Shown here one piece after another: positions 1 to 64,000 of a DNA stretch of 64,000 nt. The notes beneath the pieces were generated by a model. The model made no database searches. It was given only the letters and a program-made list of their open reading frames with translations, and had not been told where the DNA came from. Position numbers and translations under genes: made by a program. Source of the DNA: Halorientalis litorea (lineage in GTDB: Archaea > Halobacteriota > Halobacteria > Halobacteriales > Haloarculaceae); contig NZ_CP095482.1 in the NCBI RefSeq assembly GCF_023028225.1, forward strand, positions 1,798,001 to 1,862,000, in the 5' to 3' direction. How positions within the stretch are numbered: position 1 is the first letter of the stretch; every line of letters starts with the position of its first letter.

Positions 1-867
1 CCGGACGACCCCGCCGATGTCGACGGTCTGGTCGATCTCCACCGCGTCGATGGGCGTCGTCTCGGGCGTGAACTCGACCGTGTCTTCGACCTCCTCGACG
101 GCACCGCGGTCGCCGACGTGGAGTTCGAGGTCGCCGTCGCGTTCGCGGACGTAGCCGTCGACCACCTCGACGGCCGTCCCGGCCGACAGTTCCTCGGCGC
201 GCTCGGCCCGTTCGTCCCACATCGTCACGCGGACCTGTCCGGTCTCGTCGCCCAGCGCGAGGTTCGCGACCTGTCCCTCGGTGCCGTCGTCGCGGTCGAA
301 GGTCCGGACGGACTCGGTGTCCAGCACCAACCCGCGGACGTTCACGTCGGACTGTCCCAGCGTCAGCGTGTCGACGGTCGTCCGCCCGTCGAGGTTCACG
401 TCGATGTCGGCGTCCTCGTCCTGTTCGACCTTGTCGACGCTCACTTCGAGGCCGTTGTAGCCGTCCTTCGGGTGGCCCTTGATGCGGAGCGTGTCGCCCG
501 CTTCGAGTTCGCCGTCGGCGGCGGCCGCGGCCTGTTGGTCCCAAAACGAGAGGGTGACCGACCCGGTTTCGTCGGCCGCCTCGACGTTGAGGACGCGGCC
601 GTCCTCGTCCTCACCGTCGCGCTCGAAGGTTCGCAGGTCGCCGACTTTCGTCACTCGTGCGATGAACTTCACCTCGTCCATCCCCGGTTCGATGTCGGCG
701 ATGCCGTTGACCTCGCCGTCTTTCAGTTCGTGAGCGATGAGCATCGCCGCCGTCTCGTCGTCGGCGAGCCCCCCCATCTGTTCGACTTTCTGTTCGACCG
801 CTTCGCGGAACTCCTCTTCGGACACGTCCGTGTCGAGGTCCGCGTACACGTCCTCTATCGCACCCAT
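1..867 (-). CDS. rpa2: Replication protein A, ssDNA-binding protein (3' end off window)
   Basis: Coats single-stranded DNA during replication and repair. 289 N-terminal residues are visible; the C-terminus lies beyond position 1. Two OB folds can be read, at about residues 55-160 and 175-270, each closing in a strand with SFWDQQ or TMWDERAE as in archaeal RPA repeats. The acidic N-terminus MGAIEDVYADLD and the VEQMGGLADDETAAM segment are typical of haloarchaeal RPA. A GAGGAGGG stretch about 13 nt upstream supports this ATG, and a TATA-like element lies near 961-968 (minus strand). A third OB fold and a zinc finger would be expected off-window. The RPA2 symbol is from memory of Haloferax, where RPA2 stands alone and lies near azf as it does here; RPA family membership is secure, the paralogue less so. 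Confidence 0.88.
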   Translation of the reverse strand, partial: MGAIEDVYADLDTDVSEEEFREAVEQKVEQMGGLADDETAAMLIAHELKDGEVNGIADIEPGMDEVKFIARVTKVGDLRTFERDGEDEDGRVLNVEAADETGSVTLSFWDQQAAAAADGELEAGDTLRIKGHPKDGYNGLEVSVDKVEQDEDADIDVNLDGRTTVDTLTLGQSDVNVRGLVLDTESVRTFDRDDGTEGQVANLALGDETGQVRVTMWDERAERAEELSAGTAVEVVDGYVRERDGDLELHVGDRGAVEEVEDTVEFTPETTPIDAVEIDQTVDIGGVVR

Positions 868-1056
868 TGTCCTGTGTCCCTCCTCAGTACTGGCTCTGTC
901 GTCGTTCGTTTCCCATCCATTGCTCGTGACCACGGGTCCTCGGACCCGTCACTCTCAGCGAGTATAGTAGCGGCAAGCCCGAAATAGTTTAGCAAACGGT
1001 GACGGGTGGCCGGCCGCGGACCCCCCGGCACCGCCCCGTGCCCGCGGACGGTGCGG

Positions 1057-2148
1057 TCACTCTGCGAACTCCTCGGCCGCCAGCGCGAGTGCCGAGTCGA
1101 GGTCGAGCGGTCCACGCTCGGCCAGTCGCTCCCGGAACACCTGCACCGTCTCCGGGTCGGGGTCGACGCCGGCGCGGTCGAGGAGCGTCCGCGCCCCGCT
1201 CTCGCCCGTCGGCGCGCCGAACACGAGATGGCGCTCCCCGCCGAATTCGGCCGGGTCGTACGGCTCCAGCGTCGCGGGGTCGGCCAGCATCGCGGCTGTG
1301 TGGATGCCCGACTCGTGTTCGTGTATCTCCCTGCCCAGCACGGCCTTGCGCTCGTCGTACCCCTCCCCGAGCCTCGCCAACACCGAGCGACAGGTCGGGA
1401 CCAGCGTCTCCGTATCGACCCCGAGGTCGTCGCCCAAGTCGACCGCACACGCGGCGACGACTTCTTCGAGCGCGCTGTTCCCGGCCCGTTCGCCCAGCGA
1501 CGCGACGCTCACGTCCGCCTTCCCGACGCCCACGTCGTAGGCCGCGAGCGCGTTCGCCGTCCCACAGCCCATGTCGTCGTGGAAGTGGACGCCCACGCGG
1601 TCGAACGACACCGCCTCGTCCAGCGCGTCGAGGTGCCGGCGGACGGTGACCGGCGTGCGCGCGCCCACGGTGTCCGCGAGCGTCACGAACGGCACGTCCG
1701 GCACCGTCGCGAATATCTCCCGCAGGTGGGCGGGGTCCGTGCGGAACGCGTCGGCAAGCGTGACGTGCGGCGTCCCGCCCCGGTCACGGACGTACTCGAC
1801 GGCCTCGCCCAGCATCGTCAGCATCTCCTCGCGGGCGGTCCCGAGCAGGTGTTCGAGGTGCCGGTCCGACGCCGAGACGAACACCTCGACGACGTCCGCG
1901 TCGGCGTCGACGGCGGCGTCGATGTCGGGTTCGAGTGCCCGGGCGAGCGCGACGATTTCGGCGTCGGTCGTTCCGGCGAGTGTCGCGACGACCGCCCGGT
2001 CTTTCTCGCCCGTCGCCGGAAAGCCCGGCTGGATGAACGGGAGACCCAACGCGTCCAGTTCGCGGGCGCAGGCTATCTTCTGGTCGGCGGTGTAGGACCG
2101 CCCCGGCATCTGGTCGCCCTCGCGGAGCGTCACGTCGTTCAGGAGCAT
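1057..2148 (-). CDS. Homocitrate/isopropylmalate/citramalate synthase-family enzyme (DRE-TIM)
   Basis: 363-residue DRE-TIM metallolyase-fold enzyme, expected to condense an acyl-CoA (usually acetyl-CoA) with a 2-oxo acid. Visible family marks are NDVTLREGDQMPG at the N-terminus (first metal/substrate loop), HFHDDMGCGTANALAA (HxH metal ligands, about residues 195-210), GERAGNSALEEVV, and HEHESGIHTAAML followed by LEPYDPAEFGG. The length matches NifV/homocitrate-synthase-type enzymes; the C-terminal LeuA regulatory domain is absent, so leucine feedback through that domain is not expected. Its ATG overlaps the stop of the upstream CoA-transferase gene (ATGA at 2146-2149 on the minus strand), so the two are probably co-translated. 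The substrate is not evident: homocitrate, citramalate or another product are all possible. Confidence 0.8.
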   Translation of the reverse strand: MLLNDVTLREGDQMPGRSYTADQKIACARELDALGLPFIQPGFPATGEKDRAVVATLAGTTDAEIVALARALEPDIDAAVDADADVVEVFVSASDRHLEHLLGTAREEMLTMLGEAVEYVRDRGGTPHVTLADAFRTDPAHLREIFATVPDVPFVTLADTVGARTPVTVRRHLDALDEAVSFDRVGVHFHDDMGCGTANALAAYDVGVGKADVSVASLGERAGNSALEEVVAACAVDLGDDLGVDTETLVPTCRSVLARLGEGYDERKAVLGREIHEHESGIHTAAMLADPATLEPYDPAEFGGERHLVFGAPTGESGARTLLDRAGVDPDPETVQVFRERLAERGPLDLDSALALAAEEFAE

Positions 2149-3365
2149 CAGATGACCCCCTCGACCTCCAGTTCGGCGAGTTCCTCGTTGGAGAAGCCCA
2201 GTTCGTCGCCGTACACCTCGTAGTTGTGTTCGCCGTGAGCGGGACCGAGAAACTCCACGTCGCCGGGCGTCCGCGAGAACTTCGGTATCGGGCCGAACGT
2301 CTCGATTTCGCCCACGTCCGGGTCGTCGACGGTCACGAAGTCGTCACGCGCTCGAAACTGCTCGTCCGCGCGGATGTCGGCCATGTCGTAGACGGGACCG
2401 ACGATGGCGTCGTGGGCCTCCAGTATCTCGATTGCCTCCTCGGTCGTGTGCCGGCGCGTCCACGCCTCGATTTCCGCGTCCAGTGCCGCGACGTTCTCGA
2501 CCCGCGTCTCGTTGTCGGCAAAGCGCGGGTCGTCTATCAGTTCGGGCTTGCCGATGGCCTCGGCGACTCGCTCGAAGACCTTCTGGTTGGACGCCGAGAG
2601 GGTCATGTACCCGTCGGCCGTCTCGTAGATGTTCCGCGGTGCGGTGCTGGGGTGGCGGTTGCCCGTCCGCTCGCGGACGTGACCATCGTAGTCGTAGGCC
2701 TCCACCTCGCCGAAGAACAGCCGCCAGAGCGGCTCGGTGAGCGACACGTCGATTACCTGTCCCTCGCCGCTCCCGCCACGGCCGACATCGCGCTCGAACA
2801 CCGCCATCAGCGTGGCCTGCAGTGCGAACTGCGCGGCGGTCTGGTCGGCCAGCGCGATGGGGGGCAACAGCGGTTCCCGGTCGGGGAACCCGTTGGCGTG
2901 TGCCCAGCCCGCGATACCCTCCGCGATGGTGCCGAAGCCCGGTTTCTGTGACTTCGGGCCGGTCTGTCCGTACCCCGAGAGCCGGACCATGATTGCCCGC
3001 TCGTTGACCGCGTGGATGTCCTCGGGACCGAGGCCCCACTGCTCCATCGTCCCCGGGCGGAAGTTCTCGAACACCACGTCGGCGTCCGCGACGAGGTCGA
3101 GCGCGATGTCCCGCCCTCGCTCCGTCGCCAAATCCAGCGTCACGCACCGCTTGTTCCGGCCCAACGACTTCCACGCCAGCGAGACGCCCTCCTCGGTCAT
3201 CACCGGCCACTCGCGGATGGGGTCGCCCACCTCGGGGTGTTCGACCATCACCACGTCCGCCCCGAAATCGCCCATCAGCGTCGTCGCGAAGGCTCCGCTG
3301 ATGATACCCGACATGTCGATGACGCGCAAGCCGTCCAACGGTCCCTGTCGCGCTCTCGCAGTCAT
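2148..3365 (-). CDS. Class III CoA-transferase (CaiB/BaiF family)
   Basis: 405-residue family III CoA-transferase, which moves CoA between carboxylic acids through an aspartyl-CoA thioester intermediate. Family features: LDGLRVIDMSGIISGAFA at the N-terminus, GRNKRCVTLDL, VFENFRPGTMEQWGL, VRLSGYGQTGP, and ALADQTAAQFALQA, whose Asp is the likely catalytic nucleophile. The C-terminal FGPIPKFSRTPGDV stretch is also typical. The ATG at 3363-3365 begins MTARARQGPLDG; the open frame continues upstream but without family similarity. It is first in a coupled pair with the synthase-like gene, so it may activate the acid that enzyme makes or uses. Substrates cannot be assigned; formyl-CoA/oxalate or succinyl-CoA/mesaconate transferases are relatives. 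Confidence 0.85.
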   Translation of the reverse strand: MTARARQGPLDGLRVIDMSGIISGAFATTLMGDFGADVVMVEHPEVGDPIREWPVMTEEGVSLAWKSLGRNKRCVTLDLATERGRDIALDLVADADVVFENFRPGTMEQWGLGPEDIHAVNERAIMVRLSGYGQTGPKSQKPGFGTIAEGIAGWAHANGFPDREPLLPPIALADQTAAQFALQATLMAVFERDVGRGGSGEGQVIDVSLTEPLWRLFFGEVEAYDYDGHVRERTGNRHPSTAPRNIYETADGYMTLSASNQKVFERVAEAIGKPELIDDPRFADNETRVENVAALDAEIEAWTRRHTTEEAIEILEAHDAIVGPVYDMADIRADEQFRARDDFVTVDDPDVGEIETFGPIPKFSRTPGDVEFLGPAHGEHNYEVYGDELGFSNEELAELEVEGVI

Positions 3366-3522
3366 GGTGCTATTACAGGCACCCCGGGTGAAAAGCCGTT
3401 GTGCCGACTGGCGGCGAGTGGGTCCGTGCGTTCCCGTCGACGCGGTTCGGGCAATGCGAACACATAACTTCAGCCGTCGGTTACTCCCGCCCGAGTCGTA
3501 CCTCAGGGGACAGACGACACCT

Positions 3523-4734
3523 ATGCGCCGACTGCTCGACAGCGACGACCGACGCCCGCTCGTGCTCCTCGCTCTCGTCGTCGTCGCACTCCTCGCTGGC
3601 TGTAGCTTCTTCGCGCAGTCGGCCGACTCGACGGCGACGCTTCCGAACGCCACGGCGGCCGCCGAGCAGTACGAACGACTCGACACCGTCCAGTTGACGA
3701 TAAACGCCACCAGCGAACGCGCGGGGAACACCAGTTGGTCGGTCCAGCGGCTCTCGATGCGGCCGGGAACCGGCGACTTCAGAAACGTCGTCCGTGCCAC
3801 CGGGTCGGACTCGGCGACGAACCACTCGCTCGGCGTCGGGTCCCGCATCGTCTCGAACGGGTCGGTCAGGTACATCTACGCCACCCGGAGCGACACGGTC
3901 ACTCGGTCACCCGTCTCGGAGCCGAACGGCAGTCGGGTCGCGGACATCCGACGGCTGTTCGGCGAACTCCGCGACGACGACAACGGGACCATCCGCCGGC
4001 CGACGCCGGGCATCTCACAACTCCCGACCGTTCCCGCGGATTCGCAGTCGTCGACCGGAGCGGCAAACGAGTCCGTCGAGTGGCGCGAGAACCGCGTGAC
4101 CGTCCAGTACCGCGGCACCGAGTCCGTCGCCGGACGGTCGACGTACGTCGTCGAACTGCGACCGGCGACCGACAACGCCTCGCTCGCCGAGGCGACCCTG
4201 TGGCTCGACACGGAGTACCTCTATCCACTCAAGCGACACTCGGTCACTTTCCACCGCGGCGACCGCTACGAGTTCACGTCGATCGCCCGGAACGTGACCT
4301 TCGACGCCGACCTGTCCGACGGTACCTTCGAGTTCGACGTCAGTAGCCTCCCCGAGAACGTCTCCGTCGTGCGCAGCAACTCCTTCGACTCCCGGCGGGA
4401 GATGGTGGCGACGCTCGACCGGTCGGTCCCCGACCCGACCGTCCCCGAGGCGTTCGAATTCGACAGCGGGTACTACCGCCGCGACGACGGTCGTCACCTC
4501 TCGGTGACCTACACGACGGCCGACGACCGCGAGTCGATTCGTGTCTCGGTGTTCTCCGAACCCGGGAACCTCTCCGGGCGGCAGGTGACCATCGACGGAC
4601 GGCAGGCGGCCATATCGACGTTCCGCGACCGGCGGTTCCTGCATTTCAACGACGACGGGCGGCAGTTCTCGGTGTCCGGGACGGTGGCAAACGCCACGCT
4701 CCGCGACGTTGCAGGGTCGCTGGTCGACGACTGA
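3523..4734 (+). CDS. LolA-like haloarchaeal lipoprotein
   Basis: 403-residue exported lipoprotein. The signal peptide MRRLLDSDDRRPLVLLALVV is followed by a lipobox LLAGCSFF (lipidated Cys near residue 27). The mature protein has alternating beta-strand patterns, and the segment ATLWLDTEYLYPLKRHSVTF (about residues 225-245) matches the outer-membrane lipoprotein carrier (LolA)-like fold seen in haloarchaeal proteins annotated DUF2092 or LolA-like. That fold carries hydrophobic ligands in bacteria; no ligand is known for the haloarchaeal ones. It is divergent from the CoA-transferase and ends 8 nt from the convergent lipoprotein gene. The ATG was chosen because the signal peptide begins there; the frame stays open far upstream as an antisense shadow. 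Confidence 0.72.
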   Translation: MRRLLDSDDRRPLVLLALVVVALLAGCSFFAQSADSTATLPNATAAAEQYERLDTVQLTINATSERAGNTSWSVQRLSMRPGTGDFRNVVRATGSDSATNHSLGVGSRIVSNGSVRYIYATRSDTVTRSPVSEPNGSRVADIRRLFGELRDDDNGTIRRPTPGISQLPTVPADSQSSTGAANESVEWRENRVTVQYRGTESVAGRSTYVVELRPATDNASLAEATLWLDTEYLYPLKRHSVTFHRGDRYEFTSIARNVTFDADLSDGTFEFDVSSLPENVSVVRSNSFDSRREMVATLDRSVPDPTVPEAFEFDSGYYRRDDGRHLSVTYTTADDRESIRVSVFSEPGNLSGRQVTIDGRQAAISTFRDRRFLHFNDDGRQFSVSGTVANATLRDVAGSLVDD

Positions 4735-4742
4735 TACCCCTC

Positions 4743-5345
4743 TCACTTCGGCGGCGTCGCGCTCGCGGACCCGTACGCGGCCGTCGTTACCCCGACGCGC
4801 CCGCTGTGGCCGTCGTGTGTGACGCTGATTTCGCTCGGGACGGCGTCGTAGGTCAACCGGAGGTCGTACTCGATTTCGGCGATACACTGCCCGCAGGCGT
4901 CGACATTCTCCCGGCGGCGCGTCTCGACGACCACCGACGACCGGCCGTCCTCGCCGTCCGTGACCGACGCGAGGCCGGCCGTCCGACAGAGGTCGCTCGC
5001 GTCGATGTTCCCCGTCACGACCACCTCGCTCGCCTCCTCGTCGAACGCCACGTCGGCGTCGTTCCCGGCGTCGCTACAGGATACGTCCGTGACCTGAAAC
5101 AGGTAGTCGACACCGTTCATCCGCCCGCTCTGCTCCCCGGCCGGTGGCGGACTCCCCGGCGACTCCGTCGTCCCGCCGTCGACCGGTTCCGAGAGCGTGT
5201 CCGTCTCCCGTGGTGCGGTGGTCGTCTCCTCGCCCGGACTGCTCCCATTGCCGTCCGTCCCGCCGTTCCCGTCACCCGTACAGCCAGCCAACACGCCGAG
5301 CGTTGCCGTCCCAGCGACGGCTTCCACGAACGTCCGTCGGTTCAT
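4743..5345 (-). CDS. Tat-exported lipoprotein of unknown function
   Basis: 200-residue predicted lipoprotein. MNRRTFVEAVAGTATLGVLA GC gives a twin-arginine signal plus lipobox (LAGC, Cys at residue 22), followed by a low-complexity Gly/Asp/Ser/Thr linker to about residue 65. The globular part ends in SVTHDGHSGRVGVTTAAYGS and contains the pair CGQCIAEIEYDLRLTYD, which may bind metal or form a disulphide. I do not recognise a family. The start is the ATG at 5343-5345, 21 codons inside the open frame, because the signal peptide begins there. It is convergent with the LolA-like gene and divergent from tRNA-Arg. Confidence 0.68.
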   Translation of the reverse strand: MNRRTFVEAVAGTATLGVLAGCTGDGNGGTDGNGSSPGEETTTAPRETDTLSEPVDGGTTESPGSPPPAGEQSGRMNGVDYLFQVTDVSCSDAGNDADVAFDEEASEVVVTGNIDASDLCRTAGLASVTDGEDGRSSVVVETRRRENVDACGQCIAEIEYDLRLTYDAVPSEISVTHDGHSGRVGVTTAAYGSASATPPK

Positions 5346-5441
5346 ACTCGTCCTGTGACTGGCCGGGGAAAAGGCCCTTGTGTAGGCAAAAAGGGCCGTT
5401 TGACTCACCCGAGGGCAGGGTGGCGGCCGAATCGTAACCCC

Positions 5442-5447
5442 TTTACA
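5442..5447 (+). promoter_or_regulatory. TATA-like box of tRNA-Arg
   Basis: CTTTACACG lies with its centre about 27 nt before the tRNA-Arg 5' end, the usual distance between an archaeal TATA box and the start site. Position is seen in the sequence; function is inferred. Confidence 0.5.
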
Positions 5448-5471
5448 CGCAACCGCGGTAGCAGTGAGTGA

Positions 5472-5544
5472 GTCCTGATAGGGTAGTGGACTATCCTCTT
5501 GGCTTGCGGAGCCAGGGACCGGAGTTCAAATCTCCGTCAGGACG
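5472..5544 (+). tRNA. tRNA-Arg (anticodon GCG)
   Basis: Complete cloverleaf. Acceptor GTCCTGA pairs with TCAGGAC (5537-5543), discriminator G5544. The D arm starts GGGT, the anticodon stem closes TTGCGGA (anticodon GCG at 5506-5508), and the T arm is CGGAG-TTCAAAT-CTCCG. No intron; CCA is not encoded. The last 13 nt plus three flanking bases recur at 5634-5649 (separate entry). Confidence 0.95.
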
Positions 5545-5649
5545 TTCATTCCTCGCGGATGCTTCGCTTCGCTCAGCATCCGCCTCGTCACTCACGTCCT
5601 GACTTGCCCCACGCTCGTTTCACTCGCGTGGGACTCCGTCAGGACGTTC
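5532..5649 (+). repeat. Direct repeat of the tRNA-Arg 3' end, 102 bp apart
   Basis: CTCCGTCAGGACGTTC occurs at 5532-5547 (inside and just past tRNA-Arg) and again at 5634-5649. The DNA between holds two hairpins: 5555-5583 (9-bp stem, GCGGATGCT/AGCATCCGC, loop with CTTCGCTTC) and 5608-5632 (7-bp stem, CCCACGC/GCGTGGG). The second ends one base before the copied tRNA end. The tRNA body is not duplicated. This geometry is what a site-specific insertion at the tRNA 3' end would leave, on a very small scale; the same pattern is seen at tRNA-Val and, less clearly, tRNA-Asp. Confidence 0.85.
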
Positions 5650-5856
5650 CCATCGGCGCAACGACTGTGAGCGGAGCGAACCGTTCGCGCCGATGGCACA
5701 GGCACCGGCCGACGGCTACCCCGCGGCAGCACTCGTACGCGGCACTCGCACTCCGACACGTACGAGTGCCGTGTCAGGCTGCTCTCGACACATCCGCGAG
5801 AAGCGGTGACCGAACGCCAGCGAACAACTCATTCCCCTACCTATCGTTGCTTTCGG
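5650..5856. other. Hairpin-rich non-coding stretch beyond the tRNA-Arg repeat
   Basis: No gene is seen here. It continues the inverted-repeat pattern: CATCGGCGC at 5651-5659 pairs with GCGCCGATG at 5687-5695 and its loop holds GAGCGGAGCGA. ACTCGTACG at 5731-5739 pairs with CGTACGAGT at 5759-5767, with an alternative pairing of GGCACTCG (5741-5748) and CGAGTGCC. The tail overlaps the 3' side of the pilin gene. Confidence 0.6.
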
Positions 5857-6441
5857 TTACGCGGAGAGACGCTCCCGTATCAATACTTTTTCTGATTCCG
5901 TGTGGACTACGTACACATCAAGTTCAGTATACTCCGAAGTTCGAAAATCCCAGCCCGAACTTGAGCTCAGCTCAACCGCAATCGTCTCCCCTGCACTCCA
6001 CTGCTGGTCGTCGGCGTCCTCGTAAATCGGCCCAGTGTTAACGTTACTGGCAAACGGTCCCTGGTCTATGACATCGGTGTCATCTGCAAGGTCAGTACTT
6101 CCTTGGATGTTACTATCATCTAAAGTATAGGTAAAGAATCCGTCTCCAGGGAGGTCCACTAGCCGAACCTGTTCACCTCGCTCGGGTACCCGCAAGACGA
6201 TTTCTATCGACTCGACATCGACCGTGTCACCCGCGACGTGAGTAATACGCACAACTTGGTCCTCGTCATCCGCTCCAGCCACAAACTCTCCCGACGATTC
6301 GGCGACGTTCGGACCGGGGTCCCGTATCGAATCTCCGATGTCGAACACGAGCACAGACACCGTTGCTGCGAGAATAACTACGACCGCAGCCATGAGAATG
6401 ATTGAAATGACGGGAACTGCAGCGCGGCGATACTGTGACAC
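5857..6441 (-). CDS. Type IV pilin / archaellin-like N-terminal domain protein
   Basis: 194-residue haloarchaeal type IV pilin-like protein. The class III signal and hydrophobic helix QYRRAAVPVISIILMAAVVV (residues 3-22, continuing to about 34) are the hallmark of the archaeal Pilin_N family; a prepilin peptidase (PibD) would cut at the start of the helix and the mature protein would assemble into a surface filament. The C-terminal part (about 60-194) is an acidic beta-rich head ending YVVHTESEKVLIRERLSA. Codon use is visibly poorer in G/C at third positions than its neighbours (many AAT, ACA, GTA and CAA-type codons), and the gene sits beside the tRNA-Arg repeat region, which suggests recent acquisition. 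The 279 nt upstream (6442-6720) hold an A+T-rich patch near 6463-6478 that may be the promoter, and nothing else I recognise. Confidence 0.85.
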   Translation of the reverse strand: MSQYRRAAVPVISIILMAAVVVILAATVSVLVFDIGDSIRDPGPNVAESSGEFVAGADDEDQVVRITHVAGDTVDVESIEIVLRVPERGEQVRLVDLPGDGFFTYTLDDSNIQGSTDLADDTDVIDQGPFASNVNTGPIYEDADDQQWSAGETIAVELSSSSGWDFRTSEYTELDVYVVHTESEKVLIRERLSA

Positions 6442-6720
6442 GAGAGCTGATACGTCTTATGGCCGGAAGTATCTTTAGAAGGTACCGACGTAAACGTATG
6501 TGGCCGTCCGCACATCAAGAGACAGCGAGACTGCGAGTCGCTGAGTACGTTTGTTCGTGTTCACTCACACGTACGAGGAGTCGTAGATAGCGGACCCGTT
6601 CACCGACGGCGTGCCCGACGACCTCGGCGCGGCCGCCCCTGACTCCGGGTGAGGAGCCGGACGGGGCCGGTGGCTCGGGAACCGTGGCGGTCAGACGCCG
6701 TGTGGCCCGTCACGACGAGT

Positions 6721-7464
6721 TCACCGTCCGTCGCCGTCCCGGAAATCGTCGACCACGCGGCCGAGACAGCCGCCGTCCTCACGGAGGTACGTGAAGTGGT
6801 TCGACACCTCGTCGCTCACGTCGTGTTCGGTGTAGTTGTCCGGTGGTGTGCCACAGACGCCCCGGACGCCCAACGCTCGGTCGCCGAGTTCGGCGGGGCG
6901 GTAGAGCAGGCCGAGCGTGAACTCCCACGTCATGTGGTAGTTGTGGACCGTTCGGGCACCGTCGCGGACGGCCTCGTAGTACCGACCGTCCTCGGCCACG
7001 GCGTCACAGCCGACGCCGGCCCCGAGCATCGAGAGCGAGCGCACGGACTCCCCGCGCGCGGTGAGTTCGTCGAGACAGGCCAGCGCGGGCCGTGCCCCCA
7101 GCGAGTGGCTCACGAGACGGACCGTCGTGTCGGGGTGGTCCGGGCGGTAGTCACAGAGCCACTCGGCGAGTTCCCCTCCCTTTCGGGCGGCGAGTCGCTT
7201 GCTCGACTGCCACAGTGGGATGTTCGACGGGTAGGAAAACCCAACCACGTCGGCGTCGTAGTCGGCCGCCGCCACCGCACCGCGGACGGCGTTGGCCTGG
7301 TCCGGTGCCGCGCCGGTCACCAAGTCCAGCCACCCGTGGAGGTAGATAATCAACTCCGCGGGGTCCTCCGGGAACGCCCCACGCGCCTCTGTGCCCCGTA
7401 TCATCGGGAAGTCGTCGGGGGCGTCGGTACCGAGCGACGGGAGTTCGAGCAGGCTCCGAAACAT
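6721..7464 (-). CDS. Alpha/beta-hydrolase-fold protein
   Basis: 247 residues starting MFRSLLELPSLG. The segment ELIIYLHGWLD (about 35-45) is the oxyanion-hole strand and turn, and RLVSHSLGARPAL carries the nucleophile elbow (Ser in SHSLG, one change from GxSxG). HFTYLREDGGCLGRV near the end may supply the catalytic His. These fit an esterase/lipase-like serine hydrolase, of a type often annotated in haloarchaea as alpha/beta hydrolase or DUF726-like. The frame extends 22 codons upstream; the ATG at 7462-7464 was chosen because homology-like sequence begins there. It is divergent from the DUF309 gene. The substrate is unknown. Confidence 0.72.
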   Translation of the reverse strand: MFRSLLELPSLGTDAPDDFPMIRGTEARGAFPEDPAELIIYLHGWLDLVTGAAPDQANAVRGAVAAADYDADVVGFSYPSNIPLWQSSKRLAARKGGELAEWLCDYRPDHPDTTVRLVSHSLGARPALACLDELTARGESVRSLSMLGAGVGCDAVAEDGRYYEAVRDGARTVHNYHMTWEFTLGLLYRPAELGDRALGVRGVCGTPPDNYTEHDVSDEVSNHFTYLREDGGCLGRVVDDFRDGDGR

Positions 7465-7631
7465 TGTTCGATGACCGTCGGCCGCCACCACCCACGGCAC
7501 CCGACGGTTGACTCTACCGGGTGTTCTCACCCCCCTGTCTATTCTCTTTCGCCTCCGATGGGAGGCTGGCCCGCCGGCGCGCCAGCAGTCGACAGCGCAA
7601 CCGATTTGCGCGTGGCGGTCGGAATCGGGGT

Positions 7632-8249
7632 ATGGAGTCGTCCCTCCGGGCGGGCCTCGCCGTCTACAACGCGGGCGACTACCACGAGGCCCACGACGCG
7701 TGGGAGGACCACTGGCTGGACCTCCCAGAGGGGACCGACGACGAGCGGTTTCTCCACGGCCTCATCCAGTTCACCGCGGCGGTCCACCACGCCCACGAAC
7801 GCCAGTGGGGGGGTGCGACCGGCCTCGCCGACAGCGCGCGCGAGTACCTCGACGGCCTCGGTCCGACCCACCGCGGCGTCGCCCTCGCGCCCGTCCGGGA
7901 GTTCCTCACCGCCCTCGCGGCCGACCCCGAACTCGTCGAGCGACGCCATCCGCCGACCCTGACCCACGGGGGTGAGCCACCGACACTCTCGACGCTCGAC
8001 TTCCCGGCGGCGGCCGTCGCCGCCGCGGTGTACGCGGAGGCTGGGCCGTACGACGAGGCGGTTCTCGAACAGGCAATCGAGTACGCGCGTGCCGACCTCG
8101 ACGCCGGCGAGGAGACGAGCGACTTCGTGACGTTCGTCTTGGACTTCGCCCGTGACGCCGAGCACCGGGGTATCGTGCTCCAGCGTCTCGGCGAACACGT
8201 CGACCGGCGGGCGCGACGCGACGCGGACGTGGACGGCCTGTTCGACTAG
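7632..8249 (+). CDS. DUF309 family protein
   Basis: 205 residues. YHEAHDAWEDHWLDLPEG near the N-terminus, followed by FLHGLIQFTAAVHHAHERQW, is the signature of DUF309, an all-helical family with conserved His/Glu/Trp residues of unknown function. The C-terminal half (EYARADLDAGEETSDFVTFV onward) is an extension not obviously part of the domain. The ATG at 7632 follows a GGGGT stretch and the motif begins at residue 16, so this start fits. The stop codon overlaps the convergent azf stop (8246-8249). No role can be assigned. Confidence 0.82.
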   Translation: MESSLRAGLAVYNAGDYHEAHDAWEDHWLDLPEGTDDERFLHGLIQFTAAVHHAHERQWGGATGLADSAREYLDGLGPTHRGVALAPVREFLTALAADPELVERRHPPTLTHGGEPPTLSTLDFPAAAVAAAVYAEAGPYDEAVLEQAIEYARADLDAGEETSDFVTFVLDFARDAEHRGIVLQRLGEHVDRRARRDADVDGLFD

Positions 8250-9007
8250 TCGATTCGCTCGTCGCCGTCCCACTCGGCGGAGTTGTCTTTCGGCTCGTAG
8301 CCCAGCGCGTCTTTGGCGCGCTCGATGGAGTAGTACTTGCGGTCGTTGTCGGAGATGCCGTAGACGATTTCGAAGTCGTAGTCGGCTTCCAGCGCGCACT
8401 CGTGGATGTGGGCGCAGTCGCGGTAGGAGAGCCACATCGCCTGTCCGCGCTCGTAGTCGATGGGCGGGTGACCTTCGGTGAGGTTCCCGATGCGGATGTT
8501 ACAGACGCTGATGTCGTGTTCGTCGTGGTAGTAGCGGCCCAGCACCTCGCCGGTGGCCTTCGAGACGCCGTAGAGGTTGCCGGGGCGGGGGAACTCCGTG
8601 CCGTCGAGGCGGTAGTCGTCGCCCGTGCGGTACATCTCGGGGGTGCGCTCGTCGGTTTCGTAGGCACCGACGGCGTGGTTCGAGGAGGCGTAGACGAACC
8701 GTTCGACGCCCGTGTCGACGGCCGCCTCGTACATCTTCTGGGTGCCGTCGATGTTGTTCGAGAGGACGCTCGCCCACGGCGCGGAGGGGCGTGGGTCGCC
8801 CGCGAGGTGGATGATGGCACCGACGCCCGCGACTGCCTCCCGGACAGTCTCCTCGTCGACGACGTCGCCGACGAGGTACTCGTGGTCCGGTTCCGTCGCT
8901 GGGGGGCTGTGGAACATGAGCCGCCAGTCGTACTCGTCGCCGAGTCCCTGTAGGATAGCCTCACCGACGCTCCCGCCCGCACCCGTGAGTAACACCGGGT
9001 CCTCCAT
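8246..9007 (-). CDS. azf: NAD-dependent glucose-6-phosphate dehydrogenase (Azf type)
   Basis: 253-residue extended short-chain dehydrogenase/epimerase-fold enzyme. LLTGAGGSVGEAILQGLG is the nucleotide-binding loop, IIHLAGDPRPSAPWASVLSN and YASSNHAVGAYE the active-site strands, and NLYGVSKATGEVLGRYYH carries the YxxxK pair. The whole chain, including DYERGQAMWLSYRDCAHIHE and YGISDNDRKYYSIERA, matches my memory of Haloferax volcanii Azf, which oxidises glucose 6-phosphate with NAD+ as the first step of the haloarchaeal oxidative pentose phosphate pathway. A generic NAD-dependent epimerase is the fallback. The start is supported by a TATA-like box about 30 nt upstream (short-leader or leaderless). 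Confidence 0.82.
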   Translation of the reverse strand: MEDPVLLTGAGGSVGEAILQGLGDEYDWRLMFHSPPATEPDHEYLVGDVVDEETVREAVAGVGAIIHLAGDPRPSAPWASVLSNNIDGTQKMYEAAVDTGVERFVYASSNHAVGAYETDERTPEMYRTGDDYRLDGTEFPRPGNLYGVSKATGEVLGRYYHDEHDISVCNIRIGNLTEGHPPIDYERGQAMWLSYRDCAHIHECALEADYDFEIVYGISDNDRKYYSIERAKDALGYEPKDNSAEWDGDERID

Positions 9008-9033
9008 TCGCCTCTATCTGAACCGGGGCGTCA

Positions 9034-9043
9034 GTAAGTAAGG
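9034..9043 (-). promoter_or_regulatory. TATA-like box of azf
   Basis: Read on the minus strand the element is CTTACTTACT, centred about 30 nt before the azf ATG, implying an almost leaderless transcript. Inferred from position only. Confidence 0.4.
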
Positions 9044-9078
9044 TACGGTTCGTATCAGTTCCCGTTACTGTCCCGACA

Positions 9079-9693
9079 CTACTGCACTGGCCGGGCGAAC
9101 GCGAGCGTCCCGCTGATGTTGTCGATGTACACGTCCAAGATGTCGCCCTCGCTCGCGCCGGTGACGAAGATGCGGTACTTCCCCTTCTCGGCCACGCCGT
9201 CGCCCTTGCGGCCGGTGCCGGTAATCTTGACCTCGTAGGTTTCGCCCTCTTCGAGTGTCTCCTCGGTCGTCTGGGTAGTGTTGCTGGTCGACCCCTTCTC
9301 GACGGGGCGGAAGGCACCGCAGGCCTCACAGCGGAGCATCTGTGTGCGGTCCTCGGTGGTGAGTTTCGTGTCCGGCAGGCCACACTCCGAACAGATGACG
9401 TACTCTTTGGCGTAAGCGTCGAGGACGGCCTCGAAGTCGTCGGCGTCGAACGACCCGTTGTATCGGCTTCGGCCGTCCTCGAACTGGCCGTTGGTCCCGA
9501 ACTCGCGCTGGATGAACCGGTGAACGTGTTCCGGTTCCCGCGAGAGGGCGTCGGCGATGGCCTTGAGATTCGTCAGCCGCGTGAACGCACCGTCGGCTTG
9601 GGCGGCGGCGTCGGGAATCTGGAGTCGCTGCTGGCTTGCCGTGCGCTCGGGCAACTCCTCGTAGGCACGGTCGAGACTCGTGTCGTAGTCCAT
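9079..9693 (-). CDS. Translation initiation factor aIF2 subunit beta with C-terminal TRAM domain
   Basis: 204 residues. The N-terminal 135 residues are aIF2-beta: a short helix (MDYDTSLDRAYEELPER), the central alpha/beta domain (RLTNLKAIADALSREPEHVH, RFIQREFGTNGQF) and a C4 zinc finger with CSEC at about 98-101 and CEAC at about 120-123. A Ser/Thr-rich linker leads to a TRAM domain (about 145-204; EEGETYEVKITGTGRKGDGV and DILDVYIDNISG), a predicted RNA-binding beta-barrel. As part of the aIF2 heterotrimer it helps deliver initiator tRNA to the small subunit. The TRAM fusion is known in haloarchaea and some methanogens. It stands alone, divergent from mptD. Confidence 0.92.
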   Translation of the reverse strand: MDYDTSLDRAYEELPERTASQQRLQIPDAAAQADGAFTRLTNLKAIADALSREPEHVHRFIQREFGTNGQFEDGRSRYNGSFDADDFEAVLDAYAKEYVICSECGLPDTKLTTEDRTQMLRCEACGAFRPVEKGSTSNTTQTTEETLEEGETYEVKITGTGRKGDGVAEKGKYRIFVTGASEGDILDVYIDNISGTLAFARPVQ

Positions 9694-9829
9694 ACGGCCG
9701 GGAGGCGACCACGACGTAAGTGGATTCCGTGAGTCGTGATACCGCGACCTGTATCACCGACGCGGCGGTCGGCTCCCGCCCGACCCCGTCGAGGGGAAGG
9801 GACTTGTCGCCGCCGCCGTTGGGTCGTGT

Positions 9830-10177
9830 ATGGACCCGACCGACGCGCAGGCCGCCTGCTTCGAGGCGGGCATCAAGTTCGGTTCGCTGTACCACCAGTT
9901 CGCCGGGACGCCGGTCAGCCCCGCGAGTGCCGACTCGCTCGCGGCGGCGATGGCCGACGCCATCGAGAACCAGCCACACTGCCGCGAGGTGACCGTCGAG
10001 GTGCTGACCGAGGAACTCGCCGCCGCACTCGCGGACGGCCCCGCCGACTACACCGAACTGACCGGTCGTTTCCTCGACGTGAAAATCGTCGTCGCCTACG
10101 AGGGCGTCGAAGTCGTCGCGGAGATGGCCATGCAGGACGGCTACCCGCTGATGCAAGTCACGGACGTGCGGAACTGA
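9830..10177 (+). CDS. mptD: Archaeal-type dihydroneopterin aldolase
   Basis: 115 residues, the full length of the archaeal MptD (old DUF381) family, which is unrelated to bacterial FolB. The family block ACFEAGIKFGSLYHQFAGTP (residues 9-28) and RFLDVKIVVAYEGVEVVAEM are clear. The enzyme cleaves dihydroneopterin to 6-hydroxymethyl-dihydropterin and glycolaldehyde in pterin (folate/methanopterin-type) synthesis. The ATG at 9830 follows GGGTCGT and is the first in frame. Downstream, 42 nt separate it from a membrane-protein gene with its own promoter. Confidence 0.82.
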   Translation: MDPTDAQAACFEAGIKFGSLYHQFAGTPVSPASADSLAAAMADAIENQPHCREVTVEVLTEELAAALADGPADYTELTGRFLDVKIVVAYEGVEVVAEMAMQDGYPLMQVTDVRN

Positions 10178-10190
10178 CGCGTTCAATCTT

Positions 10191-10196
10191 TTTATG
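10191..10196 (+). promoter_or_regulatory. TATA-like box for the membrane protein at 10220
   Basis: TTTTTATGC is centred 27 nt before the ATG at 10220, so the transcript is probably leaderless. Position seen; function inferred. Confidence 0.5.
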
Positions 10197-10219
10197 CTCC
10201 CCCGTCGAACCGACAGCCG

Positions 10220-11236
10220 ATGGCCCTCCACGCAGTCGACAACCTCTCCGACGCTGTAGAGGCGACCAAACGCTTCCTCCTCCCGTTCGACGCCGGTCGG
10301 TGGCTCAGACTCGCCGTCGTCACGTTCTTCGTCGGCGGCTTCGGTGTCAGTTTCCCGGGTGGCGGTGGCGGTAGCACGCCGCCACCGGAGAGTGTCGACG
10401 GTGAGGCACCGTCCTCACCCGGCGAGGCACTCGCGGCCGTCCCCGACGATGTCCTCGTCATCGCGGCCGCCGTCGTCGCCGCCGTGGTTCTCGTCGGACT
10501 GCTCTTGGGGTTCCTCGGTGCCGTCTTCGAGTTCGTCTTCGTCGAATCGCTCCGTTCGGAGCGGGTCCGCCTCCGCCGGTATACGGGCAAACACTGGCGG
10601 CGCGGCCTGCGCCTGTTCGGTTTCCGCCTCGCCGTCACGCTGGTCGGGTTCCTGCTCGTCGCCGGCGTCGGGGCACTCGCCGCCACGACGCTCGTCACCG
10701 GGCCGATACCGACGTGGGGAGCGACCGACGTACTGACGTTGCTCGTCGTCTTGCTCCCGGCCGCGTTCGTCGTCTTCGCGCTGACCGGTCTCGTCAACGG
10801 GTTCACGACGGCGTTCGTCGTCCCCGTCATGCTCCTCGAGGAGCGGTCGGTGCTGGGCGGGTGGCGTCGGTTCTGGCCGACGCTCCGGGGGAACCTGAAA
10901 CAGTACGGTGCCTACGTCCTGCTGGCTCTCGTCCTCACCATCGCCATCGGCCTCCTCGCGGGCGTCGCCGTCGGCATCGGTGCAGTGGTCCTCGCCATTC
11001 CGTTCGCCATCGTCGGTGCCATCGTCGTGTTCGCCGCCGGCGCGTCGTTCACGACGCCGGTTCTCGTCGTCGTCGCCGTCCTCGTCGTCGCGTACCTTCT
11101 CCTCGTGTTGACCCTCGCCGCGTTCGTCCAAGTCCCGCTCCGGACGTTCCTGCGGTACTACACACTGCTCATCCTCGGGGACACGAACGAGACGTTCGAC
11201 GTGATTCCCGACGCCCGGGCGGCGGTCCGAAGCTAA
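10220..11236 (+). CDS. Multi-pass haloarchaeal membrane protein (DUF7544-like)
   Basis: 338 residues with about six or seven hydrophobic segments (roughly 33-52, 77-110, 137-163, 172-196, 233-256, 258-280, 283-308), the first two separated by a Gly/Pro/Ser-rich extracytoplasmic loop (FPGGGGGSTPPPES). The soluble link FVESLRSERVRLRRYTGKHW is basic and likely cytoplasmic. LHAVDNLSDAVEATKRFLLP at the start recalls a conserved haloarchaeal family (DUF7544, from memory). No catalytic motif is evident; transport or envelope roles are both possible. It has its own TATA box. Confidence 0.72.
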   Translation: MALHAVDNLSDAVEATKRFLLPFDAGRWLRLAVVTFFVGGFGVSFPGGGGGSTPPPESVDGEAPSSPGEALAAVPDDVLVIAAAVVAAVVLVGLLLGFLGAVFEFVFVESLRSERVRLRRYTGKHWRRGLRLFGFRLAVTLVGFLLVAGVGALAATTLVTGPIPTWGATDVLTLLVVLLPAAFVVFALTGLVNGFTTAFVVPVMLLEERSVLGGWRRFWPTLRGNLKQYGAYVLLALVLTIAIGLLAGVAVGIGAVVLAIPFAIVGAIVVFAAGASFTTPVLVVVAVLVVAYLLLVLTLAAFVQVPLRTFLRYYTLLILGDTNETFDVIPDARAAVRS

Positions 11237-11308
11237 CCGTCGCCGCCTGTTCCGTCCAGTGAGCCGTTCGTTCTCCTGTGGTTTCACTTTCACCGTGCCC
11301 GGATGGCG

Positions 11309-11315
11309 TTTATAT
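11309..11315 (+). promoter_or_regulatory. TATA box of the DUF5790-like gene
   Basis: TTTATAT is centred 27 nt before the ATG at 11339, the classic leaderless haloarchaeal arrangement. Confidence 0.6.
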
Positions 11316-11338
11316 GTTCGGCGGCCGAACGGTCAGGC

Positions 11339-11794
11339 ATGAGTCAGGCGACACTCGACGACGACGAACTGTTCGGTGAGGCCGCAAGCGAGATGCGCGA
11401 GGACGTGGAGGACTCGCTGTCGAAGGCCCGCGCGGCCCTCCCCGAGTCGGACACCATCTGGGACGTCGACGCCGACAACACGCTCGGTGTCCTCAACGGT
11501 CTCCGGTCGGCACTCGACCCGGAGGACGCCGAGGACCACCTCCGGGACGCCAAGAAGTGGTACACGATGGGCGAACGCGCCGACGCCTTCGAGGACGCCG
11601 CCGACCTCGCCGAGCAAATCGAGGCCATCGAGGCCGTCTTCGAGGACATCGAGGACGCCCACGAGCAGGTCAGCGACCTCGCGAGTACGGTTCCGGAACT
11701 CCGCGGCGCGCTCGACGATGCCCACGAAGCGAGTGCCGACGCCGACGCGGAGGCCGACGCGGACGAGGCCGACGAGGCCGAAGCGGCCGACTAA
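11339..11794 (+). CDS. Small acidic helical protein (DUF5790-like)
   Basis: 151 residues, very acidic and almost wholly helical. The block DDDELFGEAASEMREDVEDS followed by DADNTLGVLNGLRSAL and HLRDAKKWYTMGERADAFED matches the conserved haloarchaeal family DUF5790 (from memory). Residues 90-125 look like a coiled coil (AEQIEAIEAVFEDIEDAHEQ), and the tail from 128 is an Ala/Asp/Glu low-complexity stretch. The start at 11339 rather than 11303 is decided by the TATA box, which lies between them. The stop overlaps the convergent creatininase-family stop by 4 nt. Function unknown. Confidence 0.82.
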   Translation: MSQATLDDDELFGEAASEMREDVEDSLSKARAALPESDTIWDVDADNTLGVLNGLRSALDPEDAEDHLRDAKKWYTMGERADAFEDAADLAEQIEAIEAVFEDIEDAHEQVSDLASTVPELRGALDDAHEASADADAEADADEADEAEAAD

Positions 11795-12540
11795 CGGTGG
11801 TCCGGGACCGTCACGTCCCTGTCCGCGACCCGCGCCAGTAACGCCGCCAGTGCCGCACACGCCTCGTCGAACAGTCGCTCGCCAACGCGTTCGCTCCCCT
11901 CCCGGGGGTCCCCCACCGCTCCGTTCTCGCTGAACTCGGCCGTGTCGTACGCGAGGTTCACCCCACCCTCCCAGTCGCCCCAGCGGTCGGCCCCGTTCTC
12001 GGCCGCCGCGTCGAGGCTGTCCTCACGGACCAGTTCGGGGTGGAGATGCCGGAGGATGCTCGTCTCGACGGGACCGCCGTGGCCCATCTCCACGTCCTCG
12101 GCGTCCACCGCGTCGAACCACGTGAACGGGACGGCGTAGGCGTCGGTGTCGCGGGTGACGCGCCCGCACAGTTCCCGGAGCGCGTCGACGTTGCCGCCGT
12201 GGCCGTTGACGACCACCACGCGGTCGAACCCGTGACTGGCGAGGCTCTCGACGGTCTCGCGCACGTAGTCCCGGAAGGTGTCCTCGCTGACCCAGAGCGT
12301 CCCGGTGAACTGGCGGTGTTCCTCGGCGACGCCGACGGGGATTGCGGGCGCGACGACCACCTCCGTTTCGTGTGCGTCCTCGAACTGCTCGGCACCGGCC
12401 GCGGCGACGGCCTCGGCGGTGAGAGCGTCGGTTCCGAGCGGTGCGTGCGGGCCGTGCTGTTCGGTCGACCCGACCGGCAGGACGGCGAGGGCCGTGTCGG
12501 CGGCGTCGGCGTCGGTCCACGTGGCCTCGGCGAGGTGCAT
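11791..12540 (-). CDS. Creatininase-family amidohydrolase
   Basis: 249 residues of the creatinine amidohydrolase superfamily, dinuclear-metal hydrolases of cyclic or formyl amides. Metal-site motifs: VGSTEQHGPHAPLGTDAL (Glu, His and Asp, about 27-44), VVVNGHGGNVDAL (about 110-122) and EMGHGGPVETS (about 150-160). In archaea one branch is ArfB, which deformylates an early riboflavin/F420 precursor; that is a reasonable guess here, but creatininase or mycofactocin-type MftE relatives cannot be excluded without a tree. Convergent with the DUF5790-like gene and 30 nt after the ABC exporter start region on the same strand. Confidence 0.8.
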   Translation of the reverse strand: MHLAEATWTDADAADTALAVLPVGSTEQHGPHAPLGTDALTAEAVAAAGAEQFEDAHETEVVVAPAIPVGVAEEHRQFTGTLWVSEDTFRDYVRETVESLASHGFDRVVVVNGHGGNVDALRELCGRVTRDTDAYAVPFTWFDAVDAEDVEMGHGGPVETSILRHLHPELVREDSLDAAAENGADRWGDWEGGVNLAYDTAEFSENGAVGDPREGSERVGERLFDEACAALAALLARVADRDVTVPDHR

Positions 12541-12570
12541 ACCGGGCGTTCACACCGGGGACCCAAGAAA

Positions 12571-14505
12571 TCAGTCGTCGCTCTCGGTCTTGGCCCGCCG
12601 CTGGGACGCCCGTTCGACGAACTCCTCGGGCAACTCGTCGATTTCGCCCGCCTGCACCGCCCAGAGGTTCGCGTAGAGGCCGCCCTCGGCGAGCAGTTCC
12701 TCGTGGGTACCCTGCTCGACCACGCGGCCATCTTCGAGGACGGCGATGCCGTCGGCGTCCTTGACCGTCGAGAGCCGGTGGGCGATGGCGAAGGTGGTGC
12801 GGTCCTCGGCGAGGCGGTCCAGCGACCGCTGGATGAGCATCTCTGTCTCGGTGTCGACGTCGCTGGTCGCCTCGTCCAACACGAGGATAGCGGGGTCTTT
12901 GAGGATGGCACGGGCGATGGCGATGCGTTGCCGCTGGCCGCCGGAGAGTTTGACGCCGCGTTCCCCGACCTCCGTGTCGTAGCCGTCGGGGAGGTTCGTG
13001 ATGAACTCGTGGGCCTCGGCGCGTTTGGCGGCCTCGATGACCTCCTCGCGGGTGGCGTCGAAGGTGCCGTAGGTGATGTTCTCGGCGACGGTACCGTAGA
13101 ACAGGAACGTCTCTTGACTGACGTAGCCGACGCGCTGGCGGAGGCTCCGAATCGTCGCGTCGCGCACGTCCGTCTCGTCGACCCGGATTTCCCCGTCGTC
13201 CACGTCGTACATCCGGAGGAGCAGTTTCAGGACGGTGGACTTGCCCGCGCCGGTCGGTCCGACGAGCGCGAACGTGTCGCCGCCGTCGACGCTGAACGAC
13301 ACGTCTTCGAGAATCGGGTCGTCGTCGTACCCGAAGGAGACGTCGTCGTACTCGACCCGGCCGTCCTCGACGGCCAACTCCTCGGCGTCGGGGTCCTCGA
13401 CGATGCGGGCGGGCGTGTCCATCAGGCCGAAGATGCGCTCGGCGGAGGCCCGGGCGCGCTGGTACATGTTGATGATTTGGCCGAACTGTGCCATCGGCCA
13501 GATGAACCGCTGGGTCAGGAGGATGAACGTGACGAACTCCCCCGTCGAGAGCGGGAGCGTGAAGAACCACGGAGCCTGTCCGGTCGTCTCGACCGACAGC
13601 ACCCAGAACCCGCCGATGGCGAACGTCAGGACGAAGCCGACGCCGGAGATGACCCGCAGGCCCGGGAAGAAGACGATGCGGGTCTTGATGGCACCCCAGT
13701 TCGCGTCGAAGTAGTCGCGGGACACGTCCTCGACGCGGTCGGACTCGTAGGATTCGGTGTTCGCGCTCTTGATGACCTGAATCCCGCCGAGGTTGTTCTC
13801 CAACCGCGAGTTGACCTTCCCGACGGAGGAGCGCACGTCGGCGTACTTCGGCTGAATCGTCCGGATGAACCGGTAGGTGAAGTAGGCGATGAGCGGCACC
13901 GGCACCAGCGCGACCAAGGCGAGTTGCCAGTTTATCCAGAAGAGGATGCCCGCGATGCCCAGCACCATGACCGCGAGCCGGAACGCGGAGTTCATCCCGT
14001 CGTTGAGGAAGTTCTCCAGTCTGTTCACGTCGTTGCTGAGGATGGACATCATCTCGCCGGTCTGCTTGTCGGCGAAGAAGTCCATGTTCAGCCGCTGCAT
14101 CCTGTCGTAGGTGTCGGTCCGGATGTCGTGTTGGATGCGCTGGGCGAAGGCGTTCCAGCCCCAGTTGCGGACCCAGTGGAACCCGGCACCGAGGAAGAAG
14201 GCGACGGCGATGACGCCGATGGTCACCAGCAACTGCTCCGTCTGCGTCGTCGGGAGCCACGCCTGCGGGACGCCGAGCAGGCTAAACGCCTTGTCTCCGC
14301 GGATGATAGCGTCGATAGCGAGGCCGAGGAGGACCGGCGGCAACAAATCGAGCAGGCGGGCGGCGATGCTGGCGACCAAGCCGACACCGAACGCGCCTGC
14401 GTTCTCCCGGCCGTACTCGCCGAACAGTCGCCGCATCGGGTTGTCGGTCCGCTCGCGCGCCTCCTCGAACGGGTCGTCGTCCGTGTCGGCGGCACCGATA
14501 TCCAT
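12571..14505 (-). CDS. ABC exporter, fused permease and ATPase (MsbA/multidrug type)
   Basis: 644 residues: an exporter-type transmembrane domain (about 40-340, six predicted helices) then one nucleotide-binding domain. Walker A is GPTGAGKST (about 415), the signature LSGGQRQR (about 517), Walker B ILVLDEATSDVDTE (about 540) and the H-loop AHRLST follows. The protein would work as a homodimer that exports lipids, drugs or peptides; the substrate is not evident. The N-terminus (MDIGAADTDDDPFEEARERT) is cytoplasmic. It lies downstream of the DUF192 gene on the same strand (45-nt gap) and upstream of the creatininase-family gene (30-nt gap). Confidence 0.93.
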   Translation of the reverse strand: MDIGAADTDDDPFEEARERTDNPMRRLFGEYGRENAGAFGVGLVASIAARLLDLLPPVLLGLAIDAIIRGDKAFSLLGVPQAWLPTTQTEQLLVTIGVIAVAFFLGAGFHWVRNWGWNAFAQRIQHDIRTDTYDRMQRLNMDFFADKQTGEMMSILSNDVNRLENFLNDGMNSAFRLAVMVLGIAGILFWINWQLALVALVPVPLIAYFTYRFIRTIQPKYADVRSSVGKVNSRLENNLGGIQVIKSANTESYESDRVEDVSRDYFDANWGAIKTRIVFFPGLRVISGVGFVLTFAIGGFWVLSVETTGQAPWFFTLPLSTGEFVTFILLTQRFIWPMAQFGQIINMYQRARASAERIFGLMDTPARIVEDPDAEELAVEDGRVEYDDVSFGYDDDPILEDVSFSVDGGDTFALVGPTGAGKSTVLKLLLRMYDVDDGEIRVDETDVRDATIRSLRQRVGYVSQETFLFYGTVAENITYGTFDATREEVIEAAKRAEAHEFITNLPDGYDTEVGERGVKLSGGQRQRIAIARAILKDPAILVLDEATSDVDTETEMLIQRSLDRLAEDRTTFAIAHRLSTVKDADGIAVLEDGRVVEQGTHEELLAEGGLYANLWAVQAGEIDELPEEFVERASQRRAKTESDD

Positions 14506-14550
14506 TACCTACAGCAGGGCCTGAAACCGCAAAAGGCCGTCGCACCGGGG

Positions 14551-15066
14551 TCAGGCCACGTCCTCGGGAAGCCGCAGTTCGTCCCCGACGGCGATACCGG
14601 TTGCGTTGGTGTAGCCCCGCGGGACCTCCAAGACGTACTTGCCCTGTCCTTCGTAGCGGGTCAACTCCCCACCGCTGGCGTCCGGTTCGACGGCGGCGTG
14701 GTGGACCGTGGTAATCGTCCCGTTCGGGGCCGCGAACACGATGTCGAGCGGGAACGACATGTTCCGCATCACGTAGGCGTACTGCCCCGCCCTGTCGTGG
14801 ACGAACAGCATCCCCTGTCCCGGTTCGAGCGACGCCGTCTCGCTGAGGCCGACGATACGTTTCGCCCTCGTGTCGGCGATGCGAACGTCGACGGTAGCCA
14901 ACTCCGTCCCGTTCTCGTCGGCGACGGTGACCGTCGCGTTCCCGTACCCGTCGGAGACGGACGGCGGGCCGAAGAGACCGACGAACGCACCGCTCTGGAC
15001 GGCGACCGCGGCGGCGAAGACGAGGAACAGGACCCCCGCGAGGGCGGCCGCTGGTCTCTGTACCAT
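14551..15066 (-). CDS. DUF192 family exported protein
   Basis: 171 residues. An N-terminal membrane anchor or signal (VQRPAAALAGVLFLVFAAAV, residues 2-21) leads to a DUF192 domain (about 55-170) with the diagnostic DTRAKRIVGLSETASLEPGQ, GMLFVHDRAGQYAYVMRNMS and FPLDIVFAAPNGTI. DUF192 proteins are small extracytoplasmic beta-rich proteins of unknown role. The frame extends 20 codons further (to 15126), but the hydrophobic signal begins at the ATG at 15064-15066, so I use that. Divergent from tRNA-Val. Confidence 0.83.
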   Translation of the reverse strand: MVQRPAAALAGVLFLVFAAAVAVQSGAFVGLFGPPSVSDGYGNATVTVADENGTELATVDVRIADTRAKRIVGLSETASLEPGQGMLFVHDRAGQYAYVMRNMSFPLDIVFAAPNGTITTVHHAAVEPDASGGELTRYEGQGKYVLEVPRGYTNATGIAVGDELRLPEDVA

Positions 15067-15149
15067 ACCCGACTGTCCACCGAGAGGTGGGTAAGACTGT
15101 CGGACCAGAGAGTAAGCGTTATTCATCCCGGTCAGTATCTCCCGAGTAC

Positions 15150-15223
15150 GGGTTCGTGGTCTAGTCGGTTATGACGCGGCCTTTACAAGGCCGAGGTCGG
15201 TGGTTCGAATCCGCCCGAACCCA
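15150..15223 (+). tRNA. tRNA-Val (anticodon TAC)
   Basis: Complete cloverleaf of 74 nt. Acceptor GGGTTCG (15150-15156) pairs with CGAACCC (15216-15222), discriminator A15223. The anticodon loop TTTACAA is closed by GGCC/GGCC; the T arm is GGTGG-TTCGAAT-CCGCC. No intron, CCA not encoded. Its last 24 nt recur twice downstream. Confidence 0.96.
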
Positions 15224-15443
15224 CTCGATTTTGTGACGAGCGGACGTGAGGAACAAATCGAGCCGTGAGGGCGATTCGCGGCCCAGAGGACGAGCGAAGC
15301 GATGTCCTCGTGGTTCGAATCCGCCCGAACCCATTTTTGCCGCGAACACCCCGTGAGCGGTAAATGCGGTCCGTGGACTCGAACGAGAGAAACGAGCGAA
15401 CGCCGTGAGTGAGTTTCGCGTGGTTCGAATCCGCCCGAACCCA
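15200..15443 (+). repeat. Three copies of the tRNA-Val 3' end at exact 110-bp period
   Basis: The 24 bases from 15200 to 15223 (T arm and acceptor 3' strand, including GGTTCGAATCCGCCCGAACC) are repeated identically at 15310-15333 and 15420-15443. Starts are exactly 110 bp apart both times, although the spacers differ in sequence. Each spacer ends in a hairpin that stops directly against the next copy: 15286-15309 (GAGGAC/GTCCTC, loop with GAGCGAAGCGA) and 15396-15419 (GCGAA/TTCGC). Spacer 1 also opens with a hairpin, 15224-15262 (CTCGATT/AATCGAG). The second copy is followed by TTTTT. Perfect identity over 24 nt in all copies argues for recent origin or constraint. Confidence 0.95.
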
Positions 15444-15540
15444 CTGCCGCTCGGCACGAACGACTCGTGAGTGTCGAGCAAAGCGTTCGGCGGCGCGAAC
15501 CGGACGAGTCGCGTACAACGTCGTATCTCGGCGTCGTCGT
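15224..15540. other. Non-coding hairpin region after tRNA-Val
   Basis: No protein gene is credible here; an open frame on the minus strand (about 15161-15481) merely reads the three tRNA-end copies. Beyond the third copy the pattern seems to begin again, with a hairpin CACGA/TCGTG at 15452-15466 and GAGCAAAGCG at 15476-15485, but no fourth tRNA end follows at the expected 15530, so a decayed or 5'-truncated unit is possible. Confidence 0.6.
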
Positions 15541-15972
15541 TCAGCAGGGGGCGTCTTCCAAGAGTCGCCGCCCCCGGTCCGTTTCGGGGGCGATATTTGG
15601 GACAGAGACCGGGTCACCGTCCTCGTTGACGGCGACCATGACGAAGCACGCCGACGTGGTACGCTGGGTATCGGTAGTACGCGGGTCACCGCTCTCGACG
15701 GTCACTCTGACTTGGAGACTGGTGTCTCCCGTATCGAAGACGTACGCCGAGTACGTCGCGACGTGACCGACGGGGATGGGGTTCTCGAACTCGACGCTGC
15801 TGATGCGAGCGGTGACACACGTCTCGCCCGCGACTCGCATCGCGGAGACTGCGGCGAGTTCGTCCATCAGTCGGACTACCGTTCCACCGTGTGCGTTCTC
15901 GTAATTGTTCGCTTGGCCGGGTTGGACCCGCTCGGTCGACGTCAAGTGTGAATCGAGTACTGAGACAGCCAT
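15541..15972 (-). CDS. Acyl-CoA thioesterase, hotdog fold
   Basis: 143 residues, the size of a single hotdog domain of the YciA/acyl-CoA thioesterase group. The active-site region ANNYENAHGGTVVRLMDELA (about 21-40; Asn, HGG and the acidic residue at the start of the long helix) is followed by strands ARISSVEFENPIPVGHVATY and LQVRVTVESGD. The enzyme would hydrolyse acyl-CoA to the free acid and CoA; chain-length preference is unknown. MAVSVLDSHLTSTERVQPGQ is the natural start. It stands alone between the tRNA-Val repeat region and a divergent lipoprotein gene. Confidence 0.87.
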   Translation of the reverse strand: MAVSVLDSHLTSTERVQPGQANNYENAHGGTVVRLMDELAAVSAMRVAGETCVTARISSVEFENPIPVGHVATYSAYVFDTGDTSLQVRVTVESGDPRTTDTQRTTSACFVMVAVNEDGDPVSVPNIAPETDRGRRLLEDAPC

Positions 15973-16116
15973 CCTGACCTAGTTGGGCCGACAGAACATA
16001 AGCTCGTGGCGGCTGTCCGCACCTCGTGCGGACGTGTCCATCGCGGCCGGCCTCGTAATCAAAAGAGCCGTTGAACCTATCACCGCCGTCTTGTACCGGT
16101 TTGCCGTAGGGGACGT

Positions 16117-16839
16117 ATGGACAGACGTGAGTCGCTTACGCTACTCGCCGGTGCGGCCGCGACGCTGGCCGGGTGCAACGGGTTGGCTGGGAGCTCTAGC
16201 TCGTCATCGGATGTCGCAGGGAACGGCGAGCGGACGGTCACGGACGGCCCCTCGTCCGGGACGGAGACGGACCCCGAGGCACTGCTCGTTCGTGTCGACA
16301 GCGACGGCAAGCCGGTCTGGCTCGCCGACTCCGACGGGGACGGTCAGCCGACGCCGCGTCGCCGGGAGCGACATCTCGACTCGGTCGTCGTCGATACCGA
16401 TGCCCGCGCGGACCGGCTCTCGATGGCCGACAGCGTGGACGCCGAAGCGGTTGGGTCGTTCCTCGACGCGACAGACTTCGACGCCGAGGCGGTGTACGTC
16501 GAGACGATTCGGGTCGAGGAGTGTTTCCGACTCGACCTCTGTCGCATCTCTTGGCAAGCCGACGAGGTGTCGACGGATTACAGTCGGCGTACCCGACCCT
16601 ACGACGAGCGGTGTGGTGTCGACGAACGGGTCTTCGAGACGCGACTCATCCGCATCCCAGACCCCCTCGACGCCGACGGCGTGCACGGCCACAGCACCTC
16701 TATCGGGACCGGTGCGTGCCACCGAAGCCGTCCCGGCCCCGATGCCGAGGTCGGCGACAGTTCGGGCGTGGCGACCGCTCCCGAGAGCGGCGAGGCGACA
16801 CCGGCCGAGGACAACGCGACGAACGGGGGTGGGCAGTGA
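16117..16839 (+). CDS. Lipoprotein of unknown function (first of a coupled pair)
   Basis: 240 residues. MDRRESLTLLAGAAATLAGC is a twin-arginine-like signal with lipobox (LAGC, Cys at 20), then a Ser-rich linker. The body (50-200) contains repeated valine/aspartate strands and two Cys-containing segments, EECFRLDLCRISWQADE and DERCGVDERVF. The C-terminal 40 residues are low-complexity (Glu/Ala/Thr/Asn). I do not recognise a family. The TGA stop shares its last base with the ATG of the next lipoprotein gene, so the two are coupled. It was started at 16117 because the signal begins there. Confidence 0.66.
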   Translation: MDRRESLTLLAGAAATLAGCNGLAGSSSSSSDVAGNGERTVTDGPSSGTETDPEALLVRVDSDGKPVWLADSDGDGQPTPRRRERHLDSVVVDTDARADRLSMADSVDAEAVGSFLDATDFDAEAVYVETIRVEECFRLDLCRISWQADEVSTDYSRRTRPYDERCGVDERVFETRLIRIPDPLDADGVHGHSTSIGTGACHRSRPGPDAEVGDSSGVATAPESGEATPAEDNATNGGGQ

Positions 16840-18143
16840 TGCGTGACGGGACGCCATCGACCGAGGGGACTCACCTGACCCGTCGTGGCCTGCTGGCCGT
16901 CGCCGGTGCGAGCGTCCTCGGGGGCTGTAGTTCCCTCGACGGCCTGGCGAGCGACAGTGAGTCGACGATTCGCGCGTACGACTTGCCGGACGTCGACGCG
17001 GACTCGATTCCAGAACCGGTCGTCGCGCCCTCGGTACCCGTCGACATCCACCCCGGATACTTCGCCAGTACCCGTGACCGGGTCACCAGTCTGCTCGCCG
17101 AACTGCCGACGCCGCTGGGACCCGACGACGTTCCGAACGGCCACGTCCGCCAACGTCTCACCGACGCCGCGGCGGCAGCCACCGAGGGACTCGACGAGGC
17201 ACGCACCGCTCGGACCGGACTGGTCGCGCTCCAGTCGCTCCGGGATGCGCGTGAACACGCCCGGTACGCGGCCGCCGGGTGGGCCGTCGCCGACCGCGGC
17301 CTGTCGGTCGACCCGCTCCAACGGGAACACGGGCGGGCCGTCACCGACGCGCGGTCAGTCCGGAACGACCACGAGTACGTCGGGACTGACCCCGTCGCGG
17401 CGGCACTGGTCCACGCCCGCATCGAGGACGCGCTGGAGTGGGTGACCGACAACGACCGGCCCCACACCCACAACGAGGGGGAACTGCTGACCGTCGCCGA
17501 GTGGGGGGAGACGGCCGAGTTGGCGCGGGCGTACGTCGCCGATGCCCGGCACTTGGACGACCGGCTTACCGCGTCGCTCCCCGACGACGCAGGGACCGTC
17601 GAGGGCGTCCTGACGCGGGCCGCGGAGTCGCTGTTTGCCGACATCCGCTCGCGTCGCGCGGCCCTCCCGCCGGAACCGACCGCCGAGGACTGGGGGCTCG
17701 TCGAACGAACCGTCCACGAACTCCGTCGGCAGGTCGACGACCCGAGGCAGGCCGGCGACGCGCCCGGACCGGCGAGTGCAGTCGTCGACGCGACCGACCG
17801 TCTCGCGAAGTTCCGAGCCTTCGACCGCGTCCGGGAGCGTGTCGACGCCGGGGAGATAACCAGTGCCGAGAGTGCCGAGGCGGTTCGCGAGGCCCGCACC
17901 ACTGCCTACGACGCCCTCGACACCGCACTCGAAGAAAGTCCGGACTCTGGGTTGGCGCGGACAGTCGTCAGCGACGCCTCGTGGCGCGTCTCACACGCCG
18001 ACCGGGAACTCTCGCGGTTCCGCGGTGACATCTCCCACGGGCGACTGGATAGCGTCCTCGAAGACTACATCGTCGCGACGGCCGTGGCACGGGCGACGCC
18101 GGCGGCCTGCCAGCAGACCGTCGACGCGCTCGAAACGGCCTGA
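16839..18143 (+). CDS. Tat lipoprotein, helical, unknown function (second of pair)
   Basis: 434 residues. TRRGLLAVAGASVLGGCSSL gives a twin-arginine motif and lipobox (LGGC). The rest is predominantly helical with regular Ala/Arg/Asp/Glu periodicity, for example RLTDAAAAATEGLDEARTAR and EAVREARTTAYDALDTALEE, suggesting a long helical bundle on the outer face of the membrane. No known domain is recognised. Its ATG overlaps the preceding stop (TGATG at 16837-16841), so it is probably translated together with the smaller lipoprotein and may form a complex with it. Confidence 0.68.
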   Translation: MRDGTPSTEGTHLTRRGLLAVAGASVLGGCSSLDGLASDSESTIRAYDLPDVDADSIPEPVVAPSVPVDIHPGYFASTRDRVTSLLAELPTPLGPDDVPNGHVRQRLTDAAAAATEGLDEARTARTGLVALQSLRDAREHARYAAAGWAVADRGLSVDPLQREHGRAVTDARSVRNDHEYVGTDPVAAALVHARIEDALEWVTDNDRPHTHNEGELLTVAEWGETAELARAYVADARHLDDRLTASLPDDAGTVEGVLTRAAESLFADIRSRRAALPPEPTAEDWGLVERTVHELRRQVDDPRQAGDAPGPASAVVDATDRLAKFRAFDRVRERVDAGEITSAESAEAVREARTTAYDALDTALEESPDSGLARTVVSDASWRVSHADRELSRFRGDISHGRLDSVLEDYIVATAVARATPAACQQTVDALETA

Positions 18144-18299
18144 ACGACGACAGAACGGGAGGACACGCACGACTGGGACTCGACCGACAGTCAGCACCGC
18201 CGGGAACACCCGCTGTGTCACCCCCGACCACGGTCAGTCGTGCGGGTGCTTATTGTCGTTCGTCGTGTTGGTTACTAATAATAACGTGATGCGCTACCG

Positions 18300-21200
18300 A
18301 TGACACTCGCGCACGGGACACTTCAAGTGGCCACATTGGGGGGCCGTGACATCGCCGAGCGACTCCACGGTACGACGACAGACGCCGGGAACCGACTCAC
18401 TGCTACGCCACGAACACCGGACGAACTGTCCGAAACCGACGACTTCGACTGTCTCCTCCTCGACCAGTGCCGCAGTACGGACTGGCAGGATACGTTGCGC
18501 CGAGTGAGCGAGACACACTCCGAGGCTCCGGTCGTCGTCCTCGTCGCTGCGGACGCGACAACTGACACAACAGCGGCACTCGAGGCGGGCGCGAGCAGTA
18601 CGCTTCCCCGGTCGCTGCCCGCGACAGACCCTGGCACTGTCGTGGCCCATCTCGAGACGATCGTCGAGGGGCACGCGACTGGCCACCGGGGCCGACGGCG
18701 GGAACGCGAGTACGAGCAGATTTTCGACGGCGTCAACGACGCTATCGCCGTCCACGACCCCGAGACTGGCGACATGCTGGCGGTGAACGAGACGATGTGC
18801 GACATCACCGGCTACGACGAGGAGGCCCTCCTCGAACGCGGGGCGGAGGGGCTGACAGTCTCGACCCCGGAGTTCGACCCCGAGCAGGTCTCGTCGGTCA
18901 TCGACCGCGTGATGGCTGGCGAAGCTGTCGAACCGTACGAACAGGCGATAGAGACGGCTACAGGCACCACCAAGTGGTTCGAGGTGAATCCGACGCGTGC
19001 GGTCATCGACGGGGAAGAGCGGTTCCTCGCCATCTCCCGCGACGTGACGGCGCGCCGGGAACGGCAGTCTCAGTTGGCGACCGAACGCGACCGCTGGTCG
19101 GTGCTGTTCGAGAACACGCCGGACCCGATAATGGGCGTCGAGTTCGTCGACGGCGACCCGTACATCACCGAGGTCAATCCGGCCTTCGAGGACGCGTTCG
19201 GGTTCGAGGCGGACGCCGCGACTGACCGGCCGATAGCGGACGTCATCGTCCCGGAAGACGAACGCGAGGGATACGAGGAAATCCGGCAGCAGGCACTCGC
19301 CGGGGAGTCGGTCGAGGCAGAAGTCCGCCGAGAGACCGACGACGGCCGCCGGACCTTCCTGCTCAGAGTGCTCCCGTTCGTGAGTGGCGGCGACCGCCAC
19401 GCGTACGTCTGGTACACGGACATCACGGAGCGGCGCGAGCGCGAGCGTGCCATCGAGGAGGAGCGACAGAAGTACTCGACGCTCGTCGAGCAAAGTACCG
19501 ACGGCGTCGCCGTCGTTCGGGACGGGGAGTACGTGTTCGTCAACGAGCAGTTCACCGACATCACGGATTACTCCGCCGAGGAACTTTTCGAGATGCCCTT
19601 CGAGGCGGTGTTCGCGCCCGAATCGCGTGCGCTGATACGCGAACGCTACGAGCGTCGCGTGGCCGGTGAGTCGCCGCCGAGTCAGTACGATGTCGAGGTG
19701 GAGACGGCGACGGGCGACCGGCGGACACTCGAACTGGCAGTCTCGCGCATCCGCCACGAGGGTGAACCTGCGACGATGGCGAACTTCCGGGATGTCACCG
19801 AGCGGCGCGAACGCGAACGGGCGGTCGAGCAACTCCAGACCGCGACGGAGCGACTCCAAGACGTCGACACGGCCGAAGCGGTCTACGACATCGCCGTCGA
19901 GACGGCACAGGACGTGCTGGGACTACCCATGACAGCCTGCTGGCAGCACCGCGAAGAGCGCGACCGTCTGGAGTACGTCGCGGGAACCGACCCCGTCGAG
20001 GCGATGGACGACGGCCCCGTCTCGTTCACGCCGGGCGACGTGGAGTACGAGGTGTTCGAGGCCGAGGACGCGACGACGTACAATCCGAGTGACCACCACC
20101 CACACAACCCGCTCGACCGGTGCATCGTCGTTCCGGTCGGTGACTGGGGACTGCTCGCCGCCGGCGAGCGCGGTCAGGACGCGTACGAACCGTACCTCGT
20201 CGACGTGATGCAGGTACTCGCGGGTCACACCGCGAGCGCGCTCGAACGCGTCCACCGGGCCGAACAACTCCGCGAGAGCGAACGCCGTCTCGGTGCTATC
20301 GTCGACCGCATCGACGAGGCGATATTCCTCGCGCCGGCGACCGAACTCGACGAGAGCGCTCCCGCTGCGGAGTTCGTGAGTTCCGGGTACGAGGACATCT
20401 GGGGACAGCCACTCGAGCGCATTCAGGAGACACACGACGAGGCCTTCTTCTCGACGCTCCACCCCGAGGACTACGACGGGTATCGCGCGTTCGTCGAGGG
20501 AATCGTCGCCGACATCGAGCGCGGTGAGCCACGCGACAGGTACACCCGCGAGTACCGCATCCGACGCCCCGACGGCGACATCCGGTGGGTCAGGTCGGAG
20601 TATTATCCGACGGACTGGGTAGACGACCGACCACGAATCATCGTCGCGAGTCGGGACGTGACGGCGCGCAAAGAGCGCGAGCAGACGCTCGAGTCCTTCC
20701 ACGACGCGACGGCGGAACTGACGACTGCCGACACGGCCGCCGAAGCCAGTCGGACCGCGGTGGAAGCGGCGGCGAGCGTGTTCGACCTGCCGGAGACCGT
20801 TGTGTACCGGTACGACGACGAGTCCGGACGGCTCGACCCGGCGGCGACCGGACCCGAGTTACCGCCCACGGCGGAACTCGCCGCACTGACCCCCGAACAG
20901 GAACCCGCGTGGGCCGCGTTCGTCGACGAACGGATGCGACGAATCGAGGACGGTAGGGACGCGCTTACGGACGGCGTTCCGGACGAGACGGCACTCCTGT
21001 TCCCGCTCGGTGGTAACGGGCTGCTCGTCGTGTGGCAGCCGGGTGACTCCTTCGATACGGACGCCGCGAGCATTCTCGCCGCGACGCTCGAAGCGGCACT
21101 CAATCGACTCCGTGGCGAACGCCGTCTCGAATCCAGACGCGCCGAACTCGAAGCACAAACCGAGCGAGCGCGCCGCTTGGAGTCCATCGCGGAACTCACC

Positions 21201-22367
21201 CAGCGCGTCGAAGCCGCGATAACCACCGAGTCCTCACGGGAGGGTATTCAGGAGGCGGTGTGTGCCGAGTTGACCGACGTCGACCCGTTCGACGCCGCGT
21301 GGGTCGTCGAGGCGGAAGTCGGGACTGACATCCTGCGACCGCGAGCGACCGCCGGAATATCACGCGACGACGTCGAGCAGATTCTGGCAGACACGGACGC
21401 GACCGACGACCTGAACCCGGCGGCTGAGGCGTGGCAGGCGGGACGGTCCGCCGTCAGCAACGACCTCGTCGGGGGACGACGGCAGGGCGACTGGCGACAA
21501 CGCCTCCTCCGTCGCGGTGTCAGGTCGGTCTGTTCCATCCCGCTCTCCTACGAGGGTGTCACACACGGCGTCCTCACGGTACTTGCGGACGAACCGGACG
21601 CGTTCGGTGACAGAGAGGTCGACGTCCTCGCACAACTCGGCACGTCTATCGGGTACGCAATCACCGCGGCCGACCGACAGCGCGCGCTCGAATCCGACGA
21701 CACGCTCGAACTCGAGTTCCGGGGCGACGGGACGGACCTGCCGATGGCCCGTCTGGCAGGACGCCTCGACTGTCGGGTCCGTCACCGGCGGACGGTCCGC
21801 CGACAGGACGGGGCGGTCAGCGTCTACTACAGGCTCGAAGGCGACCTCCCTGAAGAACTAACGGCCCCGGCAGACGCCGTGTTGCCCGGCGACGTGACGG
21901 TCGTCTCACGACGGGACGGCGTGGCAGTCATCGAACGGCGTGGCTCGTCGTGGTTCGGGTCCTTGATATCCGAGTACGGCGGCCTCCTCCGTCGCGCCCG
22001 CGGCACCGACGACGGTGTCAGACTGGTCGTCGAACTCCCGAGCGAGACGGACACACGAACCATCGTCGAGCGAATCCAGGACGAACTCGTCGGGGTCGAA
22101 CTCTACGCTCAGCGACACCATCGAGAGACTGGAGCGACACCGCGGGAACTCCACGACCGACTCGAACGGCGGCTGAGCGACCGCCAGTACGAAGCACTGG
22201 AGACCGCACAGGCGATGGGTTACTTCCAGTGGCCGCGCGAGAACAGCGGTGAGGACGTCGCCGACGCCCTCGGCATCACACAGCCGACCGTGAACAAACA
22301 CATCAGGCTCGGTGAACAGACGGTGTTCGACCTGCTGTTCGGGTCTCACGATGGGTCCACGTCCTGA
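18300..22367 (+). CDS. Bat-type multi-sensor transcription regulator (PAS/GAF/HTH_10)
   Basis: 1355 residues, a one-component regulator of the bacterio-opsin-activator type. In order: a receiver-like domain (about 1-120; FDCLLLDQ keeps one Asp, but the N-terminal acidic pair and C-terminal Lys are missing), PAS domains at about 138-250, 262-380 and 388-505 (closing in RDVTARRER, TDITERRER and RDVTERRER), a GAF domain (about 515-660), a fourth PAS with PAC (about 670-800; DGDIRWVRSEYYPTDW), two more GAF domains (about 810-950 and 975-1125), the BAT domain (about 1135-1285) and the C-terminal HTH_10 (about 1292-1345; LSDRQYEALETAQAMGYFQW, ALGITQPTVNKHIRLGE). No histidine kinase domain is present. 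It probably senses redox, light or small ligands and binds DNA directly. Stand-alone gene; targets unknown. Confidence 0.9.
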   Translation: MTLAHGTLQVATLGGRDIAERLHGTTTDAGNRLTATPRTPDELSETDDFDCLLLDQCRSTDWQDTLRRVSETHSEAPVVVLVAADATTDTTAALEAGASSTLPRSLPATDPGTVVAHLETIVEGHATGHRGRRREREYEQIFDGVNDAIAVHDPETGDMLAVNETMCDITGYDEEALLERGAEGLTVSTPEFDPEQVSSVIDRVMAGEAVEPYEQAIETATGTTKWFEVNPTRAVIDGEERFLAISRDVTARRERQSQLATERDRWSVLFENTPDPIMGVEFVDGDPYITEVNPAFEDAFGFEADAATDRPIADVIVPEDEREGYEEIRQQALAGESVEAEVRRETDDGRRTFLLRVLPFVSGGDRHAYVWYTDITERRERERAIEEERQKYSTLVEQSTDGVAVVRDGEYVFVNEQFTDITDYSAEELFEMPFEAVFAPESRALIRERYERRVAGESPPSQYDVEVETATGDRRTLELAVSRIRHEGEPATMANFRDVTERRERERAVEQLQTATERLQDVDTAEAVYDIAVETAQDVLGLPMTACWQHREERDRLEYVAGTDPVEAMDDGPVSFTPGDVEYEVFEAEDATTYNPSDHHPHNPLDRCIVVPVGDWGLLAAGERGQDAYEPYLVDVMQVLAGHTASALERVHRAEQLRESERRLGAIVDRIDEAIFLAPATELDESAPAAEFVSSGYEDIWGQPLERIQETHDEAFFSTLHPEDYDGYRAFVEGIVADIERGEPRDRYTREYRIRRPDGDIRWVRSEYYPTDWVDDRPRIIVASRDVTARKEREQTLESFHDATAELTTADTAAEASRTAVEAAASVFDLPETVVYRYDDESGRLDPAATGPELPPTAELAALTPEQEPAWAAFVDERMRRIEDGRDALTDGVPDETALLFPLGGNGLLVVWQPGDSFDTDAASILAATLEAALNRLRGERRLESRRAELEAQTERARRLESIAELTQRVEAAITTESSREGIQEAVCAELTDVDPFDAAWVVEAEVGTDILRPRATAGISRDDVEQILADTDATDDLNPAAEAWQAGRSAVSNDLVGGRRQGDWRQRLLRRGVRSVCSIPLSYEGVTHGVLTVLADEPDAFGDREVDVLAQLGTSIGYAITAADRQRALESDDTLELEFRGDGTDLPMARLAGRLDCRVRHRRTVRRQDGAVSVYYRLEGDLPEELTAPADAVLPGDVTVVSRRDGVAVIERRGSSWFGSLISEYGGLLRRARGTDDGVRLVVELPSETDTRTIVERIQDELVGVELYAQRHHRETGATPRELHDRLERRLSDRQYEALETAQAMGYFQWPRENSGEDVADALGITQPTVNKHIRLGEQTVFDLLFGSHDGSTS

Positions 22368-22521
22368 AGGCGAGACCGAAACGCCGCGGGGGACAGACGA
22401 CGGGTACGTGTTCTCGGGGGGCCGTGGGTGCGGGGGCAGGGACGTGAATGTCGAACGGATGGCGGGCCGAAGCGGGAGAGGGCAGCGGGGACCGGTCGGC
22501 GGCTGATGACGGGCGGGAGCG

Positions 22522-22917
22522 TCAGTCGCTCGCAGCGTCTCGAACCCGAACGCTGCTATCGAACCCGTCTTCACGGACGCGGAACGCGACTTCGTCGAGA
22601 GCCAGACGGAACCCCTGTCTGTGGTGCCCGTCTGCCTCCGGCCGTACCCGCGACTCGACGACGCCAGCGTCAGTCAACCGGTCGAGTCGCCGGTATACCG
22701 TCGGGCGAGACATCTCACACTGGTCCGCGATGTCTCTGGCTGGCATCTCACCGCCGGCCAACGCTCGCAGGATATCACAGACGTACTCGTCACCGAGTAG
22801 GTCGAGGAGTTCCTCGACCGGGATATCCGGCGAGTCGTCCGACTCGTCGTGTCCACCCGGGGACCGGGCGGTGGGCGGTGCGGAACTCGACCGGGTCTGA
22901 CTCTCGTTCACCGTCAT
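22522..22917 (-). CDS. Winged-helix (ArsR-like) transcription regulator
   Basis: 131 residues starting MTVNESQTRSSSAPPTARSP. An unstructured N-terminus of about 45 residues precedes a winged helix (about 45-110): ELLDLLGDEYVCDILRALAG, MPARDIADQCEMSRPTVYRR (recognition helix) and LDRLTDAGVVESRVRPEADG (wing). This haloarchaeal ArsR-like type usually represses or activates adjacent genes. It is convergent with the Bat-type gene and divergent from the FAD-monooxygenase-like gene, which may be its target. The frame is open for 14 more codons; the chosen ATG begins the acidic/Ser-rich head usual in these proteins. Confidence 0.82.
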   Translation of the reverse strand: MTVNESQTRSSSAPPTARSPGGHDESDDSPDIPVEELLDLLGDEYVCDILRALAGGEMPARDIADQCEMSRPTVYRRLDRLTDAGVVESRVRPEADGHHRQGFRLALDEVAFRVREDGFDSSVRVRDAASD

Positions 22918-23198
22918 CGAATAGGACAACGACCCGAACCCTCCACAACGTGGTGGCAACGCTGACTGACTGTGATGCCAACAGGGGGCTATCTATAATG
23001 ACCGGGGCGCGGCAGCCGCCGCCGACGGTGCGGAGTCGCGACGGACTCGTCGGTTCTCAGAGCCAGAAACACGCGCCACCCGTTTAGGGGACACTCCGTC
23101 CTATGCTCGCTTATGGATACGCGGACACCGAGGCGTGCGTCGTCGGACGGAAGCCGCCGTTCGCGGGCGACCGACTCCCCAGCCCAGTCGGTGAGCGG

Positions 23199-24401
23199 AT
23201 GACGCGGGTGCCAACCGACTGCGACAGTCTGCGACACGACGGGGGCCGACACGGACGGGCCGACCGGACGGTGCCCGACCACAGACACGACCGGCAGGTA
23301 CTGGTCGTCGGTGACGACCTGACGGCCGCGACCGCTGCTGGGTTTCTCGAACAGGCTGGCCTCGACCCGGTACTGGTACCGCCCTCGAACGCAGGAACGC
23401 ACTCGGCAACTGTCACGCTCTGGCACTCGGGGCTGGTACTGCTCGAACGGCTCGGTCTCAGGCGACCAGTCGAACGACTCGGCACGCGCCTCGACCGACT
23501 GAACTGCCCGTCTGCCGGGTCCTCGTGGGCGGGCGAACGGACGGACGTACCCACGCTCCTCGCCGTCCGGCGGGACAGCCTTCGGAACCTGCTCGACCGA
23601 CGGGTCCGTGACCGCGTTCGGACGGTCCAGCGACCGGTGATAGGGGTCACACCGACCGCGGCGGGTGTCGACGTGACGTTCGACCACGGGCTGGAGGAAT
23701 CCTTCGATGCCGTCGTCACGACGGACCCGAGGCTGCTGCCGGTGGCCGGGACACGACCCGGCTCGACGACCGTCCACGTCTGGGAGTTCGACTGGCCGAC
23801 TACGGTTCCCGCTCCGAGCAGTCCGACGGAGGCGTGGGGACACGACCACGCCGCCTTCTCCGTTCCCGCCGGGGACGGGGCCCACGTTCGCCTCGTCTCG
23901 GTCGCCGAGCAGACACGCGCGACTCCCGTCGACGTCGAGGCACTCGACGCACAGTTCGGGGACCGCTTCGAGTCCGGGTCGTTCGGGAACCCGCTCACCG
24001 CCCTCGACCGGCACGCGCTCCAGTACCGGCAGTTTCCACACGCCGTCCCGGTGTCGATTCGCGCCGACGGCGTGGCACTCGCCGGTCCGTCGACACGCTC
24101 GTCGCTTCCGGGGGACTGCTTGGGAACTGCACTGGGGGTCGAGGACGCGTGGGTTCTCGCGGACACGCTCGCGTACGGCCCCTCGGAACGGGCGGCCGCA
24201 CTCGCCGCGTACGAAACTCGCCGCCGCCGCCGGCAGACGGAACTGACGCGCCACGCGATGGACCAACTCCCGCTCGCCCGAACGCCGGCACGTCTCTCAC
24301 CGCGACTGTCACGGCTGTGTGCCACACGCGCGCTCGCGTTCCGTCACGTCACTGGGGAGCCGACACCCGACTTCGCCCACGCAGTCCCTGATTCGCTGTG
24401 A
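23199..24401 (+). CDS. FAD-dependent monooxygenase-like protein with degenerate cofactor motifs
   Basis: About 400 residues with the overall plan of the UbiH/PHBH-type flavin monooxygenases: an N-terminal strand and helix QVLVVGDDLTAATAAGFLEQ, TLWHSGLVLLERLGLRRPVE, a middle DAVVTTDPRLLPVAG, and a late GVALAGPSTRSSLPGDCLGT followed by ALGVEDAWVLADTLAYGPSE. The glycine-rich FAD loop (GxGxxG) has become GDDLTAA, and the second FAD motif (GDAAH) has become GPSTRS, so FAD binding is doubtful. The frame is open from an ATG at 23103; I prefer the ATG at 23199, preceded by GGTGAG, because possible TATA elements lie between about 23083 and 23116. Divergent from a winged-helix regulator. Confidence 0.6.
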   Translation: MTRVPTDCDSLRHDGGRHGRADRTVPDHRHDRQVLVVGDDLTAATAAGFLEQAGLDPVLVPPSNAGTHSATVTLWHSGLVLLERLGLRRPVERLGTRLDRLNCPSAGSSWAGERTDVPTLLAVRRDSLRNLLDRRVRDRVRTVQRPVIGVTPTAAGVDVTFDHGLEESFDAVVTTDPRLLPVAGTRPGSTTVHVWEFDWPTTVPAPSSPTEAWGHDHAAFSVPAGDGAHVRLVSVAEQTRATPVDVEALDAQFGDRFESGSFGNPLTALDRHALQYRQFPHAVPVSIRADGVALAGPSTRSSLPGDCLGTALGVEDAWVLADTLAYGPSERAAALAAYETRRRRRQTELTRHAMDQLPLARTPARLSPRLSRLCATRALAFRHVTGEPTPDFAHAVPDSL

Positions 24402-24464
24402 GCGTGTTTCCGGCCCAGAAACAGTGGTCGCCGATATAGGTAGCCGGGGCCGCTACACGTACGT

Positions 24465-24833
24465 ATGGCCCCCGAATTCCGGCGACAGAACCGAACCCGC
24501 GAGGCCGTTACGTTCCCCTCCACCGCCGAGCAACCGGCCGTCAGCGACGAGAGCGTCGTCGTTCGGAACTACGACAGCGCGGACGCACACGAAGTTACCG
24601 TCCGACTGCTCGACGCCGACGACGAGGTGGTGTTCAGTCAGACGAACGTCGTCCCTCCCCAAGCAGTCGTGAGCATCTTCGAGCCACTCGACCGGGGCGT
24701 GTACTGCGTCGAGGCACAGTTGACGGACGCTGAACTCGACAGTGCCGAGTGTCTCGTCGGGAGTGGGCCGGACGAAACCGCCCTCGTCGAACTCGGGAAC
24801 GGCATCGTGAGTGTCGTCGACGGCATTCTCTAG
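24465..24833 (+). CDS. Conserved small protein, beta-sandwich-like, unknown function
   Basis: 122 residues. The chain alternates short strands (ESVVVRNYDSADAHEVTVRL, DEVVFSQTNVVPPQAVVSIF, VYCVEAQLTDAELDSAECLV) as in an Ig-like or CARDB-type fold, without a signal peptide, so it is probably cytoplasmic. Two Cys residues sit 20 apart. I do not recognise a family. It lies 63 nt after the FAD-monooxygenase-like gene and 140 nt before a winged-helix regulator on the same strand, so the three may be related. Confidence 0.6.
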   Translation: MAPEFRRQNRTREAVTFPSTAEQPAVSDESVVVRNYDSADAHEVTVRLLDADDEVVFSQTNVVPPQAVVSIFEPLDRGVYCVEAQLTDAELDSAECLVGSGPDETALVELGNGIVSVVDGIL

Positions 24834-24973
24834 ACGGCCGCCCCGTCTAACGGCGAGGTCCGGCCGCATGCCGGTTCTGGTCGGCCAGTTGGCACCGGAG
24901 ACGGACCGCTGTTTCCCGTTCTGAAACACTGCGGGTCGGTATACGTCGATGGAGTTGGAACTGACAGGTACTG

Positions 24974-25381
24974 ATGGGAGAGAGCATCTTTCCGACGGAG
25001 TCGAACACCACAGAACCCGACCGGGAGCCGAGATTCGTACCGCTCGAAGACGCCGGTGCGATGCTCGACGCACTCGCCTCGGGGACGGCACGGACGATAG
25101 TCGCGTCACTGAGGGAGGAACCGAAGACGCCGTCAGTCCTCGCCGAGAGCGCGGGCACGTCGCTACAGAACACACTCCATCACCTGAGCCAGTTGGCGGA
25201 CGTCGAACTCGTAGAGCCAGTCGACACCCAGTACTCCACTCGCGGGCGGGAGATGAGCGTCTACGCACTGCAGTCCGAACCGGTCGTCATCTGTGCCGGC
25301 GACGAGTCCGCCGACGCCGAGGTCGCGCGACTAACCGAATCGCAACCGTGGACGACCCCGGAGTTCGCCGAATCGGACTGA
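24974..25381 (+). CDS. Winged-helix (ArsR-like) transcription regulator
   Basis: 135 residues. The winged helix spans about 25-100: MLDALASGTARTIVASLREE, TPSVLAESAGTSLQNTLHHL (recognition helix) and ADVELVEPVDTQYSTRGREM (wing), then SVYALQSEPVVICAGDE as the closing strand. This is the haloarchaeal ArsR-type group often found beside the genes it controls. It is the second such regulator within 2.5 kb, flanking the FAD-monooxygenase-like gene with the one at 22522. Metal-binding Cys pairs of true ArsR are absent, so the signal is unknown. Confidence 0.84.
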   Translation: MGESIFPTESNTTEPDREPRFVPLEDAGAMLDALASGTARTIVASLREEPKTPSVLAESAGTSLQNTLHHLSQLADVELVEPVDTQYSTRGREMSVYALQSEPVVICAGDESADAEVARLTESQPWTTPEFAESD

Positions 25382-25443
25382 CCCGGTTGCCGCCCGTAAC
25401 TGCCCGTTCAGCGTGTGATGACACGTCGCCCCACGGACTGTGT

Positions 25444-26301
25444 TCAGTAATCGCCGAGGACGCCGAGTCGCCGCGCCCGTCGCGTCGCGTAGTGGAACAC
25501 GACGTAGCCGCCCAGCAGGTAGCCGACGGCGACGCCGACGAGCAACGCGAGGTCACCGGGGCCGAACTCCCACAGTCGGACGCCGTCGACCATCGCGCGC
25601 TGGAGGAGCGCGCTCCCGTGTGCCAACGGGAGGACGCGCGTCCACGGCGCGTCCAGCACGGGTGCCGAAATCAACACGACGAAGCCGAACTGCAGCAGGT
25701 TCAGCCAGTTGCCGATTCGCTTGTACAGGACCGTGACCCCACCGGCCGCGAAGCCGAGCCCCAACACGGAGGTTATCGCCAGTCCCGCGACGACGACCAC
25801 GGTCACGGGTTCGAGGCTGAGGTGCGTGCCCGTCAGCACGAGCATGACCACCAGCACGACGGCACTCGTGAGGAACGTCCGGACCACCTTCGCCACGCCC
25901 TTCAACAGCGCGACCGGTGCGAACCCGAACGGCGTCGTGATGTGCCGTTCGAGCGTCCCCCACTGCACCTCGCTGCCGATGTCGTTCGACACCGACGAGT
26001 ACGCGCCGACGGACAGCGTCCACAGGAAGTAGCCGACGATGATGCCTTCGAGGGAGTCTGTCAGTGCTTGCCCCGCCAGCAGTCGCCCGCCGTAGAACAA
26101 CACGCCGAAGAAAAACAGCGCGATGACGATGCCGCCGACCGCGTTGGCGGGGTAGCGGACGAATATCAGATACTCGCGGTAGAGTACCGCCCGCGCGAGG
26201 TGATAGTACGTGGCTGGTCGCGGTTCGGCGTCGGCTCTGCTGTCCGGCGGCGGCACGCTGTCTCCGTCGCCGGCCGTCGCCGACCCGGCGTCCCGGCTCA
26301 C
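25444..26301 (-). CDS. ABC-2 type transporter permease
   Basis: 285 residues. After a 35-residue acidic N-terminus there are six predicted transmembrane helices: about 53-75 (NAVGGIVIALFFFGVLFYGG), 85-105, 125-155, 160-185, 195-225 and 240-265. This is the ABC-2 membrane subunit layout. It starts with GTG (26299-26301), which overlaps the ATPase stop as GTGA, so the two are coupled and form one exporter. The substrate is unknown; such pairs export drugs, lipids or polysaccharide. Confidence 0.88.
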   Translation of the reverse strand: MSRDAGSATAGDGDSVPPPDSRADAEPRPATYYHLARAVLYREYLIFVRYPANAVGGIVIALFFFGVLFYGGRLLAGQALTDSLEGIIVGYFLWTLSVGAYSSVSNDIGSEVQWGTLERHITTPFGFAPVALLKGVAKVVRTFLTSAVVLVVMLVLTGTHLSLEPVTVVVVAGLAITSVLGLGFAAGGVTVLYKRIGNWLNLLQFGFVVLISAPVLDAPWTRVLPLAHGSALLQRAMVDGVRLWEFGPGDLALLVGVAVGYLLGGYVVFHYATRRARRLGVLGDY

Positions 26302-27347
26302 GGTGCCCCTCCCGAGTCACCGCCACCCGGTTGCAGTCCAGTCAGGTCGACGAACACATCCTCCAGTTCCGGCTGTACGGTTCGAACGTCCTCGACGGTG
26401 ACGCCCGCCTCGCGGAGGACGGCCATCACGTCGTACAGCGCGTCACCCGCCGCGGCGACTTCGACCCTCGTGCGGCCGTCGACCGACTCAACCGTCTTGA
26501 CCTCGAACCGGTCCCGGAGCGTCGCGACGACGTGGTCGTCGATGTCGGCACTCGTGACCCGAACCGCGTCGCGGTCGGCCCCGGACAGCAGTGCCGTCAC
26601 CGTGTCGTCGGCGACGATACGCCCGTCGGCCATCATCACGACCCGGTCACAGACGTCCTCGATGACCGCCATGTCGTGGCTGCTGACGAGGATGGTGAGC
26701 CCCTCCTCACGCGCGAGTCGGCGCAGTTCCCGCCGGAGCGTCCGGGAACTCTCGATGTCGAGGCCGAGCGTCGGCTCGTCGAGAAAGACGAGGTCGGCAC
26801 CGCCCGCGAGCACGCTCGCCAGCGACACCTTCTGTTTCATCCCGCGCGAGAGTTCCCGCACCGGTGTGTCGGCTTTCCCCGCGAGGCCCAGTCTGTCGAG
26901 CAGTCGGTCGTGCCGCGCCGCAACCGAATCCGGGTCGACGCCGTGGATGGTCGCGAAGTACCGCAGGTTCTCCCGGACGGTGAGCCGCCAGTAGTCGTTG
27001 CGCGCCCCCTCCAACATCGCGTCAACGTCGGCGTACGCCGCCCGCCGCCCGTCGGCCACGTCGGTGCCGAACACCTGGACCGACCCCGCGTCGGGGACGA
27101 CGATGCCCAGCACGCACTTCAACAGCGTCGTCTTGCCGGCCCCGTTGGGCCCGAGCAGACCGACGATGGACCCCCGTTCGACCGTCAGGCTCACGTCGTC
27201 GACGGCGAGCACCGCGTCCTCGCCACTCCCGAACTGCTTCGAGACACCCTCGACCGCGAGCGCGGGGGTGCCGTCGCCCCCCGCGTCACGCCGCGTTGCC
27301 ACGTCCGACTCGGCCCGCTCGCGGTCGGTCGCCGCCCTCTCTGCCAT
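26298..27347 (-). CDS. ABC-2 exporter ATP-binding protein
   Basis: 349 residues. A 25-residue acidic head leads to a standard ATPase: Walker A GPNGAGKTT (about 65-73), signature LSRGMKQK (about 163-170), Walker B LVFLDEPTLGLD (about 180-191) and H-loop SSHDMAV. The C-terminal 100 residues (IDDHVVATLRDRFEVKTVES onward) form the extra domain common in ABC-2 ATPases. The ATG at 27345-27347 was preferred over the longer open frame since similarity starts just after it. It drives the permease at 25444. Confidence 0.92.
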   Translation of the reverse strand: MAERAATDRERAESDVATRRDAGGDGTPALAVEGVSKQFGSGEDAVLAVDDVSLTVERGSIVGLLGPNGAGKTTLLKCVLGIVVPDAGSVQVFGTDVADGRRAAYADVDAMLEGARNDYWRLTVRENLRYFATIHGVDPDSVAARHDRLLDRLGLAGKADTPVRELSRGMKQKVSLASVLAGGADLVFLDEPTLGLDIESSRTLRRELRRLAREEGLTILVSSHDMAVIEDVCDRVVMMADGRIVADDTVTALLSGADRDAVRVTSADIDDHVVATLRDRFEVKTVESVDGRTRVEVAAAGDALYDVMAVLREAGVTVEDVRTVQPELEDVFVDLTGLQPGGGDSGGAP

Positions 27348-27493
27348 TGTCTCGGGTACGGGCTGAACGCTGATATATGCGTGCCCGGGACACCGGCGGT
27401 GTCGTGCGTGCTGTCGCCCACGGCAAATGACGGACTCCGAAGCCCAACGACCGCCGGGCAACGTTTATTTCAACTGGCTATGATGAGGTCGGC

Positions 27494-27712
27494 ATGGCTA
27501 ACCTGACTCTCGTCGGGGGCGGGGTAGCCGTCGCCCTCCTCAGCGTCCCGTTCTTTACCGTTCCCGCGGATATGATGGGGCTTCGGAGTCTTCTCGACTC
27601 GGTCTCCATCTACGACAGCGGCGGACTGTCGGACCAACTCGCCGCGTACTGTCTGGGCCTCATTCTCGCGTTTCTGGGAGTGTTCATGCTGTTTCAAGGA
27701 CTGACGGCCTGA
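27494..27712 (+). CDS. Small membrane protein
   Basis: 72 residues with two hydrophobic segments, about 5-25 (TLVGGGVAVALLSVPFFTVP) and 50-70 (YCLGLILAFLGVFMLFQGLT), joined by a short polar loop. The codon use (G/C third positions) supports it as real. It is divergent from the ABC ATPase, with an A+T-rich ATTTCAA at about 27467-27473 as possible promoter. No family recognised. Confidence 0.6.
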   Translation: MANLTLVGGGVAVALLSVPFFTVPADMMGLRSLLDSVSIYDSGGLSDQLAAYCLGLILAFLGVFMLFQGLTA

Positions 27713-27900
27713 GTCGGACCACGGTACGTCCCTATCACCTCTACCGGGTCGGACGGTCACACTATCGCCAACCGGCGACGAAAATTGTGTGACCTCCACG
27801 CTCGTGATTTACGGAGCAAATATCGCCTCTCGAATCGTGACCCTCGCCGAGACAGTCCGGGCGTGTGGCTCGCTTCGCTCGGCGGTCGGGTCCAGAGAAG

Positions 27901-27924
27901 TGCCGCCTCCCAGAGTTTGGACCG
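27901..27924 (-). repeat. Diverged copy of tRNA-Phe 3' end (putative att site)
   Basis: The first 11 bases are identical to the tRNA-Phe acceptor and T-stem region (TGCCGCCTCCC); the next 13 match with one inserted base and two or three changes (GAGTTTGGACCG against GATTTGAACCG). It marks the left edge of the 1.6-kb segment. Confidence 0.65.
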
Positions 27925-27931
27925 ATTTCAC

Positions 27932-29332
27932 TCACTTACTACCACCGTCCGGCACGATGTCGCTGGGTGTGAAGAGTAACACGTCGTCGCGGTCCGCTGC
28001 CACGTCTTTCAGGCCGTCGGAGAATCCGGAGCGACAGAAACAACAGTATTGCTCCTCGCGGCCGCTCTCGTTCGGTGGCGACCACTGAACCTGTGACACA
28101 CTTCGCTCGAGGTCAGCGAGGTCTCCCTCGGTCATCTCGCGGCTGGTGTACTTGCACTCACCCGCCACAAGCGTGCCGTCACTCGCGAGTCCCACGACGT
28201 CGATCTCGTGTTGTTGGTGCCACCAGTAGCCGATTCCCTGGTACGTCTTTGGAATCAACGATGGGAGCGCGTTCTGACAGACTTGCTCGAACATCGTCCC
28301 CATGTAGTCGGTGAAGGTGGGTTCGATCAGTTGCTCGTAGGCGTCCTCGCCGAGCTGGACGAGTTCGCCCTGCTGGCCGTAGACGTACCGGAACCAGAAC
28401 CGGAACAGTGGTTCCTTCAGCCGGTAGCGGCTCTTCCGCGTCGAGTTGGGGTCAGCAGTCACGGGAATATCGCGTTCGACGAGTCTGAGCCGTCGGAGCT
28501 TCGAGAGATACGAACCCAGCGCGTTGGAGTCAACCCCGGCGAACCCGGCGATCTCGTTTGCCGCGCGTTTCCCGGTCGCAATCGCCCGGAGAATCGTGTA
28601 GTACGTCTGTGGCTCTCGAATCCCGAACTCCGTCCGTAACAGGAACTCCGGTTCGTTGTGGAGGACGCCGTGCTCCGAGAGTACTTGCGACTGGACGTTC
28701 TCGGCCAGCGAGCGAGACGGATCGAGCGCCTGGAGATAGTACGGCGTCCCGCCGAAGACACTCCAGGCCTGGATGACCTCGTCCGAGTCATCACCGGGGT
28801 AGAACTGCTGTGCATCCGTGAGGCCGAGCGGTGGCAGGTCGATAGTTGCCGTCCGACGACCGTACAGCGGACTGCCACCACTGAGGACCTTGTCTTCCAT
28901 GATGCTGATCGACGAGCCGACGAGCACGAGTGTCGTGTCCGTCTCCTCGAGATGTGTGTCCCAGACGCGCTGTATCTTCGACGGGAGTGCGTCGTCTGAT
29001 TCGACGAGATAGGGGAACTCGTCCAAGACGACGATCGCGTCTTCGCGACCGAGTGCCCGGAGCAGGGCTTCCCAGTCGCGCTGAATGTCTTCCAGTAGCG
29101 GAAACGTCTCGCTGGCCGTGTCGACGAAGTTAGCGAGTTGTGCGTCGGTCGTCTCCTCAGTCGCCTGCCAGTAGATCGCGTTCTCTCGCTCTCGGACCGC
29201 CTCGCGAACGAGCGCACTCTTGCCGAGCCGTCGTCGCCCGTAGACGACGATCAGTTCGGCAGTGTCGCTCTCGAACCGCGAGTCCAGCAGTTCGAGTTCG
29301 TCCTCGCGGTCGACGAAACGCTGGCGTGCCAT
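27932..29332 (-). CDS. Archaeal ATPase (PF01637) with C-terminal DUF234 nuclease-like domain
   Basis: 466 residues. An AAA+-type P-loop ATPase: FVDREDELELLDSRF, Walker A YGRRRLGKSALV (31-42), Walker B IVVLDEFPYLV (100-110), sensor-like LVLVGSSISIME. A winged-helix stretch (about 265-320) precedes the DUF234 C-terminus, where HEIDVVGLASDGTLVAGECK carries the D-(x)n-ExK pattern of PD-(D/E)XK nucleases. Such proteins are common in archaeal mobile and defence regions; their function is not established. It is the only gene in the tRNA-Phe micro-island and its codon use is less G/C-biased than its neighbours, consistent with transfer. The end CCFCRSGFSDGLKD may also bind metal. Confidence 0.88.
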   Translation of the reverse strand: MARQRFVDREDELELLDSRFESDTAELIVVYGRRRLGKSALVREAVRERENAIYWQATEETTDAQLANFVDTASETFPLLEDIQRDWEALLRALGREDAIVVLDEFPYLVESDDALPSKIQRVWDTHLEETDTTLVLVGSSISIMEDKVLSGGSPLYGRRTATIDLPPLGLTDAQQFYPGDDSDEVIQAWSVFGGTPYYLQALDPSRSLAENVQSQVLSEHGVLHNEPEFLLRTEFGIREPQTYYTILRAIATGKRAANEIAGFAGVDSNALGSYLSKLRRLRLVERDIPVTADPNSTRKSRYRLKEPLFRFWFRYVYGQQGELVQLGEDAYEQLIEPTFTDYMGTMFEQVCQNALPSLIPKTYQGIGYWWHQQHEIDVVGLASDGTLVAGECKYTSREMTEGDLADLERSVSQVQWSPPNESGREEQYCCFCRSGFSDGLKDVAADRDDVLLFTPSDIVPDGGSK

Positions 29333-29540
29333 ACACCCTGTTCCGCCTCGGCCGTGATTATGTTTCCGGTTATCTAAATCTCGATTTTACTAATTACGAT
29401 TTTATAGACTCGATCGGACAGTCGCCACTCTCGTGGCCAGGAGGATGGGTCTGGTATCGACGACAGTTCGATTCGACGGGCGAACCTCGGATAGCAAATC
29501 GCACACTCGTCAGTCACGGGCATGTGAACTGTGAGTATAA

Positions 29541-29614
29541 TGCCGCCTCCCGGATTTGAACCGGGGACAGCTCGATCTTCAGTCGAGTGCTCTCCCAGTC
29601 TGAGCTAAGGCGGC
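29541..29614 (-). tRNA. tRNA-Phe (anticodon GAA)
   Basis: Complete 74-nt cloverleaf on the minus strand. Acceptor GCCGCCT (29614-29608) pairs with AGGCGGC, discriminator A. The anticodon loop CTGAAGA is closed by CTCGA/TCGAG, and the T arm CCCGG-TTCAAAT-CCGGG is perfect. No intron, CCA not encoded. It borders the micro-island at its 3' side. Confidence 0.96.
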
Positions 29615-29730
29615 GCGCCGTCGGGCGTCAGTGACTGCGACGGTGGGACGAAAAAGGATTTCGAAAGTCTGCCCACGAGCGTGCGATAGCACACACCACA
29701 GTTACGCTCCCGCGGTGCCATCGTCGGGGT

Positions 29731-30048
29731 ATGCCCGATACCGACGTCGACCCGGCGACGCTGTCCCGCGCGGAACTGGTCGCGGCCCTCCACGACCACC
29801 TCGAAGCCACCGCACGGCTCCCCATCGACCCCACCACGAACCGCTGGCTCGGCGAAGCGCAGGCCGCCGCGGCCGACATCGCCGACGGGACGGCACCAGA
29901 CAGCGTGGTCGAGAAACGCGCCGAGCAGGTCCGACACTTGCTGGAGAACGCCGGGAACCCCGAGAACGAACAGGCGCGGGCGCACGTCACTGCCGCGCTG
30001 GCACTCGCACGGGAACTCCTCGCCCGTGGGACGGCCGACGGCGCGTAA
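29731..30048 (+). CDS. Conserved small helical protein
   Basis: 105 residues, all helical and Ala/Glu-rich. It starts TLSRAELVAALHDHLEATAR and has PIDPTTNRWLGEAQAAAADI and RAEQVRHLLENAGNPENEQA, giving a compact helical bundle with no membrane segment. Codon use is fully haloarchaeal, and the ATG follows GGGGT. I do not recognise the family. It lies downstream of tRNA-Phe on the other strand and is convergent with the membrane protein gene at 30123. Confidence 0.7.
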   Translation: MPDTDVDPATLSRAELVAALHDHLEATARLPIDPTTNRWLGEAQAAAADIADGTAPDSVVEKRAEQVRHLLENAGNPENEQARAHVTAALALARELLARGTADGA

Positions 30049-30122
30049 CCGACGCGTCGGCCCCTGCCGGGGACGGTTCGACGCCGACGGGGACAGTTCG
30101 ACACGGCCGCAGTCGGGCAGCG

Positions 30123-30629
30123 TCACCGACTCCGCAGCACGGCGTCGACCATTCCGATGGTCTGACCCACGCCGACGAGCGCGATGCCGACGCTGGAGGG
30201 CAGGAGTCCCGACCGGACGAGCGTGGTAACGTACACCACGGCACCCAGTCCCGAGAGCGCGGCACTCACGTAGTAGGGGAGGCGGGCGGCGGGGAACGCG
30301 CGGCCGGTGTACGCGAGGCCGGCGGTGGGGAGGACCATCCAACCGACGACGCTGACGGTCAACAACGGCTCCGAGGACAGGCGGAAGCCGGCGATGCCGG
30401 CGAGGGTGACGCCGAGGCCGGCGACGAGGACGGCGCGCCACGCCCGGAGCGCGCCGCGGCCCATCGCCGACCACCCGGTGATGGCGAAGACGGCGACGAA
30501 GGCGGCCATCACGAGGTGGGCGACGAAGACGGCGTCCGTGCCGACGAGGCCGCGGTGGGCCGCGTCGACGACCAGCCACGCGAGCGGGACGAGGACGGCA
30601 GGGGCGGCGTCGCGGACGGTTCGGAACAC
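30123..30629 (-). CDS. Five-helix membrane protein of unknown function
   Basis: 168 residues with five predicted transmembrane helices (about 8-28, 34-54, 63-83, 90-110 and 125-160) and short polar loops. The motif AITGWSAMGRGALRAWRAVL lies between helices 2 and 3. Small haloarchaeal membrane proteins of this kind have no assigned function. It is divergent from the iron alcohol dehydrogenase; the 123 nt between them contains both promoters. Confidence 0.68.
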   Translation of the reverse strand: MFRTVRDAAPAVLVPLAWLVVDAAHRGLVGTDAVFVAHLVMAAFVAVFAITGWSAMGRGALRAWRAVLVAGLGVTLAGIAGFRLSSEPLLTVSVVGWMVLPTAGLAYTGRAFPAARLPYYVSAALSGLGAVVYVTTLVRSGLLPSSVGIALVGVGQTIGMVDAVLRSR

Positions 30630-30752
30630 GGTCCGGCGTACTCACCGGAGATACAAGAGCGTACCCCGCTCTCGCGGCTGTGGGCCGCGACGAGGCGGTC
30701 GAGATACACTCCCCGCCGAAACGCTTTGGCTGGCCCGGGTCGTGCGGACGGT

Positions 30753-31955
30753 ATGCCAGTCGAGACAGTGCCGTTCGTTCACGACTACCAGCCCGGCGCG
30801 ATTCACTACGGACGCGGCTGTGTCGCCGACCTCGGGGCCACGCTGGCCGACCGAGGCCTCGACAGCGCGCTCGTCGTCTGCGGGCGAAACGTCGGGGCCA
30901 ACGACGACCTGATGGACCCGATTCTGGCGGGACTCGGGGACCGGCTCGCGGGCGTGTTCGCCGAGACGACGCCCGACAAACGCGTCGAGACGGCACTCGC
31001 GGCCGCAGCGCGGATGCGCGAGGTCGGTGCGGACGCGCTGGTCCCGGTCGGTGCGGGGAGTAGCATGGACGTGGCGAAGGCCGCGGGCATCCTCCACGCC
31101 GAACCCCGTGACATCGACGCGGTGCAGGCCGAAGTCGAGGAGACGGGCAGTCTGGCCGTCCCCGACGGCGACTTGATACCACCCGCTTTCGCCGTGCCGA
31201 CGACGTTCGCCGGGGCGGACCTCTCGGTGATGGGGAGTACGACGGTTCCGACCGACGAGGGGCGCGTCGCGGCGGGGATGTCCGACGCCGCGCTGATGCC
31301 GACGGGGCTGTTCTACGACCCGAACGCCTTCGACACGACGCCGATGGACGTGCTCGCGGGGTCGGCGTTCAACGGGTTCGACAAGGCACTCGAAGCCGTC
31401 TACTCCCGGAACGCGACCCCGGTCACGGACGCGACGGCACTCCGCTCGCTGCGATACCTCCGGTCTTCGCTCCCTCGACTGCGCGACGCCGACGACCCGG
31501 CGGTCATGGAGCGGGCGGTGACGGGCATCCTGCTGGCCCAGTACGGGCTCTCGGTGCCCGACTCGGTCAAGTTCAACGTCATTCACGCGTTCGGCCACGC
31601 CTTCAGGACCGAGTTCGGCGTCCAGCAGGGCGTCGCCCACGCCGTCCTCGCGCCGCACGTCCTCGCCGCCGTCTTCGACCGGGTGGACGGCCGCCGCGAG
31701 TTGCTCGCCGAGGCACTCGTCGACGGCGACCCGGCCGACCCGGCGGCCGTCGTCGTCGATACCGTCCGGGAGATTCGGGCCGGTCTGGACCTCCCGACAC
31801 GCCTCGACGACGTCGTGGACCCGACCGACGCGACACTCCGCAGTGCCGCCGAGTACACCCTCGACGACCACCTCTTCCCGCTCGGCCCCGAGGGCTTCGA
31901 CCCGTCGGTGACCGAGGTCGAGGCTATCATCCGGGACGCACTGACCGGCGAGTGA
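30753..31955 (+). CDS. Iron-containing alcohol dehydrogenase family protein
   Basis: 400 residues of the group III (iron) dehydrogenases. VETVPFVHDYQPGAIHYGRG opens the Rossmann-like half; LVPVGAGSSMDVAKAAGILH (about 100-120) is the NAD-binding GGSxxD-type motif, with GAGSS replacing GGGS; FAVPTTFAGADLSVMGSTTV follows; and SVKFNVIHAFGHAFRTEFGV with QQGVAHAVLAPHV supplies the metal-binding His residues. It would interconvert an alcohol and aldehyde/ketone with NAD(P). The ATG at 30753 begins the family similarity; the open frame upstream is a shadow. Substrate unknown. Confidence 0.9.
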   Translation: MPVETVPFVHDYQPGAIHYGRGCVADLGATLADRGLDSALVVCGRNVGANDDLMDPILAGLGDRLAGVFAETTPDKRVETALAAAARMREVGADALVPVGAGSSMDVAKAAGILHAEPRDIDAVQAEVEETGSLAVPDGDLIPPAFAVPTTFAGADLSVMGSTTVPTDEGRVAAGMSDAALMPTGLFYDPNAFDTTPMDVLAGSAFNGFDKALEAVYSRNATPVTDATALRSLRYLRSSLPRLRDADDPAVMERAVTGILLAQYGLSVPDSVKFNVIHAFGHAFRTEFGVQQGVAHAVLAPHVLAAVFDRVDGRRELLAEALVDGDPADPAAVVVDTVREIRAGLDLPTRLDDVVDPTDATLRSAAEYTLDDHLFPLGPEGFDPSVTEVEAIIRDALTGE

Positions 31956-32075
31956 CGACCACCTCGGCCGGTCAGGACGACGGTAGCTGCGTTCTCAGGG
32001 GCTGTGGGACGGGTACGTGGCGCGCGTCGGTCCCTCGAAAACGTTATGTCCGCGGAGATAGTCTCTCGGGTCGCA

Positions 32076-32270
32076 ATGGCGCAAGGTACGGTCGATTTCT
32101 TCAACGACACAGGCGGGTACGGTTTCATCGATACTGAGGACGCGGACGAGGACGTGTTCTTCCACATGGAAGACGTCGGCGGCCCGGACCTCGAAGAGGG
32201 ACAGGAAGTCGAGTTCGACATCGAACAGGCCGACAAGGGGCCGCGGGCGACCAACGTCACCCGCCTCTGA
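32076..32270 (+). CDS. cspA: Cold-shock domain protein
   Basis: 64 residues, one cold-shock domain. RNP1 is GGYGFID (13-19) and RNP2 DVFFHMED (26-33), and the chain starts MAQGTVDFFNDTG as in haloarchaeal CspA. It binds single-stranded RNA/DNA and probably acts as an RNA chaperone. A weak TATA-like GTTATGT at 32043-32049 sits about 30 nt before the ATG, supporting this start rather than the upstream ATGs in the same frame. Confidence 0.95.
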   Translation: MAQGTVDFFNDTGGYGFIDTEDADEDVFFHMEDVGGPDLEEGQEVEFDIEQADKGPRATNVTRL

Positions 32271-32316
32271 GACGGCAGAGACGACCGAGTTCTGTTATTT
32301 CAGCCGCCGAGTCGCA

Positions 32317-33060
32317 TCACGGTTCGAGCGGTTGCTCCGCCCGGTAGTGAATCGCCATCGGGAGCCCCGTCGCGTCCGTCGGCGGGTCCGCCGGGAGCGT
32401 CCGGAGCGTGCCGGGTCCCGGTGCGGCGGTGTACGCGAGTGCCACCGCGGCCAACACGCTCTCGACGGCTATCTCGTGGCCCGCAGTCGCCTCGGCGACT
32501 TCCTGAACCACCGGCGGCGCGTCGCGGTCGAACGTCGCCAGTGCGCGCATCCGCTCGGCGTAGCCCGCCGCCGTCGCCGCCGCGTGGTCGAGCGTCGTCC
32601 CGGCGAACGCCCGGAAGCAGACTTCGGGGTGAGACTCGGCCAGTACCGTCCGCGCCTCGGTCACCTCCTGCAGTAACTCGTCGACGGCGACGATACCGTC
32701 GCTGATTGCGAAGGCGGCTTTCGAGAGGGGGTGCCCCGTCTTGCGTTCGGTGGCCCGGTTCGCCGCCGGGTAGCGCCGCTTCCGGGCGGCTTCCCGGACG
32801 GGCGGCGTGAGTATCGTCTCGGCCTGTGGCCCCACGACAGCGCGCGCCGCCGGGTCGCAGGGTCGCTCCGTCTCACCCTCGTCGAGGAGGCCGACCGGCA
32901 CGTCGACGAGGACGCGCTCGGCGTCGTCCTCGTACTCGCCCCACACCCCGCCGACGCCGTCGAACACCTCGGCGTGGTCGAACCCGTCGCCGTCGAACGC
33001 GACGGCCAGCCATCCGCCGTCGCTCCAGTCGACACCGACGTACAGCGGCCCGTCGCTCAT
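32317..33060 (-). CDS. DUF429 family protein
   Basis: 247 residues of DUF429, an RNase H-like fold family. LYVGVDWSDGGWLAVAFDGD gives the first strand with its Asp, RVLVDVPVGLLDEGETERPC the second acidic strand, and LTPPVREAARKRRYPAANRA with ESHPEVCFRAFAGTTLDHAA the conserved core. Acidic residues on the strands suggest nuclease-like metal binding, but no activity is established. The ATG at 33058-33060 (MSDGPLYVG) fits the fold start. Divergent from the cupin gene. Confidence 0.86.
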   Translation of the reverse strand: MSDGPLYVGVDWSDGGWLAVAFDGDGFDHAEVFDGVGGVWGEYEDDAERVLVDVPVGLLDEGETERPCDPAARAVVGPQAETILTPPVREAARKRRYPAANRATERKTGHPLSKAAFAISDGIVAVDELLQEVTEARTVLAESHPEVCFRAFAGTTLDHAAATAAGYAERMRALATFDRDAPPVVQEVAEATAGHEIAVESVLAAVALAYTAAPGPGTLRTLPADPPTDATGLPMAIHYRAEQPLEP

Positions 33061-33143
33061 GTCCGTACGGTGTCCGGCAGGATACAAAAGCAGTCGGACT
33101 CGGAAACCGGAGCCTACTCGGCCCTGCGGCCGAAGCGACGGAC

Positions 33144-33491
33144 ATGGAACGCGTCGACTTCGATGACGCCGAGACGTACGAACCGGACGAGGGGTGGCGA
33201 CGGGTCGCGCTGGCCGGGAGCGAGGACGCGACCCTCGAGTGGTTCGAGAAGCCGCCGGGTCACTCCTCGCCGATGCACGACCACGAGAACGGCCAAGTCT
33301 GCCTCGTGTTGGCGGGCGAACTCACCGTCGTCACCGACGACGACACCGCGACGCTCGGCCAGTACGACTCGGTGTGGCTCGACCCGTGGGAGTCCCACCG
33401 CGTCGAGAACACCGGCGACGAGGTGGCCGTGGGGCTGGACGTCTTCGTTCCCGGTCGCTCCTTCGACTTCTGGACGGACCGCGAGGACTGA
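33144..33491 (+). CDS. Single-domain cupin
   Basis: 115 residues forming one cupin barrel. SSPMHDHENGQVCLVLAGEL (41-60) is cupin motif 1, with two His and a Gln where Glu is usual, and YDSVWLDPWESHRVENTGDE is motif 2 (His ligand). It probably binds one metal ion; function could be isomerase, dioxygenase or ligand sensor. It starts MERVDFDDAETYEPDEGWRR. The stop nearly abuts the convergent aldo/keto reductase stop (33493). Confidence 0.85.
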   Translation: MERVDFDDAETYEPDEGWRRVALAGSEDATLEWFEKPPGHSSPMHDHENGQVCLVLAGELTVVTDDDTATLGQYDSVWLDPWESHRVENTGDEVAVGLDVFVPGRSFDFWTDRED

Positions 33492-33492
33492 C

Positions 33493-34335
33493 CTACTCGC
33501 TCAGTCGCGCGAGTTCGTCGTCGGTGAGTTCCAACGCGGCCGCGGCGACGTTCTCTTCGAGGTGGGCGAGACTCGACGTGCCTGGAATCGGGAGCGTGAC
33601 CGGCGAGTGCTGGAGGTGCCACGCCAGCGCGACCTGCATCCGTGAGGCGTCGTGACTGTCGGCGATGTCGGCGACGACGCTCGCCTTCTCGTCGAGGTCA
33701 CCCGACCCGAGCGGGAACCACGGGATGAACCCGATACCGTACTCCTCACAGGCCGCGAGTACGTCCGCCGCCTCCCTGTCGCCGGGGTTGTAGCGGTTCT
33801 GGACCGTCGCCACGTCCACGATGTCGCGGGCGGTTTCCAGTTGCTCGATGCTGACGTTGCTGAGACCGACGTGTCGGATTAGCCCCTCGTCTTTCAGTTC
33901 GGCGAACGCCTGCACGGAGTCCTCGAAGGGCGTGTCCGGGTCCGGGCGGTGGAACTGGTAGAGGTCGATGGTGTCGACGCCCAGACGGTCACGGCTCACC
34001 AGCACCTGATTGCGGATGTAGTCGGGGTCGCCGTGGGCGAGCCAGTCGCTCTCGCGGTTGCGGAGCAGGCCCGCCTTCGTCGCCACGACCATCTCCTCGG
34101 CGACGCCGGCCTCCCGGATGAGTCGCTCGCTGACCCCGGGGCCGTACGAGTCGGCGGTGTCGACGAAGTCGACGCCCAGTTCGGCCGCCCGCTGGAGTAC
34201 CGACCGGGCGGCGTCCTCGTCCTCGGGCGGGCCGACGATGTCGGGGCCACAGAGGCGCATCGCGCCGAAGCCGAGTCGGTGGACGGTCAACTCGCCGCCG
34301 ATATCGAAGGTGTCGCTCTCGTTGGTGACGGGCAT
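33493..34335 (-). CDS. Aldo/keto reductase
   Basis: 280 residues, TIM-barrel NAD(P)H reductase. VHRLGFGAMRLCGPDIVG opens the barrel; VDFVDTADSYGPGVSERLIR (about 55-75) has the catalytic Asp and Tyr; VVATKAGL has the Lys; IDLYQFHRPDPDTPFEDS has the His (with Gln before Phe). GIGFIPWFPLGSGDLDE and LPIPGTSSLAHLEENVAAA form the cofactor-binding end. It reduces aldehydes or ketones; the physiological substrate is unknown. Single gene, convergent with the cupin. Confidence 0.92.
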   Translation of the reverse strand: MPVTNESDTFDIGGELTVHRLGFGAMRLCGPDIVGPPEDEDAARSVLQRAAELGVDFVDTADSYGPGVSERLIREAGVAEEMVVATKAGLLRNRESDWLAHGDPDYIRNQVLVSRDRLGVDTIDLYQFHRPDPDTPFEDSVQAFAELKDEGLIRHVGLSNVSIEQLETARDIVDVATVQNRYNPGDREAADVLAACEEYGIGFIPWFPLGSGDLDEKASVVADIADSHDASRMQVALAWHLQHSPVTLPIPGTSSLAHLEENVAAAALELTDDELARLSE

Positions 34336-34372
34336 ACCACCAGTGTGGCCTGCCGACGGATAGTCGTTCAGG

Positions 34373-34537
34373 TCACTCCCCGCCGACGAACACCGTCTTC
34401 AACCGCGCCCCGCAGGTCGGACAGCACAGCGTCTGCCACTTGGTCGGGTCCAGCGACCCCATGGTCTCCCGCCGCGTCGCCGCATCGCGGGGCACCGTCT
34501 CGCCACACGCCTCGCAGGGCAGCGTCTCGTCGGTCAT
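34373..34537 (-). CDS. Small zinc-ribbon protein
   Basis: 54 residues with two Cys pairs, CEAC (8-11) and CCPTC (38-42), the layout of a treble-clef or zinc-ribbon micro-protein. Between them is VPRDAATRRETMGSLDPTKW. It has the conserved end CGARLKTVFVGGE. The ATG overlaps the stop of the pilin-like gene upstream (ATGA), so the pair is coupled. Haloarchaea encode many such 50-70 residue zinc proteins, mostly of unknown role, some affecting biofilm or stress phenotypes. Confidence 0.78.
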   Translation of the reverse strand: MTDETLPCEACGETVPRDAATRRETMGSLDPTKWQTLCCPTCGARLKTVFVGGE

Positions 34538-35094
34538 GTCGTCGTGTTCCGGTTGGGTCCGTGCCACTCGAAGATAACGGCTGTCCGCGTGCTACTGTCG
34601 CTCTCCCACACGATTCGGACGGCCGCTGTCGAGAGGTCGACCGACTCGTTGCTCCCGAGCGGTTGTCCGTCGTTCGCCGCGACGAAGGCGGATGCGTTCA
34701 ACTCGATGGTGTCCGGTGACCTGAACGTCTCGCCGACTTGTGCCTCGATGGCACCGTCCTCGAAGCGCGCCCGGGTGCGCGCGCTGGGGTCGCTGCCGTT
34801 GTGAACGACCGCGTCCTGTACCCTCACGGAGAGGCGGTCGGTCGGTATCCGGTCACCGCTTTCGTGGGTGACTGTGAGCTTCTGTCCGTCGCCGTCCAAC
34901 TCGTCGTCGTACGTGACGAGTGGCGCGAACCGCGGTGCCGGTTCGTCGATTTCACCGCCGAACGCGACGAAGTACGTCCCGACACCTGCCGCGAGCAACG
35001 CGACGATTGCAATCAACAGCACGACACTGACGGCCTGACTGACGCCGCGAGTGTCGCCGCCACCCGAACTGCCCCTCCCCCAATTCCCCTTCAT
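34534..35094 (-). CDS. Type IV pilin-like protein
   Basis: 186 residues. RGVSQAVSVVLLIAIVALLA (about 16-35) continues into AGVGTYFVAFGGEID, the archaeal Pilin_N helix with the class III cleavage site before it. The head domain (45-186) is beta-rich with no Cys, and includes QKLTVTHESGDRIPTDRLSV and VRIVWESDSSTRTAVIFEWH, like other haloarchaeal pilins and pseudopilins. It should be processed by PibD and inserted into a surface filament. Overlaps the zinc-ribbon gene by 4 nt. Unlike the pilin at 5857, its codon use matches the local average. Confidence 0.88.
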   Translation of the reverse strand: MKGNWGRGSSGGGDTRGVSQAVSVVLLIAIVALLAAGVGTYFVAFGGEIDEPAPRFAPLVTYDDELDGDGQKLTVTHESGDRIPTDRLSVRVQDAVVHNGSDPSARTRARFEDGAIEAQVGETFRSPDTIELNASAFVAANDGQPLGSNESVDLSTAAVRIVWESDSSTRTAVIFEWHGPNRNTTT

Positions 35095-35185
35095 CGGCCG
35101 TCGTTACCGACTGTAATTACTTAATGGCCCCTCTTCTGCCGGGTGAACACGCCGACAGCCCTGTTGGCGGTGAAAGATGATTACC

Positions 35186-35191
35186 TTTATA
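35186..35191 (+). promoter_or_regulatory. TATA box upstream of the small ORF at 35267
   Basis: CTTTATACG predicts a start site near 35215, about 50 nt before the small gene. The same A+T-rich zone could serve the divergent pilin gene. Confidence 0.45.
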
Positions 35192-35266
35192 CGCAATGAA
35201 CGACCCTGAAAGATTACGGCGGCAGTGGGGGTGGGGGAGTCCTCGCTGTTCCCGCCGACGAGACAC

Positions 35267-35401
35267 ATGACACGACGCTACACCGACGCGGAGAACACGG
35301 GTGTGCCTGTCGTCCCGATGCTGTCGGGACGAACCGACGCCGAGGATAGCCGAGCGGACTTCGACGAGCAGGTGTACAGCCACCGCGTCGAGCGGGTATA
35401 G
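35267..35401 (+). CDS. Hypothetical 44-residue protein
   Basis: ATG at 35267, TAG at 35399-35401: MTRRYTDAENTGVPVVPMLS then an acidic tail with DFDEQVYSHRVERV. Reasons to keep it: haloarchaeal codon and residue use, a TATA box at a plausible distance, and a GGGGGAG-type purine stretch at about 35231-35239. A 24-codon open frame (35196-35270) overlaps its ATG as ATGA, but it begins before the predicted transcript start, so it may not be translated. No family recognised; it may not be a gene. Confidence 0.4.
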   Translation: MTRRYTDAENTGVPVVPMLSGRTDAEDSRADFDEQVYSHRVERV

Positions 35402-35438
35402 CGGCGCGCTGGTTCTTCACGCTCCGAGTCTCTGTGGT

Positions 35439-36437
35439 TCAGACCAGTGCCAACAGGTCCTCGGGCGGGTCGCCCGGCAGTTCGTCGCGGTCGTGGTCGG
35501 CCTCGAAATCGAGGTCCGGCCCAGCCGCGATTATCCCCGAGGGAGTCACGTCCGGGTGGGTCGTGTAGTAGTGTTCTTTGATGTGGTCCATGTTCACCGT
35601 CTCCGCGACACCGGGGGTCTGGTAGAGGTCACGCAGGTACGGCCAGAGGTTGTCGTACTCGTGGACGTGCTGTTTGTTGCACATGAAGTGGGTGTGGTAG
35701 ACTTGGTCGAACCGAACCAGCGTGGTGAACATGCAGATGTCCGCTTCGGTCAGGCGGTCGCTGGCGAGGTACCGCTGGTCGGCGAGTACGTCGTCCCAGT
35801 GGTCGAGGGCGTCGAACAACTCCGCGACTGCGTCGTCGTAGGCCGCCTGTGACTTGGCGAACCCGGCGCGGTAGACACCGTTGTTGATGGGGTCGTAAAT
35901 CTCGTCGATGACGCGGTCGGCCTCCTCTCGGTAGCCCTCCGGGTAGAGGTCCACGTCCCGCGTCGCCACACCGTCCATCTCGGTGTCGAGCATCCGCAGT
36001 ATCTCGGCGGATTCGTTGTTGACGATGGTGTCCTGCTGTTTGTCGTACAGTACGGGGACGGTCACGCGACAGGTGGCGTCCGGGTCAGCCTTCACGTACG
36101 TCTCCCGGAGGTAGTCGAAGCCGTTGACCGTATCCGGGGTACAGCCCGCCTTTTCCGGCGTGAACTGCCAGCCGTCCTCGGCCCGGAACGGGTCGACTAC
36201 GTCGACGGTGATGGCGTCCTCCAGTCCCTTCAGCGCGCGGACCAGCAGCGTCCGGTGTGCCCACGGGCAGGCGTAACTCACGTAGAGGTGGTAGCGTCCG
36301 GCTTCGGCGGGGAACTCGGCGTCCGGGTCGTCCTCGATGCTGTCGTGGAACGTCGTCGACTGGCGTTCGAACTCGCCGTCCTCGTTGGTCGATTCGTACG
36401 TGTCCGTCCGCCACTCGCCGTCGACGAGTTGGTTCAT
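35439..36437 (-). CDS. Xi-class glutathione transferase-like / glutathionyl-hydroquinone reductase
   Basis: 332 residues. The thioredoxin-fold half has the nucleophile [10 protein letters not shown] (Cys57) in the Xi-class (YqjG/ECM4) motif, then [16 protein letters not shown] and [20 protein letters not shown], with ES at the thiol-binding turn. The C-terminal all-helical half has [20 protein letters not shown] and [20 protein letters not shown], both class hallmarks. Bacterial members reduce glutathionyl-hydroquinones; haloarchaea lack glutathione and use gamma-glutamylcysteine, so that thiol is the likely partner. The ATG at 36435-36437 is the start of the domain; the frame upstream is not similar. 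Confidence 0.88.
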
Positions 36438-36540
36438 CGTGTCATCAAGTAGGGGTTCCGGGCGTAAAAACGACCCAGTGACACCGGTGTTACGGGGCGG
36501 GACGGTCCGAGCGGCGCGTCTCGACGCCCGCGCTTCGACG

Positions 36541-36548
36541 GGTTTATT
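36541..36548 (+). promoter_or_regulatory. TATA-like box of rpl10e
   Basis: GGTTTATTTGC is centred about 38 nt before the L10e ATG, giving a predicted leader of about 10 nt. Confidence 0.5.
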
Positions 36549-36582
36549 TGCGCGGTCGGCTACCGTTTCGGCAAGAGTACCT

Positions 36583-37113
36583 ATGTCGGACAAACCAGCC
36601 TCGATGTACCGGGAGATCTCGAAGCCCGCGTACACGCGACGGGAGTACATCACCGGCATCCCCGGGTCGAAAATCGCACAGCACCAGATGGGCGACAAGC
36701 AGGCCGACCCCGAGGACTACCCGGTCCAGATAAGCCTCCTCGTCGGGGAGGAGGTCCAGCTTCGCCACGGGTCTATCGAGGCGTCGCGCCTCTCGGCCAA
36801 CCGCCACCTCATCAAGGAGTTCGGCGAGGGCAACTACAAGATGGTCCTGCGGAAGTTCCCCCACCACGTCATCCGGGAGAACAAGCAGGCGACCGGGGCC
36901 GGTGCGGACCGTGTTTCCGACGGGATGCGACAGGCCTTCGGGAAAATCGTCGGCACCGCCGCCCGCATCGGTAGCGGCGAGCGGCTGTTCACCGCCTACT
37001 GCGAAGTCGACCAGGCCGCAGAGGTCAAAGAAGCGTTCCGTCGCGCCTACAACAAGATTTCCCCGCCCTGCCGCATCAAGGTCGAACGCGGCGAGGAACT
37101 GCTAGTCGCCTAA
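36583..37113 (+). CDS. rpl10e: Large-subunit ribosomal protein L10e (uL16)
   Basis: 176 residues, full length. [20 protein letters not shown] opens the protein; [40 protein letters not shown] and [20 protein letters not shown] are the universal L16/L10e core, and [20 protein letters not shown] the conserved loop near the peptidyl-transferase centre. It is needed for late 50S assembly and tRNA placement. It has its own promoter and stands alone here, as in many haloarchaea. Confidence 0.97.
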
Positions 37114-37390
37114 CCTCTAAGTCCTCACGACTGCTGGCGCGGTCGTTCGCCCTTCGTATTCCAACCAGGTAGTGCCCCGCAAGGGGGCTTCCGCCCGTCG
37201 CGCGGTGCGCGACACGCGGTCTGTGGCGCGGCGCGCGACCGCGCCGCGTACCGTCGCGCCGGTGGCATACCTGCCTTTCCCCGAGTCGCGCGATGAACCG
37301 CGCTCCCGGCCGGATGGACCTCGTTTTCGACGCCCACGTCGAGTGAGACTGGAGAACAAGAATCATGCCGCTCACGCCACAACAGCGGAT
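37114..37390. other. Palindrome-rich gap after rpl10e (possible structured RNA)
   Basis: 277 nt with no convincing gene. In + orientation it holds a run of G+C hairpins: GCCCC-gcaag-GGGGC near 37174-37187, GTCGCG-cggtg-CGCGAC at about 37197-37213, and GGCGCGG-cgcgcga-CCGCGCC at about 37224-37244. A plus-strand frame passes through from a GTG at 37172 into the ATP-grasp gene, but its peptide (Arg/Ala/Pro-rich) looks like a shadow. I checked for the RNase P and SRP RNA core motifs by eye and did not see them. Confidence 0.45.
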
Positions 37391-38278
37391 ATGCTCCGTC
37401 TCGCGGTGACGACGAACGCAGAAACCTACGAGCGGATGCAGTCGCCGCTCCGCGAGCGCGGTATCGACCCCGAGTACGTCCGGACGACCGAGCGGACGCT
37501 CGGGTTGACCGACGGTACCCGACACGCCGAGGAGGCCGCCGAGTTCGACGACTTCGACGCTGGGTTCGTCTACCCCTCCCGGGTCATGGAGGGCGGCGTC
37601 GCCGACGCGCTTCTCTCGGTGCCGTGGGTCAACGACCGCGAGGCGATTCTCACCTCCCGGAACAAGGCCGGCGTCGTCACCGAACTCGATGCGGCGGGCG
37701 TCCCGGTCCCGGACACCGTGCTGGTCTCGAACCCTGCCGACACCGAAGCGGTCGCGGCGGCCTTCGAGCGGTTCGACCCGCCCGTCGTCGTCAAACCTAA
37801 CTCCGCGACGCGGGGCGTCGGCGTCGCCAAGGCCGGGGACCTCGACTCGTTTCTGGGCGTCGTCGACTACCTCGACTTGGTCCACGACTACCGCGCGACG
37901 GGCGACCAGTCGTTCCTCGTTCAGGAGTACCTGCCCGACGCCCGGGACTACCGCGTGATGTGTATCGACGGAACCTGCGTCGGTGCGGTCGAACGCCGAC
38001 TCCCGGACGACGCGGTGGCCGCCGGCCGGTGGAAACACAACGTTCACCGCGGGGCCGACGCGACTGGTGTGACGCTCCCGCCCGAGTTGGCGTCGCTCGC
38101 CGAACGGGCCGCCGAGACGCTCGCTATCCCGTGGGTGGGCGTCGACCTCCTCGTCACCGAGGACCGAGCAGTCGTCACCGAGACGAACGCCCGCCCAACC
38201 ATCGACGCGGCGACGAAGTACGCGGACGGGTTCTACGACGACCTCGCGGCCCTCGTCCGCCGGACCGCCCAGCAGTGA
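37391..38278 (+). CDS. RimK-type ATP-grasp ligase
   Basis: 295 residues. RLAVTTNAETYERMQSPLRE is the N-terminal pre-ATP-grasp domain, SRNKAGVVTELDAAGVPVPD starts the ATP-grasp fold, VVVKPNSATRGVGVAKAGDL is the phosphate-binding loop, VQEYLPDARDYRVMCIDGTC lies in the middle, and GVDLLVTEDRAVVTETNARP (Glu and Asn, magnesium ligands) closes the site. RimK/LysX/CofF-type enzymes add amino acids (often glutamate) to carboxylates; which acceptor applies here is unknown. I start at the ATG at 37391 rather than the upstream GTG because the pre-domain begins there. Confidence 0.88.
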   Translation: MLRLAVTTNAETYERMQSPLRERGIDPEYVRTTERTLGLTDGTRHAEEAAEFDDFDAGFVYPSRVMEGGVADALLSVPWVNDREAILTSRNKAGVVTELDAAGVPVPDTVLVSNPADTEAVAAAFERFDPPVVVKPNSATRGVGVAKAGDLDSFLGVVDYLDLVHDYRATGDQSFLVQEYLPDARDYRVMCIDGTCVGAVERRLPDDAVAAGRWKHNVHRGADATGVTLPPELASLAERAAETLAIPWVGVDLLVTEDRAVVTETNARPTIDAATKYADGFYDDLAALVRRTAQQ

Positions 38279-38353
38279 GTTCGGACACGTCCCGCCGAAC
38301 CCCCGGACGGCACCAGCAGACGCCGGACGGACGGGTGTCCGACACGACAAAAA

Positions 38354-38366
38354 TTATATATATATG
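38354..38366 (+). promoter_or_regulatory. Unusually strong TATA box (alternating TA run)
   Basis: TTATATATATATG, an uninterrupted alternating run, is centred about 30 nt before the ATG at 38390. It stands out in G+C-rich DNA and suggests a strongly expressed, nearly leaderless transcript. Confidence 0.6.
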
Positions 38367-38389
38367 GATAGGCAACCACTCGGCCGACT

Positions 38390-38758
38390 ATGCCCGCCTC
38401 CCTGCGGGACGACCTGAACATCCCGTTCGTGGTGCTCGGGTCTTTCCTCGCCGCGCTCGTCGCGGCCGACTATCTGGTGTATCCGGGTCTGTTCACCGTC
38501 GACGGCCGGACGACACTGGTGTACGGTGGATTGCTCGTCGCGTTCACGTTCGCGTACGGGTACCGGCCGCTCCGCGAGTCCCAGTACGGCGCGCTCGCGG
38601 CGTCGCTGTTCGTGATGCTGTTCGCCGGTCTCCTCCACGCGTGGGGGCTCCGGGGACCGTTCGTCCCCTACGGCCTCCTGGGCGTCGCGGCGTTCGCGTT
38701 CTGTTACGAACTGTACAAACTGGGGCGCGGACGGGCCCAGCGTGGGCAACTGTCGTAG
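38390..38758 (+). CDS. Small four-helix membrane protein
   Basis: 122 residues with four predicted transmembrane helices: about 11-29 (PFVVLGSFLAALVAADYLVY), 42-58, 66-84 and 89-108 (PYGLLGVAAFAFCYELYKLG), and a basic C-terminus (GRGRAQRG). The family is not recognised. The exceptional TATA box implies high expression. Convergent with the Hsp20 gene (28-nt gap). Confidence 0.68.
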   Translation: MPASLRDDLNIPFVVLGSFLAALVAADYLVYPGLFTVDGRTTLVYGGLLVAFTFAYGYRPLRESQYGALAASLFVMLFAGLLHAWGLRGPFVPYGLLGVAAFAFCYELYKLGRGRAQRGQLS

Positions 38759-38786
38759 CGGGCCAGCGGCGTGTTACGGCGGCGTT

Positions 38787-39176
38787 TCAGAAGTCGATGT
38801 TCGCGGAGTCGTCGGCCCGGTCGAAGGTGATTTCGAGGATACCGTTGTTGTAGGTGGCACTGGCGGAGTGTTCGTTGACGCGGACCGGCAGGCGGACCCG
38901 CTCCTCGTAGTCGCGGCGGGTACTCGACGCACTGACGGTCAACACTTCACCGTCGCATTTCAGGTCGATGGCGTCTTTCTCCAACCCCGGGAGGTCCGCG
39001 ACGACTCGGACCGCCTCCGCTTCCTCGTAGATGTCGAGATGGAGGTCGGAGCCGAACCCCGCCTGCCCGCCCCGGTCGATGTGGATGTCGTCGCCCATCA
39101 TCTCGTTCATGACCCGCTCTATCTCCCGCAGGATGTCGTCGATTGGGTCGCGGTCGTCGCGGTCTTTGCTCATCAT
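38787..39176 (-). CDS. Hsp20/alpha-crystallin family small heat-shock protein
   Basis: 129 residues. N-terminal arm SKDRDDRDPIDDILREIERV, then the alpha-crystallin domain: LHLDIYEEAEAVRVVADLPG (about 43-62), DAIDLKCDGEVLTVSASSTR and VRLPVRVNEHSASATYNNGI, with the closing LEITFDRADDSANIDF. The usual I-x-I tail is present only as NIDF. It should form oligomers that hold unfolding proteins. Two adjacent ATGs (39171-39176) are possible starts; the first is given. A weak TCCTTTT-like box lies about 27 nt upstream on the minus strand. Confidence 0.88.
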   Translation of the reverse strand: MMSKDRDDRDPIDDILREIERVMNEMMGDDIHIDRGGQAGFGSDLHLDIYEEAEAVRVVADLPGLEKDAIDLKCDGEVLTVSASSTRRDYEERVRLPVRVNEHSASATYNNGILEITFDRADDSANIDF

Positions 39177-39234
39177 CGCCGGATAGGAGTGTCGCCGGCA
39201 AAAGGGTTCTGACGGCGTCGAATATCGAAACGTG

Positions 39235-40254
39235 TCAGACCTCGAAACCGACGCCCAACGCCTCGTTGGTGCGCTCGATGCTCTCGCGGGCGTCGGCCTC
39301 GCCCAGCACCGCACGAATCGCGTCGACGTTCTCGGGCACCACGTCCGACTCCTGATGGATGGCTTGGAACAGGTACAGGTCGTCCCCTTCGACGGTTATC
39401 GACTCGCCCCAAATCGCGTTCTCCCAGACGTCGCCCCGCGGGCGGCCCGCGTCGAGGGCGAACTCTTTGAGTTTCCCCGACCCGTCGATACCGAGACGCC
39501 CGGGGAGGACGAACAGGCGTGACTCGCCCGCCAGCAGTTCGCGCACCTCGTCGGTCGTCGCGTCCCCGGCGAGTTCGACGTTGACGCTGTGGGTGTGTGT
39601 CAGCGTCGCGGGCACCTTCATCCCGAGGGTGTCGATGTCGAGGTCCGGGAAGATGGTGTTCACGTCCGGCCCGTGGTGCGAGGGGATGGTCACCGGGTCC
39701 GGGAGCGTGTCGTTGATGGGACCCCGCGAGGACTGTGCGGGGTCACCGCCCCGTCGGACCAGCGTCGCGCGGACCTTCTCGACACCGTACTCCTCGCGGA
39801 GGGGTGCGAGCAGTCGGGAGAGCCCCGTCGTGTTACAGGAGACGACGCGGGTGTGGTCGGCCTCTTCGGCCTCGCCGTAGTTCGCGCGGGCGTTGAAACT
39901 CACGTCCACGAGGTCCGCGTCCTCGCCGCCCTGATAGAGTGCGGGCGTGTCGTGGGCCTCGTACATCGGCTTGTTCTGCTCACCGATGCCGGAAGGCGTG
40001 GTGTCGACCACGATGTCGCTCGCCGCCACCAGTTCCTCGACTTCGCCGGCCAACTCGATGCCGGCCTCGGCGAACTGGTCGACGCGCTCCTCGACGGCGG
40101 CGTAGAGCGGGTACTCGTTCTCGACGGCTTGTTCGGCCTCGAAGTTGGGGCGGGTCTTGGCGACGCCCACGACTTCCATATCCGGTTGCGCCCGGACTGC
40201 GTCGGCCACCCGTTTCCCGATGGTCCCGTAGCCGTTGATTCCGACCTGTATCAT
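39235..40254 (-). CDS. gapB: Archaeal type II glyceraldehyde-3-phosphate dehydrogenase
   Basis: 339 residues, full length for the archaeal class (EC 1.2.1.59). [20 protein letters not shown] is the Rossmann loop, [20 protein letters not shown] follows, and [15 protein letters not shown] carries the catalytic Cys140. Later marks are [20 protein letters not shown] and [15 protein letters not shown], where the conserved His lies. It interconverts glyceraldehyde 3-phosphate and 1,3-bisphosphoglycerate; in haloarchaea with two GAPDHs this archaeal type is usually gluconeogenic. The ATG at 40252-40254 is supported by a TATA box about 28 nt upstream (leaderless); a TTG three codons earlier is less likely. 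Confidence 0.96.
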
Positions 40255-40278
40255 ACCCGGCAATGCCGGACCGACGGG

Positions 40279-40285
40279 GATAATC
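40279..40285 (-). promoter_or_regulatory. TATA-like box of gapB
   Basis: On the minus strand CGATTATCC, centred about 28 nt before the gapB ATG. Leaderless arrangement inferred. Confidence 0.5.
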
Positions 40286-40355
40286 GTTTCGAGGTTGCCG
40301 CTCCGTGCCTCGCCGCCAGCACAACGCCTAATCCCGTCCCGGCCAGACGTGCGGT

Positions 40356-41306
40356 ATGGTCGACCTGCATACGCCCGCCGAGACGGCGGTTCACCAGTGT
40401 CTGAATCTCGGTGCCGCGGAGTCCTGTGCCGTCGTCACCGACGGCTCCCGTCTGTCTATCGGGCAGGCACTCTACGACGTGGCCAGCGACGTGACCGACG
40501 ACACCGTCCTCCTCCGGTACCCGCCCGGCGACCAACACGGCGAGGAGCCACCGGCCCCGGTGGCCGCCGCGATGGCCGACGCGGACGTGGTCTTCGCGCC
40601 GACGGCCAAGAGCCTGAGCCACACCGCCGCCCGCACCGCAGCCACCGCGGCCGGCGCGCGCGTCGCCACCCTCCCCGGCATCACCGAGGACGTGTTCCTC
40701 ACCGGGATGGACGCCGACTACGAGTCCATCGCCGCCGAATGTGAGGCGATGCTCGACCGAGTGCGGGGAAGCGAGGAGATACACGTCTCGACGCCCGCAG
40801 GGACGGACCTCACCGTCTCCCCGGGCGACCGCGAGTGGTTCCCGGACACGGGTATCGTCCACGAGGCCGGCGCGATGACGAACCTCCCCGCCGGCGAGGT
40901 GTACGTCAGCCCCGTCGACGCCGAGGGCCGCGTCGTCGTCGACGGGACGATGATGCCTCCCGGTCTGCTCGACGCCGACCGGACGATGGCGTTCGACGTG
41001 GCCGACGGGCAGGTCACGGCCATCCACGACAGCGACCTCAGAGCGGCCGTCGAGGAGGCCGCGACGACGGCGGGCGACGCCGCCTACAACTTCGCCGAAC
41101 TCGGCATCGGGACGAACGTGGCCGCCTCCGAACTCGTCGGCTCGGTCCTCCTCGACGAAAAGGCCGCCGGGACGGTCCACGTCGCCATCGGCGACGACCA
41201 CGGCATCGGCGGCGACACCGAGGCCCCGATTCACCTCGACGGCGTCCTCCGTGACCCGACGGTGACCGTCGACGGCGAGGAAATCGACCTCCCCGAGGGC
41301 GTCTGA
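40356..41306 (+). CDS. M29-type aminopeptidase-like metalloprotein
   Basis: 316 residues related to the thermophilic (M29) aminopeptidases. [20 protein letters not shown] ends the N-terminal domain; [19 protein letters not shown] and [20 protein letters not shown] start the catalytic half, where Glu of PAGE and later acidic/His residues bind metal; [20 protein letters not shown] and [20 protein letters not shown] are family blocks. The N-terminal domain is shorter than in classical M29 enzymes (about 410 residues). It probably removes N-terminal residues from peptides. Head-to-head with gapB. Confidence 0.82.
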
Positions 41307-41316
41307 ACGGCCGCCC

Positions 41317-42216
41317 TCAATCGCCCCCAGCCGTCGTCCGCTGTGTCGCCCGTCTGGGCCGCTCACTGTCGGCGAACCCGCGGGAGAGTGTCGGCGTTCC
41401 GGTGAGTGCGATGCCTCCCGCCGCGAGTCCGAACGCCGCGATGCCGGCGAGGCCGACCGGACTCGCGACCAGTTCCGTGATGGCGGTCTCCTCGGCGACG
41501 GCGTGCGCGACGACGATGCCGGCAGAGCCGTTGAACACGCCGTGGAGGACGGCGGCGGCGAAGACGGACTCGGCCCGGACGACGGCGTAGGTGTACACCG
41601 GTGAGAAGGACAGACACGCCGCCGTCATGACGCCGACGCCGACCAGCGGGAACGAGGGGAAGTTGTACCCGGCGGCGATTATCGGCGCGTGCCAGAGGCC
41701 CCAGACGAGACCGACGAGTGCCGACGCCCGCCAGAAGCCGAGCGGTGCGAGTTCCCACAGCAGGTACCCCCGCCAGCCGAACTCCTCGCCGAAGGCGAAC
41801 AGCGCGTTGACTGTCACGCCGAGGCCGAGGACCAAGCCGAACGTCGCCACGACGCCGAGGACGCCACCGGGGAGGGGGATTCCCGGAACCGGGTCGACAG
41901 ACGCGTCGAACGCGACGCCGGGGACGGCGACGGCGAGCGCGAGCGTCAACCCGACGAGCGGAAGCGCGCCCACGGCGGCGGCCACGAACCACCACGTCCG
42001 CGGCGCGCTCACGCCGACCGACGCCAGCGAGACGTTCCGCCCGAAACAGACCGCGAGACCAGCGACCATCGGCGTGAACATGTACACGGGTGCGAGCGTG
42101 ACGACGCTCACGTCGACGAGTCGGGCGACGCCGACGACGGCCGCCGCGAGGACGACGAGGACACCGACGAAGACGGCGAGTCGGCCGGTGTCGGGAGCGG
42201 TGTCCGCGTCAGCCAT
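41317..42216 (-). CDS. CPBP family intramembrane metalloprotease
   Basis: 299 residues, about eight predicted transmembrane helices. FAFGEEFGWRGYLLWELAPL (about 147-166) is the EExxxR motif of CPBP/CAAX-processing proteases, LVWGLWHAPIIAAGYNFPSF the second (His), and FAAAVLHGVFNGSAGIVV the third (HxxxN). These residues form the zinc site in the membrane. In archaea and bacteria such proteases trim prenylated or other membrane peptides or process bacteriocins; the target here is unknown. The ATG at 42214-42216 precedes a short acidic head; the frame upstream lacks similarity. Confidence 0.88.
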   Translation of the reverse strand: MADADTAPDTGRLAVFVGVLVVLAAAVVGVARLVDVSVVTLAPVYMFTPMVAGLAVCFGRNVSLASVGVSAPRTWWFVAAAVGALPLVGLTLALAVAVPGVAFDASVDPVPGIPLPGGVLGVVATFGLVLGLGVTVNALFAFGEEFGWRGYLLWELAPLGFWRASALVGLVWGLWHAPIIAAGYNFPSFPLVGVGVMTAACLSFSPVYTYAVVRAESVFAAAVLHGVFNGSAGIVVAHAVAEETAITELVASPVGLAGIAAFGLAAGGIALTGTPTLSRGFADSERPRRATQRTTAGGD

Positions 42217-42418
42217 CGGACGCCTCGCGTGCGGTGTTCGGTCGTGTGCCGAGACGCGCTTCTCGCGTGGAGGGACAGCGGGCGGTTCGCGGTCGCATAT
42301 CCGCCGGTACCACGTCTCGCCACTAAATTGTGTGCCAGCGTGACGGCCCCGAGACGTGCCCACGACGTGGACTCGTCCGTTCAGCGGCCTTTTACGTCAG
42401 CACCGAGTACGCCCGGGT

Positions 42419-43075
42419 ATGAGCCACTCCGAGTTGCCGGACAGGATTGCCCTCACCTGTCCCGCCTGTTCGCCCGCCGTCGAGACGGCCCACGAGGTAC
42501 TCTCCACCGGCGGCGGCCGGGTGACCGTCCGCTGTACCGAATGCCAACACGTCCACAAGGAGACGCCACCGACCGAGGACACGACCGACCTCGACGTGGT
42601 CATCTCACAGGACGGCGAATCGTTCACCGCCACCGTCGAGGCTCCCGCTGACGAGGAACTGGCCGTCGGCGAGGAGTTCGTCGCCGAGACGGACGTGGCT
42701 ATCGTCACCGTCCGCATCACCAGCCTCGAACTGGACGAGGGCCGGACCGAATCCGCGCCCGCGTCGGAGGTCGAGACCGTCTGGACCCGTGAGGTAGAGA
42801 ACGTCAGCGTCAACGTCACCAAACACCCGAAGGGGGGCCAACACGACGCCACCGAGAGCCTGACGCTACAGGTCCCCGGCGACTACGAGTTCGTCGTCGG
42901 CGAGACCGACGAACTCGGCGACCTCGAATTTACCGTCGAAGGCATCCACGTCCGCGACGACGCGGCTGGGTACGACTTCGACAAACTCGACTACGACGGC
43001 GACACCGTCGTCGCCAAGGACGTGAACCGGCTGTACGTCCGCGACGAGACTAGTACCGCGTGGTCGGCGTGGTAG
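42419..43075 (+). CDS. HVO_0476-type zinc-finger protein
   Basis: 218 residues. IALTCPACSPAVETAHEVLS and VRCTECQHVHKETPP make a four-Cys zinc finger (Cys at about 14, 17, 39 and 42). The rest (60-218) is beta-rich, with VGEEFVAETDVAIVTVRITS and VWTREVENVSVNVTKHPKGG, and looks like a translation-factor-type barrel or SHS2-like domain. It matches the conserved haloarchaeal HVO_0476 family (from memory); the role is unknown, but a nucleic-acid or translation link is plausible. It is followed after 1 nt by pcm, with which it is probably co-transcribed. Confidence 0.84.
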   Translation: MSHSELPDRIALTCPACSPAVETAHEVLSTGGGRVTVRCTECQHVHKETPPTEDTTDLDVVISQDGESFTATVEAPADEELAVGEEFVAETDVAIVTVRITSLELDEGRTESAPASEVETVWTREVENVSVNVTKHPKGGQHDATESLTLQVPGDYEFVVGETDELGDLEFTVEGIHVRDDAAGYDFDKLDYDGDTVVAKDVNRLYVRDETSTAWSAW

Positions 43076-43076
43076 C

Positions 43077-43658
43077 ATGGACTGGGCGGCCCGGCGCGCG
43101 GCGATGGTCGACGCCCTCGAGACCGTCCCGCGACACGAGTTCGTCCCTGAGGGCAAACGTCACGCGGCCTACGAGGACACCCCACTCCCCATCGGCGACG
43201 GACAGACCATCAGTGCCCCGCACATGGTGGCGGTCATGGCCGACCTGCTCGACCTGCGGGCGGGCGACGACACGCTCGAAGTCGGTACCGGCTGTGGGTA
43301 CCACGCCGCCGTCACCGCCGAACTCGTCGGAGCCGAACACGTCTACAGCATCGAGTACCACGAGCGACTCGCCGAACAGGCCCGCCAGCGTCTCGCCCGA
43401 CTCGGGTACGGCGACGTGTCGATTCGCGTCGGCGACGGTGCCGAGGGATGGGCCGCACACGCCCCCTACGACCGGGTGTACTTGACTTGTGCCGCGCCCG
43501 AACTCCCGGAACCGGTCGTCGAGCAGACCCGACCCGGCGGTCTCCTCCTCGCGCCACTCGGCGACCACCGCCAGACGCTCGTCCGTGCCCGCCGCCGCGA
43601 GGACGGGTCGCTCGACCGCGAGGACCACGGCGGCGTCCGGTTCGTGACGATGCAGTGA
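43077..43658 (+). CDS. pcm: Protein-L-isoaspartate O-methyltransferase
   Basis: 193 residues. The PCMT marks are intact: VPRHEFVPEGKRHAAYEDTP, LPIGDGQTISAPHMVAVMAD (substrate loop, 37-56), DTLEVGTGCGYHAAVTAELV (SAM loop, about 66-85), VYSIEYHERLAEQARQRL and GDGAEGWAAHAPYDRVYLT. It methylates L-isoaspartyl residues so that damaged proteins can be repaired. The ATG is 1 nt after the previous stop. Paralogous to the next gene, which lies 52 nt downstream. Confidence 0.95.
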   Translation: MDWAARRAAMVDALETVPRHEFVPEGKRHAAYEDTPLPIGDGQTISAPHMVAVMADLLDLRAGDDTLEVGTGCGYHAAVTAELVGAEHVYSIEYHERLAEQARQRLARLGYGDVSIRVGDGAEGWAAHAPYDRVYLTCAAPELPEPVVEQTRPGGLLLAPLGDHRQTLVRARRREDGSLDREDHGGVRFVTMQ

Positions 43659-43681
43659 CTCCGACCGCCCCTCCGCGAGGT

Positions 43682-43689
43682 TGATATAC
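43682..43689 (+). promoter_or_regulatory. TATA box of the PCMT-like paralogue
   Basis: TTGATATACG is centred 26 nt before the ATG at 43711. It supports that start (leaderless) and independent transcription of this gene despite its place after pcm. Confidence 0.55.
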
Positions 43690-43710
43690 GTCGAGTTCGG
43701 AGCGGAGGAC

Positions 43711-44487
43711 ATGGACCCCGCGGTACTGCGGGACGACATGGTCGACAGCCTCGAACACGAGAGCAAAGGCTGTGTCCGGAGCGACGCGGTGAGCGTGGCG
43801 ATGCGGGCCGTTCCGCGTCACGAGTTCGTCGCGGACGACCGGGGAGCCTACGCCGACCGCCCGTTCGAGCGGTTCGGGACGCGCGTCCTCGCGCCCAGTA
43901 CTGCGGCTCGCCTGCTCGAAGCCCTCTCGCCCGACCCGGACGACTCGGTTCTCGTCGTCGGTGTCGGTGTGGGATACACCGCGGCCGTCGCCGCCGAAAT
44001 CGTCGGCGAACGCGACGTCCACGCCATCGACATCACGCGCCGCGTCGTCTACGACGCCCGCGAGAACCTCGCCGACGCGGGGTACAGGGGCGTCCTCGTC
44101 GACCGTCGGGACGGGGCCGACGGCCTCCCGGAGTACGCCCCGTACGACCGGATTCTGCTGGAGGCGGCCGCCGTCCAACCGCCGCGGGCACTCCTCGACC
44201 AGTTGGCCGACGACGGCCGTCTCGTCATGCCGCTGGGCACGCACGAACAGTCCCTCGCCGTCGTCGAGAACGGCGACCAGCGCGACGGCCGGCTGGCGGC
44301 CGGCCACGGCACCGTGGTCGAACGCCTCGGCGGCGTCGCCTTCCAGCCGATGCTCGTCGAGGGCGAGCAGGCCGACACTCCCGAGCGGAACCGGACCCGC
44401 CGCGAGGACCGGGAGTTCGAACGCCGGGACGCGGAGCGACGCTACGGCTGGGAACAGACGTGGATAGACTGGGACGAACACGCCTGA
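43711..44487 (+). CDS. Diverged PCMT-like methyltransferase paralogue
   Basis: 258 residues. The fold is as in pcm: MVDSLEHESKGCVRSDAVSV, MRAVPRHEFVADDRGAYADR, SVLVVGVGVGYTAAVAAEIV (SAM loop), VHAIDITRRVVYDARENLAD and DGLPEYAPYDRILLEAAAV. The substrate loop of true PCMT (PIGxGQTIS) is replaced by RFGTRVLAPSTAARLLEAL, so isoaspartate repair is unlikely. The C-terminal 60 residues (NRTRREDREFERRDAERRYG) are a charged helical extension. It probably retains SAM binding with another target. Start chosen by the TATA box 26 nt upstream. Confidence 0.85.
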   Translation: MDPAVLRDDMVDSLEHESKGCVRSDAVSVAMRAVPRHEFVADDRGAYADRPFERFGTRVLAPSTAARLLEALSPDPDDSVLVVGVGVGYTAAVAAEIVGERDVHAIDITRRVVYDARENLADAGYRGVLVDRRDGADGLPEYAPYDRILLEAAAVQPPRALLDQLADDGRLVMPLGTHEQSLAVVENGDQRDGRLAAGHGTVVERLGGVAFQPMLVEGEQADTPERNRTRREDREFERRDAERRYGWEQTWIDWDEHA

Positions 44488-44931
44488 CTACGCGGAGACG
44501 ACGAGCAGTTTGGTGTTCGCCCGCCGGTCCGTGTACTGTCCCCCAGTCGGTGGCTTGATGTCGAACTCGACCACGCCGTCCCGCTGGTTCGGCCCGAGGC
44601 TCGGGTCGAGCGTCAGCGTCGCGTTGCCGTCGGGTCCGGTTCTCGCCGTCGAGACGTTCGCGAGCGTGGCCGTCCCGCCCTTCGCCACGACGGTGGCCTC
44701 CGAAACCGGGTCGCCTTGCGGGGTGACGACCCGTACCGTGACCGTCTGCTGACCGGGGCTGACGACTTCGGGTTCCGGCGTGGCGTCGAGTTCCGTCACG
44801 CCCAGCGTCTCCAGTCCCGCGATGGTGTTCATCATGACGCTGAGGCTCGCGACGCCCACGACGAGGGCGATGACGAGTCTGATGGGCAGTCCCTCGATTG
44901 CGCGTTCGTCCTCGGTGAATCGTTCGAACAT
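44488..44931 (-). CDS. Membrane-anchored protein with Ig-like (carboxypeptidase-regulatory-type) domain
   Basis: 147 residues. Acidic head MFERFTEDERAIEG, one transmembrane helix LPIRLVIALVVGVASLSVMM (15-34), then an extracytoplasmic beta-sandwich (50-147) with VTVRVVTPQGDPVSEATVVA, ATLANVSTARTGPDGNATLT and GVVEFDIKPPTGGQYTDRRA, the pattern of carboxypeptidase-regulatory-like domains. It resembles the small haloarchaeal family DUF7382 (from memory). The stop adjoins the convergent PCMT-like stop with no gap. Confidence 0.78.
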   Translation of the reverse strand: MFERFTEDERAIEGLPIRLVIALVVGVASLSVMMNTIAGLETLGVTELDATPEPEVVSPGQQTVTVRVVTPQGDPVSEATVVAKGGTATLANVSTARTGPDGNATLTLDPSLGPNQRDGVVEFDIKPPTGGQYTDRRANTKLLVVSA

Positions 44932-44962
44932 GGCCGGGGCTGGTCCCGGCTTCCCACTTGAA

Positions 44963-45757
44963 CTACAGGGTTGCAGTGACTTGGACGATCTCATCGGGGT
45001 CGGTCGTGCTGTCGCTGGCGACGACGATGCCGTCGTTGTGGACGTTGACGACGAGTTCGCCGTCGCCGTCGTCGGTTTTGAAGATGCTCGCGGCGACCGT
45101 CTCCGCGTCGTCGCCCACGTCGATGTACGAGGTGTCGTAGCCCGGCTGCGCGCCGTCCTCGGCTCTGCTGACGCTCGTGCTGAACGCGTCGGCGTTGACC
45201 GACCCCTCCCAGTCCCCGTCGTACTCGACGGTGACGTACGTCCGATTGGGGTTCCGGTACGCACAGCCGTTACCGGTCGGAACGACCGTCTCGGCATCCG
45301 GGCAGACGCCCGATTTCGGCTCGCCGTCCACGAGCAACCGGAGTTCGAACCCGTCGTACCGGAGCGTCGTCTCCTCGGTGTACGAGAGGTCACCGGGCGC
45401 GGCAAGAGGAATGTCGAACGATGTCGTCTCACCGGGAGGAACCGTCTGCTCGACCGGGTCCGACTCGATACGGCCGCCGTCGTCGGCGAGGCTGACGACG
45501 CCGGTGAACTCAGCAGTCGCGGGTGCGTCGGCAGTGTTCCCCGCCGACACGCGGACCGTCCACGCGCCGTCGACGAGCGAGACACCGGCGGCGACGCGCA
45601 GGACGTCCCTCGCGGGTTCGGACAGCGTCTCGGTGACCGTCTCTCGACCGTCGGTGGTGGTCTCCTTCCTGAACCGACCACCGTTCGAGTCGCTGTTACA
45701 CCCCGCCAGCCCCAGCGACGAGAGCGCGAGTAGCCGCAACACCCCACGGCGGTCCAT
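44963..45757 (-). CDS. Tat lipoprotein of unknown function
   Basis: 264 residues. MDRRGVLRLLALSSLGLAGC is a twin-arginine-like signal with lipobox. Residues 40-135 form a CARDB/Ig-like domain (VSLVDGAWTVRVSAGNTADA, TVPPGETTSFDIPLAAPGDL), and the C-terminal half has VPTGNGCAYRNPNRTYVTVE and GYDTSYIDVGDDAETVAASI. I do not recognise a function. It lies 31 nt upstream of the membrane-anchored Ig-like gene on the same strand, so they may be one operon of surface proteins. The frame extends upstream but the signal peptide starts at this ATG. Confidence 0.7.
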   Translation of the reverse strand: MDRRGVLRLLALSSLGLAGCNSDSNGGRFRKETTTDGRETVTETLSEPARDVLRVAAGVSLVDGAWTVRVSAGNTADAPATAEFTGVVSLADDGGRIESDPVEQTVPPGETTSFDIPLAAPGDLSYTEETTLRYDGFELRLLVDGEPKSGVCPDAETVVPTGNGCAYRNPNRTYVTVEYDGDWEGSVNADAFSTSVSRAEDGAQPGYDTSYIDVGDDAETVAASIFKTDDGDGELVVNVHNDGIVVASDSTTDPDEIVQVTATL

Positions 45758-45855
45758 ACCGATATCCCGAGCGAGACGGCAAAGAACCTTACTACCGGAC
45801 AGGTCCCCGCGACCCGGCCCCACGTTTATGTACGGAGCCGTGACCAGCCCGGGGC

Positions 45856-46905
45856 ATGCACGTCATCGGGCGCGAGCGGGGGGACGGACCGACGGGGTGG
45901 CTCGGCTACTACCGGGCACGGGACGGCAGTCGGGGTGAGGCCGTCGGCATCGACCTCGACGGCCCCCACGCCGCGGCGGTCGTCGGCAAACGCGGGTCCG
46001 GGAAGTCCTACACGCTCGGCGTCCTCGCGGAGGAAGTGGCACGGACCGAGGCACTCGCCCCGGTCGTCGCCGACCCGATGGGGGTGTTCCCGACGCTGGC
46101 CGACACCTCCGATGCCGGTACCGACGCGGTGCCTGCCACCGTCGTTGACCCACGGGTACGTGCCGACGCGCTCGACCCGGCGTCGTGGTGCCGGGTACTC
46201 GACCTCGACCCCACCGACCCGGCCGGGACCGTCGTCTGGCAGGCCGCGGCGACGGCGACGACGCTCCCGGCGATGCGGGCGGCCGTCGCCGAGTCGGACG
46301 CGTCGGCCGCCGCCCGCCGCGGCGCGCGCAATCACCTCCGACTGGCGGCATCGTGGGACATCTTCGACCCGGACGCCACGACGACGGACACGCTCGACAC
46401 GGCCGGCGTCACGGTGCTGGACCTCTCGGGGCTTTCGCGCGCGCCGATGAACGCCGTCCTCGCGGCAGTCGCACACTCACTCTACGACGCGCGGGTGAAC
46501 GGTGACGCCGACCGCCTCCCGTGGCTGCTCGTCGACGAGGCCCACGCCTTCTTCGACGGCGTCGCCGGCCCCGCGCTTCGGACGCTCCTCACGCGCGGCC
46601 GCCAACCGGGCGTGAGTCTCGTCGCCGCGACACAGCGACCGGCCGCCCTGCCCGACGTGGTGTTCTCCCAGTCCGACCTCGTCCTCGCCCACCGGCTCAC
46701 CGACAGCACGGACCGCGACGCCCTCGCGGCGGCCCGCCCGTCGTACGCCACCGAGACGTTCGCCGCGCGGATGCCGACGCGGCCGGGTGCGGTGCTGGTC
46801 GTCGACGACGCCACCGAGTCGGTCCACGCCGTGCAGGTGCGCGAGCGGGCGACCCCCCACGGCGGCGCGAGTCCGCGCGCCAGCGACATCGAAACTGTCG
46901 AGTAG
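45856..46905 (+). CDS. HerA/VirB4-like ATPase (DUF87 type)
   Basis: 349 residues of the HerA-FtsK superfamily. AAAVVGKRGSGKSYTLGVLA carries Walker A (45-51), followed by ADPMGVFPTLAD; VTVLDLSGLSRAPMNAVLAA and RLPWLLVDEAHAFFDGVAGP (Walker B, about 222-232) follow, then RGRQPGVSLVAATQRPAALP with the sensor Gln and arginine finger region. No HAS-barrel N-terminus and no NurA neighbour are present, so it may not be the DNA-end-resection HerA but a DNA- or protein-pumping relative. Alone between a divergent lipoprotein and the crcB pair. Confidence 0.85.
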   Translation: MHVIGRERGDGPTGWLGYYRARDGSRGEAVGIDLDGPHAAAVVGKRGSGKSYTLGVLAEEVARTEALAPVVADPMGVFPTLADTSDAGTDAVPATVVDPRVRADALDPASWCRVLDLDPTDPAGTVVWQAAATATTLPAMRAAVAESDASAAARRGARNHLRLAASWDIFDPDATTTDTLDTAGVTVLDLSGLSRAPMNAVLAAVAHSLYDARVNGDADRLPWLLVDEAHAFFDGVAGPALRTLLTRGRQPGVSLVAATQRPAALPDVVFSQSDLVLAHRLTDSTDRDALAAARPSYATETFAARMPTRPGAVLVVDDATESVHAVQVRERATPHGGASPRASDIETVE

Positions 46906-46925
46906 CCGCTGTGTCAGGTCCGGGT

Positions 46926-47324
46926 GTGACGGCCGCCGACGGAGCAGACCACGCGCTCGCCCGCGCCGAACCGCTGGTGTTGATTGCCGTCGGCGGGTTC
47001 CTCGGTGCGGTCCTCCGATACGCCGTGGCCCTCGCGCTCCCGGCCACGGTCATCCCGTGGGGGACGCTCGCGGCCAACGTCCTCGGGAGTTTCGCGCTCG
47101 GCGTCCTCCTCTACGAGGCCCACCTCGCGGGCGTCCTCAGCGCGGAGACGCGGCTGGTCGTCGGGACGGGCTTTCTCTCCTCGTTCACGACCTACAGCAC
47201 GTTCGCCAGCGAGACGGCCGCGCTCGCGCCCGAACTCGCGGCCCTGAACGTCGGACTGAACTACACGCTCGGGTTCGTCGCGGTGGTCTGTGGCCGCTGG
47301 GTCGCACGGGGGGTGTCACAGTGA
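46926..47324 (+). CDS. crcB: CrcB/Fluc fluoride channel subunit 1
   Basis: 132 residues, four transmembrane helices. LVLIAVGGFLGAVLRYAVAL, TLAANVLGSFALGVLLYEAH and LVVGTGFLSSFTTYSTFASE are the Fluc signatures, with the Asn of helix 2 and the TTYSTF sequence at the pore. It starts with GTG at 46926, preceded by AGGT; an in-frame GTG at 46911 is possible. It probably pairs with the next gene as a heterodimer that exports fluoride. The GTGA overlap couples their translation. Confidence 0.92.
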   Translation: MTAADGADHALARAEPLVLIAVGGFLGAVLRYAVALALPATVIPWGTLAANVLGSFALGVLLYEAHLAGVLSAETRLVVGTGFLSSFTTYSTFASETAALAPELAALNVGLNYTLGFVAVVCGRWVARGVSQ

Positions 47325-47668
47325 ATTCCGCGCTCCTCGTCGGCGTCGGCGGCGTCCTCGGCGCGCTGGCTCGCCACCTCCTCGGCGAACGCATCGACAC
47401 CCGGACGGCGGACACGCTCGCGGTGAACGTCCTCGGGAGTTTCGCCCTCGGCGCGCTGGTCGCCGCACCGGTCGACGAGTCGCTCCGCTTGCTGTTCGGA
47501 ACTGGCTTCTGTGGCGCGTTCACGACGTTCTCGACGTTCACCTTCGAGACGGTTCGGCTGTTCGAGACCGGCGACCGGAAACGGGCACTCGTCGTCGTCG
47601 CGGCCAACCTCGGCGGCGCGCTCGCGGCCGTCGCGCTCGGGGCCGCGCTGGCCGGCGCGCTCGGGTGA
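47321..47668 (+). CDS. crcB: CrcB/Fluc fluoride channel subunit 2
   Basis: 115 residues, four helices. ALLVGVGGVLGALARHLLGE, TLAVNVLGSFALGALVAAPV and LFGTGFCGAFTTFSTFTFET match Fluc; the pore residues Asn and TTFSTF are kept. GTG start overlapping the stop of the first subunit. In heterodimeric Fluc channels the two chains are antiparallel; the positive-inside rule could be tested on this pair. There is no obvious fluoride riboswitch upstream of the pair. Confidence 0.92.
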   Translation: MNSALLVGVGGVLGALARHLLGERIDTRTADTLAVNVLGSFALGALVAAPVDESLRLLFGTGFCGAFTTFSTFTFETVRLFETGDRKRALVVVAANLGGALAAVALGAALAGALG

Positions 47669-47708
47669 CGGACAAACTATTACACTCGTGGCGCGCGCGT
47701 CACCGAGC

Positions 47709-48686
47709 ATGCGACTCGCGACGTTCGCAGTCGAGACGGCCGTCGGCCCGGTGCGACGGGTCGGGGTGGCACACGACGGGGAACTGCTCGACGTGACGGC
47801 GGGGTACGCCCACGTCCTCGACCGGGAGGGTGACGCGACACCGGGCGCGGTGGCCGAAACCCACGCACCGCCCGAGATGGTCCCGTTCCTCCAGCGCGGG
47901 ACGCGCGCGCTGGAGGCTGCCCGTGCGGTGGTCGAGACGGTCCCCGACAGCGACGCCGAGACGGGACCGAACGGGGCAACACTTCGGTACGACCCCGAGA
48001 CGGTCGACCTGCTGGCACCGGTCCCGCGGCCCAACTCACTGCGGGACTACATGGCCTTCGAGGAACACGTCCAGAACGCGATGGGCGAGGTGCCCGACGT
48101 GTGGTACGACATCCCGGTCTGCTACAAGGGCAACGCCGACGAGGTGGTGGGGCCGGGCGAGACGGTCGTCTGGCCGGCGTACTCGGACCTGATGGACGTG
48201 GAACTGGAAATCGGGGCGGTCGTCGGGAAGCGCGGGCGGGACATCGACGCCGCCGACGCCGAGGAGTACATCGCCGGGTTCACCCTGTTCAACGACTTCT
48301 CGGCCCGGGACGAACAGGGCCGGGAGATGAACGGTCGGCTCGGCCCCGCCAAGGGCAAGGACTTCGCCAACGCGTTCGGGCCGCATCTGGTCACGCCCGA
48401 GGAACTCGACCTGCCGAACGCGTCGTTCGCCATCGAGGTGACCGACGCCGACGGCGACACGACGGTCTGGTCAGAGGGCACCGTCGGCGAGATGGGGCAC
48501 TCGTGGGGCGACATCGTCGCACACGCTTCCGACAGCGAGATGCTGTACCCCGGTGACGTACTCGGGAGTGGGACCGTCGGAACGGGGTGTGGCCTCGAAA
48601 TCGGGGAGTTCCTGCAGGACGGCGACACCGTCGCCATCTCGGTGGAGGGGTTGGGGACGCTCGAAAACCACATCGTCACGGCGTGA
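47709..48686 (+). CDS. Fumarylacetoacetate hydrolase family protein
   Basis: 325 residues. N-terminal RLATFAVETAVGPVRRVGVA domain, then the FAH fold: PNSLRDYMAFEEHVQNAMGE, WYDIPVCYKGNADEVVGPGE, DLMDVELEIGAVVGKRGRDI (metal Glu residues), FTLFNDFSARDEQGREMNGR and AKGKDFANAFGPHLVTPEEL. These enzymes hydrolyse or decarboxylate beta-diketones or oxo acids in aromatic or sugar-acid catabolism. HVQNA and KGNAD resemble 2-keto-3-deoxy-acid-type members, but the substrate is open. The ATG at 47709 is the first with a credible domain start. Confidence 0.87.
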   Translation: MRLATFAVETAVGPVRRVGVAHDGELLDVTAGYAHVLDREGDATPGAVAETHAPPEMVPFLQRGTRALEAARAVVETVPDSDAETGPNGATLRYDPETVDLLAPVPRPNSLRDYMAFEEHVQNAMGEVPDVWYDIPVCYKGNADEVVGPGETVVWPAYSDLMDVELEIGAVVGKRGRDIDAADAEEYIAGFTLFNDFSARDEQGREMNGRLGPAKGKDFANAFGPHLVTPEELDLPNASFAIEVTDADGDTTVWSEGTVGEMGHSWGDIVAHASDSEMLYPGDVLGSGTVGTGCGLEIGEFLQDGDTVAISVEGLGTLENHIVTA

Positions 48687-48761
48687 GCGGCGGCCCGAAC
48701 TGCGCTCGGTTGCCCCGCCTCCGACGGCGGGTTTCAAACCTCTAGCACTCCAACGCCCGCC

Positions 48762-49871
48762 ATGGACCCGGAGACGTTGCGGGCGGACATCCCCGCTGTC
48801 GAGGAGACGGCCTATCTGAACACCGGCGCGAGCGGCCCGAGTCCGCGCCGCGTCGTCGACGCCGCGACCGAGTGTCTGGAACGCCACGAGTACGAGGCCC
48901 ACGCAACCGGCGACCCCTACGACGTGGGATTCGGCGAACTAGCGCAGTCGCGCGAGCGAGTGGCCGAATTTCTCGGGGCCGACGAGACGGACATCGCACT
49001 CACGAACAGTACCGCCGACGGCATCTCGCGGGTGGCGGCCGCCGTCGACTGGGACGCCGACGACACCGTCGTCTACACCGACCTCGAACACCCGGCTGGC
49101 GTCCTGCCGTGGGAGCGCGCCGCCGACGTTCACGGCATCGACACGCGGGTGCTGGAGACGACGGCAGGGCGACTCGACTTCGACGCGCTGAAGAACGCCG
49201 TCGCCGACGCCCGCTTGCTCTGTCTCAGTTCGCTCTCGTGGAACTACGGGACGCGCCTGCGCGTCGCCGAGGCAGTCGATATCGCCCACGACGCGGGGAC
49301 ACGGGTCGTGGTCGACGCCGTCCAGTCGCCCGGCCAACACCCCATCGACGTGACCGAGTGGGGGGCCGACGCCGTCGCCGCGGCCGGGCACAAGTGGCTG
49401 TTGGGGCTGTGGGGGGCCGGGATGCTGTACGTCGCGCCCGATTTCGCCGAGACACTGGAGCCGCGTCGCGCCAGTTACCGGAGCGTCGAGTCGATGGGCG
49501 GGCCGGACTCGTCCCTCCGTTCCGGCGCGCGGCAACTCGAAATCGGGACCACCTCGCCGGCACCGCACGCCGCCCTGCGGACGGCAATCGACACTATCGG
49601 CGCCGTCGGCATGGACACCGTTCAGGACCGGGTGGCCGACCTCACCGACTACCTCAAGGACGGATTGGGTGACCGCCTGCGCTCGCCCCACGAGTACGAG
49701 TCGGGGCTGGTCACGTTCGACGCCGACGACCCGGACGCAGTGGTCGAGCGCGCCGGCGAGGCTGGGGTCGTCGTCCGCTCGATTCCAGACCCAGAGGCGG
49801 CCCGCGCCTCCGTCCACGTGTTCAACACTCGCGACGATATCGACCGCCTGCTCGCCGTCCTCGACGGGTAA
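48762..49871 (+). CDS. Class V aminotransferase (cysteine desulfurase-like)
   Basis: 369 residues, PLP enzyme. ETAYLNTGASGPSPRRVVDA opens the fold; IALTNSTADGISRVAAAVDW and YTDLEHPAGVLPWERAADVH bind the cofactor region; VVVDAVQSPGQHPIDVTEWG has the PLP Asp; VAAAGHKWLLGLWGAGMLYV has the Schiff-base Lys. A cysteine-desulfurase active-site Cys loop is not seen, so an isopenicillin-N-epimerase-like or selenocysteine-lyase-like transaminase/lyase is possible. Preceded by a 75-nt gap after the FAH gene, same strand. Confidence 0.85.
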   Translation: MDPETLRADIPAVEETAYLNTGASGPSPRRVVDAATECLERHEYEAHATGDPYDVGFGELAQSRERVAEFLGADETDIALTNSTADGISRVAAAVDWDADDTVVYTDLEHPAGVLPWERAADVHGIDTRVLETTAGRLDFDALKNAVADARLLCLSSLSWNYGTRLRVAEAVDIAHDAGTRVVVDAVQSPGQHPIDVTEWGADAVAAAGHKWLLGLWGAGMLYVAPDFAETLEPRRASYRSVESMGGPDSSLRSGARQLEIGTTSPAPHAALRTAIDTIGAVGMDTVQDRVADLTDYLKDGLGDRLRSPHEYESGLVTFDADDPDAVVERAGEAGVVVRSIPDPEAARASVHVFNTRDDIDRLLAVLDG

Positions 49872-49978
49872 AATCACCGCTGATAACTCCCCGACAATGT
49901 TTAACCACGCCGGTCCGTCGGTGGAACACAACAACGCGGTCACGACCGTAGATTCCACGTCGTGACGGTGCCCTCACA

Positions 49979-52798
49979 ATGTCTTCCGAAGACGGGTCTG
50001 CTATCCACGGAACGGCACACATCGCGGTCGTTCTCCTCGCCGCCGCCGGGCTATTACTGAGTGCTGCTGTCCTCCCCGGGGGCGGTGGGGGCACGCCTCA
50101 GTCGCCTGCATCGGACGGCCTCCCGGGGAGCAGTCCGGGGGATGCGTCGCTGCCGGGCGGGTCCGGTACGGGCGGTGATTCGTTCGTTTCCGGACTGTTC
50201 GGCCGACTGCCGTCGAGTAGCTCTTCTGCTGGCAGCGGTTTCGGGGGGGCCGGCGACGGCGGGTCGTTCGGCGCGCTCGAAGCGGGGCCACAGACCGGTG
50301 TCGGCTCCACGTCCGATGGTGTGAGCCAGAGTCTCCGAAGTCAGTCCTTGACGCCTCACTTCCTCGTGCAGAGTCCGGAACCGGGGTACTGGCGAGCGCG
50401 CGCGTACGCGACGTACACGGGGTCCGGGTGGGACGCGGGCCTGAGCGGCGAGACACGCTCGCTGCCCGCGTCTCCGACCGCCGACACCGACGGCCGCCGG
50501 ACCGTCGAACAGCGGTACACCCTACGCAAACCCGCGCAGGTACTCCCCGCGATGTGGCAGCCCACGGACATCGACGCGTCCTTCGCAGACGGCGTCACGG
50601 TGACCGACCGCGGCGCGCTTCGGGCACCGGGACGACTCCCGGCGAACACTACCTACACCGTCGAGAGTAGCGTCCCGATGCGGGACGAAGCGCGCCTCCG
50701 CGACGCGGGGACCGGCTACCCCAACCGCGTCGGGTTCCGGTACCGGAGTGTCCCGGACTCGGTGCCTGACCGCGTCGCCGAGCGGACCGCCGAGATAACC
50801 GCCGACGCCGACACGCCCTACGAGACGGCCGTCGCCATCGAGGAGTGGCTCGAAGCCAATCGGCGGTACTCGCTCGACGCCAGTCACGACGGCGGCGACG
50901 TGGTCGACCAGTTCCTCTTCGAGATGGACGCGGGCTACTGCGAGTACTTCGCCACGTCGATGACCGTCATGCTCCGCACACAGGGGATTCCGGCGCGCTA
51001 CGCCGTCGGCTACTCCACCGGCCAACCGCAGGGGAACGACACCTACCTCGTCCGCGGCATGAACGCCCACGCGTGGGTCGAAGTGTACTTCCCGGACACC
51101 GGATGGGTCCGCTTCGACCCGACCCCGGGCCGCGACCGACTGTCCTCCGAGTCCGAGGCCCTCCAACAGGCCGCACAGAGCGGCTCCACCGGTGGGGCCA
51201 CCGGCGAGGACACGGGCGACTCCGCCGACGGGGGCGACTCCGCTGGCGAGTCGGAGACGGACACGCAATCAACCGACGGACCCGACGGTGACGACGGGAC
51301 GAACACCGACAGCTACGACCACGCCGAAACCGGCAGTCCGGGCGAGACGTTCGACTCGGCGGGCACAGCCTACCGAATCTCGCTCGCCGCCGACCCAGTC
51401 CCGGGGCGTCCGGTTCCGGTCCGCGTCGAACGTGAGGGTGACCCCGTGGCGAACGCCGCGGTGACGTTCGACGGCCGTCCGGTCGGGACAACGAACGCGT
51501 CGGGGATGCTCCGCGGACCGGTCCCGTACGCGAGTGCGGTCACGGTCAACGCCACCGACCCAGCCGGGGACGCCGACGGCGCGAGCCGCGTGTTCGACCT
51601 TCCGACCGACATCACCATCGAGACGCGCGGCCAGACGGACCCCGGCGAGTCCGTGACCGTCGCCGCGACCATCGCCGACGTACCGGTCGCCGACGCGAAC
51701 GTTACCCTCGACGGCAACAGCGTCGGCCGGACGGACGCGGCGGGTGAACGCTCGGTGACGCTACCCGTGAACGAGACGGCCACGGTCGCCGTCACGCGCG
51801 GTGCGGCGTCCGGAAACCGGACGCTCCGCCTCGCCGACGTTCGGGTGAACACGTCCGGGTTCGCGCTGCCCGGCTTGTCGGTGACGGTGACAGTGACCGA
51901 CGGCGGCCGTCCGGTCGAGGGGGCGACCCTGACCGTCGGGGACGCGACGGCCGAGACGGGTGCCGACGGCCGGGCTAGCGTGGGTCTGCCGGTCGCGACG
52001 GGCGCGACGCTGACCGCCGAGACGCCCGCGGGACTGACCCGGACCGTGCCGGTCCACTACCGGTTCGGTACCGCCGGCGCGCTGGTCGCCCTCGTCCTCG
52101 CGCTCGCCGCCGCGGGGGCGTGGCTGTGGCGACGCGCCGACATCGCCGGTCGGCCGTTCCACCGACAGATCGCCGTCACACTCCGCCGACTGCCGGGCAG
52201 GGCCGTCGCCGCGCTGATTGCCCTCGCGGTCCGTGGCGAACGCTTCGCTCGCGATGCCACCGTTCGCCTCGGCCACGTCCGGACCGCACTTCGGGACATC
52301 CTCCGACGGGTCTCCTCGCTCCGTGCTATCGGGGTTCCGTCCCGCCCGACACTCTCGCTGCCGGCGGTCGGGACAGTTCCCGGACGGATATGGGCCGCGG
52401 TGGCCGGTCTCGTGGCCGCGCTGACGGCGACGGCCGCCCGCGTTCGCCCGTCCGCACTCGACGCCACCGACGCGACAGTCGAACGTGAGACGCCCGCGGC
52501 CGACGACACGCCCGACGCCGCCGACGCGACGGCGACGGTACGGCGAGCGTGGCGCGAGTTCGAGACACGGGTGCCGGTCGCCGACACCACGACGAAGACG
52601 CCCGGGGAACTCGCGCGGCGTGCGGTCGCCGCTGGCTACCCCCGCTCGGCAGTCCGGCGGCTCCGTGACGCCGTCCGTGCCGTCGAGTACGGCAACCGGG
52701 ACGCGAGCGAGTACGTCGACGACGTGACCGAGGCCGAACGCGAACTCGCCGACGCGGACGACGACCCGACGCTCACCGACGGTGGGGGTAGCCGATGA
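49979..52798 (+). CDS. Membrane transglutaminase-like protein with DUF4129 tail
   Basis: 939 residues. One N-terminal helix (about 13-35), a Gly/Ser/Pro linker to 120, a beta region, then the transglutaminase core: DAGYCEYFATSMTVMLRTQG (Cys321), MNAHAWVEVYFPDTGWVRFD (His364) and FDPTPG (Asp380), a complete Cys-His-Asp triad. After a Ser/Thr/Asp linker, tandem Ig-like beta domains (about 455-690), a second helix TAGALVALVLALAAAGAWLW (about 697-716) and a cytoplasmic C-terminus ending in a DUF4129-type region (GELARRAVAAGYPRSAVRRL). It is probably a surface-exposed protease or cross-linker in a DUF58/MoxR system. First of a four-gene coupled operon (4-nt overlap with the next). Confidence 0.88.
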   Translation: MSSEDGSAIHGTAHIAVVLLAAAGLLLSAAVLPGGGGGTPQSPASDGLPGSSPGDASLPGGSGTGGDSFVSGLFGRLPSSSSSAGSGFGGAGDGGSFGALEAGPQTGVGSTSDGVSQSLRSQSLTPHFLVQSPEPGYWRARAYATYTGSGWDAGLSGETRSLPASPTADTDGRRTVEQRYTLRKPAQVLPAMWQPTDIDASFADGVTVTDRGALRAPGRLPANTTYTVESSVPMRDEARLRDAGTGYPNRVGFRYRSVPDSVPDRVAERTAEITADADTPYETAVAIEEWLEANRRYSLDASHDGGDVVDQFLFEMDAGYCEYFATSMTVMLRTQGIPARYAVGYSTGQPQGNDTYLVRGMNAHAWVEVYFPDTGWVRFDPTPGRDRLSSESEALQQAAQSGSTGGATGEDTGDSADGGDSAGESETDTQSTDGPDGDDGTNTDSYDHAETGSPGETFDSAGTAYRISLAADPVPGRPVPVRVEREGDPVANAAVTFDGRPVGTTNASGMLRGPVPYASAVTVNATDPAGDADGASRVFDLPTDITIETRGQTDPGESVTVAATIADVPVADANVTLDGNSVGRTDAAGERSVTLPVNETATVAVTRGAASGNRTLRLADVRVNTSGFALPGLSVTVTVTDGGRPVEGATLTVGDATAETGADGRASVGLPVATGATLTAETPAGLTRTVPVHYRFGTAGALVALVLALAAAGAWLWRRADIAGRPFHRQIAVTLRRLPGRAVAALIALAVRGERFARDATVRLGHVRTALRDILRRVSSLRAIGVPSRPTLSLPAVGTVPGRIWAAVAGLVAALTATAARVRPSALDATDATVERETPAADDTPDAADATATVRRAWREFETRVPVADTTTKTPGELARRAVAAGYPRSAVRRLRDAVRAVEYGNRDASEYVDDVTEAERELADADDDPTLTDGGGSR

Positions 52799-53463
52799 TT
52801 CGGACGACACTCGTCGTCGCCCTCGGTGCGGTCGCACTCGCGCTGGCCGCACTCGCCGGGTTCGCCCCGGGTCTGCTCCCGGGACCCGTCCGGTCGGTAC
52901 TGGCGGACGTTCCTGCCGTCGAGTCACTCGGGCGCGTCGCGTCCCTCGTCGCGGTCGCTACCGCCGGTCGATGGCTGTGGGCGTCGAGCTCCGACTCACT
53001 GCCGCCGATGCCCACGAACGACGACGTCGAAGCTCACGGCCCAGTCGCCGGCGACGCGTTCGACAGACACCTCTCGGACGCCGGTGCCGTCGGCGAACAG
53101 ACCGCCGAGGCCGAGGCCCGAGTCCGGTCGGACCTCCGACGCCTCGCTATCGACGTGTACGAACAGGCCGCCCGCTGTGACCGGTCGACGGCCGCCCTCG
53201 CGGTCGAATCCGGCACGTGGACTGACGACCCTGCCGCGGCGGCGTTCGTCGGCGGCCCGGAGGCCCCGTCCGTGCCGTGGCGCGTCTGGGTCCGGGACGC
53301 GCTCTCGGACGAGGGGCCGTTCCACAGACAGACGGTTCGGACGCTCCGGGCCATCGACGCGCTCGGTGACGACACCGCACGGGAGGGGGCCGACACGCCC
53401 GACACCGACCCGGACGCCGTCGCCGCCGACGGCTCCGCCGACACGACGGAGGGACACCGATGA
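52795..53463 (+). CDS. Membrane protein of the DUF58/transglutaminase operon (DUF7269-like)
   Basis: 222 residues. N-terminal helices TTLVVALGAVALALAALAGF (4-23) and a second at about 46-62 (VASLVAVATAGRWLWASSS), then a soluble domain (80-170) with LRRLAIDVYEQAARCDRSTA and WRVWVRDALSDEGPFHRQTV, and a low-complexity acidic tail. Resembles the haloarchaeal DUF7269 family found in these operons (from memory). Overlaps both neighbours by 4 nt (ATGA), so it is translationally coupled and likely part of one membrane complex. Confidence 0.8.
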   Translation: MIRTTLVVALGAVALALAALAGFAPGLLPGPVRSVLADVPAVESLGRVASLVAVATAGRWLWASSSDSLPPMPTNDDVEAHGPVAGDAFDRHLSDAGAVGEQTAEAEARVRSDLRRLAIDVYEQAARCDRSTAALAVESGTWTDDPAAAAFVGGPEAPSVPWRVWVRDALSDEGPFHRQTVRTLRAIDALGDDTAREGADTPDTDPDAVAADGSADTTEGHR

Positions 53464-54788
53464 GGACAGTCTCACGGTGGCAGGGCGCGCTCGCCGGGAC
53501 GCTCGTCGCCAGTGCCGTCGGCCTGTTCGTCGCCGACCCCGTGTTTCTCGTCTTGGCACTGCCGCCGCTGGTGTACGCGCTCTACGGTGCCGTGACCACC
53601 CCGAAAACACCGTCTCTGTCGGTCGAGCGGACGCTGAGCGACGACCACAGCGACCCCGGCGAACGCGTGACTGTCGCCGTGACTGTCACCAACGACGGGG
53701 ACCGGACGGCCCCGGACCTGCGTCTCGTCGACGACGTCCCGGAAGGGGTCCCCGTGGTCGGCGGCACGCCCGCGGCGTGTGTCGCCCTGCGGCCCGGCGA
53801 GTCGACGACGGTCAGTTACGAGGTTCTCCCACCGCGTGGGACCCACGAGTTCGGCACGGTGACACTCAGGGCGCGGACGCTCCCCGGCACGGCCGTCGAG
53901 ACGGTCCGTCTGGACCCCGACGGGGCGACGACGCTCACCTGTGACACGGTGCTCGACGAGTTCCCGCTCCGGGACAGACACACTCGCCTCACCGGTCGCC
54001 ACCTGACCGACACCGGGGGCGACGGTACTGCGTTCCACGGCATTCGCGAGTACCACCGCGGCGACCCGACGAACCGCATCGACTGGCGACGCCTCGCCCG
54101 GACCGGCGAGGTGACCACCGTCACCTACCGGGAGGAACGGGCCGCACGCGTCCTCTTTCTCGTCGACGACCGGGCGGCCGCCGCCGTCTCCCCGCCCGGG
54201 GGTGGGCCGACCACGACGGACTTGGCAGTCTACGCGGCCGCCCGCGGGTTCCTGACGCTGACCGACGCCGGTGACCCGGTGGGGGTGACGATGCTCACCG
54301 CCGACGGTGCCGACGACTGGGTGACGCCGGGCCGTGACGACGGCACAGAGGCCGCGGTGCGGACGCTCCTCGACGGCGTCTCCGGTGACGAGCCGCCGAC
54401 TGACGGCTCGAACACGGTCGGCCCGACCGCCGCGCTCGCAACCGACGGGAGCGGTGCGGATGCGGGGACCGCTCGTGGACTGGAACTGGTATCGCGGCTC
54501 TCCGACCACACGCAGGTCGTCTTCTGTACGCCGCTCGTCGACGACGTTCCGGTCGCCCTCGTCGAGACGCTCGTCTCGAACCACGTCCCGGTGAGCGTCC
54601 TCAGCCCGGACCCGACGCCCGACGACGACGCGACGCCGGGACAGGCCGCGACGGCCCTCGGCCGCCGGGCACGGACGAGCGCGCTCCACCGACTCGGCGT
54701 CCCGGTCACCGACTGGTCGCCCGACAGTACCCTCGACGCCGCGCTCGCGGCGACCCTCGCGGCCCACGAACGGCGGTGGCAACGATGA
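53460..54788 (+). CDS. DUF58 domain protein
   Basis: 442 residues. Two N-terminal helices (about 8-45), an Ig-like domain (50-150; VTVAVTVTNDGDRTAPDLRL), then the DUF58 core with TGRHLTDTGGDGTAFHGIRE and YHRGDPTNRIDWRRLARTGE (about 190-220), the family signature, and a von Willebrand A-like fold (VLFLVDDRAAAAVSP, LELVSRLSDHTQVVFCT). DUF58 proteins work with MoxR ATPases, possibly as chaperone-linked assembly or metal-insertion systems. Coupled on both sides by ATGA overlaps. Confidence 0.92.
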   Translation: MRTVSRWQGALAGTLVASAVGLFVADPVFLVLALPPLVYALYGAVTTPKTPSLSVERTLSDDHSDPGERVTVAVTVTNDGDRTAPDLRLVDDVPEGVPVVGGTPAACVALRPGESTTVSYEVLPPRGTHEFGTVTLRARTLPGTAVETVRLDPDGATTLTCDTVLDEFPLRDRHTRLTGRHLTDTGGDGTAFHGIREYHRGDPTNRIDWRRLARTGEVTTVTYREERAARVLFLVDDRAAAAVSPPGGGPTTTDLAVYAAARGFLTLTDAGDPVGVTMLTADGADDWVTPGRDDGTEAAVRTLLDGVSGDEPPTDGSNTVGPTAALATDGSGADAGTARGLELVSRLSDHTQVVFCTPLVDDVPVALVETLVSNHVPVSVLSPDPTPDDDATPGQAATALGRRARTSALHRLGVPVTDWSPDSTLDAALAATLAAHERRWQR

Positions 54789-56407
54789 CCGCCGACCCCG
54801 ATACCCGGACGGAAACCGACCGCCTCACTGTCGAAAGCGGGTCGTCACTCTCCGACAGGGTGTGGGCCACGCTCTCGACGCTCCACGTCTCGGACGCGGC
54901 CAGCAGCACGCTGGCCCTCGCGGCCGTGGTTCTCGTCGGGGCGCGCCTGTTCGGCGGCCGGCTCACCGCGCTCGCGGCCGCCGGGGGCGTCTGCTTCGCA
55001 GTCGGCCTCGTCGCACTGGCCAGCGACCGCGTTCGTCCGCTGTTCGTCGGTGGGTTCGTCGTCGTGCCTGCCGCCGCGTTGCTCACTGCCGCGCTCGGGG
55101 CCGGTGTCGGTTTCGGTGCCGGTGCCGCCACGCCGCTCGGTCACCTGACCGGGGTCGCCGTCCTCCTCGTCGCCGGTGGCGCGTTCGCCGCGACGTTCAC
55201 CATCGTGCCCAGCGATGCGGCGACGCTGTTGGCCACGTCGTTCGGCCGCCTGTTCGGCCTGTTCGGGCCGCTCCTCGCGGTGGGGTTGGTCGCTGCCGCC
55301 GCTACCCTCGGCGACGCCTCGTTCGTGACACGACTCGCCGTCGACAGCCCCGACCCCGTACTCGCCGTCGCCCGTCTCCTCCTCGCACCGACCGGGTCGC
55401 TCGCGCTGCTGACCGTCCTCCTGTACATCGTCCTCTCGCTGTTCACGCTCCGTGTCGCCGTGGTCACGCTTCCGTTCACGAAACTCGCACCACCGCGGCA
55501 ACGCCCCGCCGTCTCCGCGCGGACACACGAAGTCGGGACCGCACTCGGCTGGGCCACGCTCGTCACCGCCGGCGTCTCCGCCGCCCTCTACGCCGCGGCC
55601 GTCCTCTCGGGGACGGCAACGCCGGGTGCTATCGCCCGGCTGTTCGGCCCACCGGTCGGTGCCGTCGTCGCGGACCTGCTGACGGCCGTCTGGCTCCGTG
55701 TCACCCTCGTCGTCTGGCTCGGCCTCGTCGGTGCGGTCCTGCTCGCCGAGCGCGTCCGCCGCCGTGCCCGTCGCTACTCGAACGCCGACTTCCGCCGGTA
55801 CGGGTTCGCCGCCGCCGGCGTCCTCACCGCCGTGCTCGTCGCCGGCGTCGCGCTCGAGTACGCCGTCCCGGCCGAGCGACTCCGCGCGCAGGCACTCGCG
55901 GTCGGACACCCTGCCGTCGAATCGCTCCTCGCCGGTGGCGTCTTCCCGGTAGTCGTCCTCACAACCGTCGCCGCCCTCGTCGTCGCTGGAACCCTCCTCA
56001 CCGTTCTGCTGGTGCTCGGTGCCTCGCCCATCGTCCCCGAACGCGCGCTCGCTCCGGCACTCGGCGCGGGGACCGTCTTCGCGCTGGCACTCGTACTGGC
56101 ACTCCTCGGCGGGTCCGCCGCCCTCGCCGTGGTGGCCGTCGTCCTCTCGATTCTCGTCTGGGACACCGGCGAGTACGCGACCGGACTGCGGGAGGAACTG
56201 CCCGACGGCGCGGCGACGATGCGCGGCGAACTCGTCCACGCCGGCGCGAGTGTCGGCATCGGCGTCCTCGCCGTCGTGGCGTCGATGGCCGTCGATGCGG
56301 TCGTCGAACACGAACTCCTCGCGCCCGCGATGTCGTCGACGGCGGGCGTCGCCGGCGCGCTCGCGGCCGTCACCGCAGTCGCGTTGCTCTCGACCCTGCG
56401 GGCGTAA
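54785..56407 (+). CDS. Multi-pass membrane protein of the DUF58 operon (DUF7519-like)
   Basis: 540 residues with about 13 hydrophobic segments, Ala/Val/Leu-rich, after an acidic 20-residue head (TADPDTRTETDRLTVESGSS). Two basic cytoplasmic loops are visible: FTKLAPPRQRPAVSARTHEV and LLAERVRRRARRYSNADFRR. Members of this family (DUF7519, from memory) are the terminal gene in haloarchaeal DUF58 operons. The ATG at 54785 overlaps the DUF58 stop. The stop touches the convergent moxR stop at 56407/56408. Confidence 0.83.
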   Translation: MTADPDTRTETDRLTVESGSSLSDRVWATLSTLHVSDAASSTLALAAVVLVGARLFGGRLTALAAAGGVCFAVGLVALASDRVRPLFVGGFVVVPAAALLTAALGAGVGFGAGAATPLGHLTGVAVLLVAGGAFAATFTIVPSDAATLLATSFGRLFGLFGPLLAVGLVAAAATLGDASFVTRLAVDSPDPVLAVARLLLAPTGSLALLTVLLYIVLSLFTLRVAVVTLPFTKLAPPRQRPAVSARTHEVGTALGWATLVTAGVSAALYAAAVLSGTATPGAIARLFGPPVGAVVADLLTAVWLRVTLVVWLGLVGAVLLAERVRRRARRYSNADFRRYGFAAAGVLTAVLVAGVALEYAVPAERLRAQALAVGHPAVESLLAGGVFPVVVLTTVAALVVAGTLLTVLLVLGASPIVPERALAPALGAGTVFALALVLALLGGSAALAVVAVVLSILVWDTGEYATGLREELPDGAATMRGELVHAGASVGIGVLAVVASMAVDAVVEHELLAPAMSSTAGVAGALAAVTAVALLSTLRA

Positions 56408-57361
56408 CTACCGGTCTACGCTGGGGACCGGAACCCGGTCGAGAACCTCGGCGAGGACCGTCCGCTTCGACACGGACCGGACGCTCGACTCCGCGGTGAG
56501 CACGAGTCGATGGGCGAACACGGCCGGTGCGACCCGTTTCACGTCGTCCGGGACGACGTACTCCCGGCCCGAGATGGCCGCGACGGCACGGGCGGCCTCG
56601 AACAACCGCTGGATGCCACGCGGTGAGACACCGACCGAAACCCGGCTATCCTCCCGCGTCGCCCGCCCGAGGTCGACCACGTACTCGCGCACTTTCTCCT
56701 CGACGGTGACCGACTCCGGGGCCGCCTGGAGTGCCGTCACCGCCTCCCGGTCGGTGACCGGTTCGACCGACGGAGCCTGTGCCGACCGGTCGGCCCGCCG
56801 CGCGAGGAGTTCGAGTTCGCCGTCCCGGTCGGGGTACCCCATCTCGCTTTTGATCATGAAGCGGTCGAGTTGCGCCTCCGGCAGCGAAAACGTCCCCTCC
56901 TGTTCGACCGGGTTCTGCGTCGCCATCACCAAGAAGGGGTCGGGTAACTCGTGTGTCTCCCCGTCGACGGTCACCTGCCCCTCCTCCATCGCTTCGAGCA
57001 GCGCGGCTTGGGTCTTCGGCGGTGCCCGGTTTATCTCGTCGGCTAACACGACGTTGCCGAATATCGGCCCCTTCGAGAACTCGAACGTCCCGTCCTGCTC
57101 GTCGTAGACGTTCGTTCCGGTCACGTCCGCCGGGAGCAAGTCGGGCGTGAACTGGACCCGCGAGAACCCCAATCCCAACGCGGTCGCGAGACTGCGTGCT
57201 GTCAGTGTCTTACCGACGCCCGGCACGTCTTCGAGGAGGACGTGTCCGCGCGCGAGCAGGCCGGTCAGCACCTCTTCGAGGAACGACCGGTTCGCGATGA
57301 CTGCCGACTGTACCTCGTCGAGGACGGCCGCGCACGTTTCCTCGGCGTCTCTGACCCCCAT
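56408..57361 (-). CDS. moxR: MoxR family AAA+ ATPase
   Basis: 317 residues, full length. Walker A VLLEDVPGVGKTLTARSLAT (41-60), pre-sensor RVQFTPDLLPADVTGTNVYD (68-87), Walker B GNVVLADEINRAPPKTQAAL (102-121), sensor 1 FLVMATQNPVEQEGTFSLPE (about 140-160), and the C-terminal lid VSVGVSPRGIQRLFEAARAV. MoxR ATPases act with VWA/DUF58 proteins to remodel or assemble partners. Here it is on the opposite strand and convergent with the DUF58 operon, so it is transcribed separately from the genes it is expected to serve. Confidence 0.95.
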   Translation of the reverse strand: MGVRDAEETCAAVLDEVQSAVIANRSFLEEVLTGLLARGHVLLEDVPGVGKTLTARSLATALGLGFSRVQFTPDLLPADVTGTNVYDEQDGTFEFSKGPIFGNVVLADEINRAPPKTQAALLEAMEEGQVTVDGETHELPDPFLVMATQNPVEQEGTFSLPEAQLDRFMIKSEMGYPDRDGELELLARRADRSAQAPSVEPVTDREAVTALQAAPESVTVEEKVREYVVDLGRATREDSRVSVGVSPRGIQRLFEAARAVAAISGREYVVPDDVKRVAPAVFAHRLVLTAESSVRSVSKRTVLAEVLDRVPVPSVDR

Positions 57362-57414
57362 CGTATGCCGTCGTGTGCCGGACGGGTTAAGTAACTTCGT
57401 CCCGGCGTCCCGCG

Positions 57415-57714
57415 TTACTCGTCGCCGTCGAAGGCGTCCCGCACCTCGCCGAGGCGGTCGGTGAGGCGGTCGACGCCTTCGTTGACCTGCCGCAGCCGTT
57501 CCTCGATGTCGTCGGCCGGTATCGCACCGTTCGGCGTCGGCTCGACGAACTCGTCGTTTTCGAGCATCCGCAGCGAGTACCGTACCTTGTGTTCCGGCAA
57601 CCCGGTCCGCTCGGCGATTTTTACGATTCCGATGGGACCGTCCGCGACGATGACCCGCAGAATCGTCAGGTCACGGTCTTCCTTCCCGACTTGTGTCTGA
57701 AGACGCTCCAACAT
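57415..57714 (-). CDS. Small winged-helix regulator
   Basis: 99 residues. DLTILRVIVADGPIGIVKIA and RTGLPEHKVRYSLRMLENDE form a winged helix (about 14-60), and the C-terminal IEERLRQVNEGVDRLTDRLG is a helix that may dimerise. Residues PTPNGAIPADD link them. This looks like the haloarchaeal predicted-transcriptional-regulator type. It is divergent in direction from nothing nearby: upstream is the tRNA-Asp repeat region, downstream moxR on the same strand after 53 nt, so moxR control is possible. Confidence 0.8.
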   Translation of the reverse strand: MLERLQTQVGKEDRDLTILRVIVADGPIGIVKIAERTGLPEHKVRYSLRMLENDEFVEPTPNGAIPADDIEERLRQVNEGVDRLTDRLGEVRDAFDGDE

Positions 57715-57811
57715 GCAGTTGTCTCTTCAGAACACGCCCCAGCGGTATTTGCGTTTCGTAACTGCCACGCCATCGCTCACGGTCTTTCCTCGGAGAACCG
57801 GATACGCAATG

Positions 57812-57998
57812 CTCGCCGTGTTGTTCGCGTCAGAGAACGCCCGAGGCGGGATTTGAACCCGATGCAAACCCTCGCGCCGCTCGGCTTTCCGTGGTTCAAA
57901 TCCTGCTGGCGACGGTTCGACGCTCACGGTGGCGAGTACACGAGGTACTCGCCGTGTTGTTCGCGTCAGAGAACGCCCGAGGCGGGATTTGAACCCGC
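57812..57998 (-). repeat. Direct repeat of the tRNA-Asp 3' end and trailer, 136 bp apart
   Basis: On the plus strand a segment of about 50 bases, from CTCGCCGTGTTGTTCGCGTC through AGAACGCCCGAGGCGGGATT to GAACCCG, occurs at 57812-57861 and again at 57948-57997. The second lies in tRNA-Asp (3' end at 57974) and its trailer; the first is a copy downstream of it. Unlike the Val and Arg loci, the copy includes 26 bases of trailer, which can fold GTTC-tctgacgc-GAAC. Between the copies is a 9-bp hairpin GGCGAGTAC/GTACTCGCC (57931-57953); 57866-57880 also holds CTCGCGCCGCTCGG. At about 57892-57902 GTGGTTCAAATCCTGC resembles a further, unpaired T arm. Confidence 0.92.
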
Positions 57999-58046
57999 GT
58001 CACGACCGTGACAGGGTCGTATGATGGGCCACTACACCACCCGGGC
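57974..58046 (-). tRNA. tRNA-Asp (anticodon GTC)
   Basis: Complete 73-nt cloverleaf on the minus strand. Acceptor GCCCGGG (58046-58040) pairs with CTCGGGC (one G-U), discriminator G. The anticodon loop CTGTCAC is closed by CGACC/GGTCG, and the T arm GCGGG-TTCAAAT-CCCGC is perfect. No intron, CCA not encoded. Its 3' end is repeated downstream (separate entry). Confidence 0.96.
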
Positions 58047-58073
58047 CGACGCATTACCTCCTTTCCCGGTTCT

Positions 58074-58081
58074 GGTATTAA
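58074..58081 (-). promoter_or_regulatory. TATA-like box of tRNA-Asp
   Basis: CCTTAATACC on the minus strand, centred about 30 nt before the tRNA 5' end. The rest of 58047-58345 (299 nt) holds this and the rpo promoter; no other gene is seen. Confidence 0.5.
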
Positions 58082-58269
58082 GGCTTTCCAAACCGAGACG
58101 CGTCGTGAGAGGTTCCCACGGCTGACGGTGCCGGTAGCCACTGTCGTTCAACCAACCCAAACGCCTTTGTGCGAAGTTCACATCTATAACGGTAGAAACG
58201 CCCGTTCTGCCCCCGCCGCCACACGGGCGGCTCGGGCCGGATAGCCGTGCGCCGCGTGTTTTGACAAGT

Positions 58270-58277
58270 CTTAAATG
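58270..58277 (+). promoter_or_regulatory. TATA-like box of the RNA polymerase operon
   Basis: GTCTTAAATGG, centred about 72 nt before the rpoH ATG, predicts a start near 58300 and a leader of about 45 nt. A CATCTATAACGG element at about 58180 is an alternative. Confidence 0.4.
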
Positions 58278-58345
58278 GTCGCATACGCAACGTGGCTGTA
58301 GTATCTCGTGACACCAACTTTCTCCAGCAAGTCCAGCCACAACAC

Positions 58346-58573
58346 ATGGTAGACGTAAGCGAACACGAACTCGTTCCCGAGCACAACGTCCTCGACGACG
58401 ACGCTGTAGAGGACGTGCTCGACGAGTACGACATCAAGCGCACAGACCTGCCGAAAATAAAGCGGACGGACGCGGCGGTGCCGACCGAGGCGGAAGTTGG
58501 CGACGTCGTCGAAATCGTCCGAGACTCCCGAACGACCGACCGGGCGGTCGTCTATCGGCTCGTGGTAGAATAA
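58346..58573 (+). CDS. rpoH: DNA-directed RNA polymerase subunit H (Rpo5)
   Basis: 75 residues, full length. [40 protein letters not shown] and [20 protein letters not shown] match archaeal subunit H, the counterpart of the eukaryotic Rpb5 C-terminal domain, which sits in the jaw of the enzyme near downstream DNA. It opens the operon; its TAA overlaps the rpoB2 ATG (TAATG). The ATG at 58346 was chosen over an upstream GTG in frame because the conserved N-terminus starts there. Confidence 0.97.
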
Positions 58574-60138
58574 TGAACACGCAAGACAGACGCGAAATAT
58601 CGCGTGAGTACTTTTCGAGGGAACGGCTCGCAGAACACCACTTCCGGTCGTTCAACGCGTTCCTCGGCCGGGGAATGCAGGAAGTCGTCGACGAGAAAGA
58701 GACCATCGACACCGACATCGGCGACAAGGAGGGCGAGGAACCCGTCTTCGTCGAACTCGGCGACGTGCGGGTCGTCACGCCCCGCGTCCGGGAGGCCGAC
58801 GGGAGCGAGGAACTGCTCTACCCCCAAGAGGCCCGTCTCCGGAACATCACCTACGCCGCGCCGGTGTTCATGGAGATGGCCATCATCAAGGGCGGTATCG
58901 AGGAGGAGGAACACGTCGTCGACCAGACCGAGACCAAAATCGGGCGGATGCCCATCATGGTCGGGTCGGACAAGTGTAACATCTCCGGGTTCACCGACGA
59001 GGAACTCATCGACATCGGCGAGGACCCCGCCGACCCCGGTGGCTACTTCATCGTCAACGGGTCCGAGCGCGTCCTGATGACCAGCGAGGACCTCGCGCCG
59101 AACAAGATTCTCGCCGAGTACGACACGAAGTACGGCGACGAGATTCAGGTCGCCAAGACGTTCAGCCAGCGACGAGGGTACCGCGCGCTCGTCCTCTGTG
59201 AGCGGACGCGCGACGGCCTTCTCGAAGTCTCTTTCCCCTCTGTCTCCGGGTCTATCAATTTCGTCACGCTCGTTCGCGCGCTCGGACTAGAGTCCGACGA
59301 GGAAATCGTCCACCGCGTGAGCGACGACCCGGAAATCGTGAAGTTCATGCTGGAGAACCTGGAGGCTGCGGAGGTCCAATCTACCGAGGGTGCCATCGAG
59401 GAACTCGGGAAACGTGTCGCCTCCGGGCAGGGCAAGAACTACCAACTCAAACGCGCCAACTACGTCATCGACCGGTATCTCCTCCCGCACCTCCACGAGG
59501 ACGGCGTGGACGAGGAGGAGGTCCGCATCAACAAGGCGTACTACCTCTGCCGGATGGCCGAGGCCTGCTTCGAGTTGGCGCTCGAACGCCGCGACTCCGA
59601 CGACAAGGACCACTACGCGAACAAGCGACTGAAGGTCAGCGGCGACCTGATGAAAGACCTGTTCCGCACCGCGCTGAACAAGTTGGCACGCGACGTGAAG
59701 TACCAACTCGAACGCGCCAACATGCGCAACCGGCAACTCTCCGTCTCGACCGTCGTGCGGTCGGACGTGCTGACCGAACGGCTGGAACACCCCATCGCGA
59801 CGGGGAACTGGGTCGGCGGCCGCTCCGGTGTCTCACAACTCGTGGACCGGACGGACTACATGGGGGTTCTCTCGCACCTGCGACGCCTCCGCTCGCCGCT
59901 CTCGCGGAGCCAGCCCCACTTCGAGGCGCGTGACCTGCACGCGACCCAGTGGGGTCGCATCTGCCCCTCCGAGACGCCGGAGGGTCCCAACTGTGGCCTC
60001 GTGAAGAACTTCGCGCAGGCGATGGAACTGTCACAGAGCGTCGAGGACGAACAGACACTCAAACAGGAACTCGCGTCGATGGGCGTGCAGGGTATCCCCG
60101 GCATCGAGTCTATCGACCAGCAGCCAGCGGACGACTAA
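58573..60138 (+). CDS. rpoB2: DNA-directed RNA polymerase subunit B'' (Rpo2N)
   Basis: 521 residues, the N-terminal half of the split beta-like subunit: protrusion, lobe and part of the fork. Conserved blocks are [79 protein letters not shown] and [20 protein letters not shown] (near the C-terminus). The split between B'' and B' is normal in haloarchaea and methanogens. ATG overlaps the rpoH stop; the stop is 1 nt before rpoB1. Confidence 0.98.
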
Positions 60139-60139
60139 C

Positions 60140-61966
60140 ATGAGCAAGGGACGAGAAGCGAAAGTATACGTCAACGGTAGTCTGGTCGGGACCCATCCCG
60201 ACCCGCACAAACTCGCGGACGACATCCGGCAGGCACGCCGCCGGGGCGACGTCAGCGAGATGGTGAACGTCTCGGTCAAAGAACGTACGAGCGAGGTCAT
60301 CGTCAACGCCGACGCCGGGCGGGCACGCCGCCCGCTGTTGGTCGTCGAGAACGGCGAACCCCTCATCTCCGACGAGGAAGTCGCGGCCGTCAAGGCCGGG
60401 GAGTTGGAGTTCGAGGAACTCGTCGACCGGGGCTACGTCGAGTTCATCGACGCCGAGGAGGAGGAAGACATCCTCGTCGCCGTCGAGGAGGACGACGTAA
60501 CCGCGGACCACACGCATCTGGAGATCGACCCGCAACTCATCTTCGGTATCGGTGCCGGGATGATTCCCTACCCCGAACACAACGCCTCGCCCCGGATTAC
60601 GATGGGGTCGGGGATGATAAAGCAGTCACTCGGGCTGCCGAGCGCGAACTACCGCATTCGGCCGGACACGCGCCAACACCTCCTGCACTACCCGCAGCTG
60701 TCGCTGGTCAAGACCCAGACGACCGAGCAAATCGGGTACGACGAACGCCCCGCCGCACAGAACTTCGTCGTCGCCGTGATGAGCTACGAGGGGTTCAACA
60801 TCGAGGACGCACTCGTGCTCAACCAGGGGTCGGTCGACCGGGCACTCGCCCGTTCGCACTTCTTCCGTACCTACGAGGGCGAGGAACGCCGGTACCCCGG
60901 CGGACAGGAGGACCGCTTCGAGATACCGGACGACGACGTGCGCGGCGCGCGCGGCGAGGAGGCGTACACCCACCTCGACGACGACGGCCTCGTCAACCCC
61001 GAGACTCGCGTCGGCGAGAACGACGTGTTGCTCGGCAAGACGAGTCCGCCCCGCTTTCTGGAAGAGCCGGACGACATGGGCGGTCTCTCCCCCCAGAAGC
61101 GACGGGAGACGAGCGTCACGATGCGGAGCGGCGAATCCGGCATCGTCGACACCGTCACCCTGATGGAGGGCGAGGACGGCTCGAAGCTATCGAAGGTGTC
61201 GGTGCGTGACCAGCGCGTCCCCGAACTCGGGGACAAGTTCGCCTCACGGCACGGACAGAAGGGTGTCGTCGGCCACATCGCACCCCAAGAGGACATGCCC
61301 TTTACCGAGCAGGGCGTCGTCCCCGACCTCATCCTCAACCCGCACGCGCTCCCGTCCCGGATGACGGTGGGCCACGTGCTGGAGATGCTCGGCGGCAAGG
61401 TCGGCTCGCTGGAGGGCCGCCGTGTCGACGGGACGGCCTTCACCGGCGAGGACGAGGAGGACCTCCGGGCCGGCCTCGAAGAGAAGGGCTTCAAATCCAG
61501 TGGCAAGGAGGTCATGTACTCGGGCGTGACCGGCGAGCAGATCGAGGCCGACATCTTCGTTGGGACTATCTTCTACCAGAAGCTCTACCACATGGTCTCG
61601 AACAAGCTCCACGCTCGCTCGCGTGGCCCGGTGCAGGTGCTGACCCGCCAACCCACGGAAGGGCGTGCCCGCGAGGGTGGCCTGCGTATCGGGGAGATGG
61701 AACGGGACGTGTTCATCGGTCACGGTGCGGCGATGACGCTGAAAGAGCGACTGCTCGACGAGTCCGACCGCGAGGAGATATACGTCTGTGCCAACTGTGG
61801 CATGGCGGCCGTCGAGAACGTCGACCAGCGTCGGGTGTACTGCCCGAACTGTGACGAGGAGACCGACATCCACGAGATAGAGATGTCCTACGCGTTCAAG
61901 CTCCTGCTGGACGAGATGAAGGCGCTGGGCATCGCCCCGCGCATCGAACTGGAGGACGCAGTATGA
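60140..61966 (+). CDS. rpoB1: DNA-directed RNA polymerase subunit B' (Rpo2C)
   Basis: 608 residues, the C-terminal half of the split subunit. [20 protein letters not shown] starts the hybrid-binding region; [40 protein letters not shown] and [20 protein letters not shown] (about 355-375) line the active centre; the clamp zinc site is [20 protein letters not shown] plus NCDEE (about 550-572). ATG follows the B'' stop by 1 nt; the stop overlaps the rpoA1 ATG (ATGA). No intein is present. Confidence 0.98.
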
Positions 61967-64000
61967 GTACCCAATCACCCAAGAAAATCGGCAAACTCAG
62001 CTTCGGCCTGATGAACCCCGAGGAGTACCGCGACATGAGTGCCACGAAGGTCATCACGGCCGACACCTACGACGACGACGGCTTCCCCATCGACATGGGG
62101 CTGATGGACCCGCGACTCGGCGTCATCGACCCCGGACTGGAGTGTAAGACCTGCGGCAAACACTCCGGGTCGTGCAACGGCCACTTCGGGCACATCGAAC
62201 TCGCCGCGCCGGTCATCCACGTCGGGTTCGCGAAACTCATCCGTCGTCTGCTCCGCGGGACCTGTCGGTCCTGCTCCCGGCTCTGTCTCGACGACGAGGA
62301 GCGCGAGGAGTTCACGGGCCGCCTGAACAGGACGCGGGAACTCGGGAACGACCTCAACGACGTGACCAAGGCCGCCATCCGACAGGCACGCAAGAAGGAC
62401 CACTGTCCGTTCTGTGGCGAACAGCAGTACGACATCAACCACGAGAAGCCGACCACCTACTACGAGGTCCAACAGGTGCTGTCCTCGGAGTACGCGGACC
62501 GCATCGCCGAGGCGATGGAGCCGGACCCCGACGACGAGGACGACCGCGGCGTCTCGCCGGTCGAACTCGCCGACGAGACCGGCATCGACCAGAGCCGGAT
62601 TCAGGACATCCTCAGCGGCGAGTTCCGCCCCCGCGAGGAGGACCGCAAGGCCATCGAGCGGGTGCTCGACGTGGACCTGACCGAGGAGGACATGAACAAG
62701 CTGATGCCCTCCGACATCCGGGACTGGTTCGAGGACATCCCGGACGAGGACATCGGCGTGTTGGGCATCAACGGCGACCGCTCGCGGCCCGAGTGGATGA
62801 TTCTCACCGTCCTCCCCGTGCCGCCGGTCACGGCTCGCCCCTCGATTACGCTCGACAACGGACAGCGGAGCGAGGACGACCTGACCCACAAGCTGGTCGA
62901 CATCATCCGCATCAACCAGCGGTTCATGGAGAACCGCGAGGCCGGCGCGCCCCAACTCATCATTGAGGACCTCTGGGAACTGCTGCAGTACCACGTCACC
63001 ACCTTCATGGACAACGAGATTTCGGGCACGCCGCCGGCACGCCACCGCTCCGGGCGGCCCCTGAAGACCCTCTCCCAGCGACTCAAGGGTAAGGAGGGTC
63101 GCTTCCGTGGCTCGCTGTCGGGCAAGCGCGTGAACTTCTCGGCACGGACGGTCATCTCGCCCGACCCGACGCTCTCGCTGAACGAGGTCGGGGTGCCCGA
63201 CCGCGTGGCGACGGAGATGACCCAGACGATGAACGTCAACGAGCGCAACCTCGCGGAGGCGCGCCGCTACGTCTCCAACGGGCCGGAGGCACACCCCGGC
63301 GCGAACTACGTGAAACGGCCGGACGGCCGTCGCCTGAAGGTCACCGAGAAGAACTGCGAGGAGTTGGCCGAGAAGATAGAACCCGAGTGGGAAGTCTCCC
63401 GGCACCTGGTCGACGGGGACATCATCATCTTCAACCGCCAGCCGTCGCTCCACCGGATGTCCATCATGGCCCACGAAGTGGTCGTGATGCCGTACAAGAC
63501 GTTCCGGCTGAACACCACCGTCTGCCCGCCGTACAACGCGGACTTCGACGGCGACGAGATGAACATGCACGCCCTCCAGAACGAGGAGGCCCGTGCCGAG
63601 GCCCGCGTCCTGATGCGCGTGCAAGAACAGATGCTCAGCCCGCGGTTCGGCGAGAACATCATCGGTGCCATTCAGGACCACATCAGCGGGACGTACCTGC
63701 TGACCAACCAGAACCCGCAGTTCAACGAGACCCAAGCCCTCGACCTCCTGCGGGCGACGCGCATCGACGAACTGCCCGAACCCGACGGCGAGGACGAGGA
63801 CGGAACGGCCTACTGGACCGGCCAGACGCTGTTCTCGGAACTGCTGCCCGACGACCTGAACGTCGAGTTCACGTCCTCGGCCGGCGACACCGTCGTCATC
63901 GAGGACGGGCAGATGCTCGAAGGGACCATCGACGAGGACGCCGTCGGGGCGTTCGGCGGGGAAATCGTCGACACCATCGCCAAAGTGTACTCGAAGACGC
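61963..64000 (+). CDS. rpoA1: DNA-directed RNA polymerase subunit A' (Rpo1N), 3' end off window
   Basis: 679 residues visible; the gene continues past 64000. The N-terminal clamp zinc site is [20 protein letters not shown] (about 62-81), a second Cys cluster is [14 protein letters not shown] (about 104-117) with CPFCGE after it, the conserved [20 protein letters not shown] and [20 protein letters not shown] follow, and the catalytic magnesium loop [12 protein letters not shown] holds Asp527, Asp529 and Asp531. No intein at this common insertion site. An HTH-like insert ([20 protein letters not shown], about 189-208) lies in the clamp region. Overlaps rpoB1 by 4 nt; rpoA2 is expected downstream off-window. 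Confidence 0.98.

Follow-up and report, generated by a model that had tools for sequence, protein, structure and literature searches.

A tandem array behind the tRNA-Val gene of Halorientalis litorea belongs to a Halobacteria-wide family of tRNA-anchored hairpin repeats

REP/BIME palindromic repeats and MITEs are short, non-coding and hairpin-forming sequences, which occur in arrays and are probably non-autonomous. CRISPR arrays have cas genes, spacers that are unique and uniform in length, and repeats that bear no relation to the gene next to them, and integron attC arrays consist of tandem imperfect hairpins of ~60-140 nt with one-base bulges, a strand-specific fold and the core GTTRRRY. At archaeal integrated elements, the intact tRNA gene is followed by a second, partial copy of its 3' end, and these direct repeats are the att sites of tyrosine recombinases (review PMC8371274). 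Single partial tRNA copies have been described for haloarchaeal prophages (PMC3119063, PMC3623002). For Haloferax volcanii, termination of transcription at T stretches and at one tested hairpin has been described, and two RNA 3' ends are reported behind tRNA-Pro (PMC7237163).

The window analysed here is a stretch of 64,000 nucleotides of H. litorea (contig NZ_CP095482.1, positions 1,798,001 to 1,862,000, forward strand). The initial annotation had noticed that GTGGTTCGAATCCGCCCGAACCCA occurs three times behind one another, and our analysis confirmed its positions as 15200-15223, 15310-15333 and 15420-15443, with a period of 110 bp and with unlike spacers; the first of the three is the 3' end of tRNA-Val(TAC) according to ARAGORN and Rfam. 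This array is almost certainly one case of a family of tandem hairpin repeats that is anchored at tRNA genes throughout Halobacteria. Each unit contains a copy of the tRNA 3' end (T) and an arm antisense to it (T'). The features in the window are as follows.

15150 to 15223, plus strand: tRNA-Val(TAC) gene (ARAGORN; Rfam RF00005, 67.4 bits)
15203 to 15223, plus strand: master copy of T, nt 53-73 of tRNA-Val
15224 to 15333, plus strand: unit 1, 110 bp (model R1, E 4.5e-16; model R2, E 1.1e-11 over 15227-15333)
15224 to 15262, plus strand: hairpin 1 of unit 1, CTCGATTTTGT...ACAAATCGAG (fold; covarying helix in the unit alignments)
15269 to 15278, plus strand: T' of unit 1 (GGGCGATTCG), antisense to the tRNA-Val T-arm with a 1-nt bulge (sequence; T'/T helix of the consensus fold)
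15285 to 15309, plus strand: inner hairpin of unit 1, AGAGGAC-GAGCGAAGCGAT-GTCCTC (sequence; module comparison)
15310 to 15333, plus strand: first downstream copy of the tRNA-Val 3' end, with nt 53-73 at 15313-15333
15334 to 15443, plus strand: unit 2, 110 bp (model R2, E 4.5e-12; sequence), with hairpin 1 at 15334-15363, T' at 15373-15384, inner hairpin at 15385-15419 and T copy at 15420-15443
15420 to 15443, plus strand: second downstream copy of the tRNA-Val 3' end
15444 to 15515, plus strand: decayed third unit without a terminal T (sequence; weak model R2 match at 15447-15581, E 0.03), with hairpin 1 at 15444-15479 and T' (GTTCGGCGG) at 15485-15493
57974 to 58046, minus strand: tRNA-Asp(GTC), a second unit-bearing tRNA of the window (ARAGORN, Rfam)
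57838 to 57973, minus strand: 136-bp trailer unit of tRNA-Asp, closed by a perfect copy of that tRNA's 3' end (model R2, E 5.1e-12)

Without mismatches, the 21-mer GTTCGAATCCGCCCGAACCCA was present in the whole 3.2-Mb genome only at the three sites of the tRNA-Val array, and its reversed control pattern had no match there. The 24-nt hairpins reported earlier just before the copies do exist as the inner hairpins of the units (for example 15285-15309), but each forms the top of a longer hairpin, whose outer arm is the repeat itself and pairs with the antisense T' (15269-15278 in unit 1). The suspected partial fourth unit is real as well, hairpin 1 and T' extending from 15444 to ~15493 with no final T.

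The plan of the unit was derived from 26 units at tRNA-Val and then from 49 units at many tRNAs. The units lie on the tRNA strand, contain two hairpins and carry two arms tailored to the host tRNA, in the order pyrimidine-rich start, hairpin 1, T', inner hairpin and T. T reproduces nt 53-73 of the tRNA upstream, T' is an antisense copy of its T-loop and T-stem, often with a one-base bulge, and the inner hairpin is drawn from a few recurring classes, of which the one in unit 1 at tRNA-Val was found behind other tRNAs too by module comparison. The unit length is 93-163 bp across tRNAs, which is too short for integrase or cargo genes, and no ORF or recombinase was found in any unit. The first base was a pyrimidine in 62 of 63 units, and the frequency of T was 0.38 in nt 1-10 as compared to 0.13 inside the units. 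The tip of hairpin 1 follows the pattern GA-RC-loop-GY-GA with tandem G.A in 90 of 116 units versus 4% in shuffles, and this conserved tandem G.A is confined to the tRNA sense strand.

RNAalifold, unprompted, folded 49 units of many tRNAs into hairpin 1 and a 14-bp T'/T helix. The unit alignment contained 110 double-change cells as compared to 45 +/- 5 in shuffles, and the number dropped off when the structure was slid, so that the stems covary as expected of a structural RNA. The sense strand folded better than the antisense strand in 48 of 63 units (p = 2.6e-6). T' tracks its own tRNA, since the observed duplex energy was not reached in 20,000 relabellings of the tRNA types, and it matches the variable T-loop bases too, as in Lys(TTT), where GTTCAACTCC pairs with GGAGTTGAA; this match is a statistical one, and for many single units another tRNA pairs equally well or better.

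As compared to the known systems, the haloarchaeal units share with integrated elements the partial tRNA 3' end repeated behind an intact tRNA gene, but they are ~95-160 bp in length, non-coding and tandem, contain an antisense arm and two conserved hairpins, and are present at most tRNA types. The single partial tRNA copies associated with prophages are a different thing from these tandem units. REP/BIME and MITEs are likewise short, non-coding, hairpin-forming and arrayed, whereas the haloarchaeal units are tied to tRNA 3' ends, lie on the tRNA strand and have arms that match the host tRNA. CRISPR arrays also combine regular repeats with differing spacers and a more decayed distal end; here, however, the repeats are tRNA 3' ends, and the spacers are structured, fall into few families and are uneven in length. 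The units resemble attC sites in their imperfect, strand-specific hairpins and one-base bulges, but they contain no cassette genes and T starts with GTTCRAA instead of the GTTRRRY core. The terminators of H. volcanii also place a T-rich stretch and a hairpin behind a gene, but those are single signals, in contrast to tandem units each ending in a copy of the tRNA 3' end. Above the gathering score, only tRNAs matched Rfam 15, with nothing significant in 15224-15540. No description of the repeat family was found in Rfam or in the open-access papers searched (no preprints), and measured against the open-access literature we rate the family as categorically new as a kind of repeat.

The family is widespread both within this genome and within the class. 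In H. litorea, at least 20 of the 43 tRNA genes have their own 3' end copied downstream, as compared to 1 of 1,654 foreign-tail controls (at most 2 of 16 mismatches, 400 nt). A looser test (at most 3 of 16 mismatches, 500 nt) gave own-tail copies behind 24 of 43, two or three of which are doubtful (Arg-GCG, Arg-CCT, Pro-GGG). Across nine genomes of the genus, one to six tandem occurrences of the tRNA-Val 3' end were found, spaced by 109-129 bp, and in other families the tRNA-Val copies are spaced by 109-151 bp. The exact 110-bp period is therefore coincidental and no meaningful signal, because the spacing varies at tRNA-Val in congeners and the unit length at other tRNAs is 93-163 bp; the argument that the initial annotation drew from the identical spacing is refuted. 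The array is not an assembly artefact, as it recurs in independent genomes. Behind one tRNA-Val gene (L030, genome G206), a gene of ~160 codons, SnoaL-like by eye, lies between the tRNA and degenerate T copies.

The covariance model R2, which was built from six genomes, detected units at E<=1e-4 in 115 of 117 Halobacteria genomes and in all 46 of the 46 genera sampled; G022 and G026 were the only two genomes without a match at this threshold, and none of about 101 non-Halobacteria genomes of the phylum had units. Three genomes from other genera gave 104 matches, of which 96 stood immediately behind a listed tRNA or belonged to an array following it, on the same strand. Since the model includes a T copy, it has some built-in bias toward tRNA ends. 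The remaining eight were found behind unlisted tRNAs (Pro, Gln and one with an intron), in further arrays or at apparent tRNA 3'-end remnants. The presence of units at a given tRNA varies between species, and about half of the tRNAs have no detected unit. The conservation in 46 of 46 genera and of inner-hairpin classes across families suggests function rather than drift. Searches of plasmids and phages found no unit, nor did one pattern scan of viral contigs find any of the haloarchaeal type. High-GC viral contigs (L149, L151, L153, L154, L157 and L158) contain long, nearly perfect hairpins, GCATGGATTTGAACCGTGGACCTCTGG..CCAGAGGTCCACGGTTCAAATCCATGC, which are apparently inverted copies of a tRNA 3' end and have a plan unrelated to that of the haloarchaeal units.

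The gain and loss of units was followed at the orthologous tRNA-Pro(TGG) locus in 30 genomes of another genus, in which zero to two units per genome were found. Several species share two hairpin-1 types in one order, an argument for vertical inheritance combined with loss. Locus L173 has no unit and L166 has two, and behind the last T their flanks can be aligned from T up to and including the following tRNA gene; therefore the difference consists of whole units cut at T. This is a precise empty site, and a deletion between T copies would look identical. L169, with one unit, shares the flank of L166 and L173 over the first ~50 bases only. In seven of the 30 genomes (L179, L180, L182-L185 and L188), the tRNA-Pro 3' end has the sequence GTTCGACTCTCAGCGGCCCCA in place of GTTCGAATCCGGGCGGTCCCA, with no units behind it; these ends were probably replaced by integrated elements.

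In 16 multi-unit arrays, the mismatches amounted to 0.06 in the first T copy versus 0.75 in the last (p = 0.016), and at L187 a change in the tRNA is present in the proximal copy and absent from the distal remnant. Near-identical neighbouring units, such as those of 108 bp behind tRNA-Lys of G005, indicate tandem duplication. Near-identical hairpin modules also occur behind different tRNAs within one genome, and the two modules of a unit vary nearly independently (Spearman 0.11; 4 pairs alike in both versus 4.2 expected). The idea that the tRNA 3' end is rebuilt by serial insertion is partly upheld by these data. The copies run from G53 in the T-loop to nt 73, about 20 different tRNAs have their own 3' end repeated, and whole units are present or absent with boundaries at T at tRNA-Pro in the other genus. 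Serial insertion itself was not borne out, because several species have the same hairpin types in one order and recombination between T copies would account for gain and loss just as well.

At L087 (G000, contig 1, 939287 to ~939500, minus strand), a tRNA-Ile 3' half, from the anticodon arm to the 3' end, has its own unit and lies ~9 kb from the intact tRNA-Ile at 948577. The T copies of both arrays carry the displaced allele (GGAGTGGCCCA) and not that of the intact tRNA-Ile (GGATTGGCCCA). This 3' half looks like the displaced end of an integrated element.

The reading that the stems are kept complementary at the DNA level is the weakest link of our argument. In the hairpin-1 stems, 16 G-U and 14 A-C mispairs were counted, as compared to 15 and 0 in the tRNA stems of the same genome (Fisher p = 0.0014), so the excess of G-U over A-C expected of a structural RNA was not seen in hairpin 1. 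The tip is either GAGC..GCGA (40) or GAAC..GTGA (34) with only 2 intermediates, i.e., 74 of the 76 hairpins have G-C or A-T as their tip pair and G-U intermediates are nearly absent. An apparent G-U preference in the T'/T helix (119:37) was discarded, since it rests on ambiguous and boundary columns and falls to 41:31 in the core without column 165. Because the stems covary strongly yet lack the G-U excess, the data point to upkeep of complementarity at the DNA level and not by ordinary selection on RNA stems. The selected RNA architecture suggested in the initial annotation is partly supported by the covarying stems and the conserved tandem G.A of the sense strand, but the expected G-U signature is absent. 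The tandem G.A on one strand and the better folding of the sense strand could equally reflect a selected RNA or a strand-specific protein site.

We propose that the arrays grow and shrink when the ~21-nt T repeats recombine or slip, and that the neighbouring tRNA would serve to renew T. Fold-back (quasipalindrome) templated correction at the DNA level may keep T' and the stems complementary, and the hairpin used for correction would be formed by the non-template strand of the heavily transcribed gene. On this view the family would be, for the most part, a structured satellite that perpetuates itself in a safe site, and the T-rich start with hairpin 1 behind each T might, as a guess, serve as a transcription terminator too. 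To this mechanism as a whole, which combines turnover by T-copy recombination, renewal of T and hairpin-templated correction, we give slightly less than an even chance.

It is also possible, if rather doubtful, that the units are a selected RNA trailer, co-transcribed with the tRNA and folded as RNA, in which the T-rich tract and hairpin 1 would end or protect the transcript, and the T'/T hairpin would serve to shield the copies or to tune processing of the 3' end. Such a trailer would agree with units that lie on the tRNA strand and begin at the tRNA 3' end, with the covarying stems, the sense-strand tandem G.A, the better sense folding and the T-rich start, and in H. volcanii T stretches and some hairpins do terminate transcription, with two RNA 3' ends downstream of tRNA-Pro (PMC7237163). 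However, G-U is no commoner than A-C in hairpin 1, unlike in tRNA stems of the same genome, the presence at each tRNA varies among species, with about half of the tRNAs and 2 of 117 genomes lacking detected units, and the T copies have no acceptor 5' strand. We consider it unlikely that the units are non-autonomous mobile mini-elements inserted at tRNA 3' ends, with nt 53-73 duplicated as a target site or through site-specific recombination in the T-loop. The extent of the copies from G53 to nt 73, the precise filled and empty sites, the near-identical hairpin modules that different tRNAs share within a genome and the better preserved proximal copies would all suit insertion, but the units carry no ORF or recombinase, their two modules reassort nearly independently and not as a cassette, the same hairpin types keep their order at tRNA-Pro in several species, no convincing donor-type T' was found and nothing matched in plasmids or phages.

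Improbable in our view is a self-propagating element guided by base pairing, in which T' would be the guide to the T-arm of one particular tRNA gene, insertion or fold-back copying would duplicate nt 53-73 and the tRNA would always be restored; hairpin modules would thereby spread among tRNA genes, with T' and T re-tailored to each host tRNA. The replaced tRNA-Pro 3' ends in 7 of 30 genomes and the tRNA-Ile 3'-half remnant with its own unit ~9 kb off suggest that integrated elements make use of these tRNAs, and the units could be read as leftovers of ordinary tRNA-targeting integrative elements or as att-like decoys for their integrases. This explanation leaves T', the two structured hairpins, the covariation and the single plan at most tRNA types unaccounted for, and we regard it as very improbable. 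Assembly artefact or chance is practically negligible given independent genomes, families and tRNAs and the own-tail count of 20/43 against 1/1654 for foreign tails.

Several more specific assignments were tried and rejected. By eye, the units have no correctly spaced D box and no clear ACA box, which argues against a C/D or H/ACA guide RNA in spite of T' being antisense to the T-loop. The tandem G.A lacks the 3-nt bulge of a K-turn, a tRNA-like RNase Z substrate would need the acceptor 5' strand that the copies lack, and no known RNA family in Rfam matched. A T' retained from a donor tRNA was considered as a trace of transposition; 22 tested units fit another tRNA better by at least 3.5 kcal/mol, and the best of these foreign-T' units gain only ~2-4 matching bases, which we judged by inspection to be at chance level.

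An entire class of Archaea appears to have a repeat family that is linked to its tRNA genes and absent from Rfam and from the open-access papers searched. The family raises the testable questions of how dozens of loci each keep arms that fit their own tRNA, whether DNA hairpins of a transcribed strand act as templates for repairing themselves, and what haloarchaeal tRNA trailers contain. Repeats of a haloarchaeal tRNA 3' end alone are not evidence of an integrated virus or plasmid.

Other observations concern the window itself. The flank past the tRNA-Asp unit repeats the start of hairpin 1. Behind tRNA-Arg(GCG), at 5545-5646 on the plus strand, a hairpin GCGGATGCT..AGCATCCGC is followed by a second one, which pairs ACGTCCTGAC with GTCAGGACG and ends in the last 13 nt of the tRNA; this trailer is possibly a variant unit with its antisense arm on the acceptor and not on the T-arm. 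On the minus strand at 15161-15689, ORFs antisense to the T copies encode repetitive peptides (GSGGFEP, WVRADSNH, FGRIRTT), which are likely spurious gene calls over the T-copy arrays, and spurious antisense ORF calls are possible over tRNA trailer arrays in general.
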